NCBI RefSeq assembly: GCF_025153525.1
Contig: NZ_JANZNR010000003.1
Span: 62,001-126,000, forward strand
Origin: Psychroserpens sp. SPM9
GTDB lineage: Bacteria > Bacteroidota > Bacteroidia > Flavobacteriales > Flavobacteriaceae
Reading direction: 5' to 3'
DNA length: 64,000 nucleotides
The translations under genes and the position numbers were made by a program. The notes under the pieces are model-generated. The model ran no database searches. It had not been told where the DNA came from and worked only from the letters and a program-made list of their open reading frames with translations. Shown here one piece after another: positions 1 to 64,000 of the stretch. Position 1 is the first letter of the stretch; every line of letters begins with the position of its first letter.

Positions 1-357
1 TCTAATTATGTTAGCTCTGGTGATGAAAACACCTATGACTATTATAAAATAGTTACACAAACGGAAGGTAAAATTAGGTTTGCACTAGATAGTTGTCCGT
101 CTGATCTTTGGATATCTTGTGCTCTAAGAAACTCAAGTGGAGCTCAAATAAATGGTCAATATACAACCATTATTGGTGATGCAAATACCCATCAACCTGG
201 TACAACGTATTATTATGAATCAAATAGCATCTATCCAGCTGGCACTTACTATGTTCAATTACAAATGAATGGTGTGACTGTTGTGGATTTAAATACAGAC
301 AGTATCCCAGAATATTGGAATACACCTTATACGTTCACAGTAACAACTATTGAATAA
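1..357 (+). CDS. C-terminal part of an exported protein (partial, cut by left edge)
   Basis: An open frame enters from the left edge in frame 1 and ends at a TAA at 355-357, giving the last 118 residues of a longer protein. The visible part is rich in Tyr, Thr, Ser and Gly, begins SNYVSSGDENTYDYY and has a segment with alternating hydrophobic residues around residues 20-45 containing two Cys (SCPSDLW, ISCALR). This looks like a beta-sandwich of the kind found as accessory domains in secreted bacterial proteins (PPC-like or similar), which is a fold-level guess only. There is no T9SS sorting domain at the C-terminus. The function cannot be told without the N-terminal part. Confidence 0.7.
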   Translation, partial: SNYVSSGDENTYDYYKIVTQTEGKIRFALDSCPSDLWISCALRNSSGAQINGQYTTIIGDANTHQPGTTYYYESNSIYPAGTYYVQLQMNGVTVVDLNTDSIPEYWNTPYTFTVTTIE

Positions 358-535
358 TTACATATGCTTGTTAAATATAATGGGTAGTAAAAAAAGCTTT
401 TCTATTCAAATCACTGAAAAAGTAAATATTAGATTTTTGATTGGTGTATTGTAGATATAAAGCTAAATGAATTTGTAAGTATTGAAGAAACAATTATTAT
501 CTAAATTAATAGTAAACTATTTAGTCATGAATTAT

Positions 536-1492
536 ATGAAAAAATCATTTATTTTACTACTCATTCTATTTCCTGTTCTTTTCAATTGTAAAACGGAGAA
601 AAAATCTGAATCTATTGATAAAACAATTGTAGAGGTTGAAGCAGCAGTAAAAGAACCTGAACATGTTATCGATGTGATATCAAGAGGCATGGATTTTCAA
701 TCGGTAGATACGATTCCGTCGGGTTGGAATACTTTTAAATATCAAAACCGTTCTAATGAAACACATTTCTTTCTACTAGATAAATATCCCGAAGGAAAAA
801 CGGTTGAAAACACCTTAAGTGATGTCGCTCCAGTTTTTGCTGAAGGTATGGATTTGATTAATAACGGAAAACCAGAAGAAGGATTTGCCGCATTTAATAA
901 ACTTCCTAAATGGTATTTTGATATAGTATTTTCTGGAGGCGTTGGATTAATTGCACCTAAACATACCGCAACCACAACAGTTAAATTAGATCCTGGCTAT
1001 TATATTATGGAATGCTATGTAAAAATGCCTAATGGCATGTTTCATACCTTGATGGGCATGGCAAAACCTATTATCGTTACCGACGAAGATAGTGGCAATT
1101 CACCTCCTGAAGCTACCATTAACATTACGCTTTCAGCTGAAGATGGCATCTCCTATAACAAAGGAATCATAAAAGGGAAACAAATCTTTTCAGTATTTGT
1201 AAAAGATCAAAAACCACACGAAAATTTTATATGGCATGATGTGAATTTAGTTAAACTTGAAGATTACGCAAGCGAAGATGAGTTGGAGGCTTGGATGGAT
1301 TGGACAAACCCGAAAGGTTTAATAACACCAGTTCCTAATGGCGTAACGTTTTTAGGAGGCGTTAACGATATGCCTGCTGGAAGTACAGGTTATTTTTATG
1401 CCGATTTAAAACCTGGTAAATACGCGTTGATTTCTGAAGTGCCAAATACAAAATCGAAAAATATGTTTAAAGTGTTTGATGTTATTGATTAA
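536..1492 (+). CDS. Lipoprotein with two cupredoxin-like repeats, function unknown
   Basis: The frame opens upstream, but the ATG at 536 (a second lies at 527) starts MKKSFILLLILFPVLFNCK, a typical lipoprotein signal with Cys at about residue 18, so the mature protein is probably outer-membrane anchored. The rest shows two related halves. The first runs from about residue 50 to 180 and ends in DPGYYIMECYVKMPNG followed by FHTLMGMAKP. The second, about 195 to 318, carries KDQKPHENFIWHDVNLVKL and ends LKPGKYALISEVPN. This 'PGxY...H...GM' layout resembles cupredoxin-like extracytoplasmic domains seen in unrelated bacteria. I see no convincing copper site. The stop codon overlaps the end of the ribB remnant on the other strand. 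Confidence 0.75.
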   Translation: MKKSFILLLILFPVLFNCKTEKKSESIDKTIVEVEAAVKEPEHVIDVISRGMDFQSVDTIPSGWNTFKYQNRSNETHFFLLDKYPEGKTVENTLSDVAPVFAEGMDLINNGKPEEGFAAFNKLPKWYFDIVFSGGVGLIAPKHTATTTVKLDPGYYIMECYVKMPNGMFHTLMGMAKPIIVTDEDSGNSPPEATINITLSAEDGISYNKGIIKGKQIFSVFVKDQKPHENFIWHDVNLVKLEDYASEDELEAWMDWTNPKGLITPVPNGVTFLGGVNDMPAGSTGYFYADLKPGKYALISEVPNTKSKNMFKVFDVID

Positions 1493-1533
1493 TAATTAAC
1501 ATATTCTACAATTTCCAATCCGTAACCAATCAT
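1489..1533 (-). repeat. 45-bp direct repeat, left copy (ribB 3' end)
   Basis: This segment is identical over 45 bases to 10295-10339, the last 15 codons of ribB including the stop. The two copies point the same way and bracket 8.8 kb of regulator and surface-protein genes, like the ends of an inserted or duplicated segment. Confidence 0.9.
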
Positions 1534-1606
1534 GCCAGAATCATTTAAATCTACATCAATACGCGAAGTGCCTTGGCAATTTGTCGGTCAACTTGATCGC
1601 TTCTAA
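1489..1606 (-). pseudogene. Decayed 3' fragment of a ribB (DHBP synthase) copy
   Basis: Read on the minus strand, the fragment ends with the codons for MIGYGLEIVEYVNY and a TAA, exactly as the intact ribB at 10295-11449. Bases 1489-1533 are identical to 10295-10339. Beyond that an internal stretch of about 80-90 bases of ribB is missing, and 1540-1606 aligns to about 10430-10500 with many substitutions and at least one frame-shifting indel (the part matching ANQVDGQIAKAPRIEMD). No start codon or upstream part remains, so it cannot make a product. It is in the same orientation as intact ribB, 8.8 kb away, and its stop overlaps the stop of the lipoprotein gene on the plus strand. Confidence 0.85.
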
Positions 1607-1731
1607 AACACCTGAAGCTGTTAAATCTTCATTGCTATAAATTTTGTAACCCATTTTGGTTACATAAGTTTTAATGGTAAGAAAATCAATTCACTAATAT
1701 TGCTTAACTTTAATAAGTAATTACATAAGTA

Positions 1732-4641
1732 ATGGTTAAGTGTTTTGGTCTCGTATTATTTTTGGTTAGTTTTTGTACGGTAACCTATGGACAAAAACCT
1801 TCTAATTATATTAGAGATTCTATTCAAACTATTGAAAAACACGAACAGTTTGAAACTACCTTGCATACCGATATCCTAAAAGCTAAAACCTATTTAGAGA
1901 CACTCCATCACTTATCATTAACAAGTACCTATCCTAAAACAAGCTATTATTTTCATCATGATTCGGGTAATTATTATTTTGTAGTACATGATTTAAAATC
2001 ATCTCAAAAACATTATCAGAAGGCTTATAATATAGCGACAGCATTATCCTATAATAAAGATGCTATTACTGATAAAATATGGTTGGCAAATCTTAAATAT
2101 TTTCAAGGAAAGTACTCGGCATCAAAACAGATGTATCATGAAATTCTCAATGAAGCTATTGCCGAAAATTATTTAGACGGAATTGCAAATGCCTACTATG
2201 GCTTAGCAAGTATGGAAATCGACAAGAAGCAAGTACTTAATTGGTTGATAAAAGTAGATTCGGTGTACACAAATGCCGATACTGTAAGTCCCATACTTGC
2301 TAACGCTAATGAAGTTATGGGAAAAATTTATCTTGAGACCTATCAGAATAAACAGATGGCTAAAGTTTATTTTAATAAAGCTTTAGAAATTTCAAAATCT
2401 ATTAATTATCAAGACGGAATCCAAAGTTTGCATGTTACACTAGGAAAACTCTCTTTTGAAGATGGTAATTACAAACAAGCCTATGCTTTTTTTAATGAAC
2501 TGCTACATTATGATACATTAAAAAATGACACCTTAAATATTGCTCGGGATTTTTCAGAACTGGCTCGAATTGATATACAAACTAATAATTTTAATACAGC
2601 TGAAGAACGCCTACAGATCGCTACATCTTATTTTGAAAAATTAAGCGATACCGTTTCTCAAATCAATGTCAGTTTGATGTTTACTGAGCTGTATATTAAA
2701 TCTGAAAATATAGTAAAGGCGACTCAGTCCTTAAATCAAGTAGAGCTATTATCATTCAAGCTTGATAATTATAATTTTACTGAACGCTATTACACCAACA
2801 CCATTGCACTTTTTGAGTTAAAAGGAGATTATAAACAAGCCTTATTAAAGCAAAAAGCCTTAGACAGTTTTAAAACCGAAAGTTTAAACAAACAAAACAC
2901 ATCCGCGTTTTTAAATTTGGAACGTCAATACGAATCTGAGAAAAAAGCCAAAGAAATTGAACTTTTAAAATCTAAAAATCAACTGGTATTTCAAGAAAAA
3001 GCACACCAGCGCAATCTGTTATTGGGAGCTATTGCTTTAGCAACATTAACAGGATTGTTCTTTTTCTTTCTCTATCGAAACCGACAAAAAACCAACATAA
3101 AACTCAAAGTCTTAGATCGTTTTAAATCCAAGTTTTTTGCTAATATTTCCCATGAATTTAGGACACCACTGACTTTAATTTCCGGACCAATAGAAAGGCG
3201 TTTGGATGCTGAAGGATTAAGTTCTGCTGACCGTTCAGAGTTTGAGATGATTCAGCGTAATTCAAACAGATTGTTGAGTTTAGTTGACCAGTTATTAGAC
3301 CTTTCCAAATTAGAAGCTGGCAAGTTTAAGCTAAAGGTTCAGGAAGGCGACCTAACCGTGTTATTAAAATCTATTGCAGCCTCTTTTCAATATCTAGCCG
3401 CTCAAAAACAAATCAATTATCAGTTAGATATTCAGAAAATAAATAAGGCGTGGTTTGATAAAGATGTTATTGAAAAAATAGTGACAAATCTCCTATCAAA
3501 TGCATTTAAATATTCAAAAAACGAGACGACTATTAAGTTTAAGGCATTATCTAATGGAAATGATCTGGAAATGACAATTGAAAATGAAGGTACAATTATT
3601 ACCAAAGAAACCATTGATGCTATTTTTAATCGCTTTTATCAATCTGATGAAACGAAAGATGGCGTGGGTATCGGACTCTCATTAGTAAAGGAGTTGGTTG
3701 ATTTGATACATGGAAATATTACAGTTGAAAATACCAAGCATCACCGAATATTGTTTACGGTGAAAATTCCGATTATTCAGCAAAGTTTTAAATCTACTGA
3801 AACTATTTTAGAATCCTCAACTTCCGAATCGAGATCAAAACCGCTAATATCAAATGATTCTGAAGATGAAGTGCACACGATTGATGAAGATTTACCAATA
3901 TTATTAATAGTTGAAGACCATCAAGATGTAAGGCTGTTTATAAAAAAGGAGTTTAAAACAACCTACCAGATTCTTGAAGCCGAAAATGGTGAAGACGGAC
4001 TTAAAAAAGCCATTCAGTTTGTGCCAGATATTATTTTAACAGATGTTATGATGCCAAAAATGACAGGCTTTGAACTTTTAACACGATTAAAAACAGACGA
4101 AAAAACCTCGCATATCCCAATTATATTATTAACGGCTAAAGTGGAAGAAGAAGATCAGTTTAAAGGTTTAGAAACTGGAGCTGATGATTATATAACAAAG
4201 CCGTTTAAAATGAGTCTTTTAAAAAAGCGAATAGAAAATTTAGTCGCTTCTAGAGCAAAACTCCGTGAGCGTTATAGTCAAGAATTAATATTAAAACCCA
4301 AAGACATAACCATCACGAGTTTCGATGAACAGTTTCTTGAAAAAGTAGCAACCGTTATCGATAATAATCTATCAGAAGCTTCATATAGTGTTGATGATTT
4401 TAGCAAAGCCGTTGGGATGAGCAGAATGCAATTGCATCGTAAACTAAAAGCTTTAACAGGGCAATCGGCAACTGAGTTTATACGCACTCAACGATTAAAA
4501 TTAGCAGCTTCATTATTAAAGAAGAGCGATATCAATATTTCTGAAATTGGTTATATGGTTGGGTTTAATAACCATTCCTACTTCACCAAATGCTTTAAGG
4601 AAGCTTATGGTTGCTCGCCTACAGAGTTTATCTCCAAATAA
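1732..4641 (+). CDS. Hybrid two-component sensor kinase/response regulator with TPR sensor and AraC-type output (969 aa)
   Basis: This is a one-protein signalling system. A signal peptide (residues 1-20, ending TYGQ) is followed by a periplasmic TPR-like helical region (about 30-400), a coiled coil, one membrane segment (about 428-447, LLLGAIALATLTGLFFFFLY), and a HisKA domain with phospho-acceptor His474 (FFANISHEFRTPLTL). Next come an HATPase domain (N box NLLSNAFKYS at about 586; GVGIGLSLV), a receiver with phospho-acceptor Asp771 (ILTDVMMPKMTG), and a C-terminal AraC helix-turn-helix (about 865-969). Flavobacterial hybrid regulators commonly control adjacent surface or uptake genes. It precedes the exported-protein cluster on the same strand and may regulate it, which is inference. 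It lacks the beta-propeller sensor of SusR-like regulators. The ATG at 1732 fits the signal peptide. Confidence 0.93.
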   Translation: MVKCFGLVLFLVSFCTVTYGQKPSNYIRDSIQTIEKHEQFETTLHTDILKAKTYLETLHHLSLTSTYPKTSYYFHHDSGNYYFVVHDLKSSQKHYQKAYNIATALSYNKDAITDKIWLANLKYFQGKYSASKQMYHEILNEAIAENYLDGIANAYYGLASMEIDKKQVLNWLIKVDSVYTNADTVSPILANANEVMGKIYLETYQNKQMAKVYFNKALEISKSINYQDGIQSLHVTLGKLSFEDGNYKQAYAFFNELLHYDTLKNDTLNIARDFSELARIDIQTNNFNTAEERLQIATSYFEKLSDTVSQINVSLMFTELYIKSENIVKATQSLNQVELLSFKLDNYNFTERYYTNTIALFELKGDYKQALLKQKALDSFKTESLNKQNTSAFLNLERQYESEKKAKEIELLKSKNQLVFQEKAHQRNLLLGAIALATLTGLFFFFLYRNRQKTNIKLKVLDRFKSKFFANISHEFRTPLTLISGPIERRLDAEGLSSADRSEFEMIQRNSNRLLSLVDQLLDLSKLEAGKFKLKVQEGDLTVLLKSIAASFQYLAAQKQINYQLDIQKINKAWFDKDVIEKIVTNLLSNAFKYSKNETTIKFKALSNGNDLEMTIENEGTIITKETIDAIFNRFYQSDETKDGVGIGLSLVKELVDLIHGNITVENTKHHRILFTVKIPIIQQSFKSTETILESSTSESRSKPLISNDSEDEVHTIDEDLPILLIVEDHQDVRLFIKKEFKTTYQILEAENGEDGLKKAIQFVPDIILTDVMMPKMTGFELLTRLKTDEKTSHIPIILLTAKVEEEDQFKGLETGADDYITKPFKMSLLKKRIENLVASRAKLRERYSQELILKPKDITITSFDEQFLEKVATVIDNNLSEASYSVDDFSKAVGMSRMQLHRKLKALTGQSATEFIRTQRLKLAASLLKKSDINISEIGYMVGFNNHSYFTKCFKEAYGCSPTEFISK

Positions 4642-4715
4642 ATCCAACTACATTTTATTAGCAACTTTAAAGCTCATGTTACGTGAGTTACAGCATCAGT
4701 TACATATCTGATAGT

Positions 4716-4738
4716 GCTAAGCATACACTATGCTTAGC
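4716..4738 (+). terminator. Perfect stem-loop 75 bp after the regulator gene
   Basis: A 10-bp perfect inverted repeat (GCTAAGCATA, loop CAC, TATGCTTAGC) is followed by TTTACTTAC rather than a clean T run. It could be a weak intrinsic terminator of the regulator mRNA or an operator for the cluster downstream; the 3-base loop and short T tract leave this open. Confidence 0.5.
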
Positions 4739-4796
4739 TTTACTTACTAATTAGAAAAGTTGGTTATAGCAATTGTGAACCCTTCATCAATTAACT

Positions 4797-4946
4797 ATGA
4801 AGAAAAAATCCTTAGAAGGTGTGATTCCAAAACTAACAACACATAATATTTACTTAAATGTGAATCATTTAGAAAAAGGAAGTTATAAGCTAAAAATAGT
4901 GCTTAAAAATAAGATTATAAAAAGCACATATTTCACTAAAGATTAA
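4797..4946 (+). CDS. Small hypothetical protein (49 aa)
   Basis: An ATG at 4797 opens a 49-codon frame ending in TAA at 4944, in the gap between the regulator and the first surface-protein gene and 16 bp before the latter. The product is very basic, starts MKKKSLEGVIPKLTT and ends GSYKLKIVLKNKIIKSTYF plus TKD. It has no signal peptide or membrane segment. The tail 'LxxGxYxLKIxxxxKxIKSxxFxK' reads like the last strands of a beta-sandwich or a T9SS type A sorting tail, so it may be the remaining end of a larger exported protein as easily as a real small gene. Confidence 0.5.
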   Translation: MKKKSLEGVIPKLTTHNIYLNVNHLEKGSYKLKIVLKNKIIKSTYFTKD

Positions 4947-4962
4947 TCTTAAAAACGGCATA

Positions 4963-5973
4963 ATGAAAGTAAAAGTTACAATCGTATTCTTCTTCTTGAG
5001 TTTAACTACAATTTTTTCACAAAGCGGAATTAATTACAAAGCTGTTGTTAAAGATGATTTAGGAAATGTTCTAGTTAACCAGCAAGTTATAATACAATTT
5101 TCTATTCTAGAAACGCCTAATCAAATTAATGTTTATCAAGAAACCCATGTAACAAGCACTAATGCAAATGGCATTGTAATTATTAATATAGGTGAAGGCA
5201 CAACAACCGATAATTTTGATGCTATAAACTGGGGAAATGACATACACTATCTAAATGTTCAAATAGATAGAGGTTTAGGTTTTGTCGACTTAGGAACCAC
5301 TCAATTTAAAACGGTGCCTTATGCTATTAATGCCGCTAATGTGGTTTGGAAACAAAATACAAGTAACGATGTTTTTTATGATAACCCTGGACATATAGGT
5401 GTTGGCACCAATACGCCTAGTCAGAAATTAGACGTTCAAGGTAAATTAAAGGTTGGAGATGATGGTAATTCTCCAGAAAAGGGAACAGTTCGCTATAATT
5501 TTTTAGATAATGTTTTTGAAGGTCATAACGGAACCCAATGGGATAGGATGACAAAAGAAGATGAAACCAAACCTTATTTCAAAGCCGTACTAACTGCCAA
5601 TACGACCTTTTCGGGAATTATCCAATTTGATAATATTGTCTACGATAATAAAAACGGTTTCGTTGGTACCAACCCAATATTTTATAATGTACAAGAAAGC
5701 GGCTTTTATTTTATATCGATTTCTGTTTTATCACTTTCTGATTTGCAAGTGGTGTATTTAATAAAAAATGGAGCTAGAGTTTCAGGTTTTTTCGCTAATA
5801 GAGACCCTATAAATGATGGGTTGAGAATCACAAGCAGTTTTAATACCATTATATTTCTTGAGGAAGGCGATTCAATATATGTTGAACCAAGCGCTGTCTC
5901 TGGAGGTTCAATAAATATTATGGGCTTTAGCAATTTTGAAGCTACCTATATTTTCGGTTATAAATTATTTTAA
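4963..5973 (+). CDS. Exported protein with C-terminal C1q-like domain (336 aa)
   Basis: A signal peptide (residues 1-19, ending IFSQ) is followed by an N-terminal module of about 100 residues (INYKAVVKDDLGNVLVNQQ to VPYAINAANV). A linker of the type seen in tail-fibre-like proteins comes next (HIGVGTNTPSQKLDVQG; GTQWDRM). From about residue 205 to the end (FKAVLTANTTFSGIIQFDNI; ESGFYFISISVLSL; EEGDSIYV; FGYKLF) the sequence has the spacing and aromatic/Gly pattern of C1q/TNF-like domains, which form trimers. A role as a surface-exposed trimeric binding protein is inferred. The N-terminal module is shared with the next gene, 12 bp downstream, indicating paralogues with swapped ends and probably one transcript. 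No T9SS sorting domain is present. Confidence 0.75.
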   Translation: MKVKVTIVFFFLSLTTIFSQSGINYKAVVKDDLGNVLVNQQVIIQFSILETPNQINVYQETHVTSTNANGIVIINIGEGTTTDNFDAINWGNDIHYLNVQIDRGLGFVDLGTTQFKTVPYAINAANVVWKQNTSNDVFYDNPGHIGVGTNTPSQKLDVQGKLKVGDDGNSPEKGTVRYNFLDNVFEGHNGTQWDRMTKEDETKPYFKAVLTANTTFSGIIQFDNIVYDNKNGFVGTNPIFYNVQESGFYFISISVLSLSDLQVVYLIKNGARVSGFFANRDPINDGLRITSSFNTIIFLEEGDSIYVEPSAVSGGSINIMGFSNFEATYIFGYKLF

Positions 5974-5985
5974 AATTATAATACA

Positions 5986-8253
5986 ATGAAAACATTACTT
6001 ACAATATTGATGGCCATGCTTTTTACAAGTTTAAGTTTTGCGCAACAAGGTATTAACTACAAAGCGGTCATTAAAGACAATTTAGGCAATGTAGTTACTA
6101 ATACTACTATAGGTGTACAGTTTAGAATTTTACAGGGAGCTGGACAAGTTAATGTATACGAAGAAACGCACTCGCCAACTACAGATGCCAACGGAATGAT
6201 CATATTAAATATTGGCTTAGGAACCACTTCTGATGTTTTTACAGATATTGATTGGGCTAACGATGAGCACTTTTTAAATGTGCAAGTTAATTTGGGTTTT
6301 GGTATAGTTGATATGGGTACAACACCTTTTAAAACGGTGCCATATGCTATCAATGCTGAAAATGTTAGAGGCTTAGAAATTTTAGACGAAGGCAATGGTT
6401 TTGGTTGGCGGTTAAAAGGTAGAGATCCAGCGTTTTATGGGAATATCGGACTTGAAGCTACGGATTTAAGTTATAGTAATGAAAACACGAATATACTTGG
6501 AGCACTAGGAAGCTATTCAGTAGCTATGGGATACAATTCTACAGCATCTGGTAATGGGTCAATTGTTTCTGGGTTTTCTACAAATGCTTCAGGAGCTGGG
6601 TCAGTAGCAATGGGTTCATTTTCAGCTGCTACAGGGATTTACTCAACCGCTTTTGGATATAATAGCACAGCTTCAGGAGATACTTCATTGGCTATTGGAA
6701 GCAACACTATGGCTTCTGGATCTAGATCCATTGCCATGGGATTTGATACGGTAGCATCAGGGTTGAATGCTACAGCCTTTGGAAATGGTACGACAGCTTC
6801 TGGTGCTGGGGCATTTGCTATAGGCGCTTTCACCACGGCACCATCAATATTAGAAACTGTGATCGGGCGTTTTAACACAAGTTATACGCCTATATCTGCC
6901 GTTGACTGGTTTAGTACCGATCGGCTTTTTGTAATAGGTAACGGAACAAGTACAACGCCTAGCAATGCGCTTACTGTTTTAAAAAACGGAACAATTACTG
7001 CACCGAGTTTTGATTTAGCTGAAATTACCGATGACAAAGCATTAACAACCAAAGAATATGTAGATCAAAATGCTGCATCAGGCTTAGAAGCCTTAGACGA
7101 AGGCAATGGTATTGGTTGGAGATTAATAGGAAGAAACCCATCATATTATGGTAATATCGGTTTAAGAGCAGTAGATTTTAGTTTCAATAGTCAAGAATCA
7201 GGTACCTATGGTGCTATTGGTACTTCATCAGTGTCAATGGGAACTGAAACATTGGCCATTGGAAATCGTTCAACAGCAATGGGATATAATACAGAAGCAT
7301 CTGGATATACTTCTACAGCAATAGGTGCTCATACATTAGCTATTGGAGATTATTCTAACGTAATAGGTTTTGGTTCTGCTGCAATTGGTGATTATGCTAC
7401 AGCAATTGGAGTTGATGCTAGAGCAGAGGGGGATTTTTCTACAGCATTAGGATTTGGTCCTACAGCACTATCGTATGGAGAAATAGCTATTGGAAGACTT
7501 AATACAATTTATACTCCTAATAATGCAATTGACTGGGATAGTGCAGACCGATTATTTGTTATTGGTAATGGTACTAATGTTGTTAATCGAAGCAACGCAT
7601 TAACTGTACTAAAAAATGGAAATACAGGTATTGGTACAGCAACACCAGATTATAAACTGGAAGTTTCTGGTACTACAAATATCAATGAAGGTGTGAGTTC
7701 TGGGATTGCTTTAAGAGTTAATGGAGACGAAGCTCTTTGGTATAACGGCAATTATTTTAGTTGGGGATATGGTACTGGTACGGGCTATAATTTCTTTGCG
7801 ACCAATGTTGGTCTTGGTATGTATAACCCAAATGTGCGATTAGATGTGAATGGTTCTATAGAATATACCGGGACAATTACCGATGTTTCTGACAGAAGAC
7901 TAAAGGAACATTTTAAATCAATTGAAAACCCTTTGGACAAAATCAAGCAAATTACCGGTCTTTCCTATAATATGATTGATGATGAAGATAAAAAACGCGA
8001 ATATGGTGTTATCGCTCAAGATGTACAAAAGATGTTTCCAGAAATGGTAAGTGTTGTTGATGAAGAACATGGCTATTTAGGAGTGAGTTATATCCAGCTC
8101 ATTCCAGTCTTGTTGGAAGCCCTTAAAGAACAGCAAAAGATTATTGAGAATCAAAACTCTAAGTTAGACATGCTAAGCGCTCAAGTTGATCAAATCGAAA
8201 CCTTAAAAAGTCGCCTGTCTCAAATAGAACAGCTCTTAAATACAGAAAAATAA
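5986..8253 (+). CDS. Trimeric-adhesin-like exported protein with duplicated YadA-type head repeats and S74 chaperone domain (755 aa)
   Basis: A signal peptide (1-19, ending LSFAQ) precedes the same N-terminal module as the upstream gene (INYKAVIKDNLGNV to VPYAINAENV). Two long related segments follow, starting at about residues 129 and 366. Each opens with LDEGNGxGWRLxGRxPxxYGNIGL, continues with 14-residue YadA/Hep_Hag-like head repeats (SVAMGYNSTASG, STAIGAHTLAIG) and closes with DRLFVIGNGT and NALTVLKNG. The C-terminus (about 635-755) is an intramolecular chaperone of endosialidase (peptidase S74): S635DRRLK640 keeps the autocleavage Ser and Lys, then YGVIAQDVQKMFPE, then a coiled coil. 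Such domains trimerise beta-helical fibres and then cleave themselves. No YadA membrane anchor is seen. It is probably co-transcribed with the preceding gene. Confidence 0.85.
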   Translation: MKTLLTILMAMLFTSLSFAQQGINYKAVIKDNLGNVVTNTTIGVQFRILQGAGQVNVYEETHSPTTDANGMIILNIGLGTTSDVFTDIDWANDEHFLNVQVNLGFGIVDMGTTPFKTVPYAINAENVRGLEILDEGNGFGWRLKGRDPAFYGNIGLEATDLSYSNENTNILGALGSYSVAMGYNSTASGNGSIVSGFSTNASGAGSVAMGSFSAATGIYSTAFGYNSTASGDTSLAIGSNTMASGSRSIAMGFDTVASGLNATAFGNGTTASGAGAFAIGAFTTAPSILETVIGRFNTSYTPISAVDWFSTDRLFVIGNGTSTTPSNALTVLKNGTITAPSFDLAEITDDKALTTKEYVDQNAASGLEALDEGNGIGWRLIGRNPSYYGNIGLRAVDFSFNSQESGTYGAIGTSSVSMGTETLAIGNRSTAMGYNTEASGYTSTAIGAHTLAIGDYSNVIGFGSAAIGDYATAIGVDARAEGDFSTALGFGPTALSYGEIAIGRLNTIYTPNNAIDWDSADRLFVIGNGTNVVNRSNALTVLKNGNTGIGTATPDYKLEVSGTTNINEGVSSGIALRVNGDEALWYNGNYFSWGYGTGTGYNFFATNVGLGMYNPNVRLDVNGSIEYTGTITDVSDRRLKEHFKSIENPLDKIKQITGLSYNMIDDEDKKREYGVIAQDVQKMFPEMVSVVDEEHGYLGVSYIQLIPVLLEALKEQQKIIENQNSKLDMLSAQVDQIETLKSRLSQIEQLLNTEK
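6370..7620 (+). repeat. Internal duplication of the adhesin head module
   Basis: Two diverged copies of a roughly 200-residue module lie at 6370-6993 and 7081-7620. Both begin at a Gly-Leu-Glu codon run and share the order of landmarks (DEGNG, YGNIGL, head repeats, IGR.NT.YTP, DRLFVIGNGT, NALTVLKNG). Identity is low in the middle and high at the landmarks, so this is an old intragenic duplication and not a recent tandem repeat. Confidence 0.8.
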
Positions 8254-8354
8254 CAAGTGAAACAAAAGTTGCTTTATGTAATGCATTAGTTATAAAATGG
8301 TATGCAAATTAGCAATGATTTTATTTCAGATTAAAACTATAAATACAATTCAAT

Positions 8355-9329
8355 ATGAAAACAATCGTCACATTAGCAATCGCAATTTGTTGCTGTTTTC
8401 TGAATAATGCCCAAACGATTGAGAAGTTTAGTATCGATAGTGGAGGGGCTTCAGTAACCGCTGCTGGCATAGATATGTTATACACTATTGGTGAGGTTAA
8501 TATTCAAGAATTGAGTGTGGGAAACGTTCAGGTTTCTGAAGGTTTTATTAACGCCGACTTTAGAGTTCTAATACATCCAATAGTGTTTTTACAAGGTCCT
8601 ATATTAAATCCATCAACGCCCGGACTTATGAATGATGATTTGAGAGTTAATGCATTAATTCCGACGACTAGTCCTTACGCAGATAACGCTACAGTTAATG
8701 CTACTGTCTTTGATGTAACAGGTAATGATGCTATAGTAGATTGGGTGTGGCTAGAACTTCGAGCCTCGGATGATAATTCGAGATTAATTAATGCGCGTTC
8801 TGCTTTGGTGCAACGTGATGGTGATGTGGTTGATACCGATGGTGTTTCAAATGTAATCATGCAGGCTTCATCGACTAGTTATTACGTTGTTATCAAACAT
8901 CGTAATCATTTAGGAGTAATGTCACTCGCTACAATCGGATTGTCAGATAATACGACAACTGTAGTTGATTTTACGAATAGTGCTTTTGCAACCTTTGGTA
9001 ATAATGCTCAAGCGGAATTAGATGCGAATACAGTAGCACTTTGGTCTGGAGATGTGAATGCTAGTAATAGTATCACTTTCTCAGGTACCAACAACGATGT
9101 TAATGCTATTAAAGATTATGTGCTTTTAGATCCTATGAATGTTCTAAACTTTATCACCTTTTCATCTACAGGTTATTTAAATGAAGATTTAGATTTAAAT
9201 GGTTTTGCACGATTTTCTGGGTCACCAAACGATAGTAATATCATAAAAGATAATGTGTTAAATCATCCGCTAAACTTTCTTAATCTGCCTACCTATAATA
9301 TTAATACAACTGTGCCTGCACAAAATTAA
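8355..9329 (+). CDS. Exported protein with dockerin-like C-terminal repeats (324 aa)
   Basis: A signal peptide (1-19, CCCFLNNAQ) is followed by a short beta-rich region (SGGASVTAAGIDMLYTIGE). A beta-sandwich-like domain (about 85-210; NATVFDVTGNDAIVDWVWLE, SYYVVIKHRNHLGVMS) comes next. Near the C-terminus are two similar Asp/Asn-rich loops, GDVNASNSITFSG with NNDVNAIKDYVL, and DLDLNGFARFSG with PNDSNIIKDNVL, arranged like the paired calcium loops of dockerins. No T9SS tail is present. It lies 102 bp after the adhesin gene and 12 bp before a T9SS-sorted partner, so it is likely part of the same surface operon. The idea that it docks on the next protein is inference from the paired architecture. 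Confidence 0.65.
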   Translation: MKTIVTLAIAICCCFLNNAQTIEKFSIDSGGASVTAAGIDMLYTIGEVNIQELSVGNVQVSEGFINADFRVLIHPIVFLQGPILNPSTPGLMNDDLRVNALIPTTSPYADNATVNATVFDVTGNDAIVDWVWLELRASDDNSRLINARSALVQRDGDVVDTDGVSNVIMQASSTSYYVVIKHRNHLGVMSLATIGLSDNTTTVVDFTNSAFATFGNNAQAELDANTVALWSGDVNASNSITFSGTNNDVNAIKDYVLLDPMNVLNFITFSSTGYLNEDLDLNGFARFSGSPNDSNIIKDNVLNHPLNFLNLPTYNINTTVPAQN

Positions 9330-9341
9330 AACTTTAAAACC

Positions 9342-10133
9342 ATGAAACAATTTTACCTTTTATTTGTCGTTATTTTTAGCGCCTTCAGTGTTAATTCACA
9401 AAATTATGAATTCGGAATTGTCCATAACCAAGATTATACATTTTCTGTGGTCGCAGTTCCAGATTTTGATGCAACAGATACTGATATATCTGATATCGGA
9501 TTTGCTTTAATGTTACCCGCTGGAAACGCCGATATAGAGAATGTATCCCCATTTAATAGTCGTGTTTGGTCTGCCACAGAGGTAACTGCAGAACAACTCA
9601 CAACCTTTGGTTTAGGGGATGGAACACGAGATGGTTTTGTTATGAATCTACCACCAGGACAAACTATTTTATCACATGTAAGTGGTGAACCTTTTGTGTT
9701 GGTGACTTTCGATGTTAGTAATACGCCAACGACTGGTTCCTTAGAATTATTAACAAATTCAGATCCTATTGCCATAGGCTTAGGAGGTGCTGTTGATAGT
9801 TTTTATAATTCTAATATTGATGGTACAACTACGCAAGATTATTTTGGAGGCTTTATCACCGGAATGGAGAGTATTATGTTTGATACCTTATCAACTCTTG
9901 AGGTGATTATAGACGATTCGGTGTCTGTTTACCCTAATCCGGCATCTGATATTATTTATATTAAAACATTAAATACTATTGAAAGTCTTCAGTTATTTGA
10001 CATTTTAGGAAAGCGAGTAGTTAATTCAAAAAACGAAAATGAAATTAAAGTGAGCGATTACCAATCAGGTGTTTATGTGTTAAAAGTTAAAACGAACAAG
10101 GGACAAGTCATTAAGAGAATAGTTATCGACTAA
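9342..10133 (+). CDS. T9SS-sorted exported protein, possibly cohesin-like (263 aa)
   Basis: A signal peptide (1-19, ending VNSQ) is followed by a single beta-sandwich domain (about 22-170; DISDIGFALMLPAGNADIE, LPPGQTILSHVSGEPFVLV). The description of a value as a bounded quantity within a beta-sandwich is reminiscent of cohesin-like domains, but I cannot prove it. The last 70 residues are a clear type A T9SS sorting domain (VSVYPNPASDIIYIKT, ESLQLFDILGKRV, YQSGVYVLKVKTNKGQV, KRIVID). The protein should therefore cross the outer membrane by type IX secretion and be attached at the surface. It follows the dockerin-like gene by 12 bp. It is the last gene before the ribB end repeat. Confidence 0.75.
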   Translation: MKQFYLLFVVIFSAFSVNSQNYEFGIVHNQDYTFSVVAVPDFDATDTDISDIGFALMLPAGNADIENVSPFNSRVWSATEVTAEQLTTFGLGDGTRDGFVMNLPPGQTILSHVSGEPFVLVTFDVSNTPTTGSLELLTNSDPIAIGLGGAVDSFYNSNIDGTTTQDYFGGFITGMESIMFDTLSTLEVIIDDSVSVYPNPASDIIYIKTLNTIESLQLFDILGKRVVNSKNENEIKVSDYQSGVYVLKVKTNKGQVIKRIVID

Positions 10134-10294
10134 CGATTTGATTTAGGATTCATCCTGAATTTAATGTGGATTAGATAGCTTTGAAGCTGTTTAAACTCTA
10201 GTTTTTTAAGCGTATTAAGGTCTTGAAGTGAATGCTTCTTTGAGAGATATAAATTTAAAGCTGAAATCAATTTGCTGAAACGAATAGGAATTTG

Positions 10295-10339
10295 TTAATA
10301 ATTAACATATTCTACAATTTCCAATCCGTAACCAATCAT
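10295..10339 (-). repeat. 45-bp direct repeat, right copy (intact ribB 3' end)
   Basis: This is identical to 1489-1533 and is the functional 3' end of ribB here. With the left copy it frames the regulator and surface-protein block. Confidence 0.9.
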
Positions 10340-11449
10340 ACCAACACGCTTGGTTTGTTGGCTGTTCGAAATTAATTTAAGCTTATGAATGTTTAAATCG
10401 TGTAAAATTTGAGCACCAATACCAAAATCTTTTGAATCCATTTCAATACGAGGCGCTTTAGCAATTTGTCCGTCAACTTGATTGGCTTTTAATATAGACA
10501 AACGCTTCAGTAAATTCATAGATTGCGCTTGCTGATTGATAAAAACAATCGCACCTTTTCCTTCAGCATTAATAACCTTAAACATATCGTCTAATTTTTC
10601 ATCGGCATTATTAGTTAACGTTCCTAAGATGTCGTTGTTAACCAATGTGGCATTTACTCTGGTAAGTACATGTTCGTTGGTAGTCCATGTGCCTTTAGTG
10701 AGCGCAATATGAATTTGATTATTTGTGGTTTGTTGATAAGCACGCAGTCTGAATTTTCCAAATCGTGTTTCGATATCAAAGTCTTCTTTTTTATCAATTA
10801 ACGAATCGTGTTCCATTCGGTAAGCGACCAAATCTTCAATAGATACAATTTTAAGGTCAAACTTTTTAGCCACCTTCATAAGTTCTGGTAACCTTGCCAT
10901 GCTGCCATCTTCATTCATGATTTCAACAATAACTCCTGCGGGTTCTAATCCGGCAAGTCGCGCAAAATCAATAGCTGCTTCGGTATGTCCTGTGCGTCGT
11001 AAAACACCACCATCTTTAGCAACAAGCGGAAAAATATGTCCGGGACGCGCCAATTCAAATGGTTTGGTATTTGGGTCGATAAGTGCTTCAATTGTTTTAG
11101 CTCTATCTGCTGCCGAAATTCCTGTTGTCACACCATTTCCTCTTAAATCTACCGAAACCGTGAATGCTGTTTCCATCGGGTCAGTATTATTATTCACCAT
11201 CATGTGTAAATCTAACTCTTTACATCTGCTTTCGGTTAATGGTGCACAAATCAAACCGCGACCATGCATAGCCATAAAATTGATAGTTTCGGGAGTTATT
11301 TTACTTGAAGCTGCAAGAAAATCACCTTCATTTTCTCGGTTTTCATCATCGACAACTATAATCACCTTTCCGAGTTTGATATCTTGAATGGCTTCTTCAA
11401 TCGTGTTTAATTGTGTCTGTGATTTATGCTGTGCAGTATTGGTAGTCAT
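10295..11449 (-). CDS. ribB: 3,4-dihydroxy-2-butanone-4-phosphate synthase with degenerate GTP cyclohydrolase II domain (384 aa)
   Basis: The N-terminal half (about 15-215) is a complete DHBP synthase, which turns ribulose 5-phosphate into the four-carbon unit of riboflavin. It has the acidic loop DDENRENEGDF, MHGRGLICAPLT, TGISAADRAKTI, RPGHIFPL and RRTGHTEAAIDFARLAG. The C-terminal half (about 225-384) has the length and tail of GTP cyclohydrolase II (FGIGAQILHDLNI, MIGYGLEIVEYVNY) but contains no cysteine, whereas the active enzyme needs three zinc-binding Cys in a GD...RCDC region. That step must be done elsewhere, so ribB is a better symbol than ribBA. It is the last gene of the ftsK-lolA-lptFG-ribB set. 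A second, broken 3' end lies at 1489-1606. Confidence 0.92.
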   Translation of the reverse strand: MTTNTAQHKSQTQLNTIEEAIQDIKLGKVIIVVDDENRENEGDFLAASSKITPETINFMAMHGRGLICAPLTESRCKELDLHMMVNNNTDPMETAFTVSVDLRGNGVTTGISAADRAKTIEALIDPNTKPFELARPGHIFPLVAKDGGVLRRTGHTEAAIDFARLAGLEPAGVIVEIMNEDGSMARLPELMKVAKKFDLKIVSIEDLVAYRMEHDSLIDKKEDFDIETRFGKFRLRAYQQTTNNQIHIALTKGTWTTNEHVLTRVNATLVNNDILGTLTNNADEKLDDMFKVINAEGKGAIVFINQQAQSMNLLKRLSILKANQVDGQIAKAPRIEMDSKDFGIGAQILHDLNIHKLKLISNSQQTKRVGMIGYGLEIVEYVNY

Positions 11450-11470
11450 TAGAATGTGCGTTTAAAAATG

Positions 11471-11478
11471 CAAAGATA
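11471..11478 (-). promoter_or_regulatory. Putative -7 element of the ribB promoter
   Basis: The minus strand reads TATCTTTG here, matching the Bacteroidota -7 consensus TAnnTTTG, 22 bases before the ribB ATG. The expected upstream TTG is not clear (TTT at the right distance). It lies in the short gap after lptFG, so ribB may have its own promoter as well as readthrough. Confidence 0.5.
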
Positions 11479-11491
11479 TGGCTTATTTTTT

Positions 11492-13867
11492 CTATGCTGA
11501 AAGGTGTGCGGCGATTTTATTTCGTCTAAAAATGTAAACCACAGGGTAGAGGACAAAGCTTATAATAGTCCATAGCATAAACTTGGGTTTGTGACGCTGT
11601 TCTGAAGCGGCAAAGCAAGACTTGAAATGTAGGCTAGAGACAACAGTATAGATTAAAAATATAAATCCGGAAACCGCAGATAGTTCAATAGAGGCTGAGG
11701 CTGCCGCAGGTAGTTTATTGTTTTTAAATACAAAATAGAGGACAAATAAAAGCACGCCAATTCCATAAAAAATTAAAGCGAAATTAGCATAAGTCTTATA
11801 GGAATTAAGTTTAGAATGGTTAATTGAAACTTCTTGTGTTTTTGTGTTTTCTCCTGTTTGTGTAGGCGTTTCTTGAATGTCTTTAATTGAATTTACTTTT
11901 AAATCTTCTTTTATTCTTTGCTTCTGATAAAAGTAGAATAAGATGTAAAGCGGTAGGCCAATTAATAGAAATACAACGGCATTAGAAATATTCTTTTTCT
12001 CTAGCTGTTTATAAAGATTTGAATGGTCAATAAACGACTTGATAAGTGCAAATAAGTATAATACACCTATAATAATTCCTGATACAAATAGTACTTGACC
12101 TATTGTTGGAAATCCATTGTTTTTTAAGATGGCACCTGGTAAAATTAGTACTAGTGTAATCAGGTAAAGAATAAAGGCTAGTTTAGAATTACCTTCGTAG
12201 GAATACTTTAATCGTAAGGCTTCTTCATAACCATAATCAATGAGGTTTCCACCAAACTTTAGCTCTTGTTGTGTGATGCCTCTGGAATTTAAAATGGCTA
12301 ACGATGAGTTTTTATATTCAATGCCGTAGTCGTACTTTCTGTAATGCTTTAAGACATCAATAAGTTTTGTGTTATCATAAGAATTTAGCGTCATATACGC
12401 TTCCGAATCAACAGGTAATTGATTTGTATTATAAGTAAGAGTTTTACTTTTAATTCCGAAGAATTGTTTTAAAGGTTCCAGGAGGCCTTCAGATTCAAAT
12501 AAAGGCCTGTCTTTGGTAGCTCTTCGCGTTAAATAGATACTTAGCGGAAGCATTATTAAAGTAGACAGCCAGGTTGCTAATACCGGATTTAAAGAATCAT
12601 CTAACGAACTGTTCTTTGCAAATAACCCAATAAAGTGATAGGTTAAAAAGAGTAAAATAGCAATCACTAAAGGCAAACCAATACCACCTTTTCTAATTAA
12701 AGCTCCAAGAGGCGCACCAACAAAAAACAGAATAATACAGGCAATCCCGAGTACATATTTTTCGTGAAGCGCTTGTACATGTTTGTTGCGCCATTTGGTA
12801 TTAGCAGTGAAATTTTGCTTGTTGGTTGTTATAATTTGTTTGGTACTGTTAATCGTGTTTCCGGCTAAGTTGAGTAATTGTACCTTGGTTCGATCCTTGA
12901 ATAAATCGATGATTTGACCGCCTTTATAAATCGAGTCTTTTTTAGGTGAAATATTGTTGTTTAAAGTCGCAACACTGGTTCGGTTGTATAAAGTGGTCGA
13001 AAAATCTTTTAAGGTGTTAGTTTTTTTCTGATACAAACTGTCAATGGCTTTGTTTAGCTGGTTAACATTAAGCATGTTGTACCTGTTTTCGTAGCTCTGA
13101 TCATCTAAATCGACATCATTAAGACCTTCTAAATCGACGTTAATTGTATATTCTTCAAAATAGCTTTTAGCATGTGGTTTCTTTTGTGCTTGTTTTGCTT
13201 TTTTACTGAAAATTTCTTCATAGTAATTCCCATTATATAATACTAATTGAAGAATATTGGAGTTTTCGCTGCTTTTTAGTTCACCGCTTTCAGAAACAAT
13301 AACGGTTCGGTTTTTTGCACCTTGCTGGGCTTTTTTATGAATCACAACCTTTTCTAAATACTGCCCGTTTTCACCAGTTTTATCTTCGACTTTAATATTG
13401 TAATCACCAATTTCGTTAAATTGTCCTTTAGAAATGGCTAAAGCCGGTTTTACTTTAGCGATGTTTTTTCTTAGATTATAGACATTAAAATTGGCTCTTG
13501 GAATGACATTGTTAGAAAAGAAAAATGTAATAATGCCTAATAAAACAATAAAAACACTTAAACTTTTCATAGCCCGTTGCAATGAAATTCCTGTAGATTT
13601 CATAGCGGCAAATTCATAATTTTCGGCAAATTGCCCGAATACCATAATAGAAACCAGCAAAATGGTCAATGGTAAAATTAAGGGGATAAGTGTAGGCGTA
13701 ATAAAAAGTAAGAGCTTTATAATAACAAAAGTGTCCAGATCCTTTCCAGCTAAATCGCCAATATATAACCAGATGGCCTGTAAAACAAAAATGAACATGA
13801 GTATCAAAAACACGCTCATAAATGTTTTTAGGTAGGTCGTTAGTATATACCTATCTAATATTTTCAT
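11492..13867 (-). CDS. LptF/LptG family permease with extra C-terminal membrane region (791 aa)
   Basis: This is an inner-membrane component of the lipopolysaccharide export ABC transporter (LptBFG). The start MKILDRYILTTYLKTF is typical of the YjgP/YjgQ family. Three membrane segments lie in about residues 12-125, followed by a large periplasmic beta-jellyroll region (about 140-365) and three more segments (about 372-447, containing VGAPLGALIRKGGIGLP). Unusually, another 340 residues follow, with a soluble stretch (450-550) and about six further hydrophobic segments. E. coli LptF and LptG are about 360 residues. It sits 17 bp after lolA in a probable ftsK-lolA-lptFG operon, fitting envelope biogenesis. 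Whether it acts as LptF, LptG or a homodimer replacing both cannot be told here. Confidence 0.9.
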   Translation of the reverse strand: MKILDRYILTTYLKTFMSVFLILMFIFVLQAIWLYIGDLAGKDLDTFVIIKLLLFITPTLIPLILPLTILLVSIMVFGQFAENYEFAAMKSTGISLQRAMKSLSVFIVLLGIITFFFSNNVIPRANFNVYNLRKNIAKVKPALAISKGQFNEIGDYNIKVEDKTGENGQYLEKVVIHKKAQQGAKNRTVIVSESGELKSSENSNILQLVLYNGNYYEEIFSKKAKQAQKKPHAKSYFEEYTINVDLEGLNDVDLDDQSYENRYNMLNVNQLNKAIDSLYQKKTNTLKDFSTTLYNRTSVATLNNNISPKKDSIYKGGQIIDLFKDRTKVQLLNLAGNTINSTKQIITTNKQNFTANTKWRNKHVQALHEKYVLGIACIILFFVGAPLGALIRKGGIGLPLVIAILLFLTYHFIGLFAKNSSLDDSLNPVLATWLSTLIMLPLSIYLTRRATKDRPLFESEGLLEPLKQFFGIKSKTLTYNTNQLPVDSEAYMTLNSYDNTKLIDVLKHYRKYDYGIEYKNSSLAILNSRGITQQELKFGGNLIDYGYEEALRLKYSYEGNSKLAFILYLITLVLILPGAILKNNGFPTIGQVLFVSGIIIGVLYLFALIKSFIDHSNLYKQLEKKNISNAVVFLLIGLPLYILFYFYQKQRIKEDLKVNSIKDIQETPTQTGENTKTQEVSINHSKLNSYKTYANFALIFYGIGVLLFVLYFVFKNNKLPAAASASIELSAVSGFIFLIYTVVSSLHFKSCFAASEQRHKPKFMLWTIISFVLYPVVYIFRRNKIAAHLSA

Positions 13868-13884
13868 AAAAAGGACGGTTAACC

Positions 13885-14526
13885 TTAATCTAGATTATTG
13901 ATATAATAACCTTTATATTTTGATTTGTCAAAAGTAAATAAGGTTTTCGAAATGGGCTCGTTAGTTTTAAAAGAATTAACAGTTAATATCGTCTTGGTTC
14001 CGTTTTTACCAATTTGAATTAATCTGTAAATGTGTTTTGTTTTGGCATCAATTCCTAAAAGAACTTCTTTAATTTCAGAATTGGTATCAATAGGTTTTAA
14101 TTTTACAAACTGAATTTTACGCCCTTTAACATCCTGAATAATATCCATAGCATAGGTGTAGCCTTCTTTATAAAAAGACATCATTTTACTAGGTGTGATT
14201 GAATTTTCATCATCACTATTATCTGCCGAAATTGTGACTTCTTCGTCTTCAGGGTTAATGGTGTGAAGTTTTTTGCCATCAAATAATTGCGTCACTCCTA
14301 AAATGTTAAGCACGTATTTATCGCCTTGCATGACCACATCTCCACGAGTTTCTTGTTTAATATTCTCACTTGTGTTTTCGAGTACATATTTAAAATCAAC
14401 CGCAATATTTTGATAGGCACTTGCTTTATTATAGACCTCATTGAGTAAGGCTTCCGCTTTTTTCGAATCTTGAGAAAACCCTATACTTCCAATTAAAAAT
14501 GCTAATACTATGATAATGTGTTTCAT
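13885..14526 (-). CDS. lolA: LolA-family outer-membrane lipoprotein carrier protein (213 aa)
   Basis: The protein starts with a signal peptide (MKHIIIVLAFLIGSIGFSQ) and continues as an open beta-sheet protein of the right length for LolA (about 200 residues). Recognisable parts are the region IKQETRGDVVMQGDKYVLN, the lipid-pocket strands around TQLFDGKKLHTINPED, and a late VLLGIDAKTKHIYRLIQ. In the family, the periplasmic carrier takes lipoproteins from LolCDE to the outer membrane. Bacteroidota LolA homologues are diverged and substrate specificity is not proven by sequence. It lies between ftsK (38 bp) and lptFG (17 bp) on the same strand, so is probably in one transcript. Confidence 0.85.
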   Translation of the reverse strand: MKHIIIVLAFLIGSIGFSQDSKKAEALLNEVYNKASAYQNIAVDFKYVLENTSENIKQETRGDVVMQGDKYVLNILGVTQLFDGKKLHTINPEDEEVTISADNSDDENSITPSKMMSFYKEGYTYAMDIIQDVKGRKIQFVKLKPIDTNSEIKEVLLGIDAKTKHIYRLIQIGKNGTKTILTVNSFKTNEPISKTLFTFDKSKYKGYYINNLD

Positions 14527-14563
14527 GACTATTTATGTTTTTGTACTTATAGTAATGTTATGA

Positions 14564-16963
14564 TTAAATTTCGTTAGCTAATAATTCATCCAGAGCAACT
14601 AAATCGGGTACTAAAACTTGTCGCGCTTTACTACCTTCAAAACCACCAACAATTCCGGCGGCTTCTAATTGGTCTATTAAACGACCAGCTCTGTTGTAGC
14701 CTAATTTTAATTTACGTTGTAATAGAGAGGCCGATCCTTGTTGTGCGGTGACAATAATTTCGGCAGCTTCTCGAAACAACTTATCTCTATCTTCTATATT
14801 ATTATCAAGACTTGTGCCACTTTCTTCACCTACATACTCCGGAAGTAAATAAGCTTCAGGATATGCTTTTTGTCCGCCAATAAATTCCGTGATTTTTTCA
14901 ACTTCAGGCGTGTCAACAAAGGCACACTGAATACGCGTGATATCATTACCTTGAGTGTATAACATGTCTCCACGACCAATTAATTGATCTGCTCCTGAAC
15001 CATCTAAAATGGTACGCGAATCAATTTTAGAAGTTACTCTAAACGCAATACGAGCCGGGAAATTGGCTTTAATTATACCTGTGATGACATTCACCGACGG
15101 ACGCTGCGTAGCGATAATTAAATGAATACCAATAGCACGTGCCAGTTGCGCTAAACGAGCAATAGGAGTTTCGACTTCTTTTCCAGCAGTCATAATTAAA
15201 TCGGCAAACTCATCAACAACCAAAACAATATAAGGTAAGAATTGATGGCCGTCATTCGGATTTAATTTTCGAGCTTTAAATTTAGCGTTGTATTCTTTAA
15301 GGTTACGACATAATGCGTTTTTAAGCATTTCGTAACGGTTATCCATTTCAATACAAAGTGAATTTAACGTATTGATAACTTTGGTATTATCGGTTATAAT
15401 CGCGTCTTCACTATCTGGTAATTTTGCCAAGTAATGACGTTCAATTTTATTAAATAAGGTTAATTCTACCTTTTTAGGATCAACGAGTACAAATTTAACT
15501 TCGGCTGGATGTTTTTTGTACAGTAAAGAAGTGAGGACCGCATTTAAACCAACCGATTTACCTTGACCTGTTGCACCAGCCATAAGCATGTGCGGCATTT
15601 TTGCTAAATCGACCACAAAAGTTTCATTGCTAATGGTTTTACCAAAGGCAATAGGAAGTTCCATTTCAGATTTTTGAAATCTCTGCGAGGCAATGACTGA
15701 ACGCATCGAAACTATCGTCGAATTTTTATTAGGCACTTCAATACCAATGGTGCCTTTTCCAGGAATTGGCGCAATGATACGAATCCCTAATGCCGAAAGG
15801 GATAAAGCAATATCGTCTTCTAAGTTTTTAATTTTAGAAATACGAACGCCTGCTTCTGGTACAATTTCATATAAGGTTACCGTTGGACCAATCGTGGCTT
15901 TAATACTTGCAATACCAATTTTGTAGTTGTTAAGTGTTTCTACAATTCGGTTTTTATTTTCTTCAAGTTCCTCTTGATTAATAGTAATGCCTTCGGTGTC
16001 GTATTTTTTTAATAAGTCTAAAGGCGGAAACTGAAACTTGCTCAATTCTAATGTCGGATCAAATTGTCCGAAATCTTCAACCAGCTTATCAGATAGATTA
16101 TCCACTTCTGAAACTTCCTCTTCAACAGTTTCTATTTCTATATCTAAATCTGTTTCTTTTTTATGGGCTTCGGAAGGCGTTGTTTTAAGTTCGGGTTCTA
16201 ATGGTTTTTTAATAATTGGTTCAGGCTTAGAAGTTGTGTCCTCTTTAGAATCCTCAACATGAAGCTCAAAAGCCGATTTGATGTCTTCAGCTTCAGCAGA
16301 TAAATCGTTATCAACAGAAAAAACCTGATCGTTGTCAGATGTTTGTATTTCTGTTTTAATATCGCGTTTTGCTCTTTTAAAGAGTTTTACAAAGGTCTCT
16401 CCGTTGATGCCAAATCTAATAGCGAGATAGGAGATAAGGACAAATACTAATAAAAGAACGGTTCCTATTTTACCAATATAATCCTGAAAAAACGAATTCA
16501 TTTCAAACCCTATAACGCCGCCTAGTGTATCGTACTTATGAGCGAAAAATCCAAAAAACACCGATAGCCAAATGACAATCAACGTGCCCCAAATCCAGTG
16601 ACGACGTAAACGTGCCTTGTTAATATCTAATGTGATGTAAATTCCAGAAAGAAAAATTAACCCTGAAAATATAAACGAAGCGACTCCAAAGCCTTTATTA
16701 ATAAAAAGATTACTTACCCAAGCACCAACCTTATTAAGCCAGTTTTGGGCTTCAACTTCTCGAGATGCCATTTCAGATAAGGTACTTTGGTCTGCTTTAC
16801 CTGTAAAGAAAAAAGATAAGAACGCGATAAACATTAAAACACCAATAATAATCAGTAAACTACCAAATATCAGTTTTTGTTGACTGGATAGTTTAAAACT
16901 CGGTTTTTTAAATTTAGGCGTGGCTTTAGCTTTGCTTTTAGTCTTAGTTTTTTTCTTCGCCAT
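14564..16963 (-). CDS. ftsK: FtsK/SpoIIIE DNA translocase (799 aa)
   Basis: FtsK is a septal DNA pump that clears and aligns chromosome dimers during division. Four N-terminal membrane segments (about 30-190) are followed by an acidic linker (200-300), the alpha domain (VTLYEIVPEAGVRISKIKNL), and the RecA-like motor with Walker A GATGQGKSVGLN (Lys about 469), Walker B IVLVVDEFADLIM, and ATQRPSVNVITGIIKANFPA. The C-terminal gamma winged helix (LLQRKLKLGYNRAGRLIDQL) recognises the KOPS-type polar sequences. I start it at the ATG at 16963 (MAKKKTKTK), not the GTG six bases upstream. It is first gene of the ftsK-lolA-lptFG-ribB run, after a 166-bp gap. Confidence 0.96.
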   Translation of the reverse strand: MAKKKTKTKSKAKATPKFKKPSFKLSSQQKLIFGSLLIIIGVLMFIAFLSFFFTGKADQSTLSEMASREVEAQNWLNKVGAWVSNLFINKGFGVASFIFSGLIFLSGIYITLDINKARLRRHWIWGTLIVIWLSVFFGFFAHKYDTLGGVIGFEMNSFFQDYIGKIGTVLLLVFVLISYLAIRFGINGETFVKLFKRAKRDIKTEIQTSDNDQVFSVDNDLSAEAEDIKSAFELHVEDSKEDTTSKPEPIIKKPLEPELKTTPSEAHKKETDLDIEIETVEEEVSEVDNLSDKLVEDFGQFDPTLELSKFQFPPLDLLKKYDTEGITINQEELEENKNRIVETLNNYKIGIASIKATIGPTVTLYEIVPEAGVRISKIKNLEDDIALSLSALGIRIIAPIPGKGTIGIEVPNKNSTIVSMRSVIASQRFQKSEMELPIAFGKTISNETFVVDLAKMPHMLMAGATGQGKSVGLNAVLTSLLYKKHPAEVKFVLVDPKKVELTLFNKIERHYLAKLPDSEDAIITDNTKVINTLNSLCIEMDNRYEMLKNALCRNLKEYNAKFKARKLNPNDGHQFLPYIVLVVDEFADLIMTAGKEVETPIARLAQLARAIGIHLIIATQRPSVNVITGIIKANFPARIAFRVTSKIDSRTILDGSGADQLIGRGDMLYTQGNDITRIQCAFVDTPEVEKITEFIGGQKAYPEAYLLPEYVGEESGTSLDNNIEDRDKLFREAAEIIVTAQQGSASLLQRKLKLGYNRAGRLIDQLEAAGIVGGFEGSKARQVLVPDLVALDELLANEI

Positions 16964-17129
16964 GTTCACTTTCCGCGACTACGGAAATCTTAATTAGTTT
17001 AAAATTCTGCTACTGAAATGCATTCAGCAATATGTCGTTTGCACAACAAAACAAAAATACAAATTACTAACGTTTATCCTAGTGTAAAAGTATTTAAAGC
17101 CCAATTAATATAAGAAATTGTATAAGGCG

Positions 17130-17498
17130 CTATAATAGTTTAGGAATATAGATAACCAAAGCAGCTATAGCAGCCGAAATTGCTGCAATAAAAACAGCGC
17201 CAGCGGCAATATCTTTTATTTTACCAATAGCTTCATGTCTGTCTGGATGCACAAAATCTGAAATGTATTCAATGGCGGTGTTGATGCCTTCTAAGCTCAT
17301 CACCAAACCTATAAAAGCAATTTGAAAGAGCCATTCGGTCGTAGAAATGTTAAAATAAAACCCAGCAATAGTCACAGCAATAGCACAAAACACTTGAATT
17401 TTTATACTCGCTTCGGTTTTGATTAAATACACAGCACCTTTAAAAGCATAACCTATACTTTTAAGTCTGTTGACTAAAAACGATTCTTTTTTTGACAT
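17130..17498 (-). CDS. dgkA: Diacylglycerol kinase family protein (122 aa)
   Basis: This is a small integral membrane kinase of the DgkA family, which phosphorylates diacylglycerol or undecaprenol. A cytoplasmic N-terminal amphipathic segment (RLKSIGYAFKGAVYLIKTEAS) is followed by three membrane helices. Between helices lies the active-site signature SLEGINTAIEYISDFV with the conserved Glu residues and Asn, and later KDIAAGAVFIAAI. The length of about 120 residues is standard. Lipid versus undecaprenol specificity is not visible. It lies between tpx and ftsK on the minus strand, an arrangement common in this family of bacteria. Confidence 0.93.
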   Translation of the reverse strand: MSKKESFLVNRLKSIGYAFKGAVYLIKTEASIKIQVFCAIAVTIAGFYFNISTTEWLFQIAFIGLVMSLEGINTAIEYISDFVHPDRHEAIGKIKDIAAGAVFIAAISAAIAALVIYIPKLL

Positions 17499-17524
17499 TA
17501 ACTATAAAAATAACGACACTTTTA

Positions 17525-17559
17525 CTAATTCAAAGCTTTTAAAGCTGCTTTGTAATTGC
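17525..17559 (-). pseudogene. Decayed duplicate of the tpx 3' end
   Basis: On the minus strand this segment encodes NYKAALKALN followed by a TAG stop, almost the same as the true Tpx end (NYKAALDALN, TAA) that finishes 41 bases upstream at 17566. Over the first 33 aligned bases 29 match. It has no start codon and follows the intact stop directly, so it is a leftover tail of a second tpx copy or of a replaced allele. Confidence 0.75.
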
Positions 17560-17565
17560 TTAATA

Positions 17566-18066
17566 TTAATTCAAAGCATCTAACGCTGCTTTGTAATTAG
17601 GCTCATCAGCAATTTCAGGGACTTGTTCCGTGTAAACGACTTTGCCTTCAGCATTGATGATAATTACACATCTGGATAATAAGGCTTCAAAAGCACCATC
17701 TGTAAAATCTAATCCGTATGATTTTCCGAAGTTACCATCTCTAAAATCAGATAAACTAATAACATTATCTAAACCTTCCGCACCACAAAAACGAGCCATT
17801 GCAAAGGGTAAGTCTCTCGAAATACAAAGGACTTTAGTATTGTCTAAATTGCTGGCTGCTTTGTTGAATTCTCTTATAGACTGAGCGCAGGTTCCTGTGT
17901 CTACGCTTGGAAATACGTTTAAAACCAGGTTATGTCCTGCATAATCATTAAACGATTTTATGGATAAATCGGTTGCTGTAAGTTTAAAATCTGGAGCAGA
18001 AGTTCCTATTGAAGGTAATGTTCCTGATGTATGTACTGTGTCTCCACCTAATGTAACTGTTGCCAT
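17566..18066 (-). CDS. tpx: Thiol peroxidase Tpx (166 aa)
   Basis: Tpx is an atypical 2-Cys peroxiredoxin that reduces hydrogen peroxide and alkyl hydroperoxides with thioredoxin. It starts MATVTLGGDTVHTSGTLP, followed by the Tpx signature NVFPSVDTGTCAQSIREFN with the peroxidatic Cys, and KVLCISRDLPFAMARFC with the resolving Cys. YGLDFTDGAFEALLSRCVI is also typical. The 166 residues match the family. It is on the minus strand and divergent from the flavodoxin-like gene at 18214. A decayed copy of its last ten codons lies immediately downstream. Confidence 0.95.
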   Translation of the reverse strand: MATVTLGGDTVHTSGTLPSIGTSAPDFKLTATDLSIKSFNDYAGHNLVLNVFPSVDTGTCAQSIREFNKAASNLDNTKVLCISRDLPFAMARFCGAEGLDNVISLSDFRDGNFGKSYGLDFTDGAFEALLSRCVIIINAEGKVVYTEQVPEIADEPNYKAALDALN

Positions 18067-18213
18067 GTTTTTTTAATTTTTATGAATGTTAAAATTAAGG
18101 ATTATTTGAGTCTTAAAGGCAAGGTCGAGATATTATTTTGCAATAGTTTAACAGATGAATTTTGATAAAAGAAACAGTAATGCTTACATTATTGACATTA
18201 AATCTTTAAAGCT

Positions 18214-18924
18214 ATGAGTCATTCACATTTTTCAGAATTAAAAGCAGTATTTGTAAACTGTACATTAAAAAAATCACCTCGCCAAAGTCATACCAAAGGC
18301 TTGATGGATGTATCAATCAATATTATGAAAAAAGAAGGGGTTGCTGTTGATGAGCTACGACTTGTTGACCATGAGGTCGCTTTTGGAGTTTATCCTGATA
18401 TGACCGAATATGGCTATGAGTCTGATGAATGGCCAGATCTGTTCAAACGTATATTTGAAGCCGATATTTTAGTTGTAGGAACGCCCATCTGGTTAGGCGA
18501 ACGGTCTTCTGTAGCGACTCAGTTGATTGAACGTTTGTACGCCATGAGCGGAAAGCAAAATGACAAAGGACAGTATTTGTTTTATGGAAAAGTGGGCGGC
18601 TGTATTATTACTGGTAATGAAGATGGTGTTAAACACTGTGCTATGGGCATTCTATATGCTCTGCAACATGTTGGGTATTCCATTCCGCCTCAAGCCGATT
18701 GTGGCTGGATAGGTGAGGTTGGACCTGGACCAAGCTATTTAGATGAAGCGTCTAATGCTAAAGCGAACGACTTTACTAATAGAAATACGACATTTATGAC
18801 TTATAATCTCATGCATTTAGCGCAAATGCTGAAAGATAATAAAGGGTATCCTGCATTGGGGAATTCTAGAAAAGAATGGGATAACGGCAAGCGATGGCGT
18901 TTTGAAAATCCAGAGTACAGATAA
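18214..18924 (+). CDS. Flavodoxin-like NAD(P)H-dependent oxidoreductase (236 aa)
   Basis: The fold is that of FMN reductases and NAD(P)H quinone reductases. The N-terminal strand and phosphate loop read AVFVNCTLKKSPRQSHTKGL, then ADILVVGTPIWLGERSSVAT (isoalloxazine loop), and a third flavin-contacting stretch around GGCIITGNEDGVKHCAM. It is cytoplasmic and soluble. The C-terminal extension (YPALGNSRKEWDNGKRWRF) is a feature of this subgroup. The physiological substrate is unknown. It is divergent from tpx, which suggests but does not prove a role in redox stress. It ends directly against the stop codon of the convergent PAP2 gene with no bases between. Confidence 0.85.
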   Translation: MSHSHFSELKAVFVNCTLKKSPRQSHTKGLMDVSINIMKKEGVAVDELRLVDHEVAFGVYPDMTEYGYESDEWPDLFKRIFEADILVVGTPIWLGERSSVATQLIERLYAMSGKQNDKGQYLFYGKVGGCIITGNEDGVKHCAMGILYALQHVGYSIPPQADCGWIGEVGPGPSYLDEASNAKANDFTNRNTTFMTYNLMHLAQMLKDNKGYPALGNSRKEWDNGKRWRFENPEYR

Positions 18925-19776
18925 TTAAAAGGTGCCTACAATGCCTATTTGATTCGGACTAAATCTTAAATTCCAGGAAATCTGTTTCTTTTTCTTCGGA
19001 TACTCATAAGCTTTTTCAGCATTGAGATAATTGTCAATACAATCTACAACGATAATACTTAAGGCAGCACTGAATGTAATATCGGTGAGCCAATGCGCAT
19101 CGTCAATCAATCTTGAAATAGGTGGAATAGCACCTACAGTATAAATGCCTGCTTTTACCCACGGATTCTCAAATTGTTTAGCAACTGCATGAGCCATAGT
19201 GATAGATAACACTGTATGTCCAGACGGAAATGAACGGTATGTAGCTTCGCCAGAAAACGGATTAAATGTATAATTATCAAAGCCTGATCCTGGACGTGCT
19301 CTACCTATTGCCGATTTGCTAATCGATTGAATTAATCCTGTTGTTATTGAGGATGAGATGATGAGTACACTCGTTTTTCTAACCTTTTCATTTTTTGTGA
19401 GTAAACCAAAGGTATACAAGCCAGCATTGGCCATGAAATAGTTTTGTGGACTCCCAAAATACCAGCCAAAATCTCGTAATATTTTAGGGAAATCTTCTCT
19501 GTTGTTTTGTGAAAAGTCACGAATTGGTTCGTCTATTAAACTTAGAGTTGCGGTTCCTGCGATTAAAATTCCTAATTTTCCAAAATCGTCACCTTTCCAT
19601 TGTACAGGTCGTGATAAGGAGTGAGCAACGCTCTTAACAGTGTATTTAGAATCGTGCTTTAATAAGGACCATATTGATAACGAATCTTGATTTGTACTGG
19701 CATCCAGACTTTGAGCAATCAAAGGTGTTGCAGTACATAAAAAAATGAAAGGTAAAATTAAAACTCTAAAAATCAA
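18925..19776 (-). CDS. PAP2-family phosphatase (283 aa)
   Basis: This membrane-associated phosphatase is of the type that dephosphorylates phosphatidic acid, phosphatidylglycerophosphate or undecaprenyl pyrophosphate. A signal peptide (1-22, ending LIAQS) is followed by all three PAP2 signatures: KSAIGRARP (KX6RP), FPSGHT (PSGH), and SRLIDDAHWLTD (SRX5HX3D), so the site is complete. Hydrophobic segments flank them. The protein is likely periplasmic or outer-membrane facing, as for flavobacterial PAP2 proteins with a signal peptide. It lies 6 bp downstream of pheT on the same strand, with no terminator seen between, so probably co-transcribed. Confidence 0.92.
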   Translation of the reverse strand: MIFRVLILPFIFLCTATPLIAQSLDASTNQDSLSIWSLLKHDSKYTVKSVAHSLSRPVQWKGDDFGKLGILIAGTATLSLIDEPIRDFSQNNREDFPKILRDFGWYFGSPQNYFMANAGLYTFGLLTKNEKVRKTSVLIISSSITTGLIQSISKSAIGRARPGSGFDNYTFNPFSGEATYRSFPSGHTVLSITMAHAVAKQFENPWVKAGIYTVGAIPPISRLIDDAHWLTDITFSAALSIIVVDCIDNYLNAEKAYEYPKKKKQISWNLRFSPNQIGIVGTF

Positions 19777-19782
19777 TCGTAT

Positions 19783-22209
19783 TTATCTTAGTTCGGCACC
19801 AAGCTGTTTTTCAAAATTAGCTTGAAGCTTAGTCATTATTTTATCGATTTGTTTATCGGTTAATGTTTTGTGCTCGTCCTGAATAGTAAAACTAACCGCA
19901 TAACTCTTTTTGCCTTTAGGAAGGTTTTTTCCTTGATACACATCAAATAAGTCTACATCTTTTAGCAATTGCTTTTCGGTTTGCATGGCTATTTTATCGA
20001 TATCTTCAAACTTGATAGCTTCGTCTAACAATAGTGCAAAGTCACGACGAACTTCTGGGTATTTAGGAATGCCTTTAAACTTAATGTCATTGTGCTTTGC
20101 CATATCTAAAACATTATCCCAATTGAAATCAGCAAACAAAACTTCTTGTGAAATCCCAAAGTGTTTCAGAATCTTTTTACTCACGATACCAAAATCTACT
20201 AGTTTAGTTTTTCCTAAAGACAAGCTGATACCTTCACTAAAAACATCATTTTTAATAGGAGAGACCTTATATCTCGATAAGCCTAAACGTTTTAAGGTTG
20301 CATTAACAATTCCTTTTAAATAAAAGAAATCACTTTGTTGTACTTGTGTATTCCAGCGTTGCGAACTTTTGTTTCCAGTAATTAAAACCGATAAATGCTT
20401 ATATTCTTCACGTTGCTCATTAAAGCTGTGATAGGTTTTTCCAAATTCATATAATTTGAGACTATCACGTTTTCTATTAATATTATAGCTCACAGCTTCT
20501 AAACCAGAAAACAATAAGCTTTGGCGCATCACACTTAAGTCGTTGCTAAGCGGATTTAACATCACTACATTGTGTTCTTCTTTTAATTGCTCGCTTAATT
20601 CAATATATTTTGGTGTGGTTAACGAATTGGATAATATCTCGTAAAAACCTTGAGACGCTAACTGATTTCCTATCACATTTTGAAGTCTGTAATCTTCAAA
20701 TTTTGAGGTATTAGAAATAGAAGCGTTTAACTTTTCAGTGGTATTAATATTATTGTAACCATAAACACGTAACACTTCTTCAATCACATCAGCTTCACGT
20801 TGTACATCGTTTCTATAAGCAGGAACGGTAAGCCCTAGTCCAGCTTCAGTTACGTTATTAACTTTAATGTCTAAAGATGTTAAAATACTTTTAATGGTTT
20901 CTTTCGGAATTTCTTCTCCAATAAGTTTTCTGGCATTGTCGAAACTTAAACGGACTTGAAAATCTTCTATTTTTTTCGGATAAAAATCCATTACATCACT
21001 TGAGATTTCACCACCAGCTATATCAAGAATCATAAGAGCTGCACGTTTAAGCGCATAGTCTGTAATATTTGGATCAATACCTCTTTCAAACCTAAAAGAC
21101 GCATCAGTATTGAGTCCGTGACGTTTGGCTGTTTTTCTGATACTCACCGGATTGAAATACGCACTTTCTAAAAAGATGCTTGTTGTGCCTTCAGAAACAC
21201 CAGAATGAATGCCTCCAAAAACACCAGCGATACACATCGGCTTTTCGCCATCGCAAATCATCAAATCTTCGGCATGTAATTCACGTTCAACACCATCAAG
21301 AGTCGTGAACTTTGTGCCTTTAGTAAGTGTTTTAACAATAACCTTGTTTTCAGAGATTTTAGCAGCATCAAAGGCGTGTAACGGCTGACCTAGCTCATGC
21401 AATACATAATTGGTAATATCGACTATGTTGTTGATAGGCGCTAAACCAATAGCTTTAAGTCGGTGTTGCAACCAAGCAGGAGATGCTTCAACTTTGAGTC
21501 CGCTAATAGTCACACCACAATATCGAGGTGCTAAGTCGTAATTTTTAACATCGATATCAATTTTTAATGGTCGGCTATCCACATGAAATGAACTAACCGA
21601 AGGTGTAATCAACTCCGTGTTGATGTCTTTTTGTAATAAACCCGCTTTTAAATCGCGCGCAACACCATAATGGCTCATGGCATCTGCTCGGTTTGGTGTA
21701 AGACCGATTTCAAAAACCTGATCATTTTCAATGTCAAATATCGTTGCAGCAGGCGTTCCTGCTTTAAGATTCTTGTCTAAAACTAGAATACCATCATGAG
21801 ATTTTCCAAGACCAAGTTCGTCTTCGGCACAAATCATTCCGTGGCTTTCTTCACCTCTAATTTTTCCTTTTTTGATTTTCCAAGCTTCGCCAGTTTCTGT
21901 ATATAATGTAGTGCCTATAGTGGCTACAGGAACTTTTTGTCCGGCAGCAACATTAGGAGCGCCACAAACAATTTGCAACGGATCGCCAGAACCTATATCG
22001 ACTGTCGTAACTTTTAATCGGTCTGCATTTGGATGCTGAGCACAGGTTAGGACTTCGCCAACAACTATGCCTTCTAGACCTCCTTTTACAGATTGGTAAG
22101 TTTCAATGCCTTCAATTTCTAATCCTAAATCGGTTAATAATTCGCCTGTTTTTTCTGCAGGCCAATCGGTTTTTAAAAATTGTTTTAACCAGTTATATGA
22201 TATTTTCAT
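19783..22209 (-). CDS. pheT: Phenylalanyl-tRNA synthetase beta subunit (808 aa)
   Basis: PheT forms the alpha2-beta2 enzyme that charges tRNA-Phe. It starts MKISYNWLKQFLKTDW, followed by the tRNA-binding (EMAP-like) domain (about 40-155; GIVVGEVLTCAQHPNADRLK). The B3/B4 editing domain comes next (about 220-390; GVFGGIHSGVSEGTTSIFLE; TDASFRFERGIDP), then B5 (about 405-480), the catalytic-like B6/B7 region, and the C-terminal anticodon-binding FDX-ACB domain (about 715-808; FKGIPKYPEVRRDFALLLDE). Full length for the family. pheS is not in this window, so the two subunits are unlinked or separated. A promoter and a perfect 16-bp palindrome precede it. Confidence 0.97.
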   Translation of the reverse strand: MKISYNWLKQFLKTDWPAEKTGELLTDLGLEIEGIETYQSVKGGLEGIVVGEVLTCAQHPNADRLKVTTVDIGSGDPLQIVCGAPNVAAGQKVPVATIGTTLYTETGEAWKIKKGKIRGEESHGMICAEDELGLGKSHDGILVLDKNLKAGTPAATIFDIENDQVFEIGLTPNRADAMSHYGVARDLKAGLLQKDINTELITPSVSSFHVDSRPLKIDIDVKNYDLAPRYCGVTISGLKVEASPAWLQHRLKAIGLAPINNIVDITNYVLHELGQPLHAFDAAKISENKVIVKTLTKGTKFTTLDGVERELHAEDLMICDGEKPMCIAGVFGGIHSGVSEGTTSIFLESAYFNPVSIRKTAKRHGLNTDASFRFERGIDPNITDYALKRAALMILDIAGGEISSDVMDFYPKKIEDFQVRLSFDNARKLIGEEIPKETIKSILTSLDIKVNNVTEAGLGLTVPAYRNDVQREADVIEEVLRVYGYNNINTTEKLNASISNTSKFEDYRLQNVIGNQLASQGFYEILSNSLTTPKYIELSEQLKEEHNVVMLNPLSNDLSVMRQSLLFSGLEAVSYNINRKRDSLKLYEFGKTYHSFNEQREEYKHLSVLITGNKSSQRWNTQVQQSDFFYLKGIVNATLKRLGLSRYKVSPIKNDVFSEGISLSLGKTKLVDFGIVSKKILKHFGISQEVLFADFNWDNVLDMAKHNDIKFKGIPKYPEVRRDFALLLDEAIKFEDIDKIAMQTEKQLLKDVDLFDVYQGKNLPKGKKSYAVSFTIQDEHKTLTDKQIDKIMTKLQANFEKQLGAELR

Positions 22210-22217
22210 CGTCTTGT

Positions 22218-22233
22218 TTTGTCAATTGACAAA
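22218..22233. promoter_or_regulatory. 16-bp perfect palindrome overlapping the pheT -7 element
   Basis: TTTGTCAATTGACAAA is its own reverse complement and covers the last bases of the predicted -7 box (22230-22237) and the expected transcription start, just 9 bases before the pheT ATG. This is a classic operator position, though the sequence could also arise by chance in AT-rich DNA. Confidence 0.5.
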
Positions 22234-22256
22234 GATAATAATACTAATAATTTCAA
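22230..22256 (-). promoter_or_regulatory. Putative pheT promoter
   Basis: The minus strand has TTG (22256-22254), a 16-base spacer and TATCTTTG (22237-22230), matching the Bacteroidota TTG...TAnnTTTG pattern with a spacer slightly short of the usual 17-23. The ATG lies 20 bases downstream of the -7 box. Confidence 0.5.
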
Positions 22257-22407
22257 GCTGTGCATTTGCATAAAAATTCAGGGAATCTTTTATTTTTCTT
22301 CGGAAGTATAAAATTTCCACAAAATGAGTTATTATGAAACAAAGTGCAGACCTTGTTTGTAAGAATTATATCTTTGTCGGGACTACATTTATTTAAATAG
22401 GAAAATT

Positions 22408-23625
22408 ATGATGCGAAAACTGTTTGTAATATTAGTTTTAGGGATGCTGTTTAGCTGTAATATGAATCGTCCTGAAGCCCTGAAAGAAGGGGTTTGGAGA
22501 GCAGAATTACAACTTACAGAACAAGACGTATTACCGTTTAATTTTGAAGTGACCTCTCGTGATGCACTTAAAATTTTCAACGCCGATGAAGTTATCATGG
22601 TAACAGATATTAATTATTCTAATGATTCAATAGTGATTAAAGCGCCTGTTTTTGAAGGTTATATCAAAGCAGCAGTAAAAGATGGTGCTTTGCAAGGCCA
22701 TTTTATTAAAGAAAGTTTAGATCGTGTGGTTCCTTTTTCTGCGGAATTTGGTACTAAAACCCGTTTTGATGTCAATTCAGAAACAGCTAAAGCAAATGTA
22801 GCTGGCAATTGGGAGACTGTTTTTAGTCCGGATGCTGAAGGTGATACTTATATTGCTAAAGGAATTTTTGAGCAAAAGGGAACCAAAGTGACAGGGACTT
22901 TTAGAACCACAACAGGTGATTATCGTTATCTGGAAGGTGTTATGGATGGCAGTACCATGAAATTATCAACGTTTGATGGCGCACATGCTTTTTTGTTTAC
23001 TGCGGAAGTGACCGATAGCACTATGAATGGCATGTTTTACTCAGGAAATCATTGGAAAGAACCATTTGTAGCTCAACGAAATGAACACTACGAATTGCCT
23101 GATGCCAACGAATTAACTTTTTTAAATGAAGGATATGATAGTTTAGAATTTACTTTTCCAGATGCTCATGGTAATCCAGTGTCACTGTCTGATGCACAGT
23201 TTAAAAACAAAGTGGTGGTGGTTCAAATTATGGGAACCTGGTGTCCTAATTGTTTGGATGAAAGTAAATACTATTCTGAATTTTATAATCATAATTCAGA
23301 TAAAGATATAGCATTTGTGGCTTTAGCCTTTGAATATGCAAAAACGGAAGCCAAAGCCTTTGAAAGTATCAAGCGATTGCAAAATGATGTAGGGATAAAA
23401 TATCCAATTTTATTAGCTCAATATGGTACGTCCAGTAAAGTTGAAGCGCAAAAGAAATTACCTATGTTAAATCACGTGTTGTCGTATCCAACATCTATAT
23501 TTATTGATAAAACAGGGAAAGTGCGTAAAATTCATACCGGATTTAACGGTCCGGCAACAGGAGAAAAATTCATAGCATTTAAAAGAGAATTTCAAGAGTT
23601 TATAGATGCACTTTTAGCTGAGTAA
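22408..23625 (+). CDS. TlpA-like thioredoxin-fold lipoprotein (405 aa)
   Basis: The signal MMRKLFVILVLGMLFSCN ends in a lipobox Cys at about residue 17, so it is a periplasm-facing lipoprotein. Residues 20-230 form a beta-rich domain (GNWETVFSPDAEGDTYIAKG, VTGTFRTTTGDYRYLEG) that is usual in flavobacterial TlpA proteins. From about 250 to 405 comes a thioredoxin fold with the redox motif GTWCPNCLDES (Cys279 and Cys282), VVVVQIMG before it and the cis-Pro region VLSYPTSIFIDKTGKVRKI. It is a reductase or isomerase of periplasmic disulfides; the electron partner is not seen here. Two ATG codons lie in tandem at 22408 and 22411. It ends 10 bp from the convergent marC-like gene. Confidence 0.88.
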   Translation: MMRKLFVILVLGMLFSCNMNRPEALKEGVWRAELQLTEQDVLPFNFEVTSRDALKIFNADEVIMVTDINYSNDSIVIKAPVFEGYIKAAVKDGALQGHFIKESLDRVVPFSAEFGTKTRFDVNSETAKANVAGNWETVFSPDAEGDTYIAKGIFEQKGTKVTGTFRTTTGDYRYLEGVMDGSTMKLSTFDGAHAFLFTAEVTDSTMNGMFYSGNHWKEPFVAQRNEHYELPDANELTFLNEGYDSLEFTFPDAHGNPVSLSDAQFKNKVVVVQIMGTWCPNCLDESKYYSEFYNHNSDKDIAFVALAFEYAKTEAKAFESIKRLQNDVGIKYPILLAQYGTSSKVEAQKKLPMLNHVLSYPTSIFIDKTGKVRKIHTGFNGPATGEKFIAFKREFQEFIDALLAE

Positions 23626-23635
23626 ACTATAAGAC

Positions 23636-24244
23636 TTAGGTGAAAAAAAAGTCTTTTACACCAGTTAAAATACTTTGAATAGCATAAGATGCCAGTATTA
23701 GTCCCATGACTTTACTAATGACTGTAATCCCGTAATCTCCAATTTTTTTCTGAACAAAATTAGCCGCAAGTAATAGAAGGCAAGTTATGGTGATCACGAA
23801 CAATACTAATAAAGTAGTTATGATTTGTTGTTGTATGGAGTAAATATGATTGTCGGTCATTAACACTACAGCCATAATCGCTCCTGGTGAGGCTATCGAC
23901 GGAATGGCGACTGGAAATATAGTAACGTGTTTATAGTCTTTTATGGAGTGTTTTTCGTTTTCAGGTTTTCCGTCTCCAAAAATCATTGTTAAAGCAAATA
24001 GAAATAAAATGACACCTCCCGAAATTTGAAAAGCATCGAGAGAAACTTCCATACCTTCTAGAATTAATTGTCCGATAAGTATAAAAAATAACAAAATAAA
24101 AAAGGCGATTACTGAAGCGCGAATAGCAATTTTTACTTTATGTTTTTTGTCAAATTGCTTTGTTGCTTCTAAGTATACAGGAACCGAGCCTAAGGGATCT
24201 ATAACAGCAATTAAAAAAAATATTGAGGTAATAAGTTCTATCAT
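23636..24244 (-). CDS. MarC family membrane protein (202 aa)
   Basis: An integral inner-membrane protein with six predicted helices. The N-terminal FFLIAVIDPLGSVPVYLEAT and the later FPVAIPSIASPGAIMAVVLM are the two repeats typical of the MarC/UPF0056 (NAAT) family, and the region LDAFQISGGVILFLFALTMI is equally typical. The 202 residues match the family. Homologues are called amino-acid transporters or multiple-antibiotic-resistance proteins, but the substrate of most members is unproven. It lies convergent to the TlpA-like gene. Confidence 0.92.
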   Translation of the reverse strand: MIELITSIFFLIAVIDPLGSVPVYLEATKQFDKKHKVKIAIRASVIAFFILLFFILIGQLILEGMEVSLDAFQISGGVILFLFALTMIFGDGKPENEKHSIKDYKHVTIFPVAIPSIASPGAIMAVVLMTDNHIYSIQQQIITTLLVLFVITITCLLLLAANFVQKKIGDYGITVISKVMGLILASYAIQSILTGVKDFFFT

Positions 24245-24314
24245 AAAAAAGTCTAAAAATCAATTAAGCCTTAATATAGTATATCAAGGCTTAATATGAT
24301 AAAATACAGAAAAA

Positions 24315-24791
24315 TTATTTCAAACTATTTTGAATAAGGCGTTCCCATTTGTGTAGGACGTCTAATTCGCCATCGAGTTGAAAATCGCTTTCCTGATTGT
24401 AAATTTCAATAGCCTCATGGGCTTTTGAATGATGTTTTGGATTTAAAATTAATTGCAGTTTTGCGATTTGTTCAGACTTGTTTTGAGGACTGGCCTTTTT
24501 TGATTTTAAAATGCCACAACTGGTAAATTCATTAAGATCAAAATGTTGAGCAATAATGTTAGAGTTGTCTTTTTTGTAAAAGAACAAGCGCTTCGTTTCA
24601 GAATCCATTCCTATGGCGAAATTTCTAAAAACATCATATTCAGAAAGTGTAGCGTGATGCTGGTTGGTTAATGTTTTTAAAGCTTTTAAAAGGTTTTTTT
24701 CTTTTTTCTTTTGCTGTTGTTGTATTAGTGCGACAGGAGCCACAACGAGTAACAACAATACGGCTGATGTTATTGTTATTCCTAAATTCAT
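24315..24791 (-). CDS. Hypothetical membrane-anchored protein (158 aa)
   Basis: One N-terminal membrane helix (about residues 4-23, ITITSAVLLLLVVAPVAL) is followed by a strongly basic stretch (QQQQKKKEKNLLKALK), which places the remaining 130 residues in the cytoplasm. That part has mixed alpha/beta character (FAIGMDSETKRLFFYKKDN, AKLQLILNPKHHSKAHEAIE). I do not recognise the family. It is separated by 70 bp from the MarC-like gene and by 101 bp from the next gene upstream. Confidence 0.7.
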   Translation of the reverse strand: MNLGITITSAVLLLLVVAPVALIQQQQKKKEKNLLKALKTLTNQHHATLSEYDVFRNFAIGMDSETKRLFFYKKDNSNIIAQHFDLNEFTSCGILKSKKASPQNKSEQIAKLQLILNPKHHSKAHEAIEIYNQESDFQLDGELDVLHKWERLIQNSLK

Positions 24792-24892
24792 TTTTTAAAA
24801 TTTTAAAATTATAGTATTCTTATTCTGGCATTGTGTAATTACAATGCTTGGGTAGTTTTTGTCATTAAATGACAGTTAATAAGGAAGTAAGA

Positions 24893-25261
24893 TTACCAGA
24901 ATGTATGAAAAGGAAATATAATATCAGTACTTAAAAAACTCAAAAACAGTTGTCTTGAGTATTGCTTGTATTTGTTGCGTTTTATTAAGGTTTGATGCTT
25001 ATTGATATAAGATTTGATATCTGCATCATTAAGTTCTTTAGCATATACAGGTGTTACAATGTGCTGTACATGTGAAGCTATTCTCTCAAACGAATCGTTT
25101 GTGTGAAGATAACTAGTTGGTTTCACAGATGAATGCTCAATAGTATGCTTAGAGACTTCAAAATGCGAGGTCTCATTTAAGCTAATCGTATTGCTTGGGT
25201 AAGCTGTAAAAAAGCAGCTAGCAAATACAAAAGTTAAAAATGTTGTGAGCATAGTTTTCAT
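24893..25261 (-). CDS. Hypothetical exported protein (122 aa)
   Basis: A signal peptide (MKTMLTTFLTFVFASCFFTAYP) is followed by a His- and Ser-rich polar region (SHFEVSKHTIEHSSVKPTS) and a basic stretch (INKHQTLIKRNKYKQYSRQ), ending in an aromatic/hydrophobic tail (LFLSFLSTDIIFPFHTFW). No known domain. The minus-strand bases 25272-25265 read TAGCTTTG, a good -7 box, but only 3 bases before the ATG, so the start or the promoter call is uncertain. Confidence 0.6.
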   Translation of the reverse strand: MKTMLTTFLTFVFASCFFTAYPSNTISLNETSHFEVSKHTIEHSSVKPTSYLHTNDSFERIASHVQHIVTPVYAKELNDADIKSYINKHQTLIKRNKYKQYSRQLFLSFLSTDIIFPFHTFW

Positions 25262-25383
25262 GCTACAAAGCTAATCATTTTGAGTATTTGAAATGTTATT
25301 TTTATGATAAAAAACATCTACATGAAATTTGCCTTCAAAAGTGTTTTTTAATAGAAAATCAAGGGTGTCGTATCGATTGGAAA

Positions 25384-25965
25384 TTAACCGTGAATGGTTT
25401 CAGATGTTCCGTAGCTTTTAATAAGTTCACCTTCAAATTCAACTAGCGCTTTCCAGCGTTGATCAACATCAATGTCTTGACCGTATTTTCTGGCGAACGT
25501 TATGAATGTTGTGTAATGACCTGCTTCGCTAACCATTAAATCGTAATAAAATTTAGAAAGTTCTTTGTCTTTAATGCGTTCTGATAAAAGTTTAAAACGT
25601 TCACAGCTCCTGGCTTCTATCATAGCCGAAAATAGTAAGCGGTCAACCATACTTTGAACTCGGTTACCACCTTTATTCATAAACTTGTACAACTCGTTTA
25701 CATAATGGTCTTTGCGCTCTCTTCCGAGTTTGTAGCCTCTTTTTTTAATAATATTGTGAACCATTTGAAAATGCTCTAATTCTTCTTTGGCTAATTCAAG
25801 CAACTCGGTGACCATGTCTTCATATTGCGGATTATGAGTAATGATAGTAATGGCATTCGTGGCGGCCTTTTGTTCACACCAAGCATGATCTGTGAGGATT
25901 TCTTCAATATGTTCTTCGGCAATAGTTGCCCAACGAGGATCGGTTTCTAATTTGAGATGTAGCAT
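25384..25965 (-). CDS. miaE: tRNA-(ms2io6A)-hydroxylase, MiaE-like (193 aa)
   Basis: MiaE is a non-haem diiron monooxygenase of the ferritin-like fold that hydroxylates the isopentenyl group of ms2i6A37 in tRNA. The start MLHLKLETDPRWATIAEEHI is the family's usual beginning, so I chose the ATG at 25965; the upstream frame (29 residues, no similarity) is not counted. Diiron ligand motifs are HAWCEQKAA (Glu), AKEELEHFQMVH (Glu-x-x-His), MIEARSCERF (Glu) and MVSEAGHYTTF (Glu-x-x-His). The length of 193 residues fits. It requires MiaA and MiaB products, which are not in this window. Confidence 0.92.
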   Translation of the reverse strand: MLHLKLETDPRWATIAEEHIEEILTDHAWCEQKAATNAITIITHNPQYEDMVTELLELAKEELEHFQMVHNIIKKRGYKLGRERKDHYVNELYKFMNKGGNRVQSMVDRLLFSAMIEARSCERFKLLSERIKDKELSKFYYDLMVSEAGHYTTFITFARKYGQDIDVDQRWKALVEFEGELIKSYGTSETIHG

Positions 25966-26121
25966 GTTTTTCTGTTCGTGTACGGAGTAAATATACTGAT
26001 ATAATTTTCGCAAAAAAATGTTAATTAACATTAATGCTGAGTTCTTTAACAAGTCTGTAACACAGAGGGTTTCGATTTGTTTATACCTTAAACTTGAATT
26101 TTAACTAATACAATCAAAATC

Positions 26122-27213
26122 ATGAAAGTCAAAACAATTACTCAACTATTTTTATGTGCACTGCTATTTATTAGTGTAGACGCATTTGCACAATTAAACA
26201 CACCACGTGGAAGTCAGTTAGCTACCATATCACAACGTGTAGGCGTATCTGATGTTTCAATTACTTATTCCAGACCAAGTGTTAAAGGACGAGAAATTTG
26301 GGGGAAACTGGTGCCTTATGGAATGAACAATTTAGGTTTCGGTACTGCGACTGCTGCTCCTTGGCGTGCTGGTGCAAATGAAAACACAACAATTACCTTT
26401 TCTCACGATGCTTTAGTTGAAGGAAAGCCTATTAAAGCAGGAACTTACGGTTTGCATTATGAAGTAAAACCTGACCAAACGGCTACTTTAATTCTTTCTG
26501 AAGATGCAGAGGCTTGGGGAAGCTTTTTTTATGATAAATCTAAAGATGCTTTACGAGCAGATATTAAAACAACAAAAGTACCACATCACGAATTGCTTAC
26601 GTTTGAGTTTAATGAAGTCGGGAATAATTCTGCAGTTGCTTCATTAGCTTGGGGAGAAAAGGCGTTTCCTTTTACGGTAACTTTTGATGTTACAGATATT
26701 GTTTTAAGTGACTGGAGACGAAATTCAAAGGGGCAAGCAGGATTTCAACGTCAAAATTGGGAGCAGGCTGCTAATTATGCTTTGGCTAATGGAGGTGATG
26801 CAAATGAAGCATTAGAATGGGTGGATAAAGCGATTGCAGGTCAGTTTTTTAGTCAGAAAACATTCAATAATTTAGCTATTAAAGCACAGCTTCTAAATAA
26901 ATTAGGAAAAACAGACGAGTTTGAAGCCATTATGGATGAGGCGTCTAATTTAGCTAATGCCAATCAGTTAAATGCATTAGGTTATCAAATGTTAGGTATT
27001 AAAGATTATGATAGAGCGCTGACTTATTTTAAGAGAGCCGTAGAATTAGATCCTACAAATCCTAATGTTTATGATAGTTTGGGTGAGGCTTATAAAACTA
27101 TGGGGAATAAAAAAGAGGCGATCAAAAATTTCAAAAAATCACTTTCTATGAATCCGCCACCAAACGTTAAGGCAAATTCAGAAAAACATTTAAAAGAGCT
27201 AGGAGCATTATAA
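26122..27213 (+). CDS. DUF2911 exported protein with C-terminal TPRs (363 aa)
   Basis: A signal peptide (1-24, ending DAFAQ) is followed by DUF2911 (about 25-180), recognisable from LNTPRGSQLATISQRVGVSD, ITYSRPSVKGREIWG, APWRAGANENTTITFS and KAGTYGLHYE. The remaining region (about 210-363) has TPR-type helices, including RALTYFKRAVELDPTNPNVY and DSLGEAYKTMGNKKEAIKNF. The function of DUF2911 is unknown; it is found in exported proteins of Bacteroidota. A strong intrinsic terminator follows. The ATG at 26122 is supported by the signal peptide. Confidence 0.88.
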   Translation: MKVKTITQLFLCALLFISVDAFAQLNTPRGSQLATISQRVGVSDVSITYSRPSVKGREIWGKLVPYGMNNLGFGTATAAPWRAGANENTTITFSHDALVEGKPIKAGTYGLHYEVKPDQTATLILSEDAEAWGSFFYDKSKDALRADIKTTKVPHHELLTFEFNEVGNNSAVASLAWGEKAFPFTVTFDVTDIVLSDWRRNSKGQAGFQRQNWEQAANYALANGGDANEALEWVDKAIAGQFFSQKTFNNLAIKAQLLNKLGKTDEFEAIMDEASNLANANQLNALGYQMLGIKDYDRALTYFKRAVELDPTNPNVYDSLGEAYKTMGNKKEAIKNFKKSLSMNPPPNVKANSEKHLKELGAL

Positions 27214-27261
27214 AAATTTCATCAATCAACTTAACAATCAAAAATATCTAAATGATATTTT

Positions 27262-27296
27262 AAACTCAACCTTAATCAAAGAGGTTGAGTTTTTTT
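27262..27296 (+). terminator. Intrinsic terminator after the DUF2911 gene
   Basis: AAACTCAACCT pairs with AGGTTGAGTTT across a 9-base loop, followed by a run of seven T (27290-27296). The stem is perfect. It overlaps the stop codon of recG on the minus strand, and the A-rich left arm may also let it stop recG transcription. Confidence 0.9.
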
Positions 27297-29397
27297 ATGA
27301 TATATAATTCCATATGTTTTTGTATTTGCTCAGTTCACGATAGGTCTTTAAAATAACTTTGTGTTCTGGTAAGGCAAGCGAAGGATCGTTGGTTAATATT
27401 TTTTTAGCATAAAAACGAGCGCTTTGTAAGATGTCTTTATCTTTAATGATGTTAGCGATTTTTAGATTTAAAACACCGCTTTGTTGGGTGCCCATGATAT
27501 CGCCGGGACCGCGAAGTTTTAAATCGACTTCAGCAATTTCAAATCCGTCACTTGTCCGTGTCATCGTCTCCAGCCTGGTTTTACTGTCTTGACTCAGTTT
27601 GTGTCCGGTCATTAAAATACAGTAGCTTTGTTCGGCACCTCGACCAACACGACCTCTAAGTTGGTGCAATTGGGCTAAGCCAAAACGTTCGGCGCTTTCA
27701 ATGATCATTACAGAAGCATTTGGCACGTTAACACCGACTTCAATTACGGTTGTGGCGACCATGATTTGAGTTTCACCTTTTACAAATCGCTGCATCTCAT
27801 AATCTTTATCTGCAGGTTTCATTTTGCCATGAACAATGGAGATTTGATATTTAGGTTGTGGAAACTCCCTTACAATGCTTTCGTAGCCATCCATTAAATC
27901 TTTATAGTCTAAAGCCGAACTTTCTTGAATGAGCGGATACACAATATAAATCTGTCTGCCTTTCTCAATTTCATCACGCATAAACCGCAGCACTTTAAGT
28001 CGGTTTTTATCATAACGATGAACCGTTTTTATAGCTTGCCTTCCTGGTGGTAATTCATCTATAATTGAGATGTCTAAATCACCATAAACCGACATGGCTA
28101 AAGTTCTCGGAATTGGTGTTGCAGTCATCACTAAAATATGAGGAGGTGAGGTGTTTTTTTTCCATAATTTAGAACGTTGTGCAACGCCAAATCGATGTTG
28201 CTCGTCAATAATAGCGAGTCCTAAATTTTTAAATTTCACCTTATCTTCAAGTAGGGCATGAGTGCCAATTAAGAGTTGTAATTCGCCATTTTCTAAAGAT
28301 TCGTGAATTTTTTTTCTTTCTGAAGTGTTAGTTGAACCAGTAAGTAGTTTTATGCTGATATTCAGTTTTTTAGATAATTCATATAAACCTTGATAGTGTT
28401 GAACTGACAAAATTTCAGTCGGAGCCATTAAGCAAGCCTGAAAACCGTTGTCAAGTGCCATGAGCATTGACATGAAGGCTACTATTGTTTTTCCGGAACC
28501 TACATCGCCTTGTAATAAGCGATTCATTTGTGCGTTGCTTCCTAAATCGTGTCTAATTTCTTTAATCACCCGCTTTTGAGCATTGGTTAAATTGAAAGGC
28601 AAATGTGTTTTGTAGAAGCTGTTAAAATAATCACCAACCAACTCAAAAGGAAATCCTTTTATTTTAGATTTATGAATGAGATTTTTTAAAATTAACTGCA
28701 ATTGGATGTAGAATAATTCTTCAAATTTTAGTCTGAATTCTGCACCTGATAAAAGGGTTTGATTTTTCGGAAAATGGATGTTAAAAAGTGCGTCACTTTT
28801 GGGTAGCAATTTGAGTTCAGAAATAAGGTGGTCTGGGAGTGTTTCAGAAAAGCGTCCTTTGGTTTCCAGGAACAGATTCTGCATAATTTTGCTTAGCACG
28901 CGATTACTGATGCCCTTATTGGCTAATTTTTCAGTAGACGGATATACCGCTTGCATGGAAGAACGGAGGTTCTTTTCGTGTTCGTTTAAAAGTTCTAACT
29001 CGGGATGTGGCATGTTGAAAACGCCATTAAACCAGTTGATTTTTCCGAAGATAACATAAGGTGTGTTGAGTTTGATGCTGTCTCGGATCCATTTTTGACC
29101 ACGAAACCAAACCAGTTCTATGGTTCCGGTGTCGTCTTGAAATTTACCAATTAACCGTTTGCCTCGTTTTTGAGCGATTTCTCTAAATCCTGTGAGTTTT
29201 CCAATAATTTGAACTTCAGCGTTATGTCTTTGTAATTCATTGATTTTGTAATATTTGGTGCGATCTAAATAGCGGTTTGGAAAAAGGTTAATCAAATCCT
29301 GATAGCTGTGAATTCCCAGTTCGCTTCGCAGTAAATCTGCGCGATTGGGACCAACACCTTTTAGATAATCGATAGGAGTTTGAAGATTAACACTCAT
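27295..29397 (-). CDS. recG: ATP-dependent DNA helicase RecG (700 aa)
   Basis: RecG reverses stalled forks and branch-migrates Holliday junctions. Its N-terminal wedge (OB) domain (about 50-200) begins LQTPIDYLKGVGPNRADLL. The helicase domains show Walker A LLQGDVGSGKTIVAFMSML, motif II DEQHRFGVAQR, motif III TATPIPRTLAMSVYGDLD, motif V ATTVIEVGVNVPNASVM and motif VI QLHQLRGRVGRG, then the TRG-type C-terminus. All motifs are intact and the length is typical. It is convergent with the DUF2911 gene, sharing its terminator region, and divergent from the M1 peptidase gene. Confidence 0.97.
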   Translation of the reverse strand: MSVNLQTPIDYLKGVGPNRADLLRSELGIHSYQDLINLFPNRYLDRTKYYKINELQRHNAEVQIIGKLTGFREIAQKRGKRLIGKFQDDTGTIELVWFRGQKWIRDSIKLNTPYVIFGKINWFNGVFNMPHPELELLNEHEKNLRSSMQAVYPSTEKLANKGISNRVLSKIMQNLFLETKGRFSETLPDHLISELKLLPKSDALFNIHFPKNQTLLSGAEFRLKFEELFYIQLQLILKNLIHKSKIKGFPFELVGDYFNSFYKTHLPFNLTNAQKRVIKEIRHDLGSNAQMNRLLQGDVGSGKTIVAFMSMLMALDNGFQACLMAPTEILSVQHYQGLYELSKKLNISIKLLTGSTNTSERKKIHESLENGELQLLIGTHALLEDKVKFKNLGLAIIDEQHRFGVAQRSKLWKKNTSPPHILVMTATPIPRTLAMSVYGDLDISIIDELPPGRQAIKTVHRYDKNRLKVLRFMRDEIEKGRQIYIVYPLIQESSALDYKDLMDGYESIVREFPQPKYQISIVHGKMKPADKDYEMQRFVKGETQIMVATTVIEVGVNVPNASVMIIESAERFGLAQLHQLRGRVGRGAEQSYCILMTGHKLSQDSKTRLETMTRTSDGFEIAEVDLKLRGPGDIMGTQQSGVLNLKIANIIKDKDILQSARFYAKKILTNDPSLALPEHKVILKTYRELSKYKNIWNYIS

Positions 29398-29460
29398 TAG
29401 GCGAATTTAATTAATTATAAGTAAAATTTAAATCTCAAAGCGGTGTATCTTTCTTCTTTG

Positions 29461-29492
29461 TTGGTAAAAATTGTATTTTGGTCTCATCTTTG
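29461..29492 (+). promoter_or_regulatory. Putative promoter of the M1 aminopeptidase/patatin pair
   Basis: TTG at 29461-29463, a 21-base spacer and CATCTTTG at 29485-29492 (one mismatch to TAnnTTTG) lie just before the ATG at 29506. The resulting leader would be very short. Confidence 0.4.
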
Positions 29493-29505
29493 TTAAAACC
29501 TACAC

Positions 29506-31497
29506 ATGAATCGATTGTTTCAGCTTTTTTTTATTCTGATTTTTTGCGGATCTATAACAGCGCAGCAAACAGATTATGTGGATTTTTTATCTGTAAAGGC
29601 TGATGTTCGTTTTGATTTTGAGACGAAAAGAGTGAGTGCTTCTGTAGATTATAAGTTTAAAATCCTGAAGGAAACGGATTCGATATACTTAGATGTGAGG
29701 GATAATATTGATCATTATGAATTACACGATAGTAATTTTAAATTACGTGACAATCTTAATGGTAACCGCTTGGTTTTTAATTATACTAATGAATTGGTTA
29801 GGGATTCTATCTACGAATTTAAATTGATTTATTTTTTATACCCTAAAAAAGCGCTATACTTTATTGATGATCAAATCTGGACCCAAGGTCAAGGAAAATA
29901 TACCAGTAATTGGTTGCCAAGCATCGATGATGTCAATGATAAAATTGAATTTGATATATCTATTTCTTATAAAAATGGTTACGAAGTTTTAGCGAATGGT
30001 AAGCTGGTTGATAAAGAAATCGGTGATACATATACCACTTGGCATTACAATATGCAAAAGCCTATGTCTAGTTATTTGGTGGCGCTTGCAATAGGTAATT
30101 ATGATAAAAAAACGGAGGTTTCTAAAAGCGGAATTCCTCTTGAATACTACTATTATCCTGAAGATTCTTTAAAAGTTGAGCCGACCTACCGTTATACAAA
30201 GCAAATGTTTGATTTTCTGGAAGAAGAAATAGGGGTTTCCTATCCTTGGCAGAATTATAAACAGGTTCCTGTGAAAGACTTTTTGTATTCAGGAATGGAA
30301 AATACGAGTCTTACGATTTTTTCAGACAGTTTTGTGGTCGATTCTACCGCATATAACGATAGAAATTACATTACGGTTAATGCGCATGAATTGGCGCATC
30401 AATGGTTTGGAGATTTGGTGACAGCTACATCTGGTGAGCATCATTGGCTTCAGGAAGGTTTTGCAACCTATTATGCGTTGTTGGCTGAACGCGCTATTTT
30501 TGGAGACGATCATTATTATTGGCAGCTATTTGAAAACGCTCAGGAATTAATTGCTCAAGATGCGGCAGGGCAAAGCACATCGTTATTGAATCCAAAATCA
30601 AGTAGTACTACATTTTATAAAAAGGGAGCTTGGGCTTTGCATATATTAAGAGAAAAAGTTGGTGATACGGCTTTTAAATCGGCGGTTAAAGCCTATCTCG
30701 AAAAACATCAGTTTGCCAATGTGGAGACCACAGATTTTATTGCTGAAGTAGAGCAGGCGAGCGGTTTGGATCTGACCGAATTTGTTAATGAATGGCTGGT
30801 GAGCAAGGCGTTACCTGAAGATGCAATGGTGAAAAGTCTGAAACAATCTTCATTCATGCAGGAATATTTTATGGTCGATTGTGAGGCGTATTCTTCCAAA
30901 TGCGAAACCTATCTCTCGTCTTATATTTCTGATAAAGCAAAAGTAAAAGTGATCAGTCAGATATCTGATAAAATCAAAGCGGATGCCTTTCAGAATGGTT
31001 TAAAAGTCAGGCAAGCTATCGCGCGATATGTTGATGAGATTCCTGTAGAATTGAAGTCTGATTATGAAACACTTTTAAATGATAAGTCGTATAACACTAT
31101 CGAAGCAGCTCTGTATAATTTATGGGTAAATTTTCCTCAAGAAAGAGTAAGATACTTGCAGAAAACCAAAGATATTAAGGGTTTTAACGATTATAATGTG
31201 AGATTGCTTTGGTTGGCCTTACATTTAAATACTTTAGAATTTCAGCCCGAAAAAAAGCAGGAGGTTTTACAGGAAGTGATTGGTTATAGTTTGCCTGGAC
31301 AGCATTTTGAGTTGCGTATGAATGCATTTAATTATTTAAAATTACTTGGCGGATTTGAGGTTAAATCCATAGAAAGTCTTTTGGAGGCTCAAACGCATCA
31401 CAACTGGAGGTTTTCTAAATATGCAAAAAATTTGATTTCAGAACTAGAACAGAATGCTACATATAAAAATATAATCAATAAGTTAAAAGAAAAATAA
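29506..31497 (+). CDS. M1 family metallopeptidase (663 aa)
   Basis: A zinc aminopeptidase of the gluzincin clan. A signal peptide (1-20, ending SITAQ) indicates export to the periplasm or beyond. The N-terminal saddle domain (about 20-200) is followed by the catalytic domain with SGMENTS (the GxMEN substrate-recognition loop) and the zinc site HELAHQWFGDLV: His294, Glu295, His298 and, 18 residues later, Glu317 (WLQEGFATYYA). A Tyr-containing region (FYKKGAWALHILREKVG) supplies the transition-state Tyr. A helical C-terminal domain completes it. All catalytic residues are present, unlike the M1-like protein at 51580. The patatin gene begins one base after its stop. Confidence 0.94.
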   Translation: MNRLFQLFFILIFCGSITAQQTDYVDFLSVKADVRFDFETKRVSASVDYKFKILKETDSIYLDVRDNIDHYELHDSNFKLRDNLNGNRLVFNYTNELVRDSIYEFKLIYFLYPKKALYFIDDQIWTQGQGKYTSNWLPSIDDVNDKIEFDISISYKNGYEVLANGKLVDKEIGDTYTTWHYNMQKPMSSYLVALAIGNYDKKTEVSKSGIPLEYYYYPEDSLKVEPTYRYTKQMFDFLEEEIGVSYPWQNYKQVPVKDFLYSGMENTSLTIFSDSFVVDSTAYNDRNYITVNAHELAHQWFGDLVTATSGEHHWLQEGFATYYALLAERAIFGDDHYYWQLFENAQELIAQDAAGQSTSLLNPKSSSTTFYKKGAWALHILREKVGDTAFKSAVKAYLEKHQFANVETTDFIAEVEQASGLDLTEFVNEWLVSKALPEDAMVKSLKQSSFMQEYFMVDCEAYSSKCETYLSSYISDKAKVKVISQISDKIKADAFQNGLKVRQAIARYVDEIPVELKSDYETLLNDKSYNTIEAALYNLWVNFPQERVRYLQKTKDIKGFNDYNVRLLWLALHLNTLEFQPEKKQEVLQEVIGYSLPGQHFELRMNAFNYLKLLGGFEVKSIESLLEAQTHHNWRFSKYAKNLISELEQNATYKNIINKLKEK

Positions 31498-31498
31498 C

Positions 31499-32398
31499 GT
31501 GAGAGCATTAGTGATATCAGGTGGTGGCAGTAAAGGTGCATTTGCAGGCGGTGTAGCGCAGTATCTTATGGAGGGATTGGGTCGCGACTACGATATGTTT
31601 TTAGGAACATCAACCGGAAGCTTGCTGGTGCCACATTTGTCGGTCAATGATATTGGTAAATTGTATGATATATTTACGAATGTTCAGCAGCATGATGTTT
31701 TTAGTATTAGTCCCTTTGTACAGCGAAAGAAAGGCGATCGCGAATATGTGTCTATCGATTTTGTTAATTCGTTGTGGCAGTTTATTAGGATGAAGCGCAC
31801 CTTTGGTGAGAGTAAGGCTTTGAAGCGTAATATCAGACGCAATTTCACCAGGGAAGAATATAATAAAATTCTAGAATCTAAAGAAGATGTTGTAGTGACG
31901 GTTTCTAATTTATCGATGAATCGAGTAGAGTATAAGTCGATAAAAGAGTATAGTTATGAGGAGTTTTGTAACTGGATTTGGATTTCGTGCAATTATATTC
32001 CTTTTATGTCTTTAGCTAAGGTTAACGGTTATGAATATGCCGATGGTGGCTTGGGTTGTGTGATTCCTATACGGGAAGCAATTTTAAGAGGCGCTACAGA
32101 AGTCGATGCTATTGTTTTAGAGTCTGAACAAATGGAGCGTTCAAAAGTGTTGGGTAAAAACCCCTTTTCTTTGATGCTGAATTTATTTGGGCATCTTCTT
32201 GATCAGGTAGAGAAGAATGATATTGTTATCGGAAAACTCGCTGCAAAAAACCGAGGTGTTAAGCTTAATTTGTATTACACGCCAACAAGTTTAACTGAAA
32301 ATTCATTAATTTTTAGCAAAAAACTAATGGTTAAGTGGTGGGCTCAAGGTTATGAGTATGCAAAAAACAAGCACGATAACGAAACGGCTTCAGAGTAA
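31499..32398 (+). CDS. Patatin-like phospholipase (299 aa)
   Basis: An acyl hydrolase of the patatin fold, expected to cleave fatty acids from lipids. The start MRALVISGGGSKGAFAGGVA holds the glycine-rich oxyanion loop; FLGTSTGSLLVP is the GxSxG nucleophile elbow, and YADGGLGCVIP carries the Asp of the Ser-Asp dyad. All catalytic residues are present and there is no signal peptide, so it is probably cytoplasmic. It starts with GTG, only one base after the stop of the M1 peptidase gene, so translational coupling is likely. The end lies 2 bp from the convergent gene's stop. Confidence 0.93.
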   Translation: MRALVISGGGSKGAFAGGVAQYLMEGLGRDYDMFLGTSTGSLLVPHLSVNDIGKLYDIFTNVQQHDVFSISPFVQRKKGDREYVSIDFVNSLWQFIRMKRTFGESKALKRNIRRNFTREEYNKILESKEDVVVTVSNLSMNRVEYKSIKEYSYEEFCNWIWISCNYIPFMSLAKVNGYEYADGGLGCVIPIREAILRGATEVDAIVLESEQMERSKVLGKNPFSLMLNLFGHLLDQVEKNDIVIGKLAAKNRGVKLNLYYTPTSLTENSLIFSKKLMVKWWAQGYEYAKNKHDNETASE

Positions 32399-32400
32399 AA

Positions 32401-32919
32401 TTACCAAATATTTGAAACTTCTTCTTTAATAAATGATAGTGCTGCGTCACTCGGCGCTCTTTTATCGATCATATCGGTTATAATCGTTTCACGAAGCTTA
32501 TCAGCAGAGTCTATTTTTTCAGATTGCGCAACTTTCCTAATCATTTGAATTGTGGCGTTTTTTGCTGTCGATGTAATGCTCCAACATTGGTCTGTAACGT
32601 AGATTTGCTGTGATAAATTATGATCAAATTCCTGTTCAATATTTGCTATAAGTAATGATTCGTAATCTTCTTTATTTGAGGAGGTTGGATTAACTCTAAG
32701 CAGTAATCTGGAAGGCTTTGTTCTTTCTAGAAATAAGGAGATGCGTTCGTAAGCCTGAAGACGCATGGGTAGACTCTCTTTTTGCAAATCCTTTTGGATT
32801 AAAAAGTCGCGACGTCTGCTTTCATTTTCGACATGCTCTCTAAAAAATAAATAGGCAACAGCTCCTGTGATTAGAGCCGGAATTATAAACATTAATAGAT
32901 TAACTAACTGTTGTTCCAT
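32401..32919 (-). CDS. Hypothetical membrane-anchored protein (172 aa)
   Basis: One N-terminal membrane helix (about residues 7-26, NLLMFIIPALITGAVAYLFF) is followed by a basic, helical cytoplasmic region. Recognisable landmarks include LPMRLQAYERISLFLERTKP, EFDHNLSQQIYVTDQCW and KIDSADKLRETIITDMIDKR. This looks like one of the conserved flavobacterial membrane-anchored proteins of unknown function. It lies 48 bp downstream of the glutamate-synthase-like gene on the same strand, and may be co-transcribed. Confidence 0.75.
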   Translation of the reverse strand: MEQQLVNLLMFIIPALITGAVAYLFFREHVENESRRRDFLIQKDLQKESLPMRLQAYERISLFLERTKPSRLLLRVNPTSSNKEDYESLLIANIEQEFDHNLSQQIYVTDQCWSITSTAKNATIQMIRKVAQSEKIDSADKLRETIITDMIDKRAPSDAALSFIKEEVSNIW

Positions 32920-32967
32920 AGTGGGTTTTACGTTTGATTTATTAACTTAATTAGTTTTTAATTTGTA

Positions 32968-34530
32968 TTATTTGTTTGATGAATTTCCGCCTAAATGTAT
33001 GCAATCTTTTAAATCCTGCATAGAGGTAAACGGAACTTTTGTTTTATGATACTGATAGGTGTTTGATAATTCCTTAGATAGGTTATGATCATCAACATTA
33101 ACATCTATATCATCCATCGTAAACTGGCAAGGATGTTCGTATCCTGCTGCATGGGTGATTTCAACAAACTCTTTTCTAAAAGTTTTAAAGTATTGTGCTA
33201 AGCGTTCTGATTTTAGCGGTACATCAATACCGCGTTGTAACCATTTGCTTTGTGTTGCTACACCACTCGGACAACGATTTGTGTGACAAATTTGCGCCTG
33301 AATACATCCAATACTCATCATGGCTTCACGAGCGACATTAATGCAATCGGCACCCATAGCAAACGCCATTGCAGCTTTCGCAGGAAAACCAAGTTTCCCG
33401 CTTCCAATAAATACAATACGTTCACACAGACCTTTGTTTTTGAATAATTTGTATAGATCGCCAAAACCATAAACCCAAGGCAAAGACACATGGTCAGCAA
33501 AGCTTGGAGGTGCTGCACCTGTACCACCTTCGCCACCATCAACGGTAATAAAGTCTGGACCTTTACCAGTTTTTAGCATGATATTAGCCAATTCCTCCCA
33601 CTGATCTAATTTCCCAATAGCTGCTTTGATGCCTACAGGTAATCCTGTTTCATTAGCAATGGCTTCTATGAAATCTACCATTTCAGGAACTGTAGAAAAG
33701 GCTTTGTGATTTGGAGGTGATAATACGGTTTTTCCAACTTCTACACCTCTTATATTTGCAATTTCATGAGTGATTTTAGCGCCTGGAAGGACACCGCCTT
33801 TTCCGGGTTTTGCACCTTGTGAAAGTTTGACTTCTATGGCGCGAATAAACGGATTGTCTTCGACTAATTTTTTCATTTTTTCCATAGAAAAACCACCATC
33901 TGCAGCACGAACACCAAAGTAACCTGTTCCGAAGTGAAATACCACATCGCCACCATTACTATGGTATGGTGATAAGCCGCCTTCACCTGTATTGTGGTAA
34001 GCATCAGCAAGTTTTACGCCTTTGTTTAGCGATTCTATGGCTTTTGCTGAAAGCGAACCAAAACTCATGGCCGAAACATTAATGACAGATGCTGGTCTGT
34101 AAGGACGCTTTCGCTGATTAAATTCGCCCATCACTTTGGCGCATGGTAAAAAAGATTTATCTATAGTGTTTGGATGGTCGTCATTAATTCTAAACGGAAA
34201 CATGGCATTATTTACAAATATATGCTGATGCGCATAAATGTCTCGATCGGTACCAAATCCTTCATAATTGTTTTCGTTCTTTGAAGACGCATAAACCCAG
34301 CCACGTTCTATGCGGTTAAAAGGGAGTTCTTCTCGGTTATTTGCAACAAGATATTGACGAAGTTCAGGGCCAATACTTTCAAGTAAATACCTTATATGAC
34401 CTATCACCGGAAAGTTATGACTTATTGTGTGTTTCTTCTGAAAAACGTCTCTAATGGCAACTATAGCAAGTACAATGATGATCCATAACCACCATGATAT
34501 ATTTGAAATAAAGTTTATAAAAGCATCCAT
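32968..34530 (-). CDS. FMN-binding glutamate synthase family protein (520 aa)
   Basis: This protein corresponds to the FMN/Fe-S synthase domain of glutamate synthase alone, without the glutaminase domain. It has an N-terminal membrane helix (about 8-27, ISWWLWIIIVLAIVAI), which glutamate synthase large subunits lack. Core motifs are VINVSAMSFGSLSAKAIESL, EGGLSPYH, RAIEVKLSQGAKPGKGG, TVDGGEGGTGAAPPSF (TIM-barrel FMN site) and CIQAQICHTNRCPSGVATQ, the Cys-rich region that binds a 3Fe-4S cluster in the family. Physiological role is unproven. It is preceded by an unknown gene 35 bp upstream and followed by the membrane-anchored protein. Confidence 0.92.
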   Translation of the reverse strand: MDAFINFISNISWWLWIIIVLAIVAIRDVFQKKHTISHNFPVIGHIRYLLESIGPELRQYLVANNREELPFNRIERGWVYASSKNENNYEGFGTDRDIYAHQHIFVNNAMFPFRINDDHPNTIDKSFLPCAKVMGEFNQRKRPYRPASVINVSAMSFGSLSAKAIESLNKGVKLADAYHNTGEGGLSPYHSNGGDVVFHFGTGYFGVRAADGGFSMEKMKKLVEDNPFIRAIEVKLSQGAKPGKGGVLPGAKITHEIANIRGVEVGKTVLSPPNHKAFSTVPEMVDFIEAIANETGLPVGIKAAIGKLDQWEELANIMLKTGKGPDFITVDGGEGGTGAAPPSFADHVSLPWVYGFGDLYKLFKNKGLCERIVFIGSGKLGFPAKAAMAFAMGADCINVAREAMMSIGCIQAQICHTNRCPSGVATQSKWLQRGIDVPLKSERLAQYFKTFRKEFVEITHAAGYEHPCQFTMDDIDVNVDDHNLSKELSNTYQYHKTKVPFTSMQDLKDCIHLGGNSSNK

Positions 34531-34564
34531 ATCATTAAATTGTTGGGTAAAGATATTTATTTTT

Positions 34565-36067
34565 TTAATCTAAATACGACTCCAATATAGCCAGATCAAT
34601 AATATTTTCGCCAACATAGCTGGTCGTGACTTGTTTTGTATTTAAATTCTGAAAGCTTAGCGTTCCAAATTGTTTCATTTGGATGCGAGCGTGTTTGCTC
34701 TTGTGTTTACTATCTACAATATAAACCTGGAAAAATCGCAGTCTATCTGCTTTACTCGAGTGTTTGAAAATACCATTAAATATTGATAAACCGCCATAGT
34801 CATCTATATTCAAGAATTTTCCTCGGTAAAAAATCAGGGAATCCTTTGGTGCTACAAAGGTTGTTAACCGACTTCTTGGCGGTAAGAGTTCACAATGATT
34901 GTATTTGTTTTTTCTGAATACAATAAGCGATTTATCACTGTCAAGATTTTCAATAGTTAGTGTGTGTGGTGTAGAGGTGTTTGCTTTTGGAAATGTTTCA
35001 TAAAACGGAAAAAACAAAGGATTGTAAAGATCGTTGTTGATATCATACGGATATTTGTAGGCTTTTAAAATAAGTTGACCTTCAATATTTTTTAAAACAC
35101 CATTAGCGTCTTTAGTGAGGTGTTTTCCGTAAGTATCATTGAAAGATTGATAAAAATTAGTAACATCCTTAGCTGAGTATTTTTTTATGACTTGATTTTC
35201 ATTATAGGATTTTAGAACCATCGCTATGACCATTGTAAGGCCTAAAACGGCAATGGTTAACAACACCTGAATTCCCCATTCATCTGGTGTTTTTTTGTCG
35301 AGAATTGTACGGCTAACATGATTATTGATATGTGCTTCAACAAAGCGATTAATACCGTTATTTTCAATATTGGCGTGACTTGTAGCTAATAGTCCTTGGT
35401 AATAATGATTAGCATTTTTAGATCTCGAATGCACCTGTTTTAATTGTTTTACCAGAGTTTCTATGTAAGTCTTGGTAAGCTCTAAACCGTATCCAGATGC
35501 CGAATGCTTTACAAGTGCACCAAAGCTATTTTCTTTAATGTATTTAGTCGTTTTTAAATTCGGATGTGTTTCTAACAAATGAATTGTTGTCCTTATTTTA
35601 TTCAGTATTAATTGTTGACATTCAAATTTTAGACTTTCAGAATACAGGTCGTCAGTCTTAATGTTATCTAAAACAAAAGCAAATGCATTAGTGTTTATTG
35701 CTTGTTTTAACTGCGGTAAAAGCAAGGGTTTTAGGTAAGGTTCGATAAAACTTCGGAATTGATTAACATCAATCTCTAGCTTACTGATAAGTGTACTGTT
35801 TATAGTAAGTGTTTTAGATTCAAGAGGTGCTTTTGAAGTTAAAAAAGCTTTTAGTTTTGGGTGTTTTTCAATCATGTAGAAATACTTCCGCAGCTTAGGA
35901 TCCCTTAAAACAGAAATGATATGATGCGTGTCTTCGGTATTAAAACTCGAATGATCAATTACTATTTTTGATTTTAGAATCTTTTCAAACCTGATAATCT
36001 GTGCGTCATCAATGTTTAATAAATCTTCAGGAGAAATATCAAGCAGGTCTACAATTGATTGGTACAT
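34565..36067 (-). CDS. Hypothetical membrane protein, unknown family (500 aa)
   Basis: I do not recognise this protein. The N-terminal 265 residues are predicted mostly helical (ISPEDLLNIDDAQIIRFEKI, YFYMIEKHPKLKAFL). One strong membrane segment follows at about 268-290 (GIQVLLTIAVLGLTMVIAMV). The C-terminal 200 residues are beta-rich (LTIENLDSDKSLIVFRKN, SLIFYRGKFLNIDDYGG, HARIQMKQFGTLSFQNL). No signal peptide; the N-terminal part is probably cytoplasmic and the C-terminal part periplasmic. It lies 21 bp after a 75-residue exported gene and 34 bp before the glutamate-synthase-like gene, so a transcript of at least these genes is likely. Confidence 0.75.
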   Translation of the reverse strand: MYQSIVDLLDISPEDLLNIDDAQIIRFEKILKSKIVIDHSSFNTEDTHHIISVLRDPKLRKYFYMIEKHPKLKAFLTSKAPLESKTLTINSTLISKLEIDVNQFRSFIEPYLKPLLLPQLKQAINTNAFAFVLDNIKTDDLYSESLKFECQQLILNKIRTTIHLLETHPNLKTTKYIKENSFGALVKHSASGYGLELTKTYIETLVKQLKQVHSRSKNANHYYQGLLATSHANIENNGINRFVEAHINNHVSRTILDKKTPDEWGIQVLLTIAVLGLTMVIAMVLKSYNENQVIKKYSAKDVTNFYQSFNDTYGKHLTKDANGVLKNIEGQLILKAYKYPYDINNDLYNPLFFPFYETFPKANTSTPHTLTIENLDSDKSLIVFRKNKYNHCELLPPRSRLTTFVAPKDSLIFYRGKFLNIDDYGGLSIFNGIFKHSSKADRLRFFQVYIVDSKHKSKHARIQMKQFGTLSFQNLNTKQVTTSYVGENIIDLAILESYLD

Positions 36068-36088
36068 GTGGTATGAGGCTACTATGTT

Positions 36089-36316
36089 TTACTGATTTAA
36101 ATAATCCAGCGCTAAATCCGTCATGGTTTTAACACCAAGTAGCAATCCGTTGTCATCTATTTTAAAGTCTCTATTTGAGAGTTCAAGGTTTTGATGAAAA
36201 TGATGACGCCACTCAATGACTTTTGATTCAATAGCTATAAAATGGTTTTCAAGATTATTTTGAGCGAAAACACTATAATTTCCGAAGAAAAAACACAAAA
36301 AAAGAAGCACACGCAT
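36089..36316 (-). CDS. Small exported hypothetical protein (75 aa)
   Basis: A signal peptide (MRVLLFLCFFFGNYSVFAQ) is followed by about 56 residues, including HFIAIESKVIEWRHHFHQNL and a C-terminal helix GVKTMTDLALDYLNQ. The mature part resembles the amidohydrolase-type N-terminal 'IxWRxxxHQNLELSNxE' of M20 peptidases (AmhX/hippurate hydrolase start), with the frame ending soon after. It may therefore be a truncated M20 amidohydrolase rather than an intact small protein. It lies 21 bp upstream of the unknown 500-residue gene. Confidence 0.55.
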   Translation of the reverse strand: MRVLLFLCFFFGNYSVFAQNNLENHFIAIESKVIEWRHHFHQNLELSNRDFKIDDNGLLLGVKTMTDLALDYLNQ

Positions 36317-36453
36317 TTGTGAAAAATTAAAGATTGAGCTTAAAGATATTCAAAATTTAGTTAAGGGATTCGTCGTCTTAAATTGTTTATAATTATTTAT
36401 AAAATCGTTTAGTAAAAACGGGAGGTTTGGTTAATTTCACGTTTTAAATAAAA

Positions 36454-38778
36454 TTGAGTTTGGAGAAGTATTTAAGTCAGTTAAACGAAGCACAATTAGC
36501 ACCAACATTACAAAAGGAAGGCCCAATGATTATCATTGCTGGTGCTGGTTCTGGGAAAACCCGTGTACTAACTTACCGTATTGCTTATTTAATGAGTCAA
36601 GGCGTAGATTCGTTTAATATTTTAGCACTGACATTTACCAATAAAGCGGCTAAAGAGATGAAAGGCAGAATCGCTGATATAGTTGGCGATGGAGAAGCGA
36701 AAAATTTGTGGATGGGGACGTTTCACTCGGTGTTTGCTAAGATTTTGCGCTTTGAAGGCCATCATTTAGGATTTCCTAGCAATTTTACCATTTATGATAC
36801 ACAGGATTCTCAGAAGTTATTAGGATCCATTATCAAAGAAATGGGACTGGATAAAGATATTTATAAGACCAAGCAGGTTTACAGCAGAATTTCGTCGTAT
36901 AAAAACAGCTTGATTACTGTGAAAGCCTATTTTAGAAATCCAGAACTTATAGAAGCCGATACTGCAGCAAGACGTCCTAAAATGGGTGAAATCTATAAGA
37001 ATTATGTAGACCGCTGTTTTAAGGCTGGCGCCATGGATTTTGATGATTTATTATTGCGAACCAATGAGTTGTTAACGCGATTTCCTAATGTGCTGGCTCA
37101 ATACCAAAATAAATTTAGATACATCTTGGTTGATGAGTATCAGGATACTAACCACTCACAATATTTAATTGTTAGAGCTTTATCAGACCGTTTTCAAAAT
37201 ATTTGTGTAGTCGGTGATGATGCGCAAAGTATTTATGCGTTTCGTGGTGCTAATATTAATAACATCTTGAATTTCCAAAAGGATTATGATGATGTTAAGG
37301 TGTATCGTCTCGAACAAAATTATCGCTCAACCAAGAATATTGTTGGTGCAGCAAATTCGGTGATTGAGCATAATAAAACAAAACTGGATAAGGTCGTTTG
37401 GACAGCCAATGTTGAAGGTCCTAAAGTGAAAGTCAACCGTTTAATGACCGATGGAGATGAAGGGCGTTATGTGGCGAGTACGATTTGGGAAGCAAAAATG
37501 AATGAGCAATTACATAACAGTGATTTTGCGGTATTGTATCGTACTAATGCGCAATCCCGATCTATTGAAGATGCGCTGCGGAAACGCGATATTCCGTATC
37601 GTATTTATGGTGGCTTGTCATTTTATCAGCGTAAAGAAATTAAGGATGTTACAGCATATTTACGTTTGATTTTAAATCCGGCAGACGAAGAAGCGCTTAA
37701 GCGTATCATTAATTATCCCGCTCGTGGAATTGGTCAGACAACCGTTGATCGATTGGTTGTGGCTGCTAATGGCTACGGAAAAACAATTTATGAAGTGCTG
37801 CAAAACATTGATAAAGTCGAGCTTAATATTAATAATGGCACTAAAAATAAACTTCGGGATTTTGTAACGCTTATTGAAAGTTATCGCATTTTGAACCAGT
37901 CGGCAAATGCGTTCGATTTAACAGAACATGTCGTAAAGTCTAGTGGCTTAATGCGGGAATTTAATAAAGACGGAACACCTGAAGGCGTTGTGCGTATTGA
38001 AAATGTTGAAGAATTATTAAATGGTATTAAAGATTTCGTAGAAGGGCAATTAGAACTTGCTGATGCTGGAGATTCTTTAGCAGAATTTCTAGAAGATGTA
38101 GCTTTGGCTACCGATTTAGATGCAGATAAAGGGAATCCTGATCATGTGGCTTTGATGACGATTCACTTGGCAAAAGGATTAGAATTTCCGCATGTGTTTA
38201 TAGTTGGTATGGAAGAAGATTTATTTCCTAGCGCTATGAGTATGAACACCCGAAGCGAACTGGAGGAGGAGCGACGTTTGTTTTACGTGGCTTTAACAAG
38301 AGCCGAAAAACAAGCCTATTTGACTTATACCTTGTCTCGTTACCGTTGGGGAAAATTAATAGATGCCGAACCTAGCCGATTTATTGAAGAGATTGATGAT
38401 CAGTTTTTAGATGTGATAACACCAGTGCATGAGCCACGACAGAATCCGATGTTGAGTGCTGATATTTTTGGAGATGTGGAGCCTAGTCGCATCCGATTTA
38501 AAAAGCCAATCAAACGAAAATCTGAAACAACCAAACCTCCAAAATTTGTAGCGCCTAAAAACTTGAAGCCTGTATCCAAAAGTGGTCCATCAGATAACGC
38601 TAATTTATTTGATGGTAAACTAACGGTTGGAAACATTGTTGAGCATACACGATTTGGAAAAGGCGAAGTGATGAAAATAGAAGGTAAAGGTCCCGATGTA
38701 AAAGCAGAAATTAATTTTGAAGTTGGAGGCGTAAAAAAGTTGTTACTCAGATTTGCTAAATTGGATGTTTTAGGTTAA
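36454..38778 (+). CDS. UvrD/PcrA-type superfamily 1 DNA helicase (774 aa)
   Basis: A 3'-5' DNA helicase for repair and replication restart. Motifs: Q motif LNEAQLAP, Walker A IIAGAGSGKTRVLTYRIAYL, Ia LTFTNKAAKEM, II ILVDEYQDTNHSQ, III VVGDDAQSIYAFRGA, IV VYRLEQNYRS, V TIHLAKGLEFPHVFIVGMEE, VI EERRLFYVALTRAEKQ. The C-terminus (about 718-774; VGNIVEHTRFGKGEVMKIEG) is the Tudor-like domain that in PcrA contacts RNA polymerase. No ATG is available; the start is TTG at 36454 or 36460 (MEKYLSQLNEAQ would fit the family best). It ends directly against the stop of the convergent gene. Confidence 0.95.
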   Translation: MSLEKYLSQLNEAQLAPTLQKEGPMIIIAGAGSGKTRVLTYRIAYLMSQGVDSFNILALTFTNKAAKEMKGRIADIVGDGEAKNLWMGTFHSVFAKILRFEGHHLGFPSNFTIYDTQDSQKLLGSIIKEMGLDKDIYKTKQVYSRISSYKNSLITVKAYFRNPELIEADTAARRPKMGEIYKNYVDRCFKAGAMDFDDLLLRTNELLTRFPNVLAQYQNKFRYILVDEYQDTNHSQYLIVRALSDRFQNICVVGDDAQSIYAFRGANINNILNFQKDYDDVKVYRLEQNYRSTKNIVGAANSVIEHNKTKLDKVVWTANVEGPKVKVNRLMTDGDEGRYVASTIWEAKMNEQLHNSDFAVLYRTNAQSRSIEDALRKRDIPYRIYGGLSFYQRKEIKDVTAYLRLILNPADEEALKRIINYPARGIGQTTVDRLVVAANGYGKTIYEVLQNIDKVELNINNGTKNKLRDFVTLIESYRILNQSANAFDLTEHVVKSSGLMREFNKDGTPEGVVRIENVEELLNGIKDFVEGQLELADAGDSLAEFLEDVALATDLDADKGNPDHVALMTIHLAKGLEFPHVFIVGMEEDLFPSAMSMNTRSELEEERRLFYVALTRAEKQAYLTYTLSRYRWGKLIDAEPSRFIEEIDDQFLDVITPVHEPRQNPMLSADIFGDVEPSRIRFKKPIKRKSETTKPPKFVAPKNLKPVSKSGPSDNANLFDGKLTVGNIVEHTRFGKGEVMKIEGKGPDVKAEINFEVGGVKKLLLRFAKLDVLG

Positions 38779-39747
38779 TTATTTTACCATAAACACCGAA
38801 TTGATATTGCCTTTGCCATCATATTCTTTTACAGGATTCTCAGGATCGAGCAACCATTTACCATCGACGATAAATTTATAATAATGTTTACCTGCAGGAA
38901 GAGGAATGCGTAATTTCCAATAGTCATTATCCGTTTTTTCCATATCGATATCATCTTCATTCCAGTCGTTAAAAGAGCCGGCCAAAATCACACGATTTGC
39001 GTCACTGTAGCCTTTAAGCAGAAAGGTGACATATTTTCCAACATTAATTAACGAGTTAAATTGTCCAAACTCATTCAATACTTTTGAAGGGTTAGAAGGA
39101 TCTTCAATCCAGTGTCCGTCAACAATAAACTTATACTCGTACTCTCCAGGTCTTATATTTAATTTGAGTTCCCAGCCATTCTCAACTTTCTTCATTTTAA
39201 ACTCTTGTTCATCCCAGCGGTTAAACGAGCCAGCAACAATAATAGTTTTGGCATCGTCATAACCTCTTAATCTAAAACGCACATTTCCTTTGTCGTCTGG
39301 AATAGCTGCTTTGGTATCCATTTTTAAGTTGTAAACATTGAGGTTGCTACCTTTGCTAGCCGCCAATTTTATGTTGGAGTCGTATGCTGAAGGTTCTGCC
39401 CAATATTGATTATTGATTATAAACTTAAACTCCCAAGTAAATTCATCTTTAAAATCATTAATGTGTTTTCTGAGTTCGTAGGTTGTTGCATTCACCTTCC
39501 GCATTTTCCAGTCGTATTTAGACCAGTTATTAAACTCTCCGGCAACAACAACATTGTTTATGTTTAAATCTTCAAATTTGATTTTTTCGGCTGAATTGTC
39601 TTCAGAAAACTTCTCATAATCAAACTTATTAAAAGTAAACACCACAAAATTACCTTCAAAGCGATAGCCTTTTTCGTTTTGAGAAAAGCCCAACCAGCTT
39701 GTCAAAGCCACACAAAAAATGATGATATGTTTAATTATTGGTTTCAC
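38779..39747 (-). CDS. Exported protein with three glycogen-binding-type (CBM48-like) domains (322 aa)
   Basis: A signal peptide (1-22, ending WLGFSQ) is followed by three related early-set domains. Each has the GxFNxW motif and the 'YYKFIVDGxWxxDPxNP' strand of AMPK/CBM48 modules: VVAGEFNNWSKYDWKMRKV (about 60), AGSFNRWDEQEFKMKKV with EYEYKFIVDGHWIEDPSNP (about 165-225), and AGSFNDWNEDDIDMEK with HYYKFIVDGKWLLDPENP (about 250-305). No catalytic domain is present. Binding of alpha-glucan is predicted by the family only. The start codon overlaps the stop of the upstream protease gene (39744-39747) by 4 bases, so the two are translationally coupled. Confidence 0.88.
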   Translation of the reverse strand: MKPIIKHIIIFCVALTSWLGFSQNEKGYRFEGNFVVFTFNKFDYEKFSEDNSAEKIKFEDLNINNVVVAGEFNNWSKYDWKMRKVNATTYELRKHINDFKDEFTWEFKFIINNQYWAEPSAYDSNIKLAASKGSNLNVYNLKMDTKAAIPDDKGNVRFRLRGYDDAKTIIVAGSFNRWDEQEFKMKKVENGWELKLNIRPGEYEYKFIVDGHWIEDPSNPSKVLNEFGQFNSLINVGKYVTFLLKGYSDANRVILAGSFNDWNEDDIDMEKTDNDYWKLRIPLPAGKHYYKFIVDGKWLLDPENPVKEYDGKGNINSVFMVK

Positions 39748-40706
39748 TGTTTATTTAAAGGGAACTCTACAAAGTAAAGCTTTTCTTTTTTATAATTAAT
39801 GATTGTACGCTGTTGTCTGAAAAATTCATAACCTAAGACTCCATCTAATAAGGTCCCGAAGGCTTCATTCATTTGATTGAGATTGGTTAACATGGTTTCC
39901 ATAGGAGCGAAATAAATTTTGTCTGATAGTTTTACACGATACAATTTTCCTGCCAAAACTTCAATTTTTTTTCCGCTGGCGCCAACCAACATTAAGCGCT
40001 TTGACGGATAAAAATATTTTAAAACATCTTTGCTAATCCTTTTATTAAGTTGATTGTATTCAGCTCCTGTATCTAAACCAAATTTTAGTTTCTGCTTATT
40101 GATGTAGGTTTCAACAACAATAGTGTGTTTTTTTAATTTGAAGGCAATAGTGTCTATAATGGTCTCTAAATATACTCTTGAATCTAATTTTTCTCCTTTA
40201 GAATCAACGCGGGACAAGGTGATTTGATTTAAGTACATATCGATAAATACTTCATAATCTTTTAAAATGTCAAAGCCAATAATGCCGAGGAGATGGATTT
40301 TTTTACTTTTCTCAATATGTGACAAATCGATAACATCCGACTGCTGATTAGTAATCGTTAAATTACTGATCATAAACTCTCGTAAGCGTTTTTCTAACGG
40401 ATTATCAATCCTGTCATTAATACCAAATTTTTGTTTAGATTTTTGATAATAAGGTTGATGTATTTCAAAGTGCGCTTTGTTAAGAATAAGCGTTTCTGAA
40501 CCTGTATCAATAATGAAATTTCCTTTTTTATCTAAAAGCTCTGCTTCTATAACGATAAGATTATCAATAAGTTTAAATGGAATTCTCGTGGTATGCTCAC
40601 TTAAAATTTCAGCTTTAGGAAACGAAATTAACTTTGGATTTTTTGCGGAAAATCCATGAGCAGATAGCATACATATAAAAATGAAGTATGTAAAGAGAGT
40701 TCGCAT
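39744..40706 (-). CDS. Exported retropepsin-like aspartic protease with two DTG lobes (320 aa)
   Basis: A signal peptide (1-20, ending HGFSA) precedes two similar halves. The first (about 35-165) carries KGNFIIDTGSETLILN and LLGIIGFDILKDYEVF; the second (about 175-320) carries LKFGLDTGAEYNQLN and LDGVLGYEFFRQQRTI. Each half has the D-T-G active motif and the downstream hydrophobic-hydrophobic-Gly element of aspartic proteases, so one chain can form a complete bilobal active site. The protein is expected to act outside the cytoplasm. The substrate is unknown. It overlaps the glycogen-binding-domain gene by ATGA, which suggests paired function, though that is inference. Confidence 0.85.
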   Translation of the reverse strand: MRTLFTYFIFICMLSAHGFSAKNPKLISFPKAEILSEHTTRIPFKLIDNLIVIEAELLDKKGNFIIDTGSETLILNKAHFEIHQPYYQKSKQKFGINDRIDNPLEKRLREFMISNLTITNQQSDVIDLSHIEKSKKIHLLGIIGFDILKDYEVFIDMYLNQITLSRVDSKGEKLDSRVYLETIIDTIAFKLKKHTIVVETYINKQKLKFGLDTGAEYNQLNKRISKDVLKYFYPSKRLMLVGASGKKIEVLAGKLYRVKLSDKIYFAPMETMLTNLNQMNEAFGTLLDGVLGYEFFRQQRTIINYKKEKLYFVEFPLNKQ

Positions 40707-40746
40707 GTTATATAGACTATAAAATGCTCAAAATGTTACACTCTTT

Positions 40747-41613
40747 TTACTCTAAATGTAATTCGGTAAAGGCCTTTAATTTTGTCCAGGTGTCTAACAA
40801 TTCTAGTCCAATCCATCCATGACCAGCATTAGGATACAGTGTAAACTGATGGGTAATACCAAGACTTGTGAGTTTTGTTTCCATATCGACACCTTGACTT
40901 GTCGGGATTAACGGATCTTGGCCGCCATAAAACAAAATGGTTGGAGGCGCAGAAGCTGTGACTTGGTGGTACGGACTAATTTCCTCCAAAAAAGCGGTTG
41001 TGGTATCAATGCCATATACATCAAGAATTTCTTGTAATAAAGGGTCCTCGTTTTCTAAATAGGCTGGATCTGTAAAATTAGTCGGTCCTACAATACTGCA
41101 AACCATATCAACATTGCTATTCGTATCAAATGCGTAGCTCCATAACATGGATAAATGCGCACCAGCACTGGTTCCTATAAATCCGATAGAATTGGAAATG
41201 ACATATTCATTTTGATGCGTATTTAAAAAGTCTATGATGGTTGTGATATCATCAATTTGCATTGGATAGGGTTGATTGTTTTCATCGGCCAGCCTGTAAT
41301 TGATATTTACAATAGCCAAGTTGGGAAGGTCTTGTTGGATTAAATCTTTAACAGGATTCATATCAGATTTATCTCCTGAAGTCCATCCGCCACCATGAAC
41401 CAAAATCATAACCTTGGTGTTTAAGGTTCTGTTTGCAGGTAAATAAATATCAAAAACTTGGTCGCTGTCACTTCCGTAGGACACATTAAGCTCTTCACGA
41501 TATTCTAGTGGCATTCCATCTTGTGGATCGTCATTGCCAGTAGTATCATCAGAACACGATACCAAGCCAATCCCAATAAAAAGTAGGAGTAAAGTTTTTT
41601 TAATAGTTATCAT
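40747..41613 (-). CDS. Alpha/beta hydrolase lipoprotein (esterase-like, 288 aa)
   Basis: The start MITIKKTLLLLFIGIGLVSCS has a lipobox Cys at about residue 20 followed by Asp-rich DDTTGNDDPQDG, consistent with an outer-membrane lipoprotein. The fold is that of hormone-sensitive-lipase-like hydrolases: VHGGGWTSGDKSDM (oxyanion HGGGW), IGFIGTSAGAHLSML (nucleophile GxSxG), a late Asp in LFYGGQDPLIPTSQ and His in YPNAGHGWIGLEL. All catalytic residues are present. Family members cleave short acyl or carbohydrate esters. It is divergent from the ywlC-like gene. Confidence 0.9.
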   Translation of the reverse strand: MITIKKTLLLLFIGIGLVSCSDDTTGNDDPQDGMPLEYREELNVSYGSDSDQVFDIYLPANRTLNTKVMILVHGGGWTSGDKSDMNPVKDLIQQDLPNLAIVNINYRLADENNQPYPMQIDDITTIIDFLNTHQNEYVISNSIGFIGTSAGAHLSMLWSYAFDTNSNVDMVCSIVGPTNFTDPAYLENEDPLLQEILDVYGIDTTTAFLEEISPYHQVTASAPPTILFYGGQDPLIPTSQGVDMETKLTSLGITHQFTLYPNAGHGWIGLELLDTWTKLKAFTELHLE

Positions 41614-41661
41614 GATGAAATATTTAATTACTTTGTAAACGCAATTGTAAGATACAATATT

Positions 41662-42282
41662 ATGGCTGAATTGATTAAAATTTATGAGGAAAATCCTAAT
41701 CCTAAGGAGATTGCAAAGGTTGTAAATGTTTTGAAAAAGGGAGGTTTGGTTATTTATCCTACCGATACGGTTTATGGGTTGGGCTGTGATATCACTAATT
41801 TAAAGGCGCTTGAAAAGATTGCCAGAATTAAAGGTGTGAAGCTTGAAAAGTCAAATTTTTCATTTATTTGTGAAGATTTAAGCAATTTAAGTGATTACGT
41901 CAAACAAATTGATACAGCGACGTTTAAGATATTGAAGCGCGCTCTTCCAGGACCTTATACTTTCATTTTGCCTGGTTCTAAAAGTCTGCCACATCCTTTT
42001 AAAAAACGTAAAACGGTTGGTATCAGGATTCCTAATAATGCCATTGTATTAGAAATTGTACGGCAACTTGGAAATCCATTAGTCTCCACATCGATTCGCG
42101 ATGAAGATTATGTCATTGAATATACAACAGACCCTGAACTCATTGTCGAAAAATGGGATAACTTGGTCGATCTGGTTATTGATGGTGGTTATGGCGATAA
42201 TGAAGCCTCTACAGTGATTGATTTATCTGAAGACACACCTGTAATTATCAGAGAAGGCAAAGGGGATTTAGAAATTTTTTAA
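41662..42282 (+). CDS. L-threonylcarbamoyladenylate synthase, Sua5/YwlC/YrdC family (206 aa)
   Basis: This enzyme makes threonylcarbamoyl-AMP from Thr, bicarbonate and ATP, the first step of the t6A37 tRNA modification. It shows KKGGLVIYPTDTVYGLGCDI, KALEKIARIKGVKLEKSNF, LKRALPGPYTFILPGSK, KTVGIRIPNNAIVLEIVRQ, GNPLVSTSIR and a C-terminal STVIDLSEDTPVIIREGKGD. The order and length match the single-domain YrdC type rather than the longer Sua5. It is cytoplasmic. A small VOC gene follows 10 bp downstream. Confidence 0.93.
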   Translation: MAELIKIYEENPNPKEIAKVVNVLKKGGLVIYPTDTVYGLGCDITNLKALEKIARIKGVKLEKSNFSFICEDLSNLSDYVKQIDTATFKILKRALPGPYTFILPGSKSLPHPFKKRKTVGIRIPNNAIVLEIVRQLGNPLVSTSIRDEDYVIEYTTDPELIVEKWDNLVDLVIDGGYGDNEASTVIDLSEDTPVIIREGKGDLEIF

Positions 42283-42292
42283 ATTTAAACGT

Positions 42293-42640
42293 ATGGCTAA
42301 GACCAACACACCTATTAATTATATCGAATTTAAAGCTCATGATCTTGATGCTATAAAGCGATTTTATAATAAAGCTTTTGGATGGATATTTACAGATTAT
42401 GGTCCGACTTATACAGCCTTTTCTGAAAGTGGTGTTGAAGGAGGTTTTGAGCTGACAGAAGACCGCATTCTAAATGGCGCATTAATTGTTTTGTACCACG
42501 ATAATCTGGAAGCCATTGAAGCATTGGTACGTGAAGCTGGAGGTATAATTTCTGTGCCTGTGTTTTCTTTTCCGGGAGGCAGGCGCTTTCATTTTAAAGA
42601 TCCGTCAGGAAATGAATTGGCGATTTGGTCTGACACATAA
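42293..42640 (+). CDS. VOC family protein (glyoxalase/bleomycin-resistance fold, 115 aa)
   Basis: Two beta-alpha-beta-beta-beta units are seen. The first starts NYIEFKAHDLDAIKRFYNKA and continues FGWIFTDYGPTYTAFSESGV; the second starts GALIVLYHDNLEAIEALVRE and ends FHFKDPSGNELAIWSDT. His/Glu metal ligands are partly present, and the proteins of this subgroup often lack a known substrate. It is cytoplasmic. Its place 10 bp after the threonylcarbamoyladenylate synthase gene indicates one transcript, ending at a convergent terminator. Confidence 0.9.
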   Translation: MAKTNTPINYIEFKAHDLDAIKRFYNKAFGWIFTDYGPTYTAFSESGVEGGFELTEDRILNGALIVLYHDNLEAIEALVREAGGIISVPVFSFPGGRRFHFKDPSGNELAIWSDT

Positions 42641-42672
42641 AAAAAAAGCCCAATCTTTCGATTGAGCTTCTC
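42640..42672 (-). terminator. Intrinsic terminator of the OmpA-type gene
   Basis: On the minus strand AAGCTCAATC, a GAAA tetraloop and GATTGGGCTT form a 10-bp stem followed by a run of T. One pair is G-U on the minus-strand RNA but C-A on the plus strand, which assigns it mainly to the ompA-like gene. The right stop region of the plus-strand VOC gene (stop 42638-42640) touches the T run. Confidence 0.9.
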
Positions 42673-42696
42673 TTTTATTAATTATAAAATTATCTA

Positions 42697-43554
42697 CTAG
42701 TTTTCTGCAGATAAGTTTTTCATTTCCTCTTCAATCATTTCATAGAACTGATCAATTTTAGGTAATACAACGACGCGTGTACGTCTGTTTTTTGCTCTGT
42801 TTTCAGCAGTGTCATTATCTGCTAAAGGCACATAGCTACTACGTCCTGCAGCAATTAACTGACTAGGATTTACTCCCAATTCCTGCAATACACGAATGAT
42901 AGATGTTGATCGTTTAACACTTAAATCCCAGTTGTCTAAAAGCACACCACTTTTATACGAACGACTGTCAGTATGACCTTCAATCATCGCTTCAAAATCT
43001 GGTTTACTTTGAATCACTTTTGCAACTTTAGCTAATACATCTTTAGCTTGGTTTGTAACGTTATAACTTCCGCTCTTAAATAATAATTTATCAGCAATAG
43101 AAATAAAGACAACACCTTTTTCTACATTAACTTCGATATCTGGATCGTCTATACCAACTGCCTTTTTTAAGCTTGTCACTAAGGCTAAAGTAACACTGTC
43201 TTTTTTAGAGAGGGCATCTTGTAAACGTGAAATCTTAAGGTCTTTTTCTTTTAAGCTTTCTAAAGATTTTTCAACATTTTTAGCACCTTGAGTTGTTAAA
43301 ACGGTCATGTCTTTAGCCGACTCAATTAAAGCTTCATTTGCAGATTTCATATCTGCCAAACGATTTTTTAATTCTTCTAAACGTGCAGCAGAAGCCGCTT
43401 CATCAGATAAACATTTGTTTAATTTTACAGTAGCAGAATTCAATAAGTCTTGAGTTTCCTTTTGTTTTTCTTCTAGTGCCATATATTCTTTCTTAGACAC
43501 ACATGAAGTCAAAACAAACATCCCAGCAACACTTAATAGCATTAATTTTTTCAT
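42697..43554 (-). CDS. OmpA-family lipoprotein (285 aa)
   Basis: The lipoprotein signal MKKLMLLSVAGMFVLTSC is followed by a coiled coil (about 22-135; MALEEKQKETQDLLNSATVK, LEELKNRLADM) and a C-terminal OmpA-like peptidoglycan-binding domain (about 150-270). The latter holds LLFKSGSYNVTNQAKDVLAK, FEAMIEGHTDSRSYK, DNWDLSVKRSTSIIRVLQEL and the peptidoglycan contact NRRTRVVV. It tethers the outer membrane to the cell wall. It has its own -7 promoter element and the terminator at 42640-42672, so it is probably monocistronic. Confidence 0.93.
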   Translation of the reverse strand: MKKLMLLSVAGMFVLTSCVSKKEYMALEEKQKETQDLLNSATVKLNKCLSDEAASAARLEELKNRLADMKSANEALIESAKDMTVLTTQGAKNVEKSLESLKEKDLKISRLQDALSKKDSVTLALVTSLKKAVGIDDPDIEVNVEKGVVFISIADKLLFKSGSYNVTNQAKDVLAKVAKVIQSKPDFEAMIEGHTDSRSYKSGVLLDNWDLSVKRSTSIIRVLQELGVNPSQLIAAGRSSYVPLADNDTAENRAKNRRTRVVVLPKIDQFYEMIEEEMKNLSAEN

Positions 43555-43589
43555 AATAAAATTTAAATATTAGTTGTTATTTAACATAC

Positions 43590-43597
43590 CAAAATTA
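43590..43597 (-). promoter_or_regulatory. Putative -7 element for the OmpA-type gene
   Basis: The minus strand reads TAATTTTG, matching TAnnTTTG, 36 bases before the ATG at 43554. I find no clear TTG at the expected upstream distance. Confidence 0.4.
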
Positions 43598-43656
43598 TAG
43601 AAAAGAATAGTCCTTATAATAGTCTTTAACTAAACTTTTAACACTTTTATGAACAA

Positions 43657-44637
43657 TTAGTATCTATAACGTTTTCTTATAAAGTAAGACCAGACTATTG
43701 AGGTCGTTTTGTAATAGTTTTTTTTCTGCGGAAGTTCTCTTCGTTGCTTCAAAAGCCGAGGTAAATTCTTATAAAAACTGAAATGTGCTTTTATAATAGC
43801 AGCAAAATGCGAAGTTTTTAATTGTGATAGAAACTTTAAGCCAGCAATGCCGTCTAGTATGAGTCGTGTAAGGATGATGCCAAAAAGCGGGCCTTTTGCA
43901 TTTTTTGTGATGGTAAACAGACTGTTCCTAAAATTGAGATAGGTTTTTTTGGGATGGATGGCGTTGAGTGTTGCGCCTCCAACATGATAGACTGTCGATA
44001 AGCCCACATATTTCACTGATAAATCCGTATTAAAAGCTCTCCAGCATAAATCAATTTCTTCAAAATGGGCAAAATAAGTTTCGTCAAAACCATTTAAGGC
44101 TTCAAATGCAGATTTACGAATGAAGAGACAAGCGCCCGAAGCCCAGAAAATTGAGCAAATATCATTGTATTGCCCCTGATCTTTTTCGATACTGTCAAAT
44201 ACCCGACCTCTGCAAAATGGATAAGCGTACTTGTCAATGAAACCTCCGCCAGCACCTGCATATTCAAAATAAGACTTGTTTTTATAATCTAATATTTTAG
44301 GCTGAATAATCGCTGTGTTTTTATGAGCTTCAAATTCGTTACGGATAGGAGTAAGCCACTGTTTTGTAACTTCAATATCACTATTTAATAAGCAAAATAT
44401 ATCGGCATCTACATGCTTAAGCGCATCATTATAACCCTTGGCATAACCACCATTTGTCGCATTTTGTATGATTGTCACCTGCGGAAAATGTTGTGAAACA
44501 AAAGCTACAGAATCATCTGTAGAGGCATTATCGGCGACATATATATCGGCACTTTCAGAATGCTGTATCACTGAAGGCAAAAATTGTTCGAGCAATTGTT
44601 GACCGTTCCAGTTTAATATGACGACAGCTATTTTCAT
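43657..44637 (-). CDS. Family 2 glycosyltransferase (326 aa)
   Basis: An inverting GT-A transferase of the rhamnosyltransferase-like subgroup. It begins MKIAVVILNWNGQQLLEQFL, with the nucleotide-binding YVADNASTDDSVAFV, GYAKGYNDALKH and the DxD-like region FCLLNSDIEVTKQWL, then the acceptor part ASGACLFIRKSAFEALNGFD, EEIDLCWRA. A short C-terminal hydrophobic stretch may bind the membrane. The sugar and acceptor are not predictable. The start overlaps the stop of the upstream HsdR-N-type gene by 4 bases (44634-44637). Confidence 0.93.
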   Translation of the reverse strand: MKIAVVILNWNGQQLLEQFLPSVIQHSESADIYVADNASTDDSVAFVSQHFPQVTIIQNATNGGYAKGYNDALKHVDADIFCLLNSDIEVTKQWLTPIRNEFEAHKNTAIIQPKILDYKNKSYFEYAGAGGGFIDKYAYPFCRGRVFDSIEKDQGQYNDICSIFWASGACLFIRKSAFEALNGFDETYFAHFEEIDLCWRAFNTDLSVKYVGLSTVYHVGGATLNAIHPKKTYLNFRNSLFTITKNAKGPLFGIILTRLILDGIAGLKFLSQLKTSHFAAIIKAHFSFYKNLPRLLKQRRELPQKKNYYKTTSIVWSYFIRKRYRY

Positions 44638-45077
44638 TGGTAGTTGGGAATGTCTTTTAAGAATTCGTAGCGTTCATTTTCAAAATCCATCCTACAATAA
44701 TAATGATTAATTCCGTTAGTAACCATTAAAAAACGGGCATTTAAAGTAAGGTTATAGCGTGCGATCTGGTCAAAAGTTGTCTGGTCAATTTTGATTTTAT
44801 CAGATTTACATTCAACGATAAGGTGAATACTTCCGTCGGGATTAAAAATAACGATATCATAACGCTTAGATAAACCGTTTACCTTGAGCTCTTTCTCGAC
44901 ATTTATTAATGATTTCGGATAGTTTTTATACTGAATTAAATACTGAACACAATGTTGACGTACCCATTCTTCAGGTTGTAAAATGATGAATTTTTTACGA
45001 ATCTCATCAAAAATAGAAACTTTATTTTCGTTACTTTTGAAACGGAATGAAAACTTCGGAAAATTGAGTTCTTGCAT
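44634..45077 (-). CDS. Solitary HsdR N-terminal-like (PD-(D/E)xK fold) protein (147 aa)
   Basis: The protein matches the N-terminal nuclease domain of type I restriction HsdR subunits: LQPEEWVRQHCVQYLIQYKN, RYDIVIFNPDGSIHLIVECK with Asp and Glu-x-Lys of the PD-(D/E)xK site, then DQIARYNLTLNARFLMVTNG. No helicase part, methylase or specificity gene is nearby, so it is not a restriction system here. The same solitary gene next to holA is common in flavobacteria, as far as I recall. It is divergent from holA and overlaps the glycosyltransferase gene by 4 bases. Confidence 0.85.
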   Translation of the reverse strand: MQELNFPKFSFRFKSNENKVSIFDEIRKKFIILQPEEWVRQHCVQYLIQYKNYPKSLINVEKELKVNGLSKRYDIVIFNPDGSIHLIVECKSDKIKIDQTTFDQIARYNLTLNARFLMVTNGINHYYCRMDFENERYEFLKDIPNYQ

Positions 45078-45182
45078 TAAAGTGAATTCAGATTTTTTCC
45101 AAAGTTACTCTACTATAACCGAAAACCAAAGCACAACCAGTTTTTTTGGAATGCGGATGGTTTAATTAGGAATTTTCAAGAT

Positions 45183-46187
45183 TTGGACGACGTAAAGCAA
45201 ATAGTTGCAGATATAAAAAAGGGAAACATCAAGCCTATTTATTTTTTAATGGGAGAAGAGCCATATTATATTGATGCGATTTCTAATTATATTGAAAAAA
45301 ATGTCCTTGCCGAAGAAGAAAAGGGGTTCAATCAAATGGTATTATACGGCCGAGATATTTCGGTAGATGATATCGTAAGTAATGCAAAGCGTTATCCTAT
45401 GATGGCCGAACGCCAGGTTGTGATAGTTAAAGAAGCTCAGGATTTATCGCGTACTATTGAAAAATTAGCGAGTTATGCCGAAAATCCGCAACCTACAACC
45501 GTTTTAGTACTTAATTATAAGTACAAAAAGATTGACAAGCGTAAATCGCTCTACAAAACCCTTAAAAAGGCAGGCGTGGTTTTTGAAAGTAAAAAACTTT
45601 ACGAAAATCAGGTGGCCGATTGGATTCGTCGTGTTTTGTCTGGACAGAACTACGACATTTCTCCAAAAGCAGCTCAAATGCTGGTTGAATTTTTGGGTAC
45701 AGATTTAAGCAAAATCAATAACGAACTTGAAAAACTTAAAATTGTATTGCCTGAAGGCACTCAGATTACAGCAGACGCTATTGAAGAAAATATAGGTATT
45801 AGCAAGGATTACAATAATTTTGAATTGCGAAAAGCCATTGGCGAACGCAATATGGTCAAGGCGTTTAAGATTGTTAATTATTTTGCCGATAACCCGAAAG
45901 ACAATCCAATGGTTGTAACGGTTTCACTACTGTTTAATTTCTTTTCTCAGTTGTTGCATTTTCATGGTTTGAACGATAAAAGCCCTAGAAATGTAGCTTC
46001 GGCATTAAAAATAAATCCGTATTTCGTAAATGAATATGTTGCTGCAGCTCGAAATTTTCCGATGCGAAAAGTAAGTCAGGTTGTATCCACCTTGCGCGAA
46101 TTTGATGTTAGAGGCAAAGGCGTTAACTCAAATGCAGTGCCTCAAGGTGATTTATTAAAAGAGTTACTTGTTAGAATTTTTAATTAA
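45183..46187 (+). CDS. holA: DNA polymerase III delta subunit (334 aa)
   Basis: HolA is the wrench of the clamp loader that opens the beta clamp. It begins MDDVKQIVADIKKGNIKPIYFLMGEEPYY from a TTG at 45183 (no ATG fits; written here in two parts for the motif DDVKQIVADIK and IKPIYFLMGEEPYYID). Further landmarks are YPMMAERQVVIVKEAQDL (SFFxxRRLxxV-like region), VADWIRRVLSGQNYDISPKA, DLSKINNELEKLKI and the C-terminal collar. Full length. It lies after a 105-bp gap divergent to the HsdR-N-like gene, and is followed by a hypothetical minus-strand gene. Confidence 0.94.
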   Translation: MDDVKQIVADIKKGNIKPIYFLMGEEPYYIDAISNYIEKNVLAEEEKGFNQMVLYGRDISVDDIVSNAKRYPMMAERQVVIVKEAQDLSRTIEKLASYAENPQPTTVLVLNYKYKKIDKRKSLYKTLKKAGVVFESKKLYENQVADWIRRVLSGQNYDISPKAAQMLVEFLGTDLSKINNELEKLKIVLPEGTQITADAIEENIGISKDYNNFELRKAIGERNMVKAFKIVNYFADNPKDNPMVVTVSLLFNFFSQLLHFHGLNDKSPRNVASALKINPYFVNEYVAAARNFPMRKVSQVVSTLREFDVRGKGVNSNAVPQGDLLKELLVRIFN

Positions 46188-46247
46188 GAAATATTGATTG
46201 ACTTAAATTATTAGCTTATTTTATATAGGGCTAGCTACAATTATCGC

Positions 46248-46727
46248 TTATAATTGCTCAATTTCTTCGACTATAATTGTATAATCATATTGTAAATCTT
46301 CGTGCAAATTCATTATTTTTTTTCTGACGGCATCCATGTTTCGCTCATAAATATTCATTAGCGTTGTATTGCGTTTGATAGAAGGCGACATGGTTTTAAG
46401 TGTCTTGCAATAATAGAGTAGAAGCTCGACTTCGGTTTCTTTATTGAGTGAATACCGAATGTATTTTTTTGTATGACGTAAGATTTTACGAATACTTTTC
46501 TTAATGTAAAAATAGCTGCTGGTATTGATGGCTTCAAACTGTTCATCAATTTCGGCTTTTACGGTTTCGATATAACCTTCTTCGCTATCAGACTCAAAAA
46601 GTAAATAGGTAAGAAGTTCTTTGTTTTCTTTTTTAAAACGAGAAAGCCTAAGGCAAAGTTCGGCCAATTCTTCATTGGATTTGTGTTTGAGTTCCTTTCT
46701 AATGGTAACAACAGAAACAGCTTTCAT
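46248..46727 (-). CDS. Hypothetical helical protein (159 aa)
   Basis: A cytoplasmic, highly charged helical protein with no signal peptide or membrane segment. It begins MKAVSVVTIRKELKHKSNEE, continues AELCLRLSRFKKENKELLTY, SSYFYIKKSIRKILRHTKKY and IRYSLNKETEVELLLYYCK, and ends YDYTIIVEEIEQL. The helical pattern could make a small alpha-bundle. I do not recognise a named family. Its neighbours, holA on the convergent side and DoxX upstream, do not explain its role. Confidence 0.75.
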   Translation of the reverse strand: MKAVSVVTIRKELKHKSNEELAELCLRLSRFKKENKELLTYLLFESDSEEGYIETVKAEIDEQFEAINTSSYFYIKKSIRKILRHTKKYIRYSLNKETEVELLLYYCKTLKTMSPSIKRNTTLMNIYERNMDAVRKKIMNLHEDLQYDYTIIVEEIEQL

Positions 46728-46768
46728 ATGGTAGAATTGCGTTGTGGTTTAAGTAAGGTCAAGATACT

Positions 46769-46796
46769 AAAAAAGGCTGCGAGTGAGCAACCTTTT
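46769..46796 (-). terminator. Intrinsic terminator after the DoxX gene
   Basis: On the minus strand AAAAGGTTGC, loop TCACTC and GCAGCCTTTT pair over ten positions, with a G-U wobble (A-C on the plus strand), then TTAGT. It lies 130 bases downstream of the doxX-like stop and just upstream of the hypothetical gene at 46727. Confidence 0.75.
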
Positions 46797-46927
46797 GTGT
46801 GGATACTTTTAAAGTTGTAATCTAATTCTATACTATTCAAGGTAATTAGGCAATACGTCTAATGAATGCGTTTTATGCAATGAAATTGCCCTAAATAGAT
46901 CCTCGTCAATTATAGAGACTATGTTTT

Positions 46928-47308
46928 TTACCGTTTCATACCATCAACCGAAAACTTTCCAGCTCCTGTTAAGAACAGTACTACAAATGCAATTAGAAAA
47001 AGCAAGGCATGTTCTTTGGTGCCTAAATCATCTTTTGCATGTATGATAAAAGCGGCGACCATCATAGTAATAGCAGCAGGTATGGCTGCCCATTTGGTTT
47101 TAAATCCGATGATTAATAAAATAGGTGCAACAACTTCTCCAATTAGGGCTAAGATTAATGAAATTGTTGGTCCAACACCAATCGGATCTCCAAACTGGGA
47201 TGGATCAGAGAGCATATTCATTTTAGGGATTCCGTGTGTTAACATAAATCCGCCAAAGCCCACTCTCAAAAGTAGTAAGGCTAAATCATTAAAGTTTTTT
47301 TTCATCAT
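46928..47308 (-). CDS. DoxX family membrane protein (126 aa)
   Basis: Four membrane helices typical of the DoxX fold are visible: LALLLLRVGFGGFMLTHGIP (starting helix with Arg and the G-H-G-xPK pattern), TISLILALIGEVVAPILLII, WAAIPAAITMMVAAFIIHAK and EHALLFLIAFVVLFLTGAGK. The C-terminal FSVDGMKR is standard (FSxD). The function of DoxX proteins varies from redox complexes to unknown. It starts with tandem ATG codons at 47308 and 47305. It lies 18 bp downstream of the methyltransferase gene, suggesting one transcript that ends at 46769-46796. Confidence 0.92.
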   Translation of the reverse strand: MMKKNFNDLALLLLRVGFGGFMLTHGIPKMNMLSDPSQFGDPIGVGPTISLILALIGEVVAPILLIIGFKTKWAAIPAAITMMVAAFIIHAKDDLGTKEHALLFLIAFVVLFLTGAGKFSVDGMKR

Positions 47309-47326
47309 AATATATTAGGTATTTAG

Positions 47327-48931
47327 TTAGTTTCCTTTTAAAAGATTAACGCTTACGGTTGCTAATTCGTTATCTGGAAATTTAGAAAAATAATTTGGAT
47401 CTGGGAGTAAACCAGCTTCCTTGGCAATGGCATTAAATACATCAACTTCCAAAATATATTGATCGCTATATCCGTGAGTCGCATCATAAGCTGTTGCCGC
47501 TGTTTTTCCAATGTTTTTAGCTACAAGACTTGGATTTACAGTATGCAATTCGATCATGAGTAACCCAAACCGTTCTACATAGGGTTTCCATTTTTTAAGA
47601 TGTTCTAGCAACGAGTCTTCTACCAGATTATTGCTAAGACGATGTCCTTGAGAGGCGTAAGCTCCTGTAGAAATGCTAGTTCTTTTGGTGGTATTTTGCG
47701 GATTTTCCCAGATGCGATTATGATCTAGAAATGTACGAACATTAAGTAGATCTTTAAGTTCTATATTATAGTCTTCTTTAAGATCTTTGGCTAATAAATC
47801 GGGTCTACCAATATCGCCCCAAATCACTTTAGCCCAAATATCGGCTTTGATCAAATTAGCTCGCGTTACTTTTAAAGCAGCTTGATTAAAATCGGCACCA
47901 ACCAGAAGTAAGGGGTGTTCGTCTAATAGTTTTCCGCGATGTGTTTGATGTTCAATCACATCAAATATATGTTGTATAAAGGCACCATTGCCACAGCCCA
48001 TATCTAAAATACCTTTAGGCTGTTCGTCTATAGGTTTGTTAAATAACTTAATAATGACCTGGTCAATGACTTTAAAATAAGTGGAGTGGGCACCACCACT
48101 TCCCCAGACGTTCATTTCACGATGGACATGCTTTTCGGTTTCTTCTGGAGATGATGTGTTTAGAATGGTTGGATTTCCAAAGATTAAGTCCTCTAAATTT
48201 ACGAATGTTGGCAAATAGGACACCGTTACACCATAAGCACTAGCGCGTTTTGCGAAGAATAAACCTTCATCAGTAAATTGGTAGGTGTTTTTCTTTTTTC
48301 TGAACCAGCCTAAATGCGCTAAAAAATCAAGAATTTTTTTAAAACTCTCAGGGTCTTTATGGTATTCTTCCGCAGTAAAAGAAGCTTCCATAAAGTATTT
48401 GTGAAAGAGTCCGTTAACCCCCAAAAGAACAATGATAGGACCCGCAATGCAGCCTTCAATATGTTTGAGAATTTGATAATCTATTGAGTTAACATCACTC
48501 GTATTTAAGCCAAATTGCGTTTCAAAAGTTTTAAAAATCTTTTCAAGGGCGCTAAAGGCATCCGGACCAATACGTTCGTTAGGAAATTGCACAGCATAAT
48601 TAAGTAGTTTTACAGGCTGTTCATATAAAGCAGCGTGTTTAAAAGCGATTTTACTATTGCCGTTAATTTCATAAGCCACAGTATCTTTTTCATTGTTTAG
48701 ATGTTGCTCAAGCCAGCCTTGCGATGCTAAAATCCGAAGAGCCACATTGAGATAGCCTTCATTAGCATTAAATTTAGCTGTCAAAGTATTGAGTTGAACG
48801 TTTTTATGCTGTAACAGATACTCTAGAACGCCTTTATTGTATAAAGCAAATGCAGAAGTTGCAGTGGCAATGCCATCAAGATGTCTAAAAATGGTACTTC
48901 TTAATTGAACTTTGTCGTGTTTTGAAAGCAT
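47327..48931 (-). CDS. Class I SAM-dependent methyltransferase with N-terminal regulatory-like domain (534 aa)
   Basis: The SAM-binding motif I is GILDMGCGNGAFIQHIFD (about residue 330), followed by LLVGADFNQAALKVTRANLI (motif II region) and a late AATAYDATHGYSDQYILEVD. The N-terminal part (SKHDKVQLRSTIFRHLDGIA, FNANEGYLNVALRILASQGW) resembles the winged-helix dimerisation domain of O-methyltransferases and polyketide-type methylases. The substrate is unknown. The frame can be read from a GTG at 48970, but that position lies in the stem of a terminator for the upstream gene, so I begin at ATG 48931 (MLSKHDKVQLRS). It is 18 bp upstream of the DoxX gene. Confidence 0.82.
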   Translation of the reverse strand: MLSKHDKVQLRSTIFRHLDGIATATSAFALYNKGVLEYLLQHKNVQLNTLTAKFNANEGYLNVALRILASQGWLEQHLNNEKDTVAYEINGNSKIAFKHAALYEQPVKLLNYAVQFPNERIGPDAFSALEKIFKTFETQFGLNTSDVNSIDYQILKHIEGCIAGPIIVLLGVNGLFHKYFMEASFTAEEYHKDPESFKKILDFLAHLGWFRKKKNTYQFTDEGLFFAKRASAYGVTVSYLPTFVNLEDLIFGNPTILNTSSPEETEKHVHREMNVWGSGGAHSTYFKVIDQVIIKLFNKPIDEQPKGILDMGCGNGAFIQHIFDVIEHQTHRGKLLDEHPLLLVGADFNQAALKVTRANLIKADIWAKVIWGDIGRPDLLAKDLKEDYNIELKDLLNVRTFLDHNRIWENPQNTTKRTSISTGAYASQGHRLSNNLVEDSLLEHLKKWKPYVERFGLLMIELHTVNPSLVAKNIGKTAATAYDATHGYSDQYILEVDVFNAIAKEAGLLPDPNYFSKFPDNELATVSVNLLKGN

Positions 48932-48956
48932 GGCCTCATCAGTTTCGTATAAATAT

Positions 48957-48986
48957 AAAAAATCCATCACAAGTGTGACGGATTTT
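48957..48986 (-). terminator. Intrinsic terminator of the E1 fusion gene, covering an apparent upstream start of the methyltransferase
   Basis: On the minus strand AAAATCCGTCAC, loop ACTT and GTGATGGATTTT form a 12-bp stem with a single G-U pair, followed by TTATATTT. The wobble would be an A-C mismatch on the plus strand, assigning it to the minus strand. It lies 30 bases after the E1 stop. It covers the GTG/ATG that would otherwise start the methyltransferase frame. Confidence 0.9.
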
Positions 48987-49015
48987 AAAATGATTTATTA
49001 ACTGTTTAAATGTAA

Positions 49016-51427
49016 TTATCTCAATTTGGGATAATCATTAGGATTCATTTCATGCATAACTTCATAAACCGCTTCAAAGATATCCTCAGCGGAAGGTTTT
49101 GAGAAGTAGTCACCATCGGTTCCATAGGCAGGACGATGTGGTTTAGCGGTAAGTGTTTTGGGTTGACTGTCTAAGTACTGAAATGCATTCTGGGTGTTCA
49201 AAATTTCATTTAAAATATAGGCTGAAGCTCCGCCAGGAACATCTTCGTCAATCACCATTAAACGATTGGTTTTCGCCACGCTTTTTACAATATCATGATT
49301 TAGATCAAACGGAAGCAAGGATTGTACATCAATGACTTCGGCATCAATACCAACTTCAAGCAATTCTTTTGCCGTTTGCTCTATGATTCTCAAGGTAGAA
49401 CCATAAGAAACCAATGTGATATCTGAGCCTTCTTTTACCGTCTCTACCACACCTATAGGGGTTTTAAACGCACCTATATTGTTTGGCATTTTCTCTTTTA
49501 AACGGTAACCATTTAAACATTCTATAATGAGTGCAGGTTCATCACATTCTAAAAGTGTATTGTAAAATCCGGCTGCTTTGGTCATATTTCTAGGAACTAA
49601 GACATGAATTCCTCGAATGAGATTGATAATACCGCCTAACTGAGATCCCGAATGCCAGATTCCTTCCAATCTATGTCCACGAGTTCTCACAATTAAAGGA
49701 GCTTTCTGTTTGCCTTTAGTACGATATTGGAGTGTTGCCAAATCGTCACTCATAATTTGTAAGGCATATAAAATATAATCCAGATATTGAATTTCAGCAA
49801 TAGGACGTAACCCACGCATAGCCATGCCGATACCTTGACCAAGAATAGTAGCTTCACGTATTCCTGCATCTGCTACTCTTAATTCACCATATTTTTCTTG
49901 TAAGCCTTCCAGACCTTGATTCACATCACCAATATTACCAGAATCTTCACCAAAGATGAGCGCTTCCGGATAGTTGTTGAAAATGGCATCAAAGTTATTT
50001 CTAAGAATCAATCGTGCATCGACCATTTCAGCATGATCATCATAGGTTGGTTTAATTTCAGAGCTATGAGTAACAGCCAATTCTGAAGTGCTGTGTAAAT
50101 GCGAACTGTATTTAGGTTGAATGTCGGCAATATAGCTTGTAATCCAGTTTTGAAGCGTTGTTTTTTCAGTAGAATCGTCTCCAACCAAATAGCGTAAAGT
50201 TTTTCTAGCTGCAGAAAGTACTTCCTTTCTTCCAGGCTCTTTTATATCCGCTAAATCTGTAATGATTTTATTAATGAACACTTTATTTGCGCTTGTATTA
50301 GCAACTGCAGTCATTAAATCTAAAGCTTGAGATTGCTCTTCCAAAATAGGTTTTAAATAGGCATTCCAAGCAGCTTTTTTACCTTCTCTAACTTTCTTTT
50401 TGAGGTCTCTGTCTATCGAATCTAATTCTTCTTCCGTAGCAAAATTATTGCTAATCATCCAAAGACGCATTTGCGAAATACAGTCATATTGAGTTTCCCA
50501 ATCCAGACGTTCTCTACTTTTGTAACGCTCATGAGAACCCGATGTCGAATGTCCTTGAGGTTGTGTTAATTCAACCACGTGAATCATTACGGGAATATGT
50601 TGCTCTCTGGCAATTTTTGAAGCGTATTGGTAGGTTTCTACCAAGGCTGAATAATCCCAGCCATTAACCTTTAAAATTTCGTAACCGTTTGCGTCGTCAT
50701 CGCGTTGAAATCCTTTTAAGATTTCTGAAATATTTTCTTTTGTTGTTTGGTGTTTGGCATGAACTGAAATGCCGTATTCATCATCCCAAATACTAATCAC
50801 CATCGGCACTTGTAAAACACCTGCAGCGTTGATGGTTTCGAAAAATAACCCTTCACTTGTACTGGCGTTACCAATGGTTCCCCAAGCTACTTCATTACCT
50901 TCAACCGAAAATTTGGTGGTGTCGATACCTTTGACATTTCGGTAAATTTTTGATGCCTGTGCCAATCCTAAAAGGCGCGGCATTTGACCTGCAGTAGGTG
51001 AAATATCGGCACTAGAATTTTTTTGCTGCGTTAAGTTTTTCCATTGGCCATTCTCATCAAGACTGTGCGTTCCAAAATGACCTCCCATTTGGCGGCCAGC
51101 ACTCATGGGGTCAGCCTCAATTGAAGTGTGTGCATACAATCCAGCAAAAAACTGTTGAATGGTTAATTCGCCAATAGCCATCATAAAAGTTTGGTCGCGA
51201 TAGTATCCCGAACGAAAATCTCCATTCATAAATACTTTGGCCCAAGCAAGCTGAGGCACTTCTTTACCATCACCGAAAATTCCGAATTTAGCCTTCCCTG
51301 TAAGCACTTCACGACGACCTAAAAGACTACATTCTCTACTGGTAACAGCAATTTTGTAATCGTTTAGGACTTCATTTTTGAAATCCTCGAAAGTCAGTTT
51401 CGGAGTCGTTTTTGTTTCTGTTGGCAT
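49016..51427 (-). CDS. Fused E1 alpha-beta 2-oxoacid dehydrogenase, thiamine diphosphate-dependent (803 aa)
   Basis: Two E1 subunits in one chain. The alpha part (about 1-400) has the thiamine-diphosphate site EVAWGTIGNASTSEGLFFET and WDDEYGISVHAKHQTT and the phosphorylation-loop-like HSTSGSHERYKSRERLDWE. The beta part (about 475-800) has LIFGEDSGNIGDVNQGLEG, DAGIREATILGQGIGMAM, EIQYLDYILYALQIMSDDLA, VRTRGHRLEGIWHSGSQLGG and DEDVPGGASAYILNEIL. It oxidatively decarboxylates branched-chain 2-oxoacids, feeding branched-chain fatty acids and acyl-CoA formation. The E2 and E3 genes are not in this window. The fused form is standard in Bacteroidota. A good terminator follows. Confidence 0.94.
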   Translation of the reverse strand: MPTETKTTPKLTFEDFKNEVLNDYKIAVTSRECSLLGRREVLTGKAKFGIFGDGKEVPQLAWAKVFMNGDFRSGYYRDQTFMMAIGELTIQQFFAGLYAHTSIEADPMSAGRQMGGHFGTHSLDENGQWKNLTQQKNSSADISPTAGQMPRLLGLAQASKIYRNVKGIDTTKFSVEGNEVAWGTIGNASTSEGLFFETINAAGVLQVPMVISIWDDEYGISVHAKHQTTKENISEILKGFQRDDDANGYEILKVNGWDYSALVETYQYASKIAREQHIPVMIHVVELTQPQGHSTSGSHERYKSRERLDWETQYDCISQMRLWMISNNFATEEELDSIDRDLKKKVREGKKAAWNAYLKPILEEQSQALDLMTAVANTSANKVFINKIITDLADIKEPGRKEVLSAARKTLRYLVGDDSTEKTTLQNWITSYIADIQPKYSSHLHSTSELAVTHSSEIKPTYDDHAEMVDARLILRNNFDAIFNNYPEALIFGEDSGNIGDVNQGLEGLQEKYGELRVADAGIREATILGQGIGMAMRGLRPIAEIQYLDYILYALQIMSDDLATLQYRTKGKQKAPLIVRTRGHRLEGIWHSGSQLGGIINLIRGIHVLVPRNMTKAAGFYNTLLECDEPALIIECLNGYRLKEKMPNNIGAFKTPIGVVETVKEGSDITLVSYGSTLRIIEQTAKELLEVGIDAEVIDVQSLLPFDLNHDIVKSVAKTNRLMVIDEDVPGGASAYILNEILNTQNAFQYLDSQPKTLTAKPHRPAYGTDGDYFSKPSAEDIFEAVYEVMHEMNPNDYPKLR

Positions 51428-51579
51428 AGCTGTGAATTATCTTCTGCAAATTTAGCTTTTTTTTACCAATGTTACAACGTCGATGCTTGTTATAATGTTG
51501 TGAATTTATCAAAAAAAGGAGTGTTTTTTGATGAATTTATTAAAAATATTGAATTATATGCTTTTTGGTTAAGAATCTG

Positions 51580-54417
51580 TTAATACCATTTTCTTCTAAA
51601 AAGGCCCAGTAAGGCTTGTGGATCTACCGTAAATTTAATACGTATTTTTTGATCGTAGTGCGGTTGACCTATTTCCCAGCCCAGGTTAGAATAAATAGGG
51701 AAGTAGAGTTCGAAATAATCGGTTACTAAATCTAATTTTATACCCGAATCGTACACGAAAGCAGGATTATGTCCTTTGTTTTTCACCAAACCCATATCGC
51801 CATAAGCTTCAATATATTTCCAAATGGTAGTACTCACATTTGCGGTGGTCATCCATTGATTAGCAAACGGGGTTTCTAATTTTGATTTAAAACCACCTTC
51901 AGCAATAATGATTTGCTGACTAAAAATACCAGAGGATTCCGAACGTCCTAAGTAGTTGTAATCAAAAAGGTAATCGGTTGGTCTGTCTAAAGCAAAGCTG
52001 AAATAATCGGAAGACGGATTGGTATTGTTATATAAAAATGCTCCCGCAAAGAAGCGCAGATTGAATTGTCTGTTTCGTTCTGATAATTTACGGTATTCAT
52101 AATTGACGGCAAACTTTCCGAATTTTTTCGCAAACTGAAGATCATAAAACCATCGGCTAAAATTGACCAAGCCTGGATTAGAACTAATGTATCTCAGATT
52201 GAGTACGCTGTAATCAGGTTCGGCAAGTTCATCGATAATGGCATTTTCACCAACCTCACGTGATATGCTCAAGTATCTTAAATTTAAAAAGCGATTTTTA
52301 TCAGATCTAAAGTCGTCGTTATTTCTAAATGCAAACGACAAGCTAGGTGTGAGGATTGTTACAAAAGAATCTTCGGCAAATGAATTGTATTTGGCAATCA
52401 TTCCGTAGGTGATATTATATAAATCACGATCCTCAATAAGATGTGTGTAAAAGATATTACTGCTTCCGGTTAATGATTTTGATTTGGTAGCATATACAGG
52501 AGAAAACTTATAGTTTAAGCGTTTTCTTAAGACTGTTTTATTATAAAATTTTGCACCTAAGGTTAAACCGTCATAAATATTTTTAAACTCCACTTGGGGC
52601 ATTAAAAACACTTGGTTGTAATAAGGGTCTTCCACATCTTTTATCAGTCGGAACTGAAAAGGTTTATTGTTGAAAAAGAAACCTTTTAAGGATTTGTAAT
52701 TATCGCGTAGATTGAATTCTGGAATCGCATTATCATAGTTTAAAGCCAAACGATCTATACTGTCTTTCGGAATCGTTAAAGTCTTAAGTTCGCCAATGTT
52801 TTCTATCCATGATTTTGATACAATAGAATCATTGTTGAGACTAAACAGTGATACTGGCATATTGTTATCGCGTTTGTTTTTAATGGTAAGTCTGATGGAA
52901 TCTTCAGTTGTTTCTACGGATTTAATTTTGAAATCAATCTTTTTTCGTGACGCAATATAATCTTTGAAAAACCAGTCAATATCTTTAGAGGTCTTAGAAC
53001 GGATTAGCGTTTCGAATGTTTTTGAGTTTGTTATTTTAAGCTGATTTGTATTGAGATAGTCATAAATGGTCTGCTCTACGACATCATCATTTATAAAATC
53101 ATCTAAGTAACCCAATCCGATTCCAGCCTTGTATTTTCCAGCAATATTTGCATTAAATTTAAGCAAAGAATCTTTAGACATATTAAGAGGTTGATCCCGA
53201 TTGGTTCGTGCCATTTGCATAAAAAACAGATTAAACTGATCATTATAATTTAGGTCTGCAGCATGAAAAGACCGAATTCCCCAAACATTGGCCAGCGTTC
53301 CTAGTAGCTTTGTGTCCGGATAATATTGGTCGACATACTTCATTAAAAAATAAATCTGAATACCATCTCTTAACCAATAATCTTTTCGCGGATTAGTGAG
53401 TAGGGTGTTTTCTAGGTAATTATTTAAAGCTGTTTTGAGGAGCTTTAATTCGTATTGAAAATTGTCAGGAAAAGGACGAATAAAGTTTGGTAATTGATTT
53501 AAACCATACAATGGATCTTTCTTGTAATCATTTTTGGTAATTAAAAGACGTTCGTGCGGATAACTTCCTAAATGGGTTGTAAGGAACCGCGTAATTTTAT
53601 CGGTAATGAGGGCTTTTTCTTCAGGAGCAACACCATCGGTTGATAAGTTTGAATATATGGTAAAATCATCGGTTTGTACAAATTTAAAATCCGATAATTT
53701 AGTAAGTATCAAATGGGTGTTCACGCGGTCTTTTCCATGTAAGTAAAAGGTTTGCATGGCCTTAGTTTGTTTAATATCTAAGGTGTTGAGTTCGGATACC
53801 AACTGATAATTCAACGGAAATTCAATTTGAAAGGTCAAGTCGGCTTTCGGTATGTATAAATCATCAAGATTCTTATTGCTATAATACTGCCATTCTCCGT
53901 CGTAAACAGCAGGTGTGATATACCAGTATTTCAGATTGAAATCTTTTTCCGGACTAATACCATAACCTGTAAAGCTATCGTCTGGAAGCACCACATTGTA
54001 ATGTAATGAAAGGTCGTAAAAATGCTGTGGTAATAGTGGTGTTTTTAAATCGACTTTGATTACATCAGGATGTTCCTTTAAGGTTGTAAATGGTAGTGCG
54101 TTAGTGTTATCATCTTCTAATTTGGTAATGATGGTAAAACCACGTTGTTCACTCTTGGCAAAATGAAACTTATCATTAAACTCTTCGGTAAAGCGTTTGG
54201 CTAAAGGAGTACTTTTTGTAGAATAGGCATTATTCCAATCGTTGAGATATATTGTAGTTAAGGTATCATTACTTGTATTTTGGTAGGTAATACGCTGACT
54301 AATTGTTATGGTTTTGGTATACACATCCACTGTAGCACTGAGGTCAATTTTGTTTTGACCAGACAGCACTAAGCTCCAAAAAAAGAGATGAATACTTAAA
54401 ACACGACTCAGTTTCAA
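51580..54417 (-). CDS. M1-peptidase-like protein without zinc site, fused to an outer-membrane beta-barrel-like C-terminus (945 aa)
   Basis: A signal peptide (1-20, ending LVLSGQ) is followed by an N-terminal saddle domain typical of M1 enzymes (ISQRITYQNTSNDTLTTIYL, GYGISPEKDFNLKYWYITPA). At the position of the catalytic domain the zinc motif is missing: no HExxH occurs anywhere, and the aligned stretch reads LKTALNNYLENTLLTNPRKD followed by YWLRDGIQIYFLMKYVDQYY. The second half (about 590-945) is rich in aromatic beta-strands (RFFAGAFLYNNT, SRWFYDLQFAKKFG) and ends in FRRKWY, as do outer-membrane barrels. An inactive outer-membrane binding or scaffolding protein is inferred. It overlaps the T9SS-sorted gene by 4 bases. 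Confidence 0.82.
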   Translation of the reverse strand: MKLSRVLSIHLFFWSLVLSGQNKIDLSATVDVYTKTITISQRITYQNTSNDTLTTIYLNDWNNAYSTKSTPLAKRFTEEFNDKFHFAKSEQRGFTIITKLEDDNTNALPFTTLKEHPDVIKVDLKTPLLPQHFYDLSLHYNVVLPDDSFTGYGISPEKDFNLKYWYITPAVYDGEWQYYSNKNLDDLYIPKADLTFQIEFPLNYQLVSELNTLDIKQTKAMQTFYLHGKDRVNTHLILTKLSDFKFVQTDDFTIYSNLSTDGVAPEEKALITDKITRFLTTHLGSYPHERLLITKNDYKKDPLYGLNQLPNFIRPFPDNFQYELKLLKTALNNYLENTLLTNPRKDYWLRDGIQIYFLMKYVDQYYPDTKLLGTLANVWGIRSFHAADLNYNDQFNLFFMQMARTNRDQPLNMSKDSLLKFNANIAGKYKAGIGLGYLDDFINDDVVEQTIYDYLNTNQLKITNSKTFETLIRSKTSKDIDWFFKDYIASRKKIDFKIKSVETTEDSIRLTIKNKRDNNMPVSLFSLNNDSIVSKSWIENIGELKTLTIPKDSIDRLALNYDNAIPEFNLRDNYKSLKGFFFNNKPFQFRLIKDVEDPYYNQVFLMPQVEFKNIYDGLTLGAKFYNKTVLRKRLNYKFSPVYATKSKSLTGSSNIFYTHLIEDRDLYNITYGMIAKYNSFAEDSFVTILTPSLSFAFRNNDDFRSDKNRFLNLRYLSISREVGENAIIDELAEPDYSVLNLRYISSNPGLVNFSRWFYDLQFAKKFGKFAVNYEYRKLSERNRQFNLRFFAGAFLYNNTNPSSDYFSFALDRPTDYLFDYNYLGRSESSGIFSQQIIIAEGGFKSKLETPFANQWMTTANVSTTIWKYIEAYGDMGLVKNKGHNPAFVYDSGIKLDLVTDYFELYFPIYSNLGWEIGQPHYDQKIRIKFTVDPQALLGLFRRKWY

Positions 54418-55676
54418 TGCGCAACTATGAATTTTAATGGTTTAAACTGAAATTTTGAACTTGTAATATAATAGATGCCGTTTGCAAATTGCGAGGCATC
54501 TAAAGATATTAACGAATTATTAACGTCAACAGTTTTAACCAATTGCCCAATGTTATTAAATATATGTAATGTTAGGTTATTAATGAGGTTTGCTTTGGTT
54601 TGAATTTGAAGCTGGTCATTGACGATTGTTGGTCCTAAAATAGCAACGGATTGTTCGTTGTTAATTTCAGTAATACTAAGCGATTGATTGGTTTGTAGTT
54701 CTAAAATTACAGGAAGATGATCGCTAAAATCGTGAAGAGCATCTCTAATTTCAAAGGTATAATCGGTACCAGCACAATTATTCGAATTAATGGCATTATT
54801 AAAACAATTGGAGTTTAAGTTGTTACCATAGACTTTATAGCTATCTGGAATAAAAAATAATTCAGGATTATCAATCATATGAGTCGAGGTCATAATAAAG
54901 TCGAAACGATCGTCAAATCCGCCAGTACTTCCGCCAAAACCCGATGCTGTTCTGGTAGATTGTGTAAATACGTCGATATAGTCAGGGTTGGTATGCCAGC
55001 TTCCAATGCGGTTTGCAGGATCTTCAAATTTGATAACATTTTCAGTGTCAATTAGCTTTTGAAAAGCAGGTTCATTACTCGTATAGACATTAAAATCACC
55101 TGCTAAGATAATATTGCTATCAACATCAAACGTATTTAAATAGGATGTTAAGTCTTCAACCATTTCCAAACGGAATGCTTGATTGTCTTCTCCTTGTGAC
55201 GCTTTTAAATGACAAACAATAACGTCTAAAATCACGGGATTGGTCTCTTGATTTACAGCATTGAGTTTAAGTGTATAATGGTTAAAGTCTCTAAAAATTG
55301 TAGTGACAATAGCCTGGCTTTCTAAAATAAACTTAGAGCTATCATAAAAAAGAAGCTGTTGTAAATCATTTTGATTACCTGCCGTATCATCAGATGTGTT
55401 TAATTGAAATGCAGCACTTTGATAATCCGAATTTAAAAACTGTAATACACTTAAAATGGAGTTGGCGCCATTTTCATTGTTTAATTCACAAACCATAAAT
55501 AAATCGGGTCTGTAATCATCCAGAACAAGTTGTAATTTCTCCAGACGATTAGGAACAGCATTCTCTAACGGAAAATTAAGTAAGTTGTAAAACATGAGTT
55601 TTAAGTTTTCTTGCGCTGTTAGCGACTGAAACATAAAAACGCACGCAAAAGCGGTTAGCGTTAATTTCTTAATCAT
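54414..55676 (-). CDS. Exported endonuclease/exonuclease/phosphatase-family protein with T9SS sorting domain (420 aa)
   Basis: A signal peptide (1-21, ending SLTAQ) is followed by an EEP (DNase I-like) domain of about 310 residues: LKLMFYNLLNFPLENAVPNR, DLFMVCELNNENGANSIL (metal Glu), VIVCHLKASQGEDNQAFRLE (catalytic His), NIILAGDFNVYTSNEPAFQK (GDFN) and LHDFSDHLPVILEL (SDHxP). The C-terminal 80 residues are a type A T9SS sorting domain (TLHIFNNIGQLVKTVDVNN, YYITSSKFQFKPLKFIVAH in shortened form). It is predicted to be a surface-attached or released nuclease or phosphodiesterase. The 4-base ATGA overlap couples it to the M1-like/barrel gene. Confidence 0.9.
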   Translation of the reverse strand: MIKKLTLTAFACVFMFQSLTAQENLKLMFYNLLNFPLENAVPNRLEKLQLVLDDYRPDLFMVCELNNENGANSILSVLQFLNSDYQSAAFQLNTSDDTAGNQNDLQQLLFYDSSKFILESQAIVTTIFRDFNHYTLKLNAVNQETNPVILDVIVCHLKASQGEDNQAFRLEMVEDLTSYLNTFDVDSNIILAGDFNVYTSNEPAFQKLIDTENVIKFEDPANRIGSWHTNPDYIDVFTQSTRTASGFGGSTGGFDDRFDFIMTSTHMIDNPELFFIPDSYKVYGNNLNSNCFNNAINSNNCAGTDYTFEIRDALHDFSDHLPVILELQTNQSLSITEINNEQSVAILGPTIVNDQLQIQTKANLINNLTLHIFNNIGQLVKTVDVNNSLISLDASQFANGIYYITSSKFQFKPLKFIVAH

Positions 55677-55720
55677 AGCGGTAATCTTGAAATTATGTTA
55701 ATATGTGCGCGTTATGCGAC

Positions 55721-56410
55721 TTAGAAATTAGGGCTTAAGCCGTATTCCTTATAGAATTTATCAAGTATGGTGATAACTTCTTCAGCTGTATCAACAACAT
55801 GTATTAAATCTAAATCCTTAGCACTAATATTTGAAAATCTGTCAAGAAGTGTACTTTTTACCCAATCCATTAAGCCTTCCCAAAACTCTGTACCAACAAG
55901 TATGATTGGAAATTTTTCAATTTTATTAGTTTGAATCAATGTGATAGCTTCAAATAATTCATCTAAAGTACCAAAGCCTCCAGGCATGACAACAAATCCT
56001 TGTGAGTATTTTACAAACATGACTTTTCTAACGAAGAAATAATCAAAATCTAAGCTCTTATCATTGTCAATATACGGATTATCATGTTGCTCAAAAGGCA
56101 ATTCAATATTAAGTCCTACCGAAGTTCCTCCTGCAATATGTGCTCCTTTGTTACCAGCTTCCATAATTCCAGGACCTCCACCAGTGATGACACCATAACC
56201 ATGATCGACAATTTTAGTAGCGACTTCTTCAGCTAATTTATAATATTTGTGATCAGGCTTTGTTCTAGCAGAACCAAAAATGGAAACGCATGGACCAATT
56301 TTACTCAGTTTTTCATAGCCATTTACAAATTCACCCATAATCTTGAAAATTGCCCAAGAGTCGTTAGTTTTTATTTCATTCCAGCCTTTATGGTTTTGTT
56401 CTTTTCTCAT
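55721..56410 (-). CDS. LOG-family (TIGR00730) nucleoside monophosphate phosphoribohydrolase-like protein (229 aa)
   Basis: A Rossmann-fold protein of the LONELY GUY/YvdD family. Motifs: ISIFGSARTKPDHKYY-type start (CVSIFGSARTK), YGVITGGGPGIMEAGNKGAH, GLNIELPFEQHDNPY and VVMPGGFGTLDELFEAITLI (PGGxGTxxE catalytic). Family members hydrolyse cytokinin-type or other nucleoside 5'-monophosphates to free base and ribose 5-phosphate; in bacteria the natural substrate is often AMP-like. The 229 residues are slightly longer than plant LOG proteins and match the flavobacterial subgroup. It is cytoplasmic. It stands after a 450-bp gap that holds a small membrane protein and a terminator. Confidence 0.93.
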   Translation of the reverse strand: MRKEQNHKGWNEIKTNDSWAIFKIMGEFVNGYEKLSKIGPCVSIFGSARTKPDHKYYKLAEEVATKIVDHGYGVITGGGPGIMEAGNKGAHIAGGTSVGLNIELPFEQHDNPYIDNDKSLDFDYFFVRKVMFVKYSQGFVVMPGGFGTLDELFEAITLIQTNKIEKFPIILVGTEFWEGLMDWVKSTLLDRFSNISAKDLDLIHVVDTAEEVITILDKFYKEYGLSPNF

Positions 56411-56510
56411 ATATAATATTGTATTTTAAAACTTGTCAAAGTCACAAAAATAAGTGAAATAGAACTAAAAATGATGAATTATATTCTATTAGTTGGCAGA
56501 CTTATAAACA

Positions 56511-56539
56511 AAAAAGCAATCCTAATTGGATTGCTTTTT
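56511..56539 (-). terminator. Intrinsic terminator of the small membrane protein gene
   Basis: AAAAAGCAATCC, loop TAATT and GGATTGCTTTTT pair perfectly over 12 bases. The stem is symmetrical with A/T runs on both sides, so it can act on both strands. It lies 22 bases downstream of the 55-residue gene on the minus strand. Confidence 0.9.
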
Positions 56540-56561
56540 ATGATTTAAGTGTTATTGTCGT

Positions 56562-56741
<180 letters not shown>

Positions 56742-56859
56742 TTAAAGTTATACTCTAATATAGTCAAGTATTAAATCATAAAAAAATTTTTTGATTGATA
56801 GAACAAACAAATTAATTGATAAAGGACAAATTTGAGCTTTTGTCGGAAAAAGTAGATTG

Positions 56860-59691
56860 TTATGATAGCTCTTTCTTTAAGAATCGCGCTGTATGGCTTT
56901 TCTTGTCCTTAATAACGTCTTCAGGTGTTCCTTTGGCCACAACTTTTCCTCCGCCTTGTCCGCCTTCGTATCCAATATCGATGATGTAATCACACATTTT
57001 AATTACATCAAGGTTATGTTCTATGATAAGCACTGTATTACCTTTGTCAACTAACTTATTTAAGACAAGCATAAGCACTCTAATATCTTCAAAATGTAAA
57101 CCAGTAGTAGGTTCATCTAAAATGTAAAAGGTGTTTCCTGTATCGCGTTTACTTAATTCTGTAGCCAGTTTAATACGTTGCGCTTCTCCGCCTGAAAGAG
57201 TCGTGCTTTGTTGACCAAGAGTAATGTAGCCTAAACCAACATCTTTAATGGTTTTTAATTTTTTATGAATCTTCGGAATGTGCTCAAAAAAGTCTACAGC
57301 TTCAGATATTGTCATATCTAAAACATCGCTTATCGATTTTCCTTTGTAACGAATTTCTAAGGTTTCTCTGTTAAATCGTTTACCTTGGCAGGTTTCACAT
57401 TCGACATATACGTCTGGAAGAAAATTCATTTCAATAACGCGCAATCCGCCACCTTGACAAGTTTCACAGCGTCCGCCTTTAACGTTAAAACTAAAGCGAC
57501 CAGGCTTATAACCTCGAATCATCGCTTCAGGAATTTTTGCAAACAGACTTCGGATTTCACTAAAAGTACCAGTGTAAGTTGCAGGATTACTTCGTGGAGT
57601 TCTTCCAATTGGCGACTGGTTAATATCAATCACTTTATCACAATGCTCTAAACCTTTAATACTTTTGTAAGGCATCGGTTTTTTAACGCCATTAAAATAG
57701 TAGGCATTCATGATTGGATAGAGTGTTTCGTTGATAAGTGTTGATTTACCACTTCCCGAAACACCAGTAACACCTATCATTTTTCCCAGCGGAAATTCTA
57801 CAGCTACATTTTTTAAGTTGTTTCCTGTACAGCCTTTGAGTGTTATGGTTTTACCATTTCCTTTTCGACGTGTCTCAGGTACCGGAATTTTTTTCTTTCC
57901 GTTTAGATAGTCTGCTGTTAAAGTATCGTGTTTTAATAATGCTTCAGGTTTGCCAACACTTATAATTTCGCCTCCGTATTTTCCGGCTTTCGGACCAATA
58001 TCAATCACATAATCGGCACGTTCTATCATATCTTTATCATGTTCAACTACAATAACCGAATTTCCAATATCTCGAAGTGAAATAAGCGAATTGATTAATT
58101 TTTCATTGTCGCGCTGATGCAATCCAATGCTGGGTTCGTCTAGAATATAAAGTACACCAACCAATTGTGATCCAATTTGAGTCGCCAGTCTGATACGTTG
58201 TGCTTCACCACCAGATAAAGATTTAGAACTTCGGTTAAGTGATAAATAATCTAAACCAACATCTAATAAAAACTGAAGTCTCGTTTTAATCTCTTTGATA
58301 ATTTCTTCAGCGATTTTAAGTTGCTTGTCACTTAGCTTATTTTTGATGGTATTGAACCAATCGGCTAAATCTACAATATCTTTATTGGCCAATTCAGCGA
58401 TGTTTAAATCGTTAACTTTAAAGTTTAATGATTCTTTTCGTAACCTTGAGCCTTCACATGTTGGGCATTTCACCTTATCCATGTAGGCTTTAGCCCAACG
58501 TTTAAGCGATGTCGTTTCGGCATTCTTATATTGGCTGTCAATAAAATTGGCCACGCCTTCAAAATCAATTTTATAATCGCGCGTCACACCTAAGGTTTTG
58601 CTTTCTACTGAAAACTTATCGTTGCCACCATACAAAATCATGTGTTTGGCATCTTCAGGGATGGATTTATACGGATCATTAAGGCTGAAATCAAAACGTT
58701 GCGCAATGGTTTCAAACTGTTTGAAAATCCAACTGTTTTTTTGTTCACCATGAGGCGCTAAAGCACCAGCTTTTATAGATAATGAATCGTCTGGGATAAT
58801 TTTTTTCTCATTCACCTGATACAGCGTTCCAATTCCATTACAAGTAGGGCAAGCACCTTTAGGAGAATTGAATGAAAAGTTATTGGGCTCAGGATTTGGG
58901 TAGGAAATACCAGAAGAAGGGCACATTAAATTTCGGCTAAAATAACGTGTTTCATTCGTGTCGTGATCCAAGACCATTAGCACATCATCACCATGATACA
59001 TGGCTGTATTTATAGTTTCTGAGAGACGCTTATCATGGTCGGCAGTATCTTCAATTTTAAGTCGGTCAATAACAATTTCAATATCGTGAGTTTTGTAACG
59101 GTCAAGTTTCATGCCTTTAACCAAATCACGAATGTCACCATCGGTTCTAACTTTTACAAAACCTTGTTTTGCAATTTGCTCAAAAAGTTCGCGATAATGT
59201 CCTTTACGTGAACGAATAACAGGAGAGAGGATATTTATTTTTTTGCCGTTATAGCTGTTTTTGATAAGTTCTTTGATTTGTTCGTCATTGTAACTTACCA
59301 TTTTTTCTCCGGTGTTGTAGCTATAAGCATCACTGGCGCGAGCGTAGAGTAAACGTAAGAAATCATAAATTTCGGTAATAGTACCTACAGTAGACCTTGG
59401 AGATTTGCTGGTTGTTTTTTGTTCAATTGCAATTACAGGAGAAAGCCCATCAATTTTATCAACATCTGGTCGTTCTAATCCGCCTAAAAACTGACGCGCA
59501 TAGGCAGAAAAAGTTTCGATGTAGCGACGTTGCCCTTCAGCATAAATTGTATCAAAGGCTAGAGATGATTTTCCGCTTCCCGATAACCCGGTAATCACAA
59601 CCAGCTGTTCACGTGGGATGGAAACATCAATATTTTTTAGGTTATGCACTCTGGCACCTTTGACCTCAATAGCGTCTTCGAATTTGTTCAT
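56860..59691 (-). CDS. uvrA: Excinuclease ABC subunit A (943 aa)
   Basis: UvrA finds helix-distorting damage in nucleotide-excision repair and hands it to UvrB. Two ABC ATPase halves are seen: Walker A VVITGLSGSGKSSLAFDTIY and GVTGVSGSGKSTLINETLYP; signature SLSGGEAQRIRLATQI and TLSGGEAQRIKLATEL; Walker B YILDEPSIGLHQRDN and YILDEPTTGLHFEDI. Zinc-binding CxxC pairs occur (ACPTCNGIG with CPSSG-type partner; KCPTCEGSRL; CETCQGGGLR with CETCQGKRF). The frame extends 16 residues upstream, but MNKFEDAIEVKGARVHNL is the usual family beginning, so ATG 59691 is chosen. It has a good -7 promoter element at 59729-59736. Confidence 0.97.
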   Translation of the reverse strand: MNKFEDAIEVKGARVHNLKNIDVSIPREQLVVITGLSGSGKSSLAFDTIYAEGQRRYIETFSAYARQFLGGLERPDVDKIDGLSPVIAIEQKTTSKSPRSTVGTITEIYDFLRLLYARASDAYSYNTGEKMVSYNDEQIKELIKNSYNGKKINILSPVIRSRKGHYRELFEQIAKQGFVKVRTDGDIRDLVKGMKLDRYKTHDIEIVIDRLKIEDTADHDKRLSETINTAMYHGDDVLMVLDHDTNETRYFSRNLMCPSSGISYPNPEPNNFSFNSPKGACPTCNGIGTLYQVNEKKIIPDDSLSIKAGALAPHGEQKNSWIFKQFETIAQRFDFSLNDPYKSIPEDAKHMILYGGNDKFSVESKTLGVTRDYKIDFEGVANFIDSQYKNAETTSLKRWAKAYMDKVKCPTCEGSRLRKESLNFKVNDLNIAELANKDIVDLADWFNTIKNKLSDKQLKIAEEIIKEIKTRLQFLLDVGLDYLSLNRSSKSLSGGEAQRIRLATQIGSQLVGVLYILDEPSIGLHQRDNEKLINSLISLRDIGNSVIVVEHDKDMIERADYVIDIGPKAGKYGGEIISVGKPEALLKHDTLTADYLNGKKKIPVPETRRKGNGKTITLKGCTGNNLKNVAVEFPLGKMIGVTGVSGSGKSTLINETLYPIMNAYYFNGVKKPMPYKSIKGLEHCDKVIDINQSPIGRTPRSNPATYTGTFSEIRSLFAKIPEAMIRGYKPGRFSFNVKGGRCETCQGGGLRVIEMNFLPDVYVECETCQGKRFNRETLEIRYKGKSISDVLDMTISEAVDFFEHIPKIHKKLKTIKDVGLGYITLGQQSTTLSGGEAQRIKLATELSKRDTGNTFYILDEPTTGLHFEDIRVLMLVLNKLVDKGNTVLIIEHNLDVIKMCDYIIDIGYEGGQGGGKVVAKGTPEDVIKDKKSHTARFLKKELS

Positions 59692-59728
59692 AAATCGTAC
59701 TCCATTTCTTGTTTGGATAGCAAAGTTG

Positions 59729-59736
59729 CAAAGGTA
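59729..59736 (-). promoter_or_regulatory. Putative -7 element of the uvrA promoter
   Basis: The minus strand reads TACCTTTG, a perfect TAnnTTTG, 37 bases before the chosen ATG at 59691. It lies just inside the point where the upstream-extended reading frame would begin, which supports the shorter start. No clear TTG at -33. Confidence 0.5.
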
Positions 59737-59815
59737 CAATTTTTAGTTGTTAATTTAGAGTGAAGATTACAAGCGAAAACGATATTAGATGGATTCAATT
59801 TTAAGGCTTACAAAC

Positions 59816-59845
59816 AAAAAACGTGTTGAATTTTCAACACGTTTT
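59816..59845 (-). terminator. Intrinsic terminator after the 114-residue exported gene
   Basis: AAAACGTGTTGAA pairs with TTCAACACGTTTT around a very short loop, with an A run on the left (T run on the minus strand). It is 26 bases downstream of the stop at 59872. The stem is nearly symmetrical and may work on both strands. Confidence 0.85.
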
Positions 59846-59871
59846 ATTTAATATTTAGTTATTTAAGATGG

Positions 59872-60216
59872 TTATTTTGATAACTCTCCAGCGTCAATAG
59901 CTTTTTGGTAATTGGCTTTTACTGTTGTTAAGTAGTTGAAAAATTTACTACCATCTTGTTTCTTTAAGATGACATAGGTTGTACCATCATCTTTTGTTTT
60001 TATTGCTTCAACAACCACTTTATTGCCATAAACACTATTGTAGTTGGCAACTTTTCCACGTTTTATTAAAATATTTTGTTTCGGAAAGTTGATATGATTA
60101 AATGATTGGGCATAAGGTTCACTTATTTCCAAAACATCACCAACTTTCGGTTCGTTTTGAGCTGTAGCGACAAAACAAAATCCTAAAAAAAAGGCTGCAA
60201 AAAATAGGTTTTTCAT
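59872..60216 (-). CDS. Hypothetical small exported protein (114 aa)
   Basis: A signal peptide (MKNLFFAAFFLGFCFVATAQ) is followed by a basic, beta-rich mature part of about 95 residues: PKVGDVLEISEPYAQSFNH, INFPKQNILIKRGKVANYN, YGNKVVVEAIKTKDDGTTY and FFNYLTTVKANYQKAIDAGE. This looks like a small periplasmic beta protein, with no known motif or metal site. A promoter (60246-60274) and a terminator bracket it, so it is probably transcribed alone. I do not recognise the family. Confidence 0.75.
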   Translation of the reverse strand: MKNLFFAAFFLGFCFVATAQNEPKVGDVLEISEPYAQSFNHINFPKQNILIKRGKVANYNSVYGNKVVVEAIKTKDDGTTYVILKKQDGSKFFNYLTTVKANYQKAIDAGELSK

Positions 60217-60245
60217 AATTAAAGACGTTTAAATTCAGAATATTA

Positions 60246-60274
60246 CAAATTTATAAAAAAAACGGTTCAATCAA
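60246..60274 (-). promoter_or_regulatory. Putative promoter of the 114-residue exported gene
   Basis: The minus strand has TTG (60274-60272), an 18-base spacer and TAAATTTG (60253-60246), matching TTG-17/23-TAnnTTTG. The upstream half is inside the last codons of the alpha/beta hydrolase gene. The ATG at 60216 is 29 bases after the -7 box. Confidence 0.6.
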
Positions 60275-61682
60275 AAGCAATTGGATTAACTCGTACACAT
60301 GAAGTATCTACTTGCTGCATAGGATTATTTAAAAATGCTACTGCCATTTGAAAAAAGCAAGCATTCATCGGACAATGACCTTCGGAAGGAAATATAACAT
60401 GAATAGAATGTTTTAACGATTTTGCCACTTGTTTTCCATTTGAAGGAGGTGTAATTGGATCCCATTCACCACTGATTAAAAGTGTAGGAATTTCTGAAAT
60501 TACAGCTTTCATTTTGGTGTAGGAAGTATCTTTTGAAGGCCAAAATTTTAAAACATCAGGATCTGAAGCAAATAAGCTGACGCCATTGGCGAGGTATGGA
60601 TATTTTTTTTCGTCATTGGAAACTAGTGTTTTGTTTTTAAAAGCACCTTCATCTTTAAGGTTTACAGACCAATAAGCAGCAACATTAATAACTCCTAATC
60701 GGGATGCAAAAGCTAAAATGCCATTTTGAATGGCTTCAACATTATTGGTGCTAAATGCCATTATAAAAGATGGAACATTGGCAATCGTATTTCTATTGTA
60801 TAGCATTTGCTGGATAAGTAAAAGAAAATCTTGCTTATTGATAACAAAATCATTGTTTTGAATTGAAAAGGTTTGTCCTTTAGTGTCTAAATTTTCACAA
60901 ACCGATTTAAAGTTTTTTCTTAAGTTAGGATATTTGGCTTTGCAATTGGTGTCACTATTACAGGATTCAAAAAGTTGCTCTAGTGAACGATTTAAATTGG
61001 TGTAAATATTTTCATAAAGCCTTGTTTCAGGAGAGAATAAGCCAGAAAGAATAGAAGACCGTATACTTGTAGGATACATTTCCATATATTTCAATCCTAA
61101 TCGTGTTCCATACGAACCACCAAAAATATTGAGTTGTTTATATCCTAAATGCTGCCTTAACGCTTCCAAATCTCTGGCACTTTGATAAGAACCAAAAGCC
61201 GTTTTAAAGTTGGTGTTGTTTAGTGATTTGATGCAATCAGAACTAAGCTTTAAAAGTGCTTCATCTTCTTTGTCTAGGGCTATATCTGAGGCCATGACTT
61301 CTAAAAATGTCAAACTTAAACCCGAACAAATCTCATCAGAAAACCCTATACCGCGTTGATCATACATAATAAAATCACGATCTGGATCTATAGCTAGCCC
61401 AGCAAACACATTGGCATAAGGTAATACACTTCCACCAGGACCTCCTTGAAGAAATATTAAGGGATCTTCTTTGCGGTTTTCAGATTTTGATTGAATCACG
61501 GCATAAGCAATTCTGGTGTTTCCATCGTTCTTATTATCCCAATTATTAGGAACTTCAACGTAGCCGCAACGGTCATGTGCGATAGTAATGGGATTTTCTA
61601 AGCTACAATTATGCTGTTCCTGAGATTGACAGATTCCTATCACCAAACTAGTGATGACTAATAAGGTGTATTTGAGTTTCAT
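60267..61682 (-). CDS. Exported alpha/beta hydrolase of the tripeptidyl/prolyl aminopeptidase type (471 aa)
   Basis: The start at ATG 61682 gives a signal peptide (MKLKYTLLVITSLVIGICQS); an upstream ATG adds ten residues. The hydrolase core has DPLIFLQGGPGGSVLPYANV (oxyanion HGGPG-like), DFIMYDQRGIGFSDEIC, and the nucleophile elbow NIFGGSYGTRLGLKYMEMYP. A TAP-like C-terminus carries PTLLISGEWDPITPPSNGKQ (Asp) and IHVIFPSEGHCPMNACF (His), so the triad is present. Family members cleave N-terminal residues or tripeptides, or short esters. Several Cys (CGYVEV, CSGLSL, CNSDTNCKAKYP) suggest disulfides, as expected for an exported protein. Confidence 0.9.
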   Translation of the reverse strand: MKLKYTLLVITSLVIGICQSQEQHNCSLENPITIAHDRCGYVEVPNNWDNKNDGNTRIAYAVIQSKSENRKEDPLIFLQGGPGGSVLPYANVFAGLAIDPDRDFIMYDQRGIGFSDEICSGLSLTFLEVMASDIALDKEDEALLKLSSDCIKSLNNTNFKTAFGSYQSARDLEALRQHLGYKQLNIFGGSYGTRLGLKYMEMYPTSIRSSILSGLFSPETRLYENIYTNLNRSLEQLFESCNSDTNCKAKYPNLRKNFKSVCENLDTKGQTFSIQNNDFVINKQDFLLLIQQMLYNRNTIANVPSFIMAFSTNNVEAIQNGILAFASRLGVINVAAYWSVNLKDEGAFKNKTLVSNDEKKYPYLANGVSLFASDPDVLKFWPSKDTSYTKMKAVISEIPTLLISGEWDPITPPSNGKQVAKSLKHSIHVIFPSEGHCPMNACFFQMAVAFLNNPMQQVDTSCVRVNPIAFD

Positions 61683-61806
61683 TTTAAAGCGATTTATTGG
61701 TAGGAAACACAAGCGTAAATTTTGAGAGGCTATCTCATAAAATTAGTAAATATTAAGCATTATTAGTATACTTGTTTTACTAAAACATCAATTAATCAAT
61801 TTATAT

Positions 61807-62331
61807 ATGCAATTACTAGGAATCGGTTCAAGAATTAACCACAGCGAATTTGGAAAAGGGGTTGTTACTAATGTAACCTCAAAACATTATTGGGTCACAT
61901 TTATGGACAATGGATTAGAAACTATAGATATTGACAGTGAGTTTGACGTTATTGAAGCCTGCGAAGATGAAGTTGATACCGTTAGTTTTGCTGAAGTAGA
62001 AAGCAGTCTTGTTCATATTTTAAAACGTTGGAGTGATGTGACTGAAATAGTTCCTATTGCTGAAAAATGGAAAGGCGGAAAGCTTATTTTGGAACCTGTT
62101 GATACAAATCTTCAAGGCAAAGAATTACCAATAGATAATTTCTTTCATAAAATAACAATGGTGCGCGACCGACTGCGAGTTATGGAACAAAAGATTAATT
62201 CGAGCAAAAACTTGGATGAGCAAGAAAAGATAGATTTGCAACAATATATCACCCGAAGTTATGGGAGTTTAACCACGTTTAATGTACTGTTTAAATTGAA
62301 ATCGCAACAATTTGTTGGGCAGAGAAGTTAG
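61807..62331 (+). CDS. Hypothetical protein with N-terminal Tudor-like domain (174 aa)
   Basis: The N-terminal 50 residues (GIGSRINHSEFGKGVVTNVT; KHYWVTFMDNGLETIDI) resemble the Tudor-like end of the UvrD/PcrA helicase in this window (VGNIVEHTRFGKGEVMKIEG): short barrels with the 'xHxxFGKGxV' loop. Residues 60-174 are helical (VESSLVHILKRWSDVTEIVP, DNFFHKITMVRDRLRVMEQK, LQQYITRSYGSLTTFNVLFK). It has no signal peptide, so is cytoplasmic. Binding to RNA polymerase, DNA or RNA is possible from the fold but unproven. Confidence 0.78.
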   Translation: MQLLGIGSRINHSEFGKGVVTNVTSKHYWVTFMDNGLETIDIDSEFDVIEACEDEVDTVSFAEVESSLVHILKRWSDVTEIVPIAEKWKGGKLILEPVDTNLQGKELPIDNFFHKITMVRDRLRVMEQKINSSKNLDEQEKIDLQQYITRSYGSLTTFNVLFKLKSQQFVGQRS

Positions 62332-62389
62332 TGTTTTACATTGCGGTAATAAATAGAAATCTTGAACTCAGGATTAGTTCTTTAGAAAA

Positions 62390-62761
62390 TTATTTATTTT
62401 TAAAATATGCCCTTCTGATGAGCAACCCGTAAATTATAAGAGGTAGTATCAAGCATATAATGACCGATGTTGTTATATAATTGCTTCCGATGCTATCAAA
62501 GCTTCTGAGGAAATCGGCCGACGTATCAAACAGACTATTTGAAAACGCTGAAAAATCTGCAATTAGTACAAGTGTCAGTAGACTTAGTGTTAAAAAACTG
62601 ATTTTAAAGTAATGCTTGCCTTTAATTTTGTCTATAAGGATTGTCCATGATAAAGGGATAATAATAAACCAAATAATGATATTAATTTCTTTATAACTAA
62701 ATCCTGTAAGATTAGCTAAACCCATGAGGCAATCGTACGTAAGGTTAAATAGCTCTTTCAT
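62390..62761 (-). CDS. Hypothetical membrane protein (123 aa)
   Basis: Three membrane helices are predicted: EINIIIWFIIIPLSWTILID (about 24-43), KISFLTLSLLTLVLIADFSA (about 53-72) and ITTSVIICLILPLIIYGLLI (about 95-114), with short charged loops (KIKGKHYFK, RRAYFKNK). I do not recognise the family. It stands 28 bp downstream of the 256-residue membrane-anchored gene on the same strand and is probably co-transcribed. Confidence 0.72.
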   Translation of the reverse strand: MKELFNLTYDCLMGLANLTGFSYKEINIIIWFIIIPLSWTILIDKIKGKHYFKISFLTLSLLTLVLIADFSAFSNSLFDTSADFLRSFDSIGSNYITTSVIICLILPLIIYGLLIRRAYFKNK

Positions 62762-62789
62762 ACAAAGCGTTTGTTACTATTTAGAACGA

Positions 62790-63560
62790 TTAAAATACGA
62801 CCTCCAATTTGGAATCATCACTTTCATTGATTGCTGTCTGTTCAGTTTTTATATCCTCAATTTCCAGTCCCATAAACAAGAATTTATGAAAGCTAGGAAG
62901 TTGGGCGCCTGTACTAGTCGTTATCCAATCACTCCACGAGGCTTCTAATCCGTTAATGGGTAAAATATCTACCCACATTTGAAAACTTTTAGGTGTTCCG
63001 TTGGCGTCAAAATGCCAGAGATAAGAATCGCCAGGTGTGGAACCTCCATTAGTATAAGTCACTAAAAGCGCTTCTTTGTTCGCTTCAGTTTTAACTAATC
63101 TACGTTCGACACCAGGATCAAATACTTTGTAAGGTGCTACCAGCCAAAAACTGTCGTTATTAAAAAGGTCTATTGCTTTTTGAATATAGTTTGCTTTATC
63201 ATCTTCAGTATATTCGTTTTCAGAAATATAAACACGCGCATCCTTAGGATTAGCTAAATTTAATGCTACTCGAATATTTTTCCAGTAGACTTCACAAGTA
63301 TTATTTGCTTTATTCCATTTAAAATGGTGTCGTTTTTTAAAAGTGAATTCAATATAATCGGTTGCTTTATAAGCCTCATAATCCAGCTGGTTTAGCATTT
63401 GAATGGCTAATTGATCGGCTGCTTCACCTTGAGTTCCTAGAGGTAAATCTTCATCGTACTTGAGATACATAAACGCAAAGAATAGAAGTGTAGGTAAGGT
63501 GAAGAAAACGATGATTCCTCCAATGATTTTTAAGATTTTTTTTGGCTTTGGCACTTTCAA
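62790..63560 (-). CDS. Hypothetical membrane-anchored exported protein (256 aa)
   Basis: A basic start (MKVPKPKKILKIIGG) leads into one membrane helix (about 12-33, IIGGIIVFFTLPTLLFFAFM), followed by a 220-residue periplasmic part. Landmarks are LAIQMLNQLDYEAYKATDYI, EFTFKKRHHFKWNKANNTCE, NNDSFWLVAPYKVFDPGVER, LVTYTNGGSTPGDSYLWHFD and SWSDWITTSTGAQLPSFHKF. This resembles a family of conserved lipoprotein-like flavobacterial proteins that act on heated- or starved-cell envelopes only by association; no function is known. It is upstream of the small membrane protein. Confidence 0.72.
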   Translation of the reverse strand: MKVPKPKKILKIIGGIIVFFTLPTLLFFAFMYLKYDEDLPLGTQGEAADQLAIQMLNQLDYEAYKATDYIEFTFKKRHHFKWNKANNTCEVYWKNIRVALNLANPKDARVYISENEYTEDDKANYIQKAIDLFNNDSFWLVAPYKVFDPGVERRLVKTEANKEALLVTYTNGGSTPGDSYLWHFDANGTPKSFQMWVDILPINGLEASWSDWITTSTGAQLPSFHKFLFMGLEIEDIKTEQTAINESDDSKLEVVF

Positions 63561-63626
63561 TTATTTTGTTTCAAAGGTAGGGAAAAATGTGGTGTATTTC
63601 TGAAGCAAATTCAGAATGAAACTTCG

Positions 63627-64000
63627 TTAGTTTAATTTTGATTTAACGCCTTTTGCTAAATATAATGCAGCTTCTTTATGGTATCTAAACCATAATTCGG
63701 GTTCAATAAGTTCTAATTCTGAAAGCGCAATATGTCCATTGTTATCTTCAAAAATATCAACTCTGGCATAAATTGGTAATTCGATACAAGCTAAAACGGC
63801 AGCTTCAGCAAAAGTAATTTCATGAGCTGTAGGTGTATAGTCTTGAATACTTCCGCCAAAATCATCTTGAACTCTAAAATCACCTGTCTTAGCTGTTTTT
63901 AAAATTGCATGCGTAAAAGTTCCGTTGAACACCATCATAGAAATTTCGCCTTTGGCAACAATATTATGCTGAAAGGGTTGTAGCATCATGGCTTCTTCTT
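63627..64000 (-). CDS. C-terminal part of an ATP-grasp-type protein (partial, cut by right edge)
   Basis: The frame ends at 63627 and is still open at the right edge of the window, so this is only the last 124 residues. The visible part (MLQPFQHNIVAKGEISMMVF, NGTFTHAILKTAKTGDFRVQ, DFGGSIQDYTPTAHEI, ARVDIFEDNNGHIALSELEL, IEPELWFRYHKEAA) matches the C-terminal lobe of RimK/ATP-grasp enzymes, with the metal-binding D-x-F...E-x-E-P pattern. It joins an acid to an amine with ATP, but the substrate cannot be told. The first ATG inside (63989) is not the true start. Confidence 0.85.
   Translation of the reverse strand, partial: EEAMMLQPFQHNIVAKGEISMMVFNGTFTHAILKTAKTGDFRVQDDFGGSIQDYTPTAHEITFAEAAVLACIELPIYARVDIFEDNNGHIALSELELIEPELWFRYHKEAALYLAKGVKSKLN

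What the first reader, a model, noticed from the sequence alone, without database searches (positions are those of the whole stretch)
1489..10339. 8.8-kb regulator and surface-protein block bracketed by direct copies of the ribB 3' end
Seen: bases 1489-1533 and 10295-10339 are identical over 45 positions in the same orientation; the right copy ends intact ribB, the left copy belongs to a decayed fragment. Between them lie a hybrid regulator, a small ORF and four exported proteins with trimeric, dockerin-like and T9SS features. Known: elements that insert next to a gene's 3' end leave such direct repeats. Inference: the block is an inserted cassette or the product of recombination between two ribB copies. 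No integrase is visible, which argues for homologous recombination.
Basis: partly seen in the sequence, partly recalled or inferred. Interest (0 to 1): 0.75.

Follow-up and report, generated by a model that had tools for sequence, protein, structure and literature searches.

The report
Two stacked surface-gene modules beside ribB
In a marine bacterium, a chromosomal slot that related species fill with different surface-protein gene sets holds two sets in a row, and a small scar made of two broken gene ends suggests that they were joined by an off-register recombination rather than by a mobile element's integrase.

Summary
The repeat is real: 1489-1533 equals 10295-10339 (45/45). The left copy is a ribB 3' remnant (1489-1606, about 75 nt deleted inside). 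Directly after it lies a 42-nt in-frame remnant of the 3' end of the DegT-type aminotransferase gene (AT), whose intact copy ends 5 kb to the left. AT and ribB flank a variable slot across Flavobacteriaceae: 2 nt to 13.7 kb in the 73 of 103 loci where AT was seen. Relatives show the empty slot, the left module alone and right-type modules alone. This genome (Psychroserpens by its neighbours) carries both modules in tandem with a [ribB'|AT'] scar between them, as an off-register, microhomology-joined crossover between two AT-module-ribB alleles would leave. No tyrosine integrase was found in the slot. Two congeners (G013, G015) carry a similar scar. The right module recurs at other loci: regulator, 49-aa protein, trimeric-fibre-like proteins, dockerin-like protein, T9SS protein. 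Closest known kind: integrase-free replacement genomic islands; new are the stacking and its readable scar. Age, which module came second, and why 45 nt stayed identical remain open.

The parts
1..357 (+). 3' part of a 411-aa protein gene (starts about 880 nt left of the window); left module
   Evidence: ORF; 96.9% nt identity to G005; no Pfam family at E 0.001
482..1492 (+). lipoprotein-like gene ('482 gene'; ATG at 536 is a likely start), last gene of the left module; in 9 relatives it abuts ribB with overlapping stop codons
   Evidence: predicted model mean pLDDT 81 with weak cupredoxin-type matches, TM about 0.25
1489..1606 (-). ribB' : decayed 3' end of ribB, 49 nt at 48/49, then about 75 nt deleted, then about 75 nt at about 78%
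1599..1640 (+). AT' : in-frame 3' end of the DegT-type aminotransferase gene (ASKTPEAVKSSLL*), joined to ribB' at GCTTYTAA (1599-1606)
1645..1664 (.). inverted repeat TGTAAC-N8-GTTACA, 87 nt before the regulator; the only exact TGTAAC-N7/8-GTTACA in this genome
1732..4641 (+). hybrid two-component regulator: TPR, HisKA, HATPase_c, Response_reg, AraC-type HTH
4797..4946 (+). 49-aa protein; relatives of it lie after 13 of the 14 related regulators compared
4963..5973 (+). trimeric-fibre-like protein with C1q-like tip
5986..8253 (+). trimeric-fibre-like protein with YadA-head repeats and S74 chaperone domain (SDRRLK read in the sequence)
8355..9329 (+). exported-looking protein with dockerin-like repeats near its end (read by eye)
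9342..10133 (+). T9SS type A sorted protein
10295..11449 (-). intact ribB (ribBA-type), right border of the slot; its last 45 nt are the right repeat

Best explanation
The slot between AT (DegT-type aminotransferase) and ribB is a hotspot whose content is exchanged between lineages by recombination, without an integrase. In this genome two alternative contents, AT-[LytS, LytR, 411-aa protein, 482 gene]-ribB and AT-[regulator, small ORF, two fibres, dockerin-like, T9SS]-ribB, were stacked: an off-register crossover joined the ribB of one copy to the AT 3' end of the other at a short microhomology (GCTTYTAA), leaving [ribB'|AT'] between the modules. Shown here: the scar and its order, the single-module and empty states in relatives, the mosaic identity of the left module, no tyrosine integrase found in the slot. 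Inferred: that one off-register event made the joint, that taken-up DNA was the substrate, that ribB' later lost about 75 nt between short repeats, that gene conversion or youth explains the 45 identical bases, and that the right module makes regulated surface fibres used for attachment.
For: Scar: ribB' then AT'. AT' reads in frame to its stop; of 5206 plus-strand stops in 76 kb three reach its score (AT itself, AT', one other), and 0 of 4807 minus-strand stops. In G009 and G016, where AT directly borders a regulator of this kind, AT also ends in ..SALL* and the (in G016 degenerate) inverted repeat follows at the same distance. States: empty slot (G014, G011, G018, G008, G006), left module alone (G005), regulator module alone (G009, G016, G002), both (G000, G013, G019). 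482-ribB stop overlap in 9 loci of several genera. Slot-specific variability: AT-ribB median 1646 nt, max 13673 (n=73), against ribB-permease median 44, max 642 (n=102) and nitroreductase-AT median 149, max 775 (n=71). Mosaic: most 200-nt bins of the left module, from the AT stop to about position 600, are 94-99% identical to G005, flanking bins 65-90%. Regulator tree conflicts with the ribB tree. No listed integrase match in the slot. Similar scars in G013 and G015. ComEC and DprA families present.
Against: AT' is only 42 nt; a nucleotide profile of AT tails did not find it, and the ungapped nucleotide scan ranked it with several equal or higher-scoring sites; one unrelated stop codon reaches the same protein score. 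CTATAA-N5-GTAAC also occurs before the regulator of a cassette not next to AT (G001), so those last bases may belong to the cassette leader. The 98% identity of the last 49 nt beside about 78% further in is not explained by a single old event. In G005, the left-module-alone genome, the 482 gene does not overlap ribB. G019 has both modules but no remnant was seen. No clear further case came from 397 family genomes, of which 62 gave no match at all and one (G369) ends at a contig edge. Which module was resident is unknown.
Confidence: 0.75

Rival explanations
1. A circular DNA made from an AT-module-ribB locus (closed by joining ribB to AT) integrated by one homologous crossover in ribB. The end product has the same order of parts.
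For: Predicts the same [ribB'|AT'] scar and one intact ribB.
Against: Needs an excised or closed circle; Pfam shows no replication, relaxase or recombinase domain in the block's proteins (the small ORF).
Confidence: 0.12
2. A mobile element used the ribB 3' end as its attachment site and was integrated by a recombinase now lost.
For: Direct repeat at a gene 3' end; block absent in G005; the tetranucleotide make-up of the block is the most deviant of the 8.4-kb windows compared.
Against: The left copy extends past the repeat into ribB and then into AT; no listed tyrosine-recombinase match lies in the slot in the congeneric genomes; the slot holds many different contents between the same two genes.
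Confidence: 0.04
3. ribB was duplicated in tandem in place and the module entered between the copies; the left copy decayed.
For: Two ribB 3' ends in direct orientation.
Against: Does not explain AT' beside ribB'; no genome with a full second ribB was seen (one match at E 1e-50 in each of the 54 of 57 genomes with a match, own included).
Confidence: 0.06

Closest known systems
Replacement flexible genomic islands (Lopez-Perez et al. 2014, PMC4033161; abstract and passages read)
   Same: Same chromosomal place, different gene content, exposed cell structures, exchange by homologous recombination between lineages, near-identical island in otherwise divergent genomes.
   Different: Here contents were stacked instead of replaced, leaving a scar of both border genes; the comparison is between species, not strains of one species. 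The words 'tandem' and 'duplication' do not occur in that main text.
Integrase-free HGT hotspots (Oliveira et al. 2017, PMC5635113; abstract and passages read)
   Same: Variable interval between two core genes, many such hotspots without mobility genes, recombination at flanking core genes proposed.
   Different: That study gives statistics on 80 species; here one hotspot has a readable joint.
Merodiploid formation by unequal crossing-over during transformation (PMC3784515, PLoS Genet 2013; abstract and passages read)
   Same: Tandem arrangement made by alternative (off-register) pairing of incoming DNA.
   Different: There the joint is at repeats and the duplicated copies are alike; here the joint is at a microhomology and the two modules are different alleles of a slot.
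Bdellovibrio mosaic adhesive trimers (PMC10769870; abstract and passages read)
   Same: Exported proteins with a shared N-terminal domain and variable tips, S74 and non-S74 forms.
   Different: The N-domain matches NF053851 below its cut-off (40.9 and 39.7 against 60 bits); this host is not known as a periplasmic predator (recalled).

Membership tests
Integrase-free replacement genomic island / hotspot | different contents at one place between the same core genes | tested here: met
   2 nt to 13.7 kb in 73 loci, several unrelated contents
Integrase-free replacement genomic island / hotspot | no mobility genes in the slot | tested here: inconclusive
   no listed PF00589 match lies in the slot in the congeneric genomes (places compared by eye; weakest matches not listed; slot not bounded in G015 and G021); Pfam of the block shows none; serine recombinases and transposases not scanned in relatives
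Integrase-free replacement genomic island / hotspot | recent exchange by recombination | tested here: met
   94-99% identical stretches between G000 and G005 inside a slot whose borders are 65-90%; regulator and ribB trees conflict
Integrase-mediated island at a gene 3' end | recombinase gene in or at the end of the element | tested here: not met
   the nearest integrase lies left of the nitroreductase gene, next to a tRNA-Ser
Integrase-mediated island at a gene 3' end | repeat limited to an attachment core | tested here: not met
   left copy carries ribB homology beyond the repeat and an AT end
In-place tandem duplication of ribB | full or nearly full second ribB in some relative | tested here: not met
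   one match in each of the 54 of 57 genomes with a match
Mosaic adhesive trimer (MAT) fibres | conserved N-terminal domain after the signal peptide | tested here: inconclusive
   NF053851 at 40.9 and 39.7 bits, cut-off 60
Mosaic adhesive trimer (MAT) fibres | S74 domain with SDxxxK in S74-type members | tested here: met
   PF13884 E 5.4e-17; SDRRLK read in the ORF of 5986-8253
Mosaic adhesive trimer (MAT) fibres | trimeric fibre on the cell surface | not testable with these tools
   needs protein work

The most novel reading that the evidence does not exclude
The AT-ribB slot is a dedicated, family-wide exchange locus for regulated trimeric-fibre cassettes. Alleles are swapped whole by recombination at fixed convergent stop-codon joints and now and then stacked, which lets one cell carry two repertoires, each under its own two-component regulator. 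The 45-nt repeats keep the right module deletable in one step, so that stacks act as short-lived diploid states of a surface-variation locus.
Probability: 0.25. Interest if true: 0.65.

Novelty: new variant of a known kind. Interest (0 to 1): 0.45.

Why it matters
Hotspots without mobility genes are common, and exchange by flanking recombination has been argued largely from statistics and sequence-divergence patterns. A joint made of the two border genes in reverse order is physical evidence of how one hotspot grew by addition rather than replacement, and gives a simple signature to search for at other hotspots. The slot also gathers a recurring set of regulated surface-fibre genes in marine Flavobacteriaceae, a candidate attachment or phage-exposure variation locus.

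Tried and rejected
Base composition: G+C of the block (0.343) is not distinct; its tetranucleotide make-up is the most deviant of the 8.4-kb windows compared, but such proteins are unusual anyway, so it was not used as proof of foreign origin. A ribB' was sought by blastn in the slots longer than 60 nt of the 103 loci (whole fetched left flank where AT was not seen): clear in 2, own and G013; the other listed clusters were single-query matches. G019 (L043) and L085 have the 482 gene far from ribB but no remnant was found. Of the 16 family genomes with two matches to the ribB 3' end among 397 searched, 10 were one gene split in two, 5 had a short second match elsewhere, and 1 (G369) has a second match at a contig edge that stays unresolved (one search scored only two candidates per genome, and 62 of 397 gave no match). 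A defence-system reading was dropped: PADLOC matches were only to the kinase and receiver parts of the regulator. A promoter/operator reading of CTATAA-N5-GTAAC competes with reading those bases as the AT stop; the protein frame upstream of them decided for AT'. A breakpoint in ribB was looked for: the last 49 nt of the window's ribB are closer to G014 and G009 than to G005, but two distant genomes (L089, L074) are closer still at 94%, so this is only a weak hint. Whether the G000 scar is the same event as in G013/G015 could not be settled. Which module came second could not be settled either: the left module is the one recently shared with G005, while the 482-ribB joint is the widespread one.

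Full report
The observation. Bases 1489-1533 and 10295-10339 are identical over 45 positions in one orientation, and that 45-mer occurs twice on the + strand of the window. The similarity runs to 49 nt with one difference. The right copy is the end of an intact 384-aa ribB on the minus strand. The left copy is a fragment; beyond the 49 nt it continues, after a deletion of about 75 nt between short repeats, with about 75 nt of ribB interior at about 78% identity.

A second broken gene in the scar. Immediately after ribB' comes GCTTCTAAAACACCTGAAGCTGTTAAATCTTCATTGCTATAA (1599-1640), which reads ASKTPEAVKSSLL-stop. The DegT-type aminotransferase gene (AT) at C33:57434-58627 of the same contig ends about 5 kb to the left of this site. 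Its product ends in ASKMAEAIKSVI, those of relatives for instance in ASKMVKAIKSSL (L048) or ANKMVEAIKSSL (L071). A scan of all stop codons in 76 kb of this genome against 71 AT tails of relatives found AT itself, this site and one unrelated site at or above its score among 5206 plus-strand stops, and none among 4807 minus-strand stops. A nucleotide profile missed it, and an ungapped nucleotide scan ranked it with several equal or higher sites. In G009 and G016, where AT borders a regulator of this kind directly, AT ends in SALL-stop, and the inverted repeat (degenerate in G016) follows 5 nt after the stop as in the window. A regulator cassette elsewhere in G001 also has CTATAAATTTTGTAAC, so the last few bases may be cassette leader; the frame upstream of them supports AT. 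ribB' and AT' meet at GCTTYTAA, present in both parents.

The slot in relatives. By the named neighbours in the genome collection (uncultured Psychroserpens, P. damuponensis, P. mesophilus) the genus is Psychroserpens. ribB was found in 54 of 57 genomes (own included), one match each. There are 103 distinct loci: own, 29 fetched by handle, and 73 of the 80 named ones after removal of 7 duplicates. AT was seen in 73 of the 103. The AT-ribB distance, measured between the last matched codons (2 nt therefore means overlapping stops), is at most 200 nt in 24, 0.2-1 kb in 2, 1-2.5 kb in 31, 2.5-6 kb in 9 and more than 6 kb in 7. The neighbouring intervals vary far less: ribB-permease median 44 nt, max 642 (n=102); nitroreductase-AT median 149 nt, max 775 (n=71). 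Within the genus (23 genomes with the window's): 6 are empty (2 nt in G006, G008, G011, G014, G018; 59 nt in G020), 6 hold 1.3-1.7 kb, 5 hold a regulator module (G002, G009, G016; with the 482 gene at the ribB side in G012 and G017), G005 holds the left module alone, and G000, G013 and G019 hold both modules. G015 looks stacked but lies on two contigs, and in G021 AT was not seen.

The 482 gene and ribB belong together. In 9 loci (L052, L057, L069, L070, L072, L095, L096, L128, L131) the 482 gene ends in GA(T/C)TA(A/G), overlapping the ribB stop; in L091 the two stops lie within a few bases of each other; in G005 a gap of about 110 nt separates them. The same overlap stands in the window between the 482 gene and ribB', so ribB' is read as the old right border of the left module, and the intact ribB as the right border of the right module. 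AT' is the left border of the right module. The order AT-module 1-ribB'-AT'-module 2-ribB is what an off-register crossover between two versions of the slot gives, or the integration of a circle made from one version; both give the same product.

Similar scars. G013 has the 482 gene, about 85 nt of ribB', a short joint and the same kind of inverted repeat. G015 has about 90 nt of more decayed ribB' and shares the joint GAATTCCTATAAAATATGTAACC with G013, so those two scars are probably one event. Whether the G000 scar, with more ribB' and AT', is the same event is open. Its last 49 nt match its own ribB at 48/49, better than any of the other 101 ribB ends compared (best 45/49). This points to a younger event or to later gene conversion. 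In the window's own ribB those 49 nt are closer to G014 and G009 (92 and 90%) than to G005 (80%), while in seven of the other eight bins G005 is closer than G014; but L089 and L074, more distant genomes, reach 94% in the same 49 nt, so this is only a weak hint of a breakpoint.

Exchange of whole contents. Against G005 the left module is 94-99% identical from the AT stop to about position 600, except for a 63-72% stretch (-2600 to -2000) and one bin at 86%, whereas the flanking bins (nitroreductase region, AT, 482 3' half) are 65-90% and ribB is 84.7%. The regulator tree groups G000 with G016 (95/96), G013 with G019 (100/100) and G009 with G002 (100/99); the ribB tree groups G009, G016 and G014 (99/99). 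G009 and G016 share 92% of ribB but about 39% of the regulator.

No integrase found. Pfam finds none in the block. None of the Phage_integrase matches listed for the 23 congeneric genomes lies between AT and ribB (I compared the places by eye with those; the weakest matches were not listed, and the slot is not bounded in G015 and G021). In G000, G002, G003 and G020 an integrase lies left of the nitroreductase gene; in G000 it is next to a tRNA-Ser, a separate site. ComEC and DprA families are present, which shows only that such genes exist.

The right module. Regulator, 49-aa protein, fibre proteins, dockerin-like protein and T9SS protein recur, with variation in the number and place of the fibre genes, at other places in G001, G004, G006, G007 and G010. 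Relatives of the 49-aa protein were found in 13 of the 14 loci whose regulators were compared (not L062). The inverted repeat TGTAAC-N7/8-GTTACA occurs once in this genome and once in G009, both times just before the regulator; over the 23 genomes most of its sites lie elsewhere, and the reversed control pattern is found 0-2 times a genome. Exact copies lie within 300 nt upstream of 7 of 21 regulator genes examined, and a 2-mismatch copy before that of G016. The 11 long-form regulators (about 1280-1345 aa) have none; among 10 shorter ones G016, G003 and the Mangrovimonas one lack an exact copy. The two fibre proteins share an N-terminal domain that matches the Bdellovibrio MAT N-domain model below its cut-off. 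Most likely function (inferred): surface fibres with exchangeable tips, made under a local regulator.

Literature. Abstracts or passages of PMC5635113, PMC4033161, PMC3784515 and PMC10769870 were read. In eight searches, each listing at most 12 papers, I saw no listing that describes this slot or a border-gene scar; most subscription journals are not in that library.

Verdict. A real feature, better explained than first proposed: an exchange hotspot with no integrase found, in which two contents were stacked and the joint is still readable. New variant of a known kind, interest moderate.

Noticed in passing
4797-4946: A 49-aa protein (NVNHLEKGSYKLKIV..) has relatives after 13 of 14 compared regulators of this slot and matches in 17 of 23 congeneric genomes. 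It resembles part of a T9SS sorting domain by eye but has no Pfam family over cut-off and no signal peptide by eye.
   Followed up: partly
1645-1664: TGTAAC-N7/8-GTTACA lies before 7 of 21 regulator genes and is unique in this genome: a candidate operator with a one-locus regulon.
   Followed up: partly
about 2600 to 2000 nt left of the window start (L035:9400-10000): Inside a stretch otherwise 95-99% identical to G005, a 600-nt piece of the LytS-type kinase gene drops to 63-72%; it falls in the 7TMR-DISM sensor part, so the sensor alone may have been exchanged.
   Followed up: no
C33:54553-55803 and C33:56039-56126 (left of the window): Tyrosine integrase next to a tRNA-Ser, with integrase matches also left of the nitroreductase gene in G002, G003 and G020: a separate candidate island site about 6 kb left of the window.
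   Followed up: partly
482-1492: A lipoprotein-like family without a Pfam family over cut-off, found beside ribB in several genera (not searched for elsewhere); the model has weak cupredoxin/multicopper-oxidase matches, TM about 0.25.
   Followed up: partly
L046, L049-L051, L053 and 17 further loci: 22 of the 31 slots of 1-2.5 kb have a T9SS-tail match close to ribB (with the size classes): the commonest small content of the slot. The gene itself was not examined.
   Followed up: no
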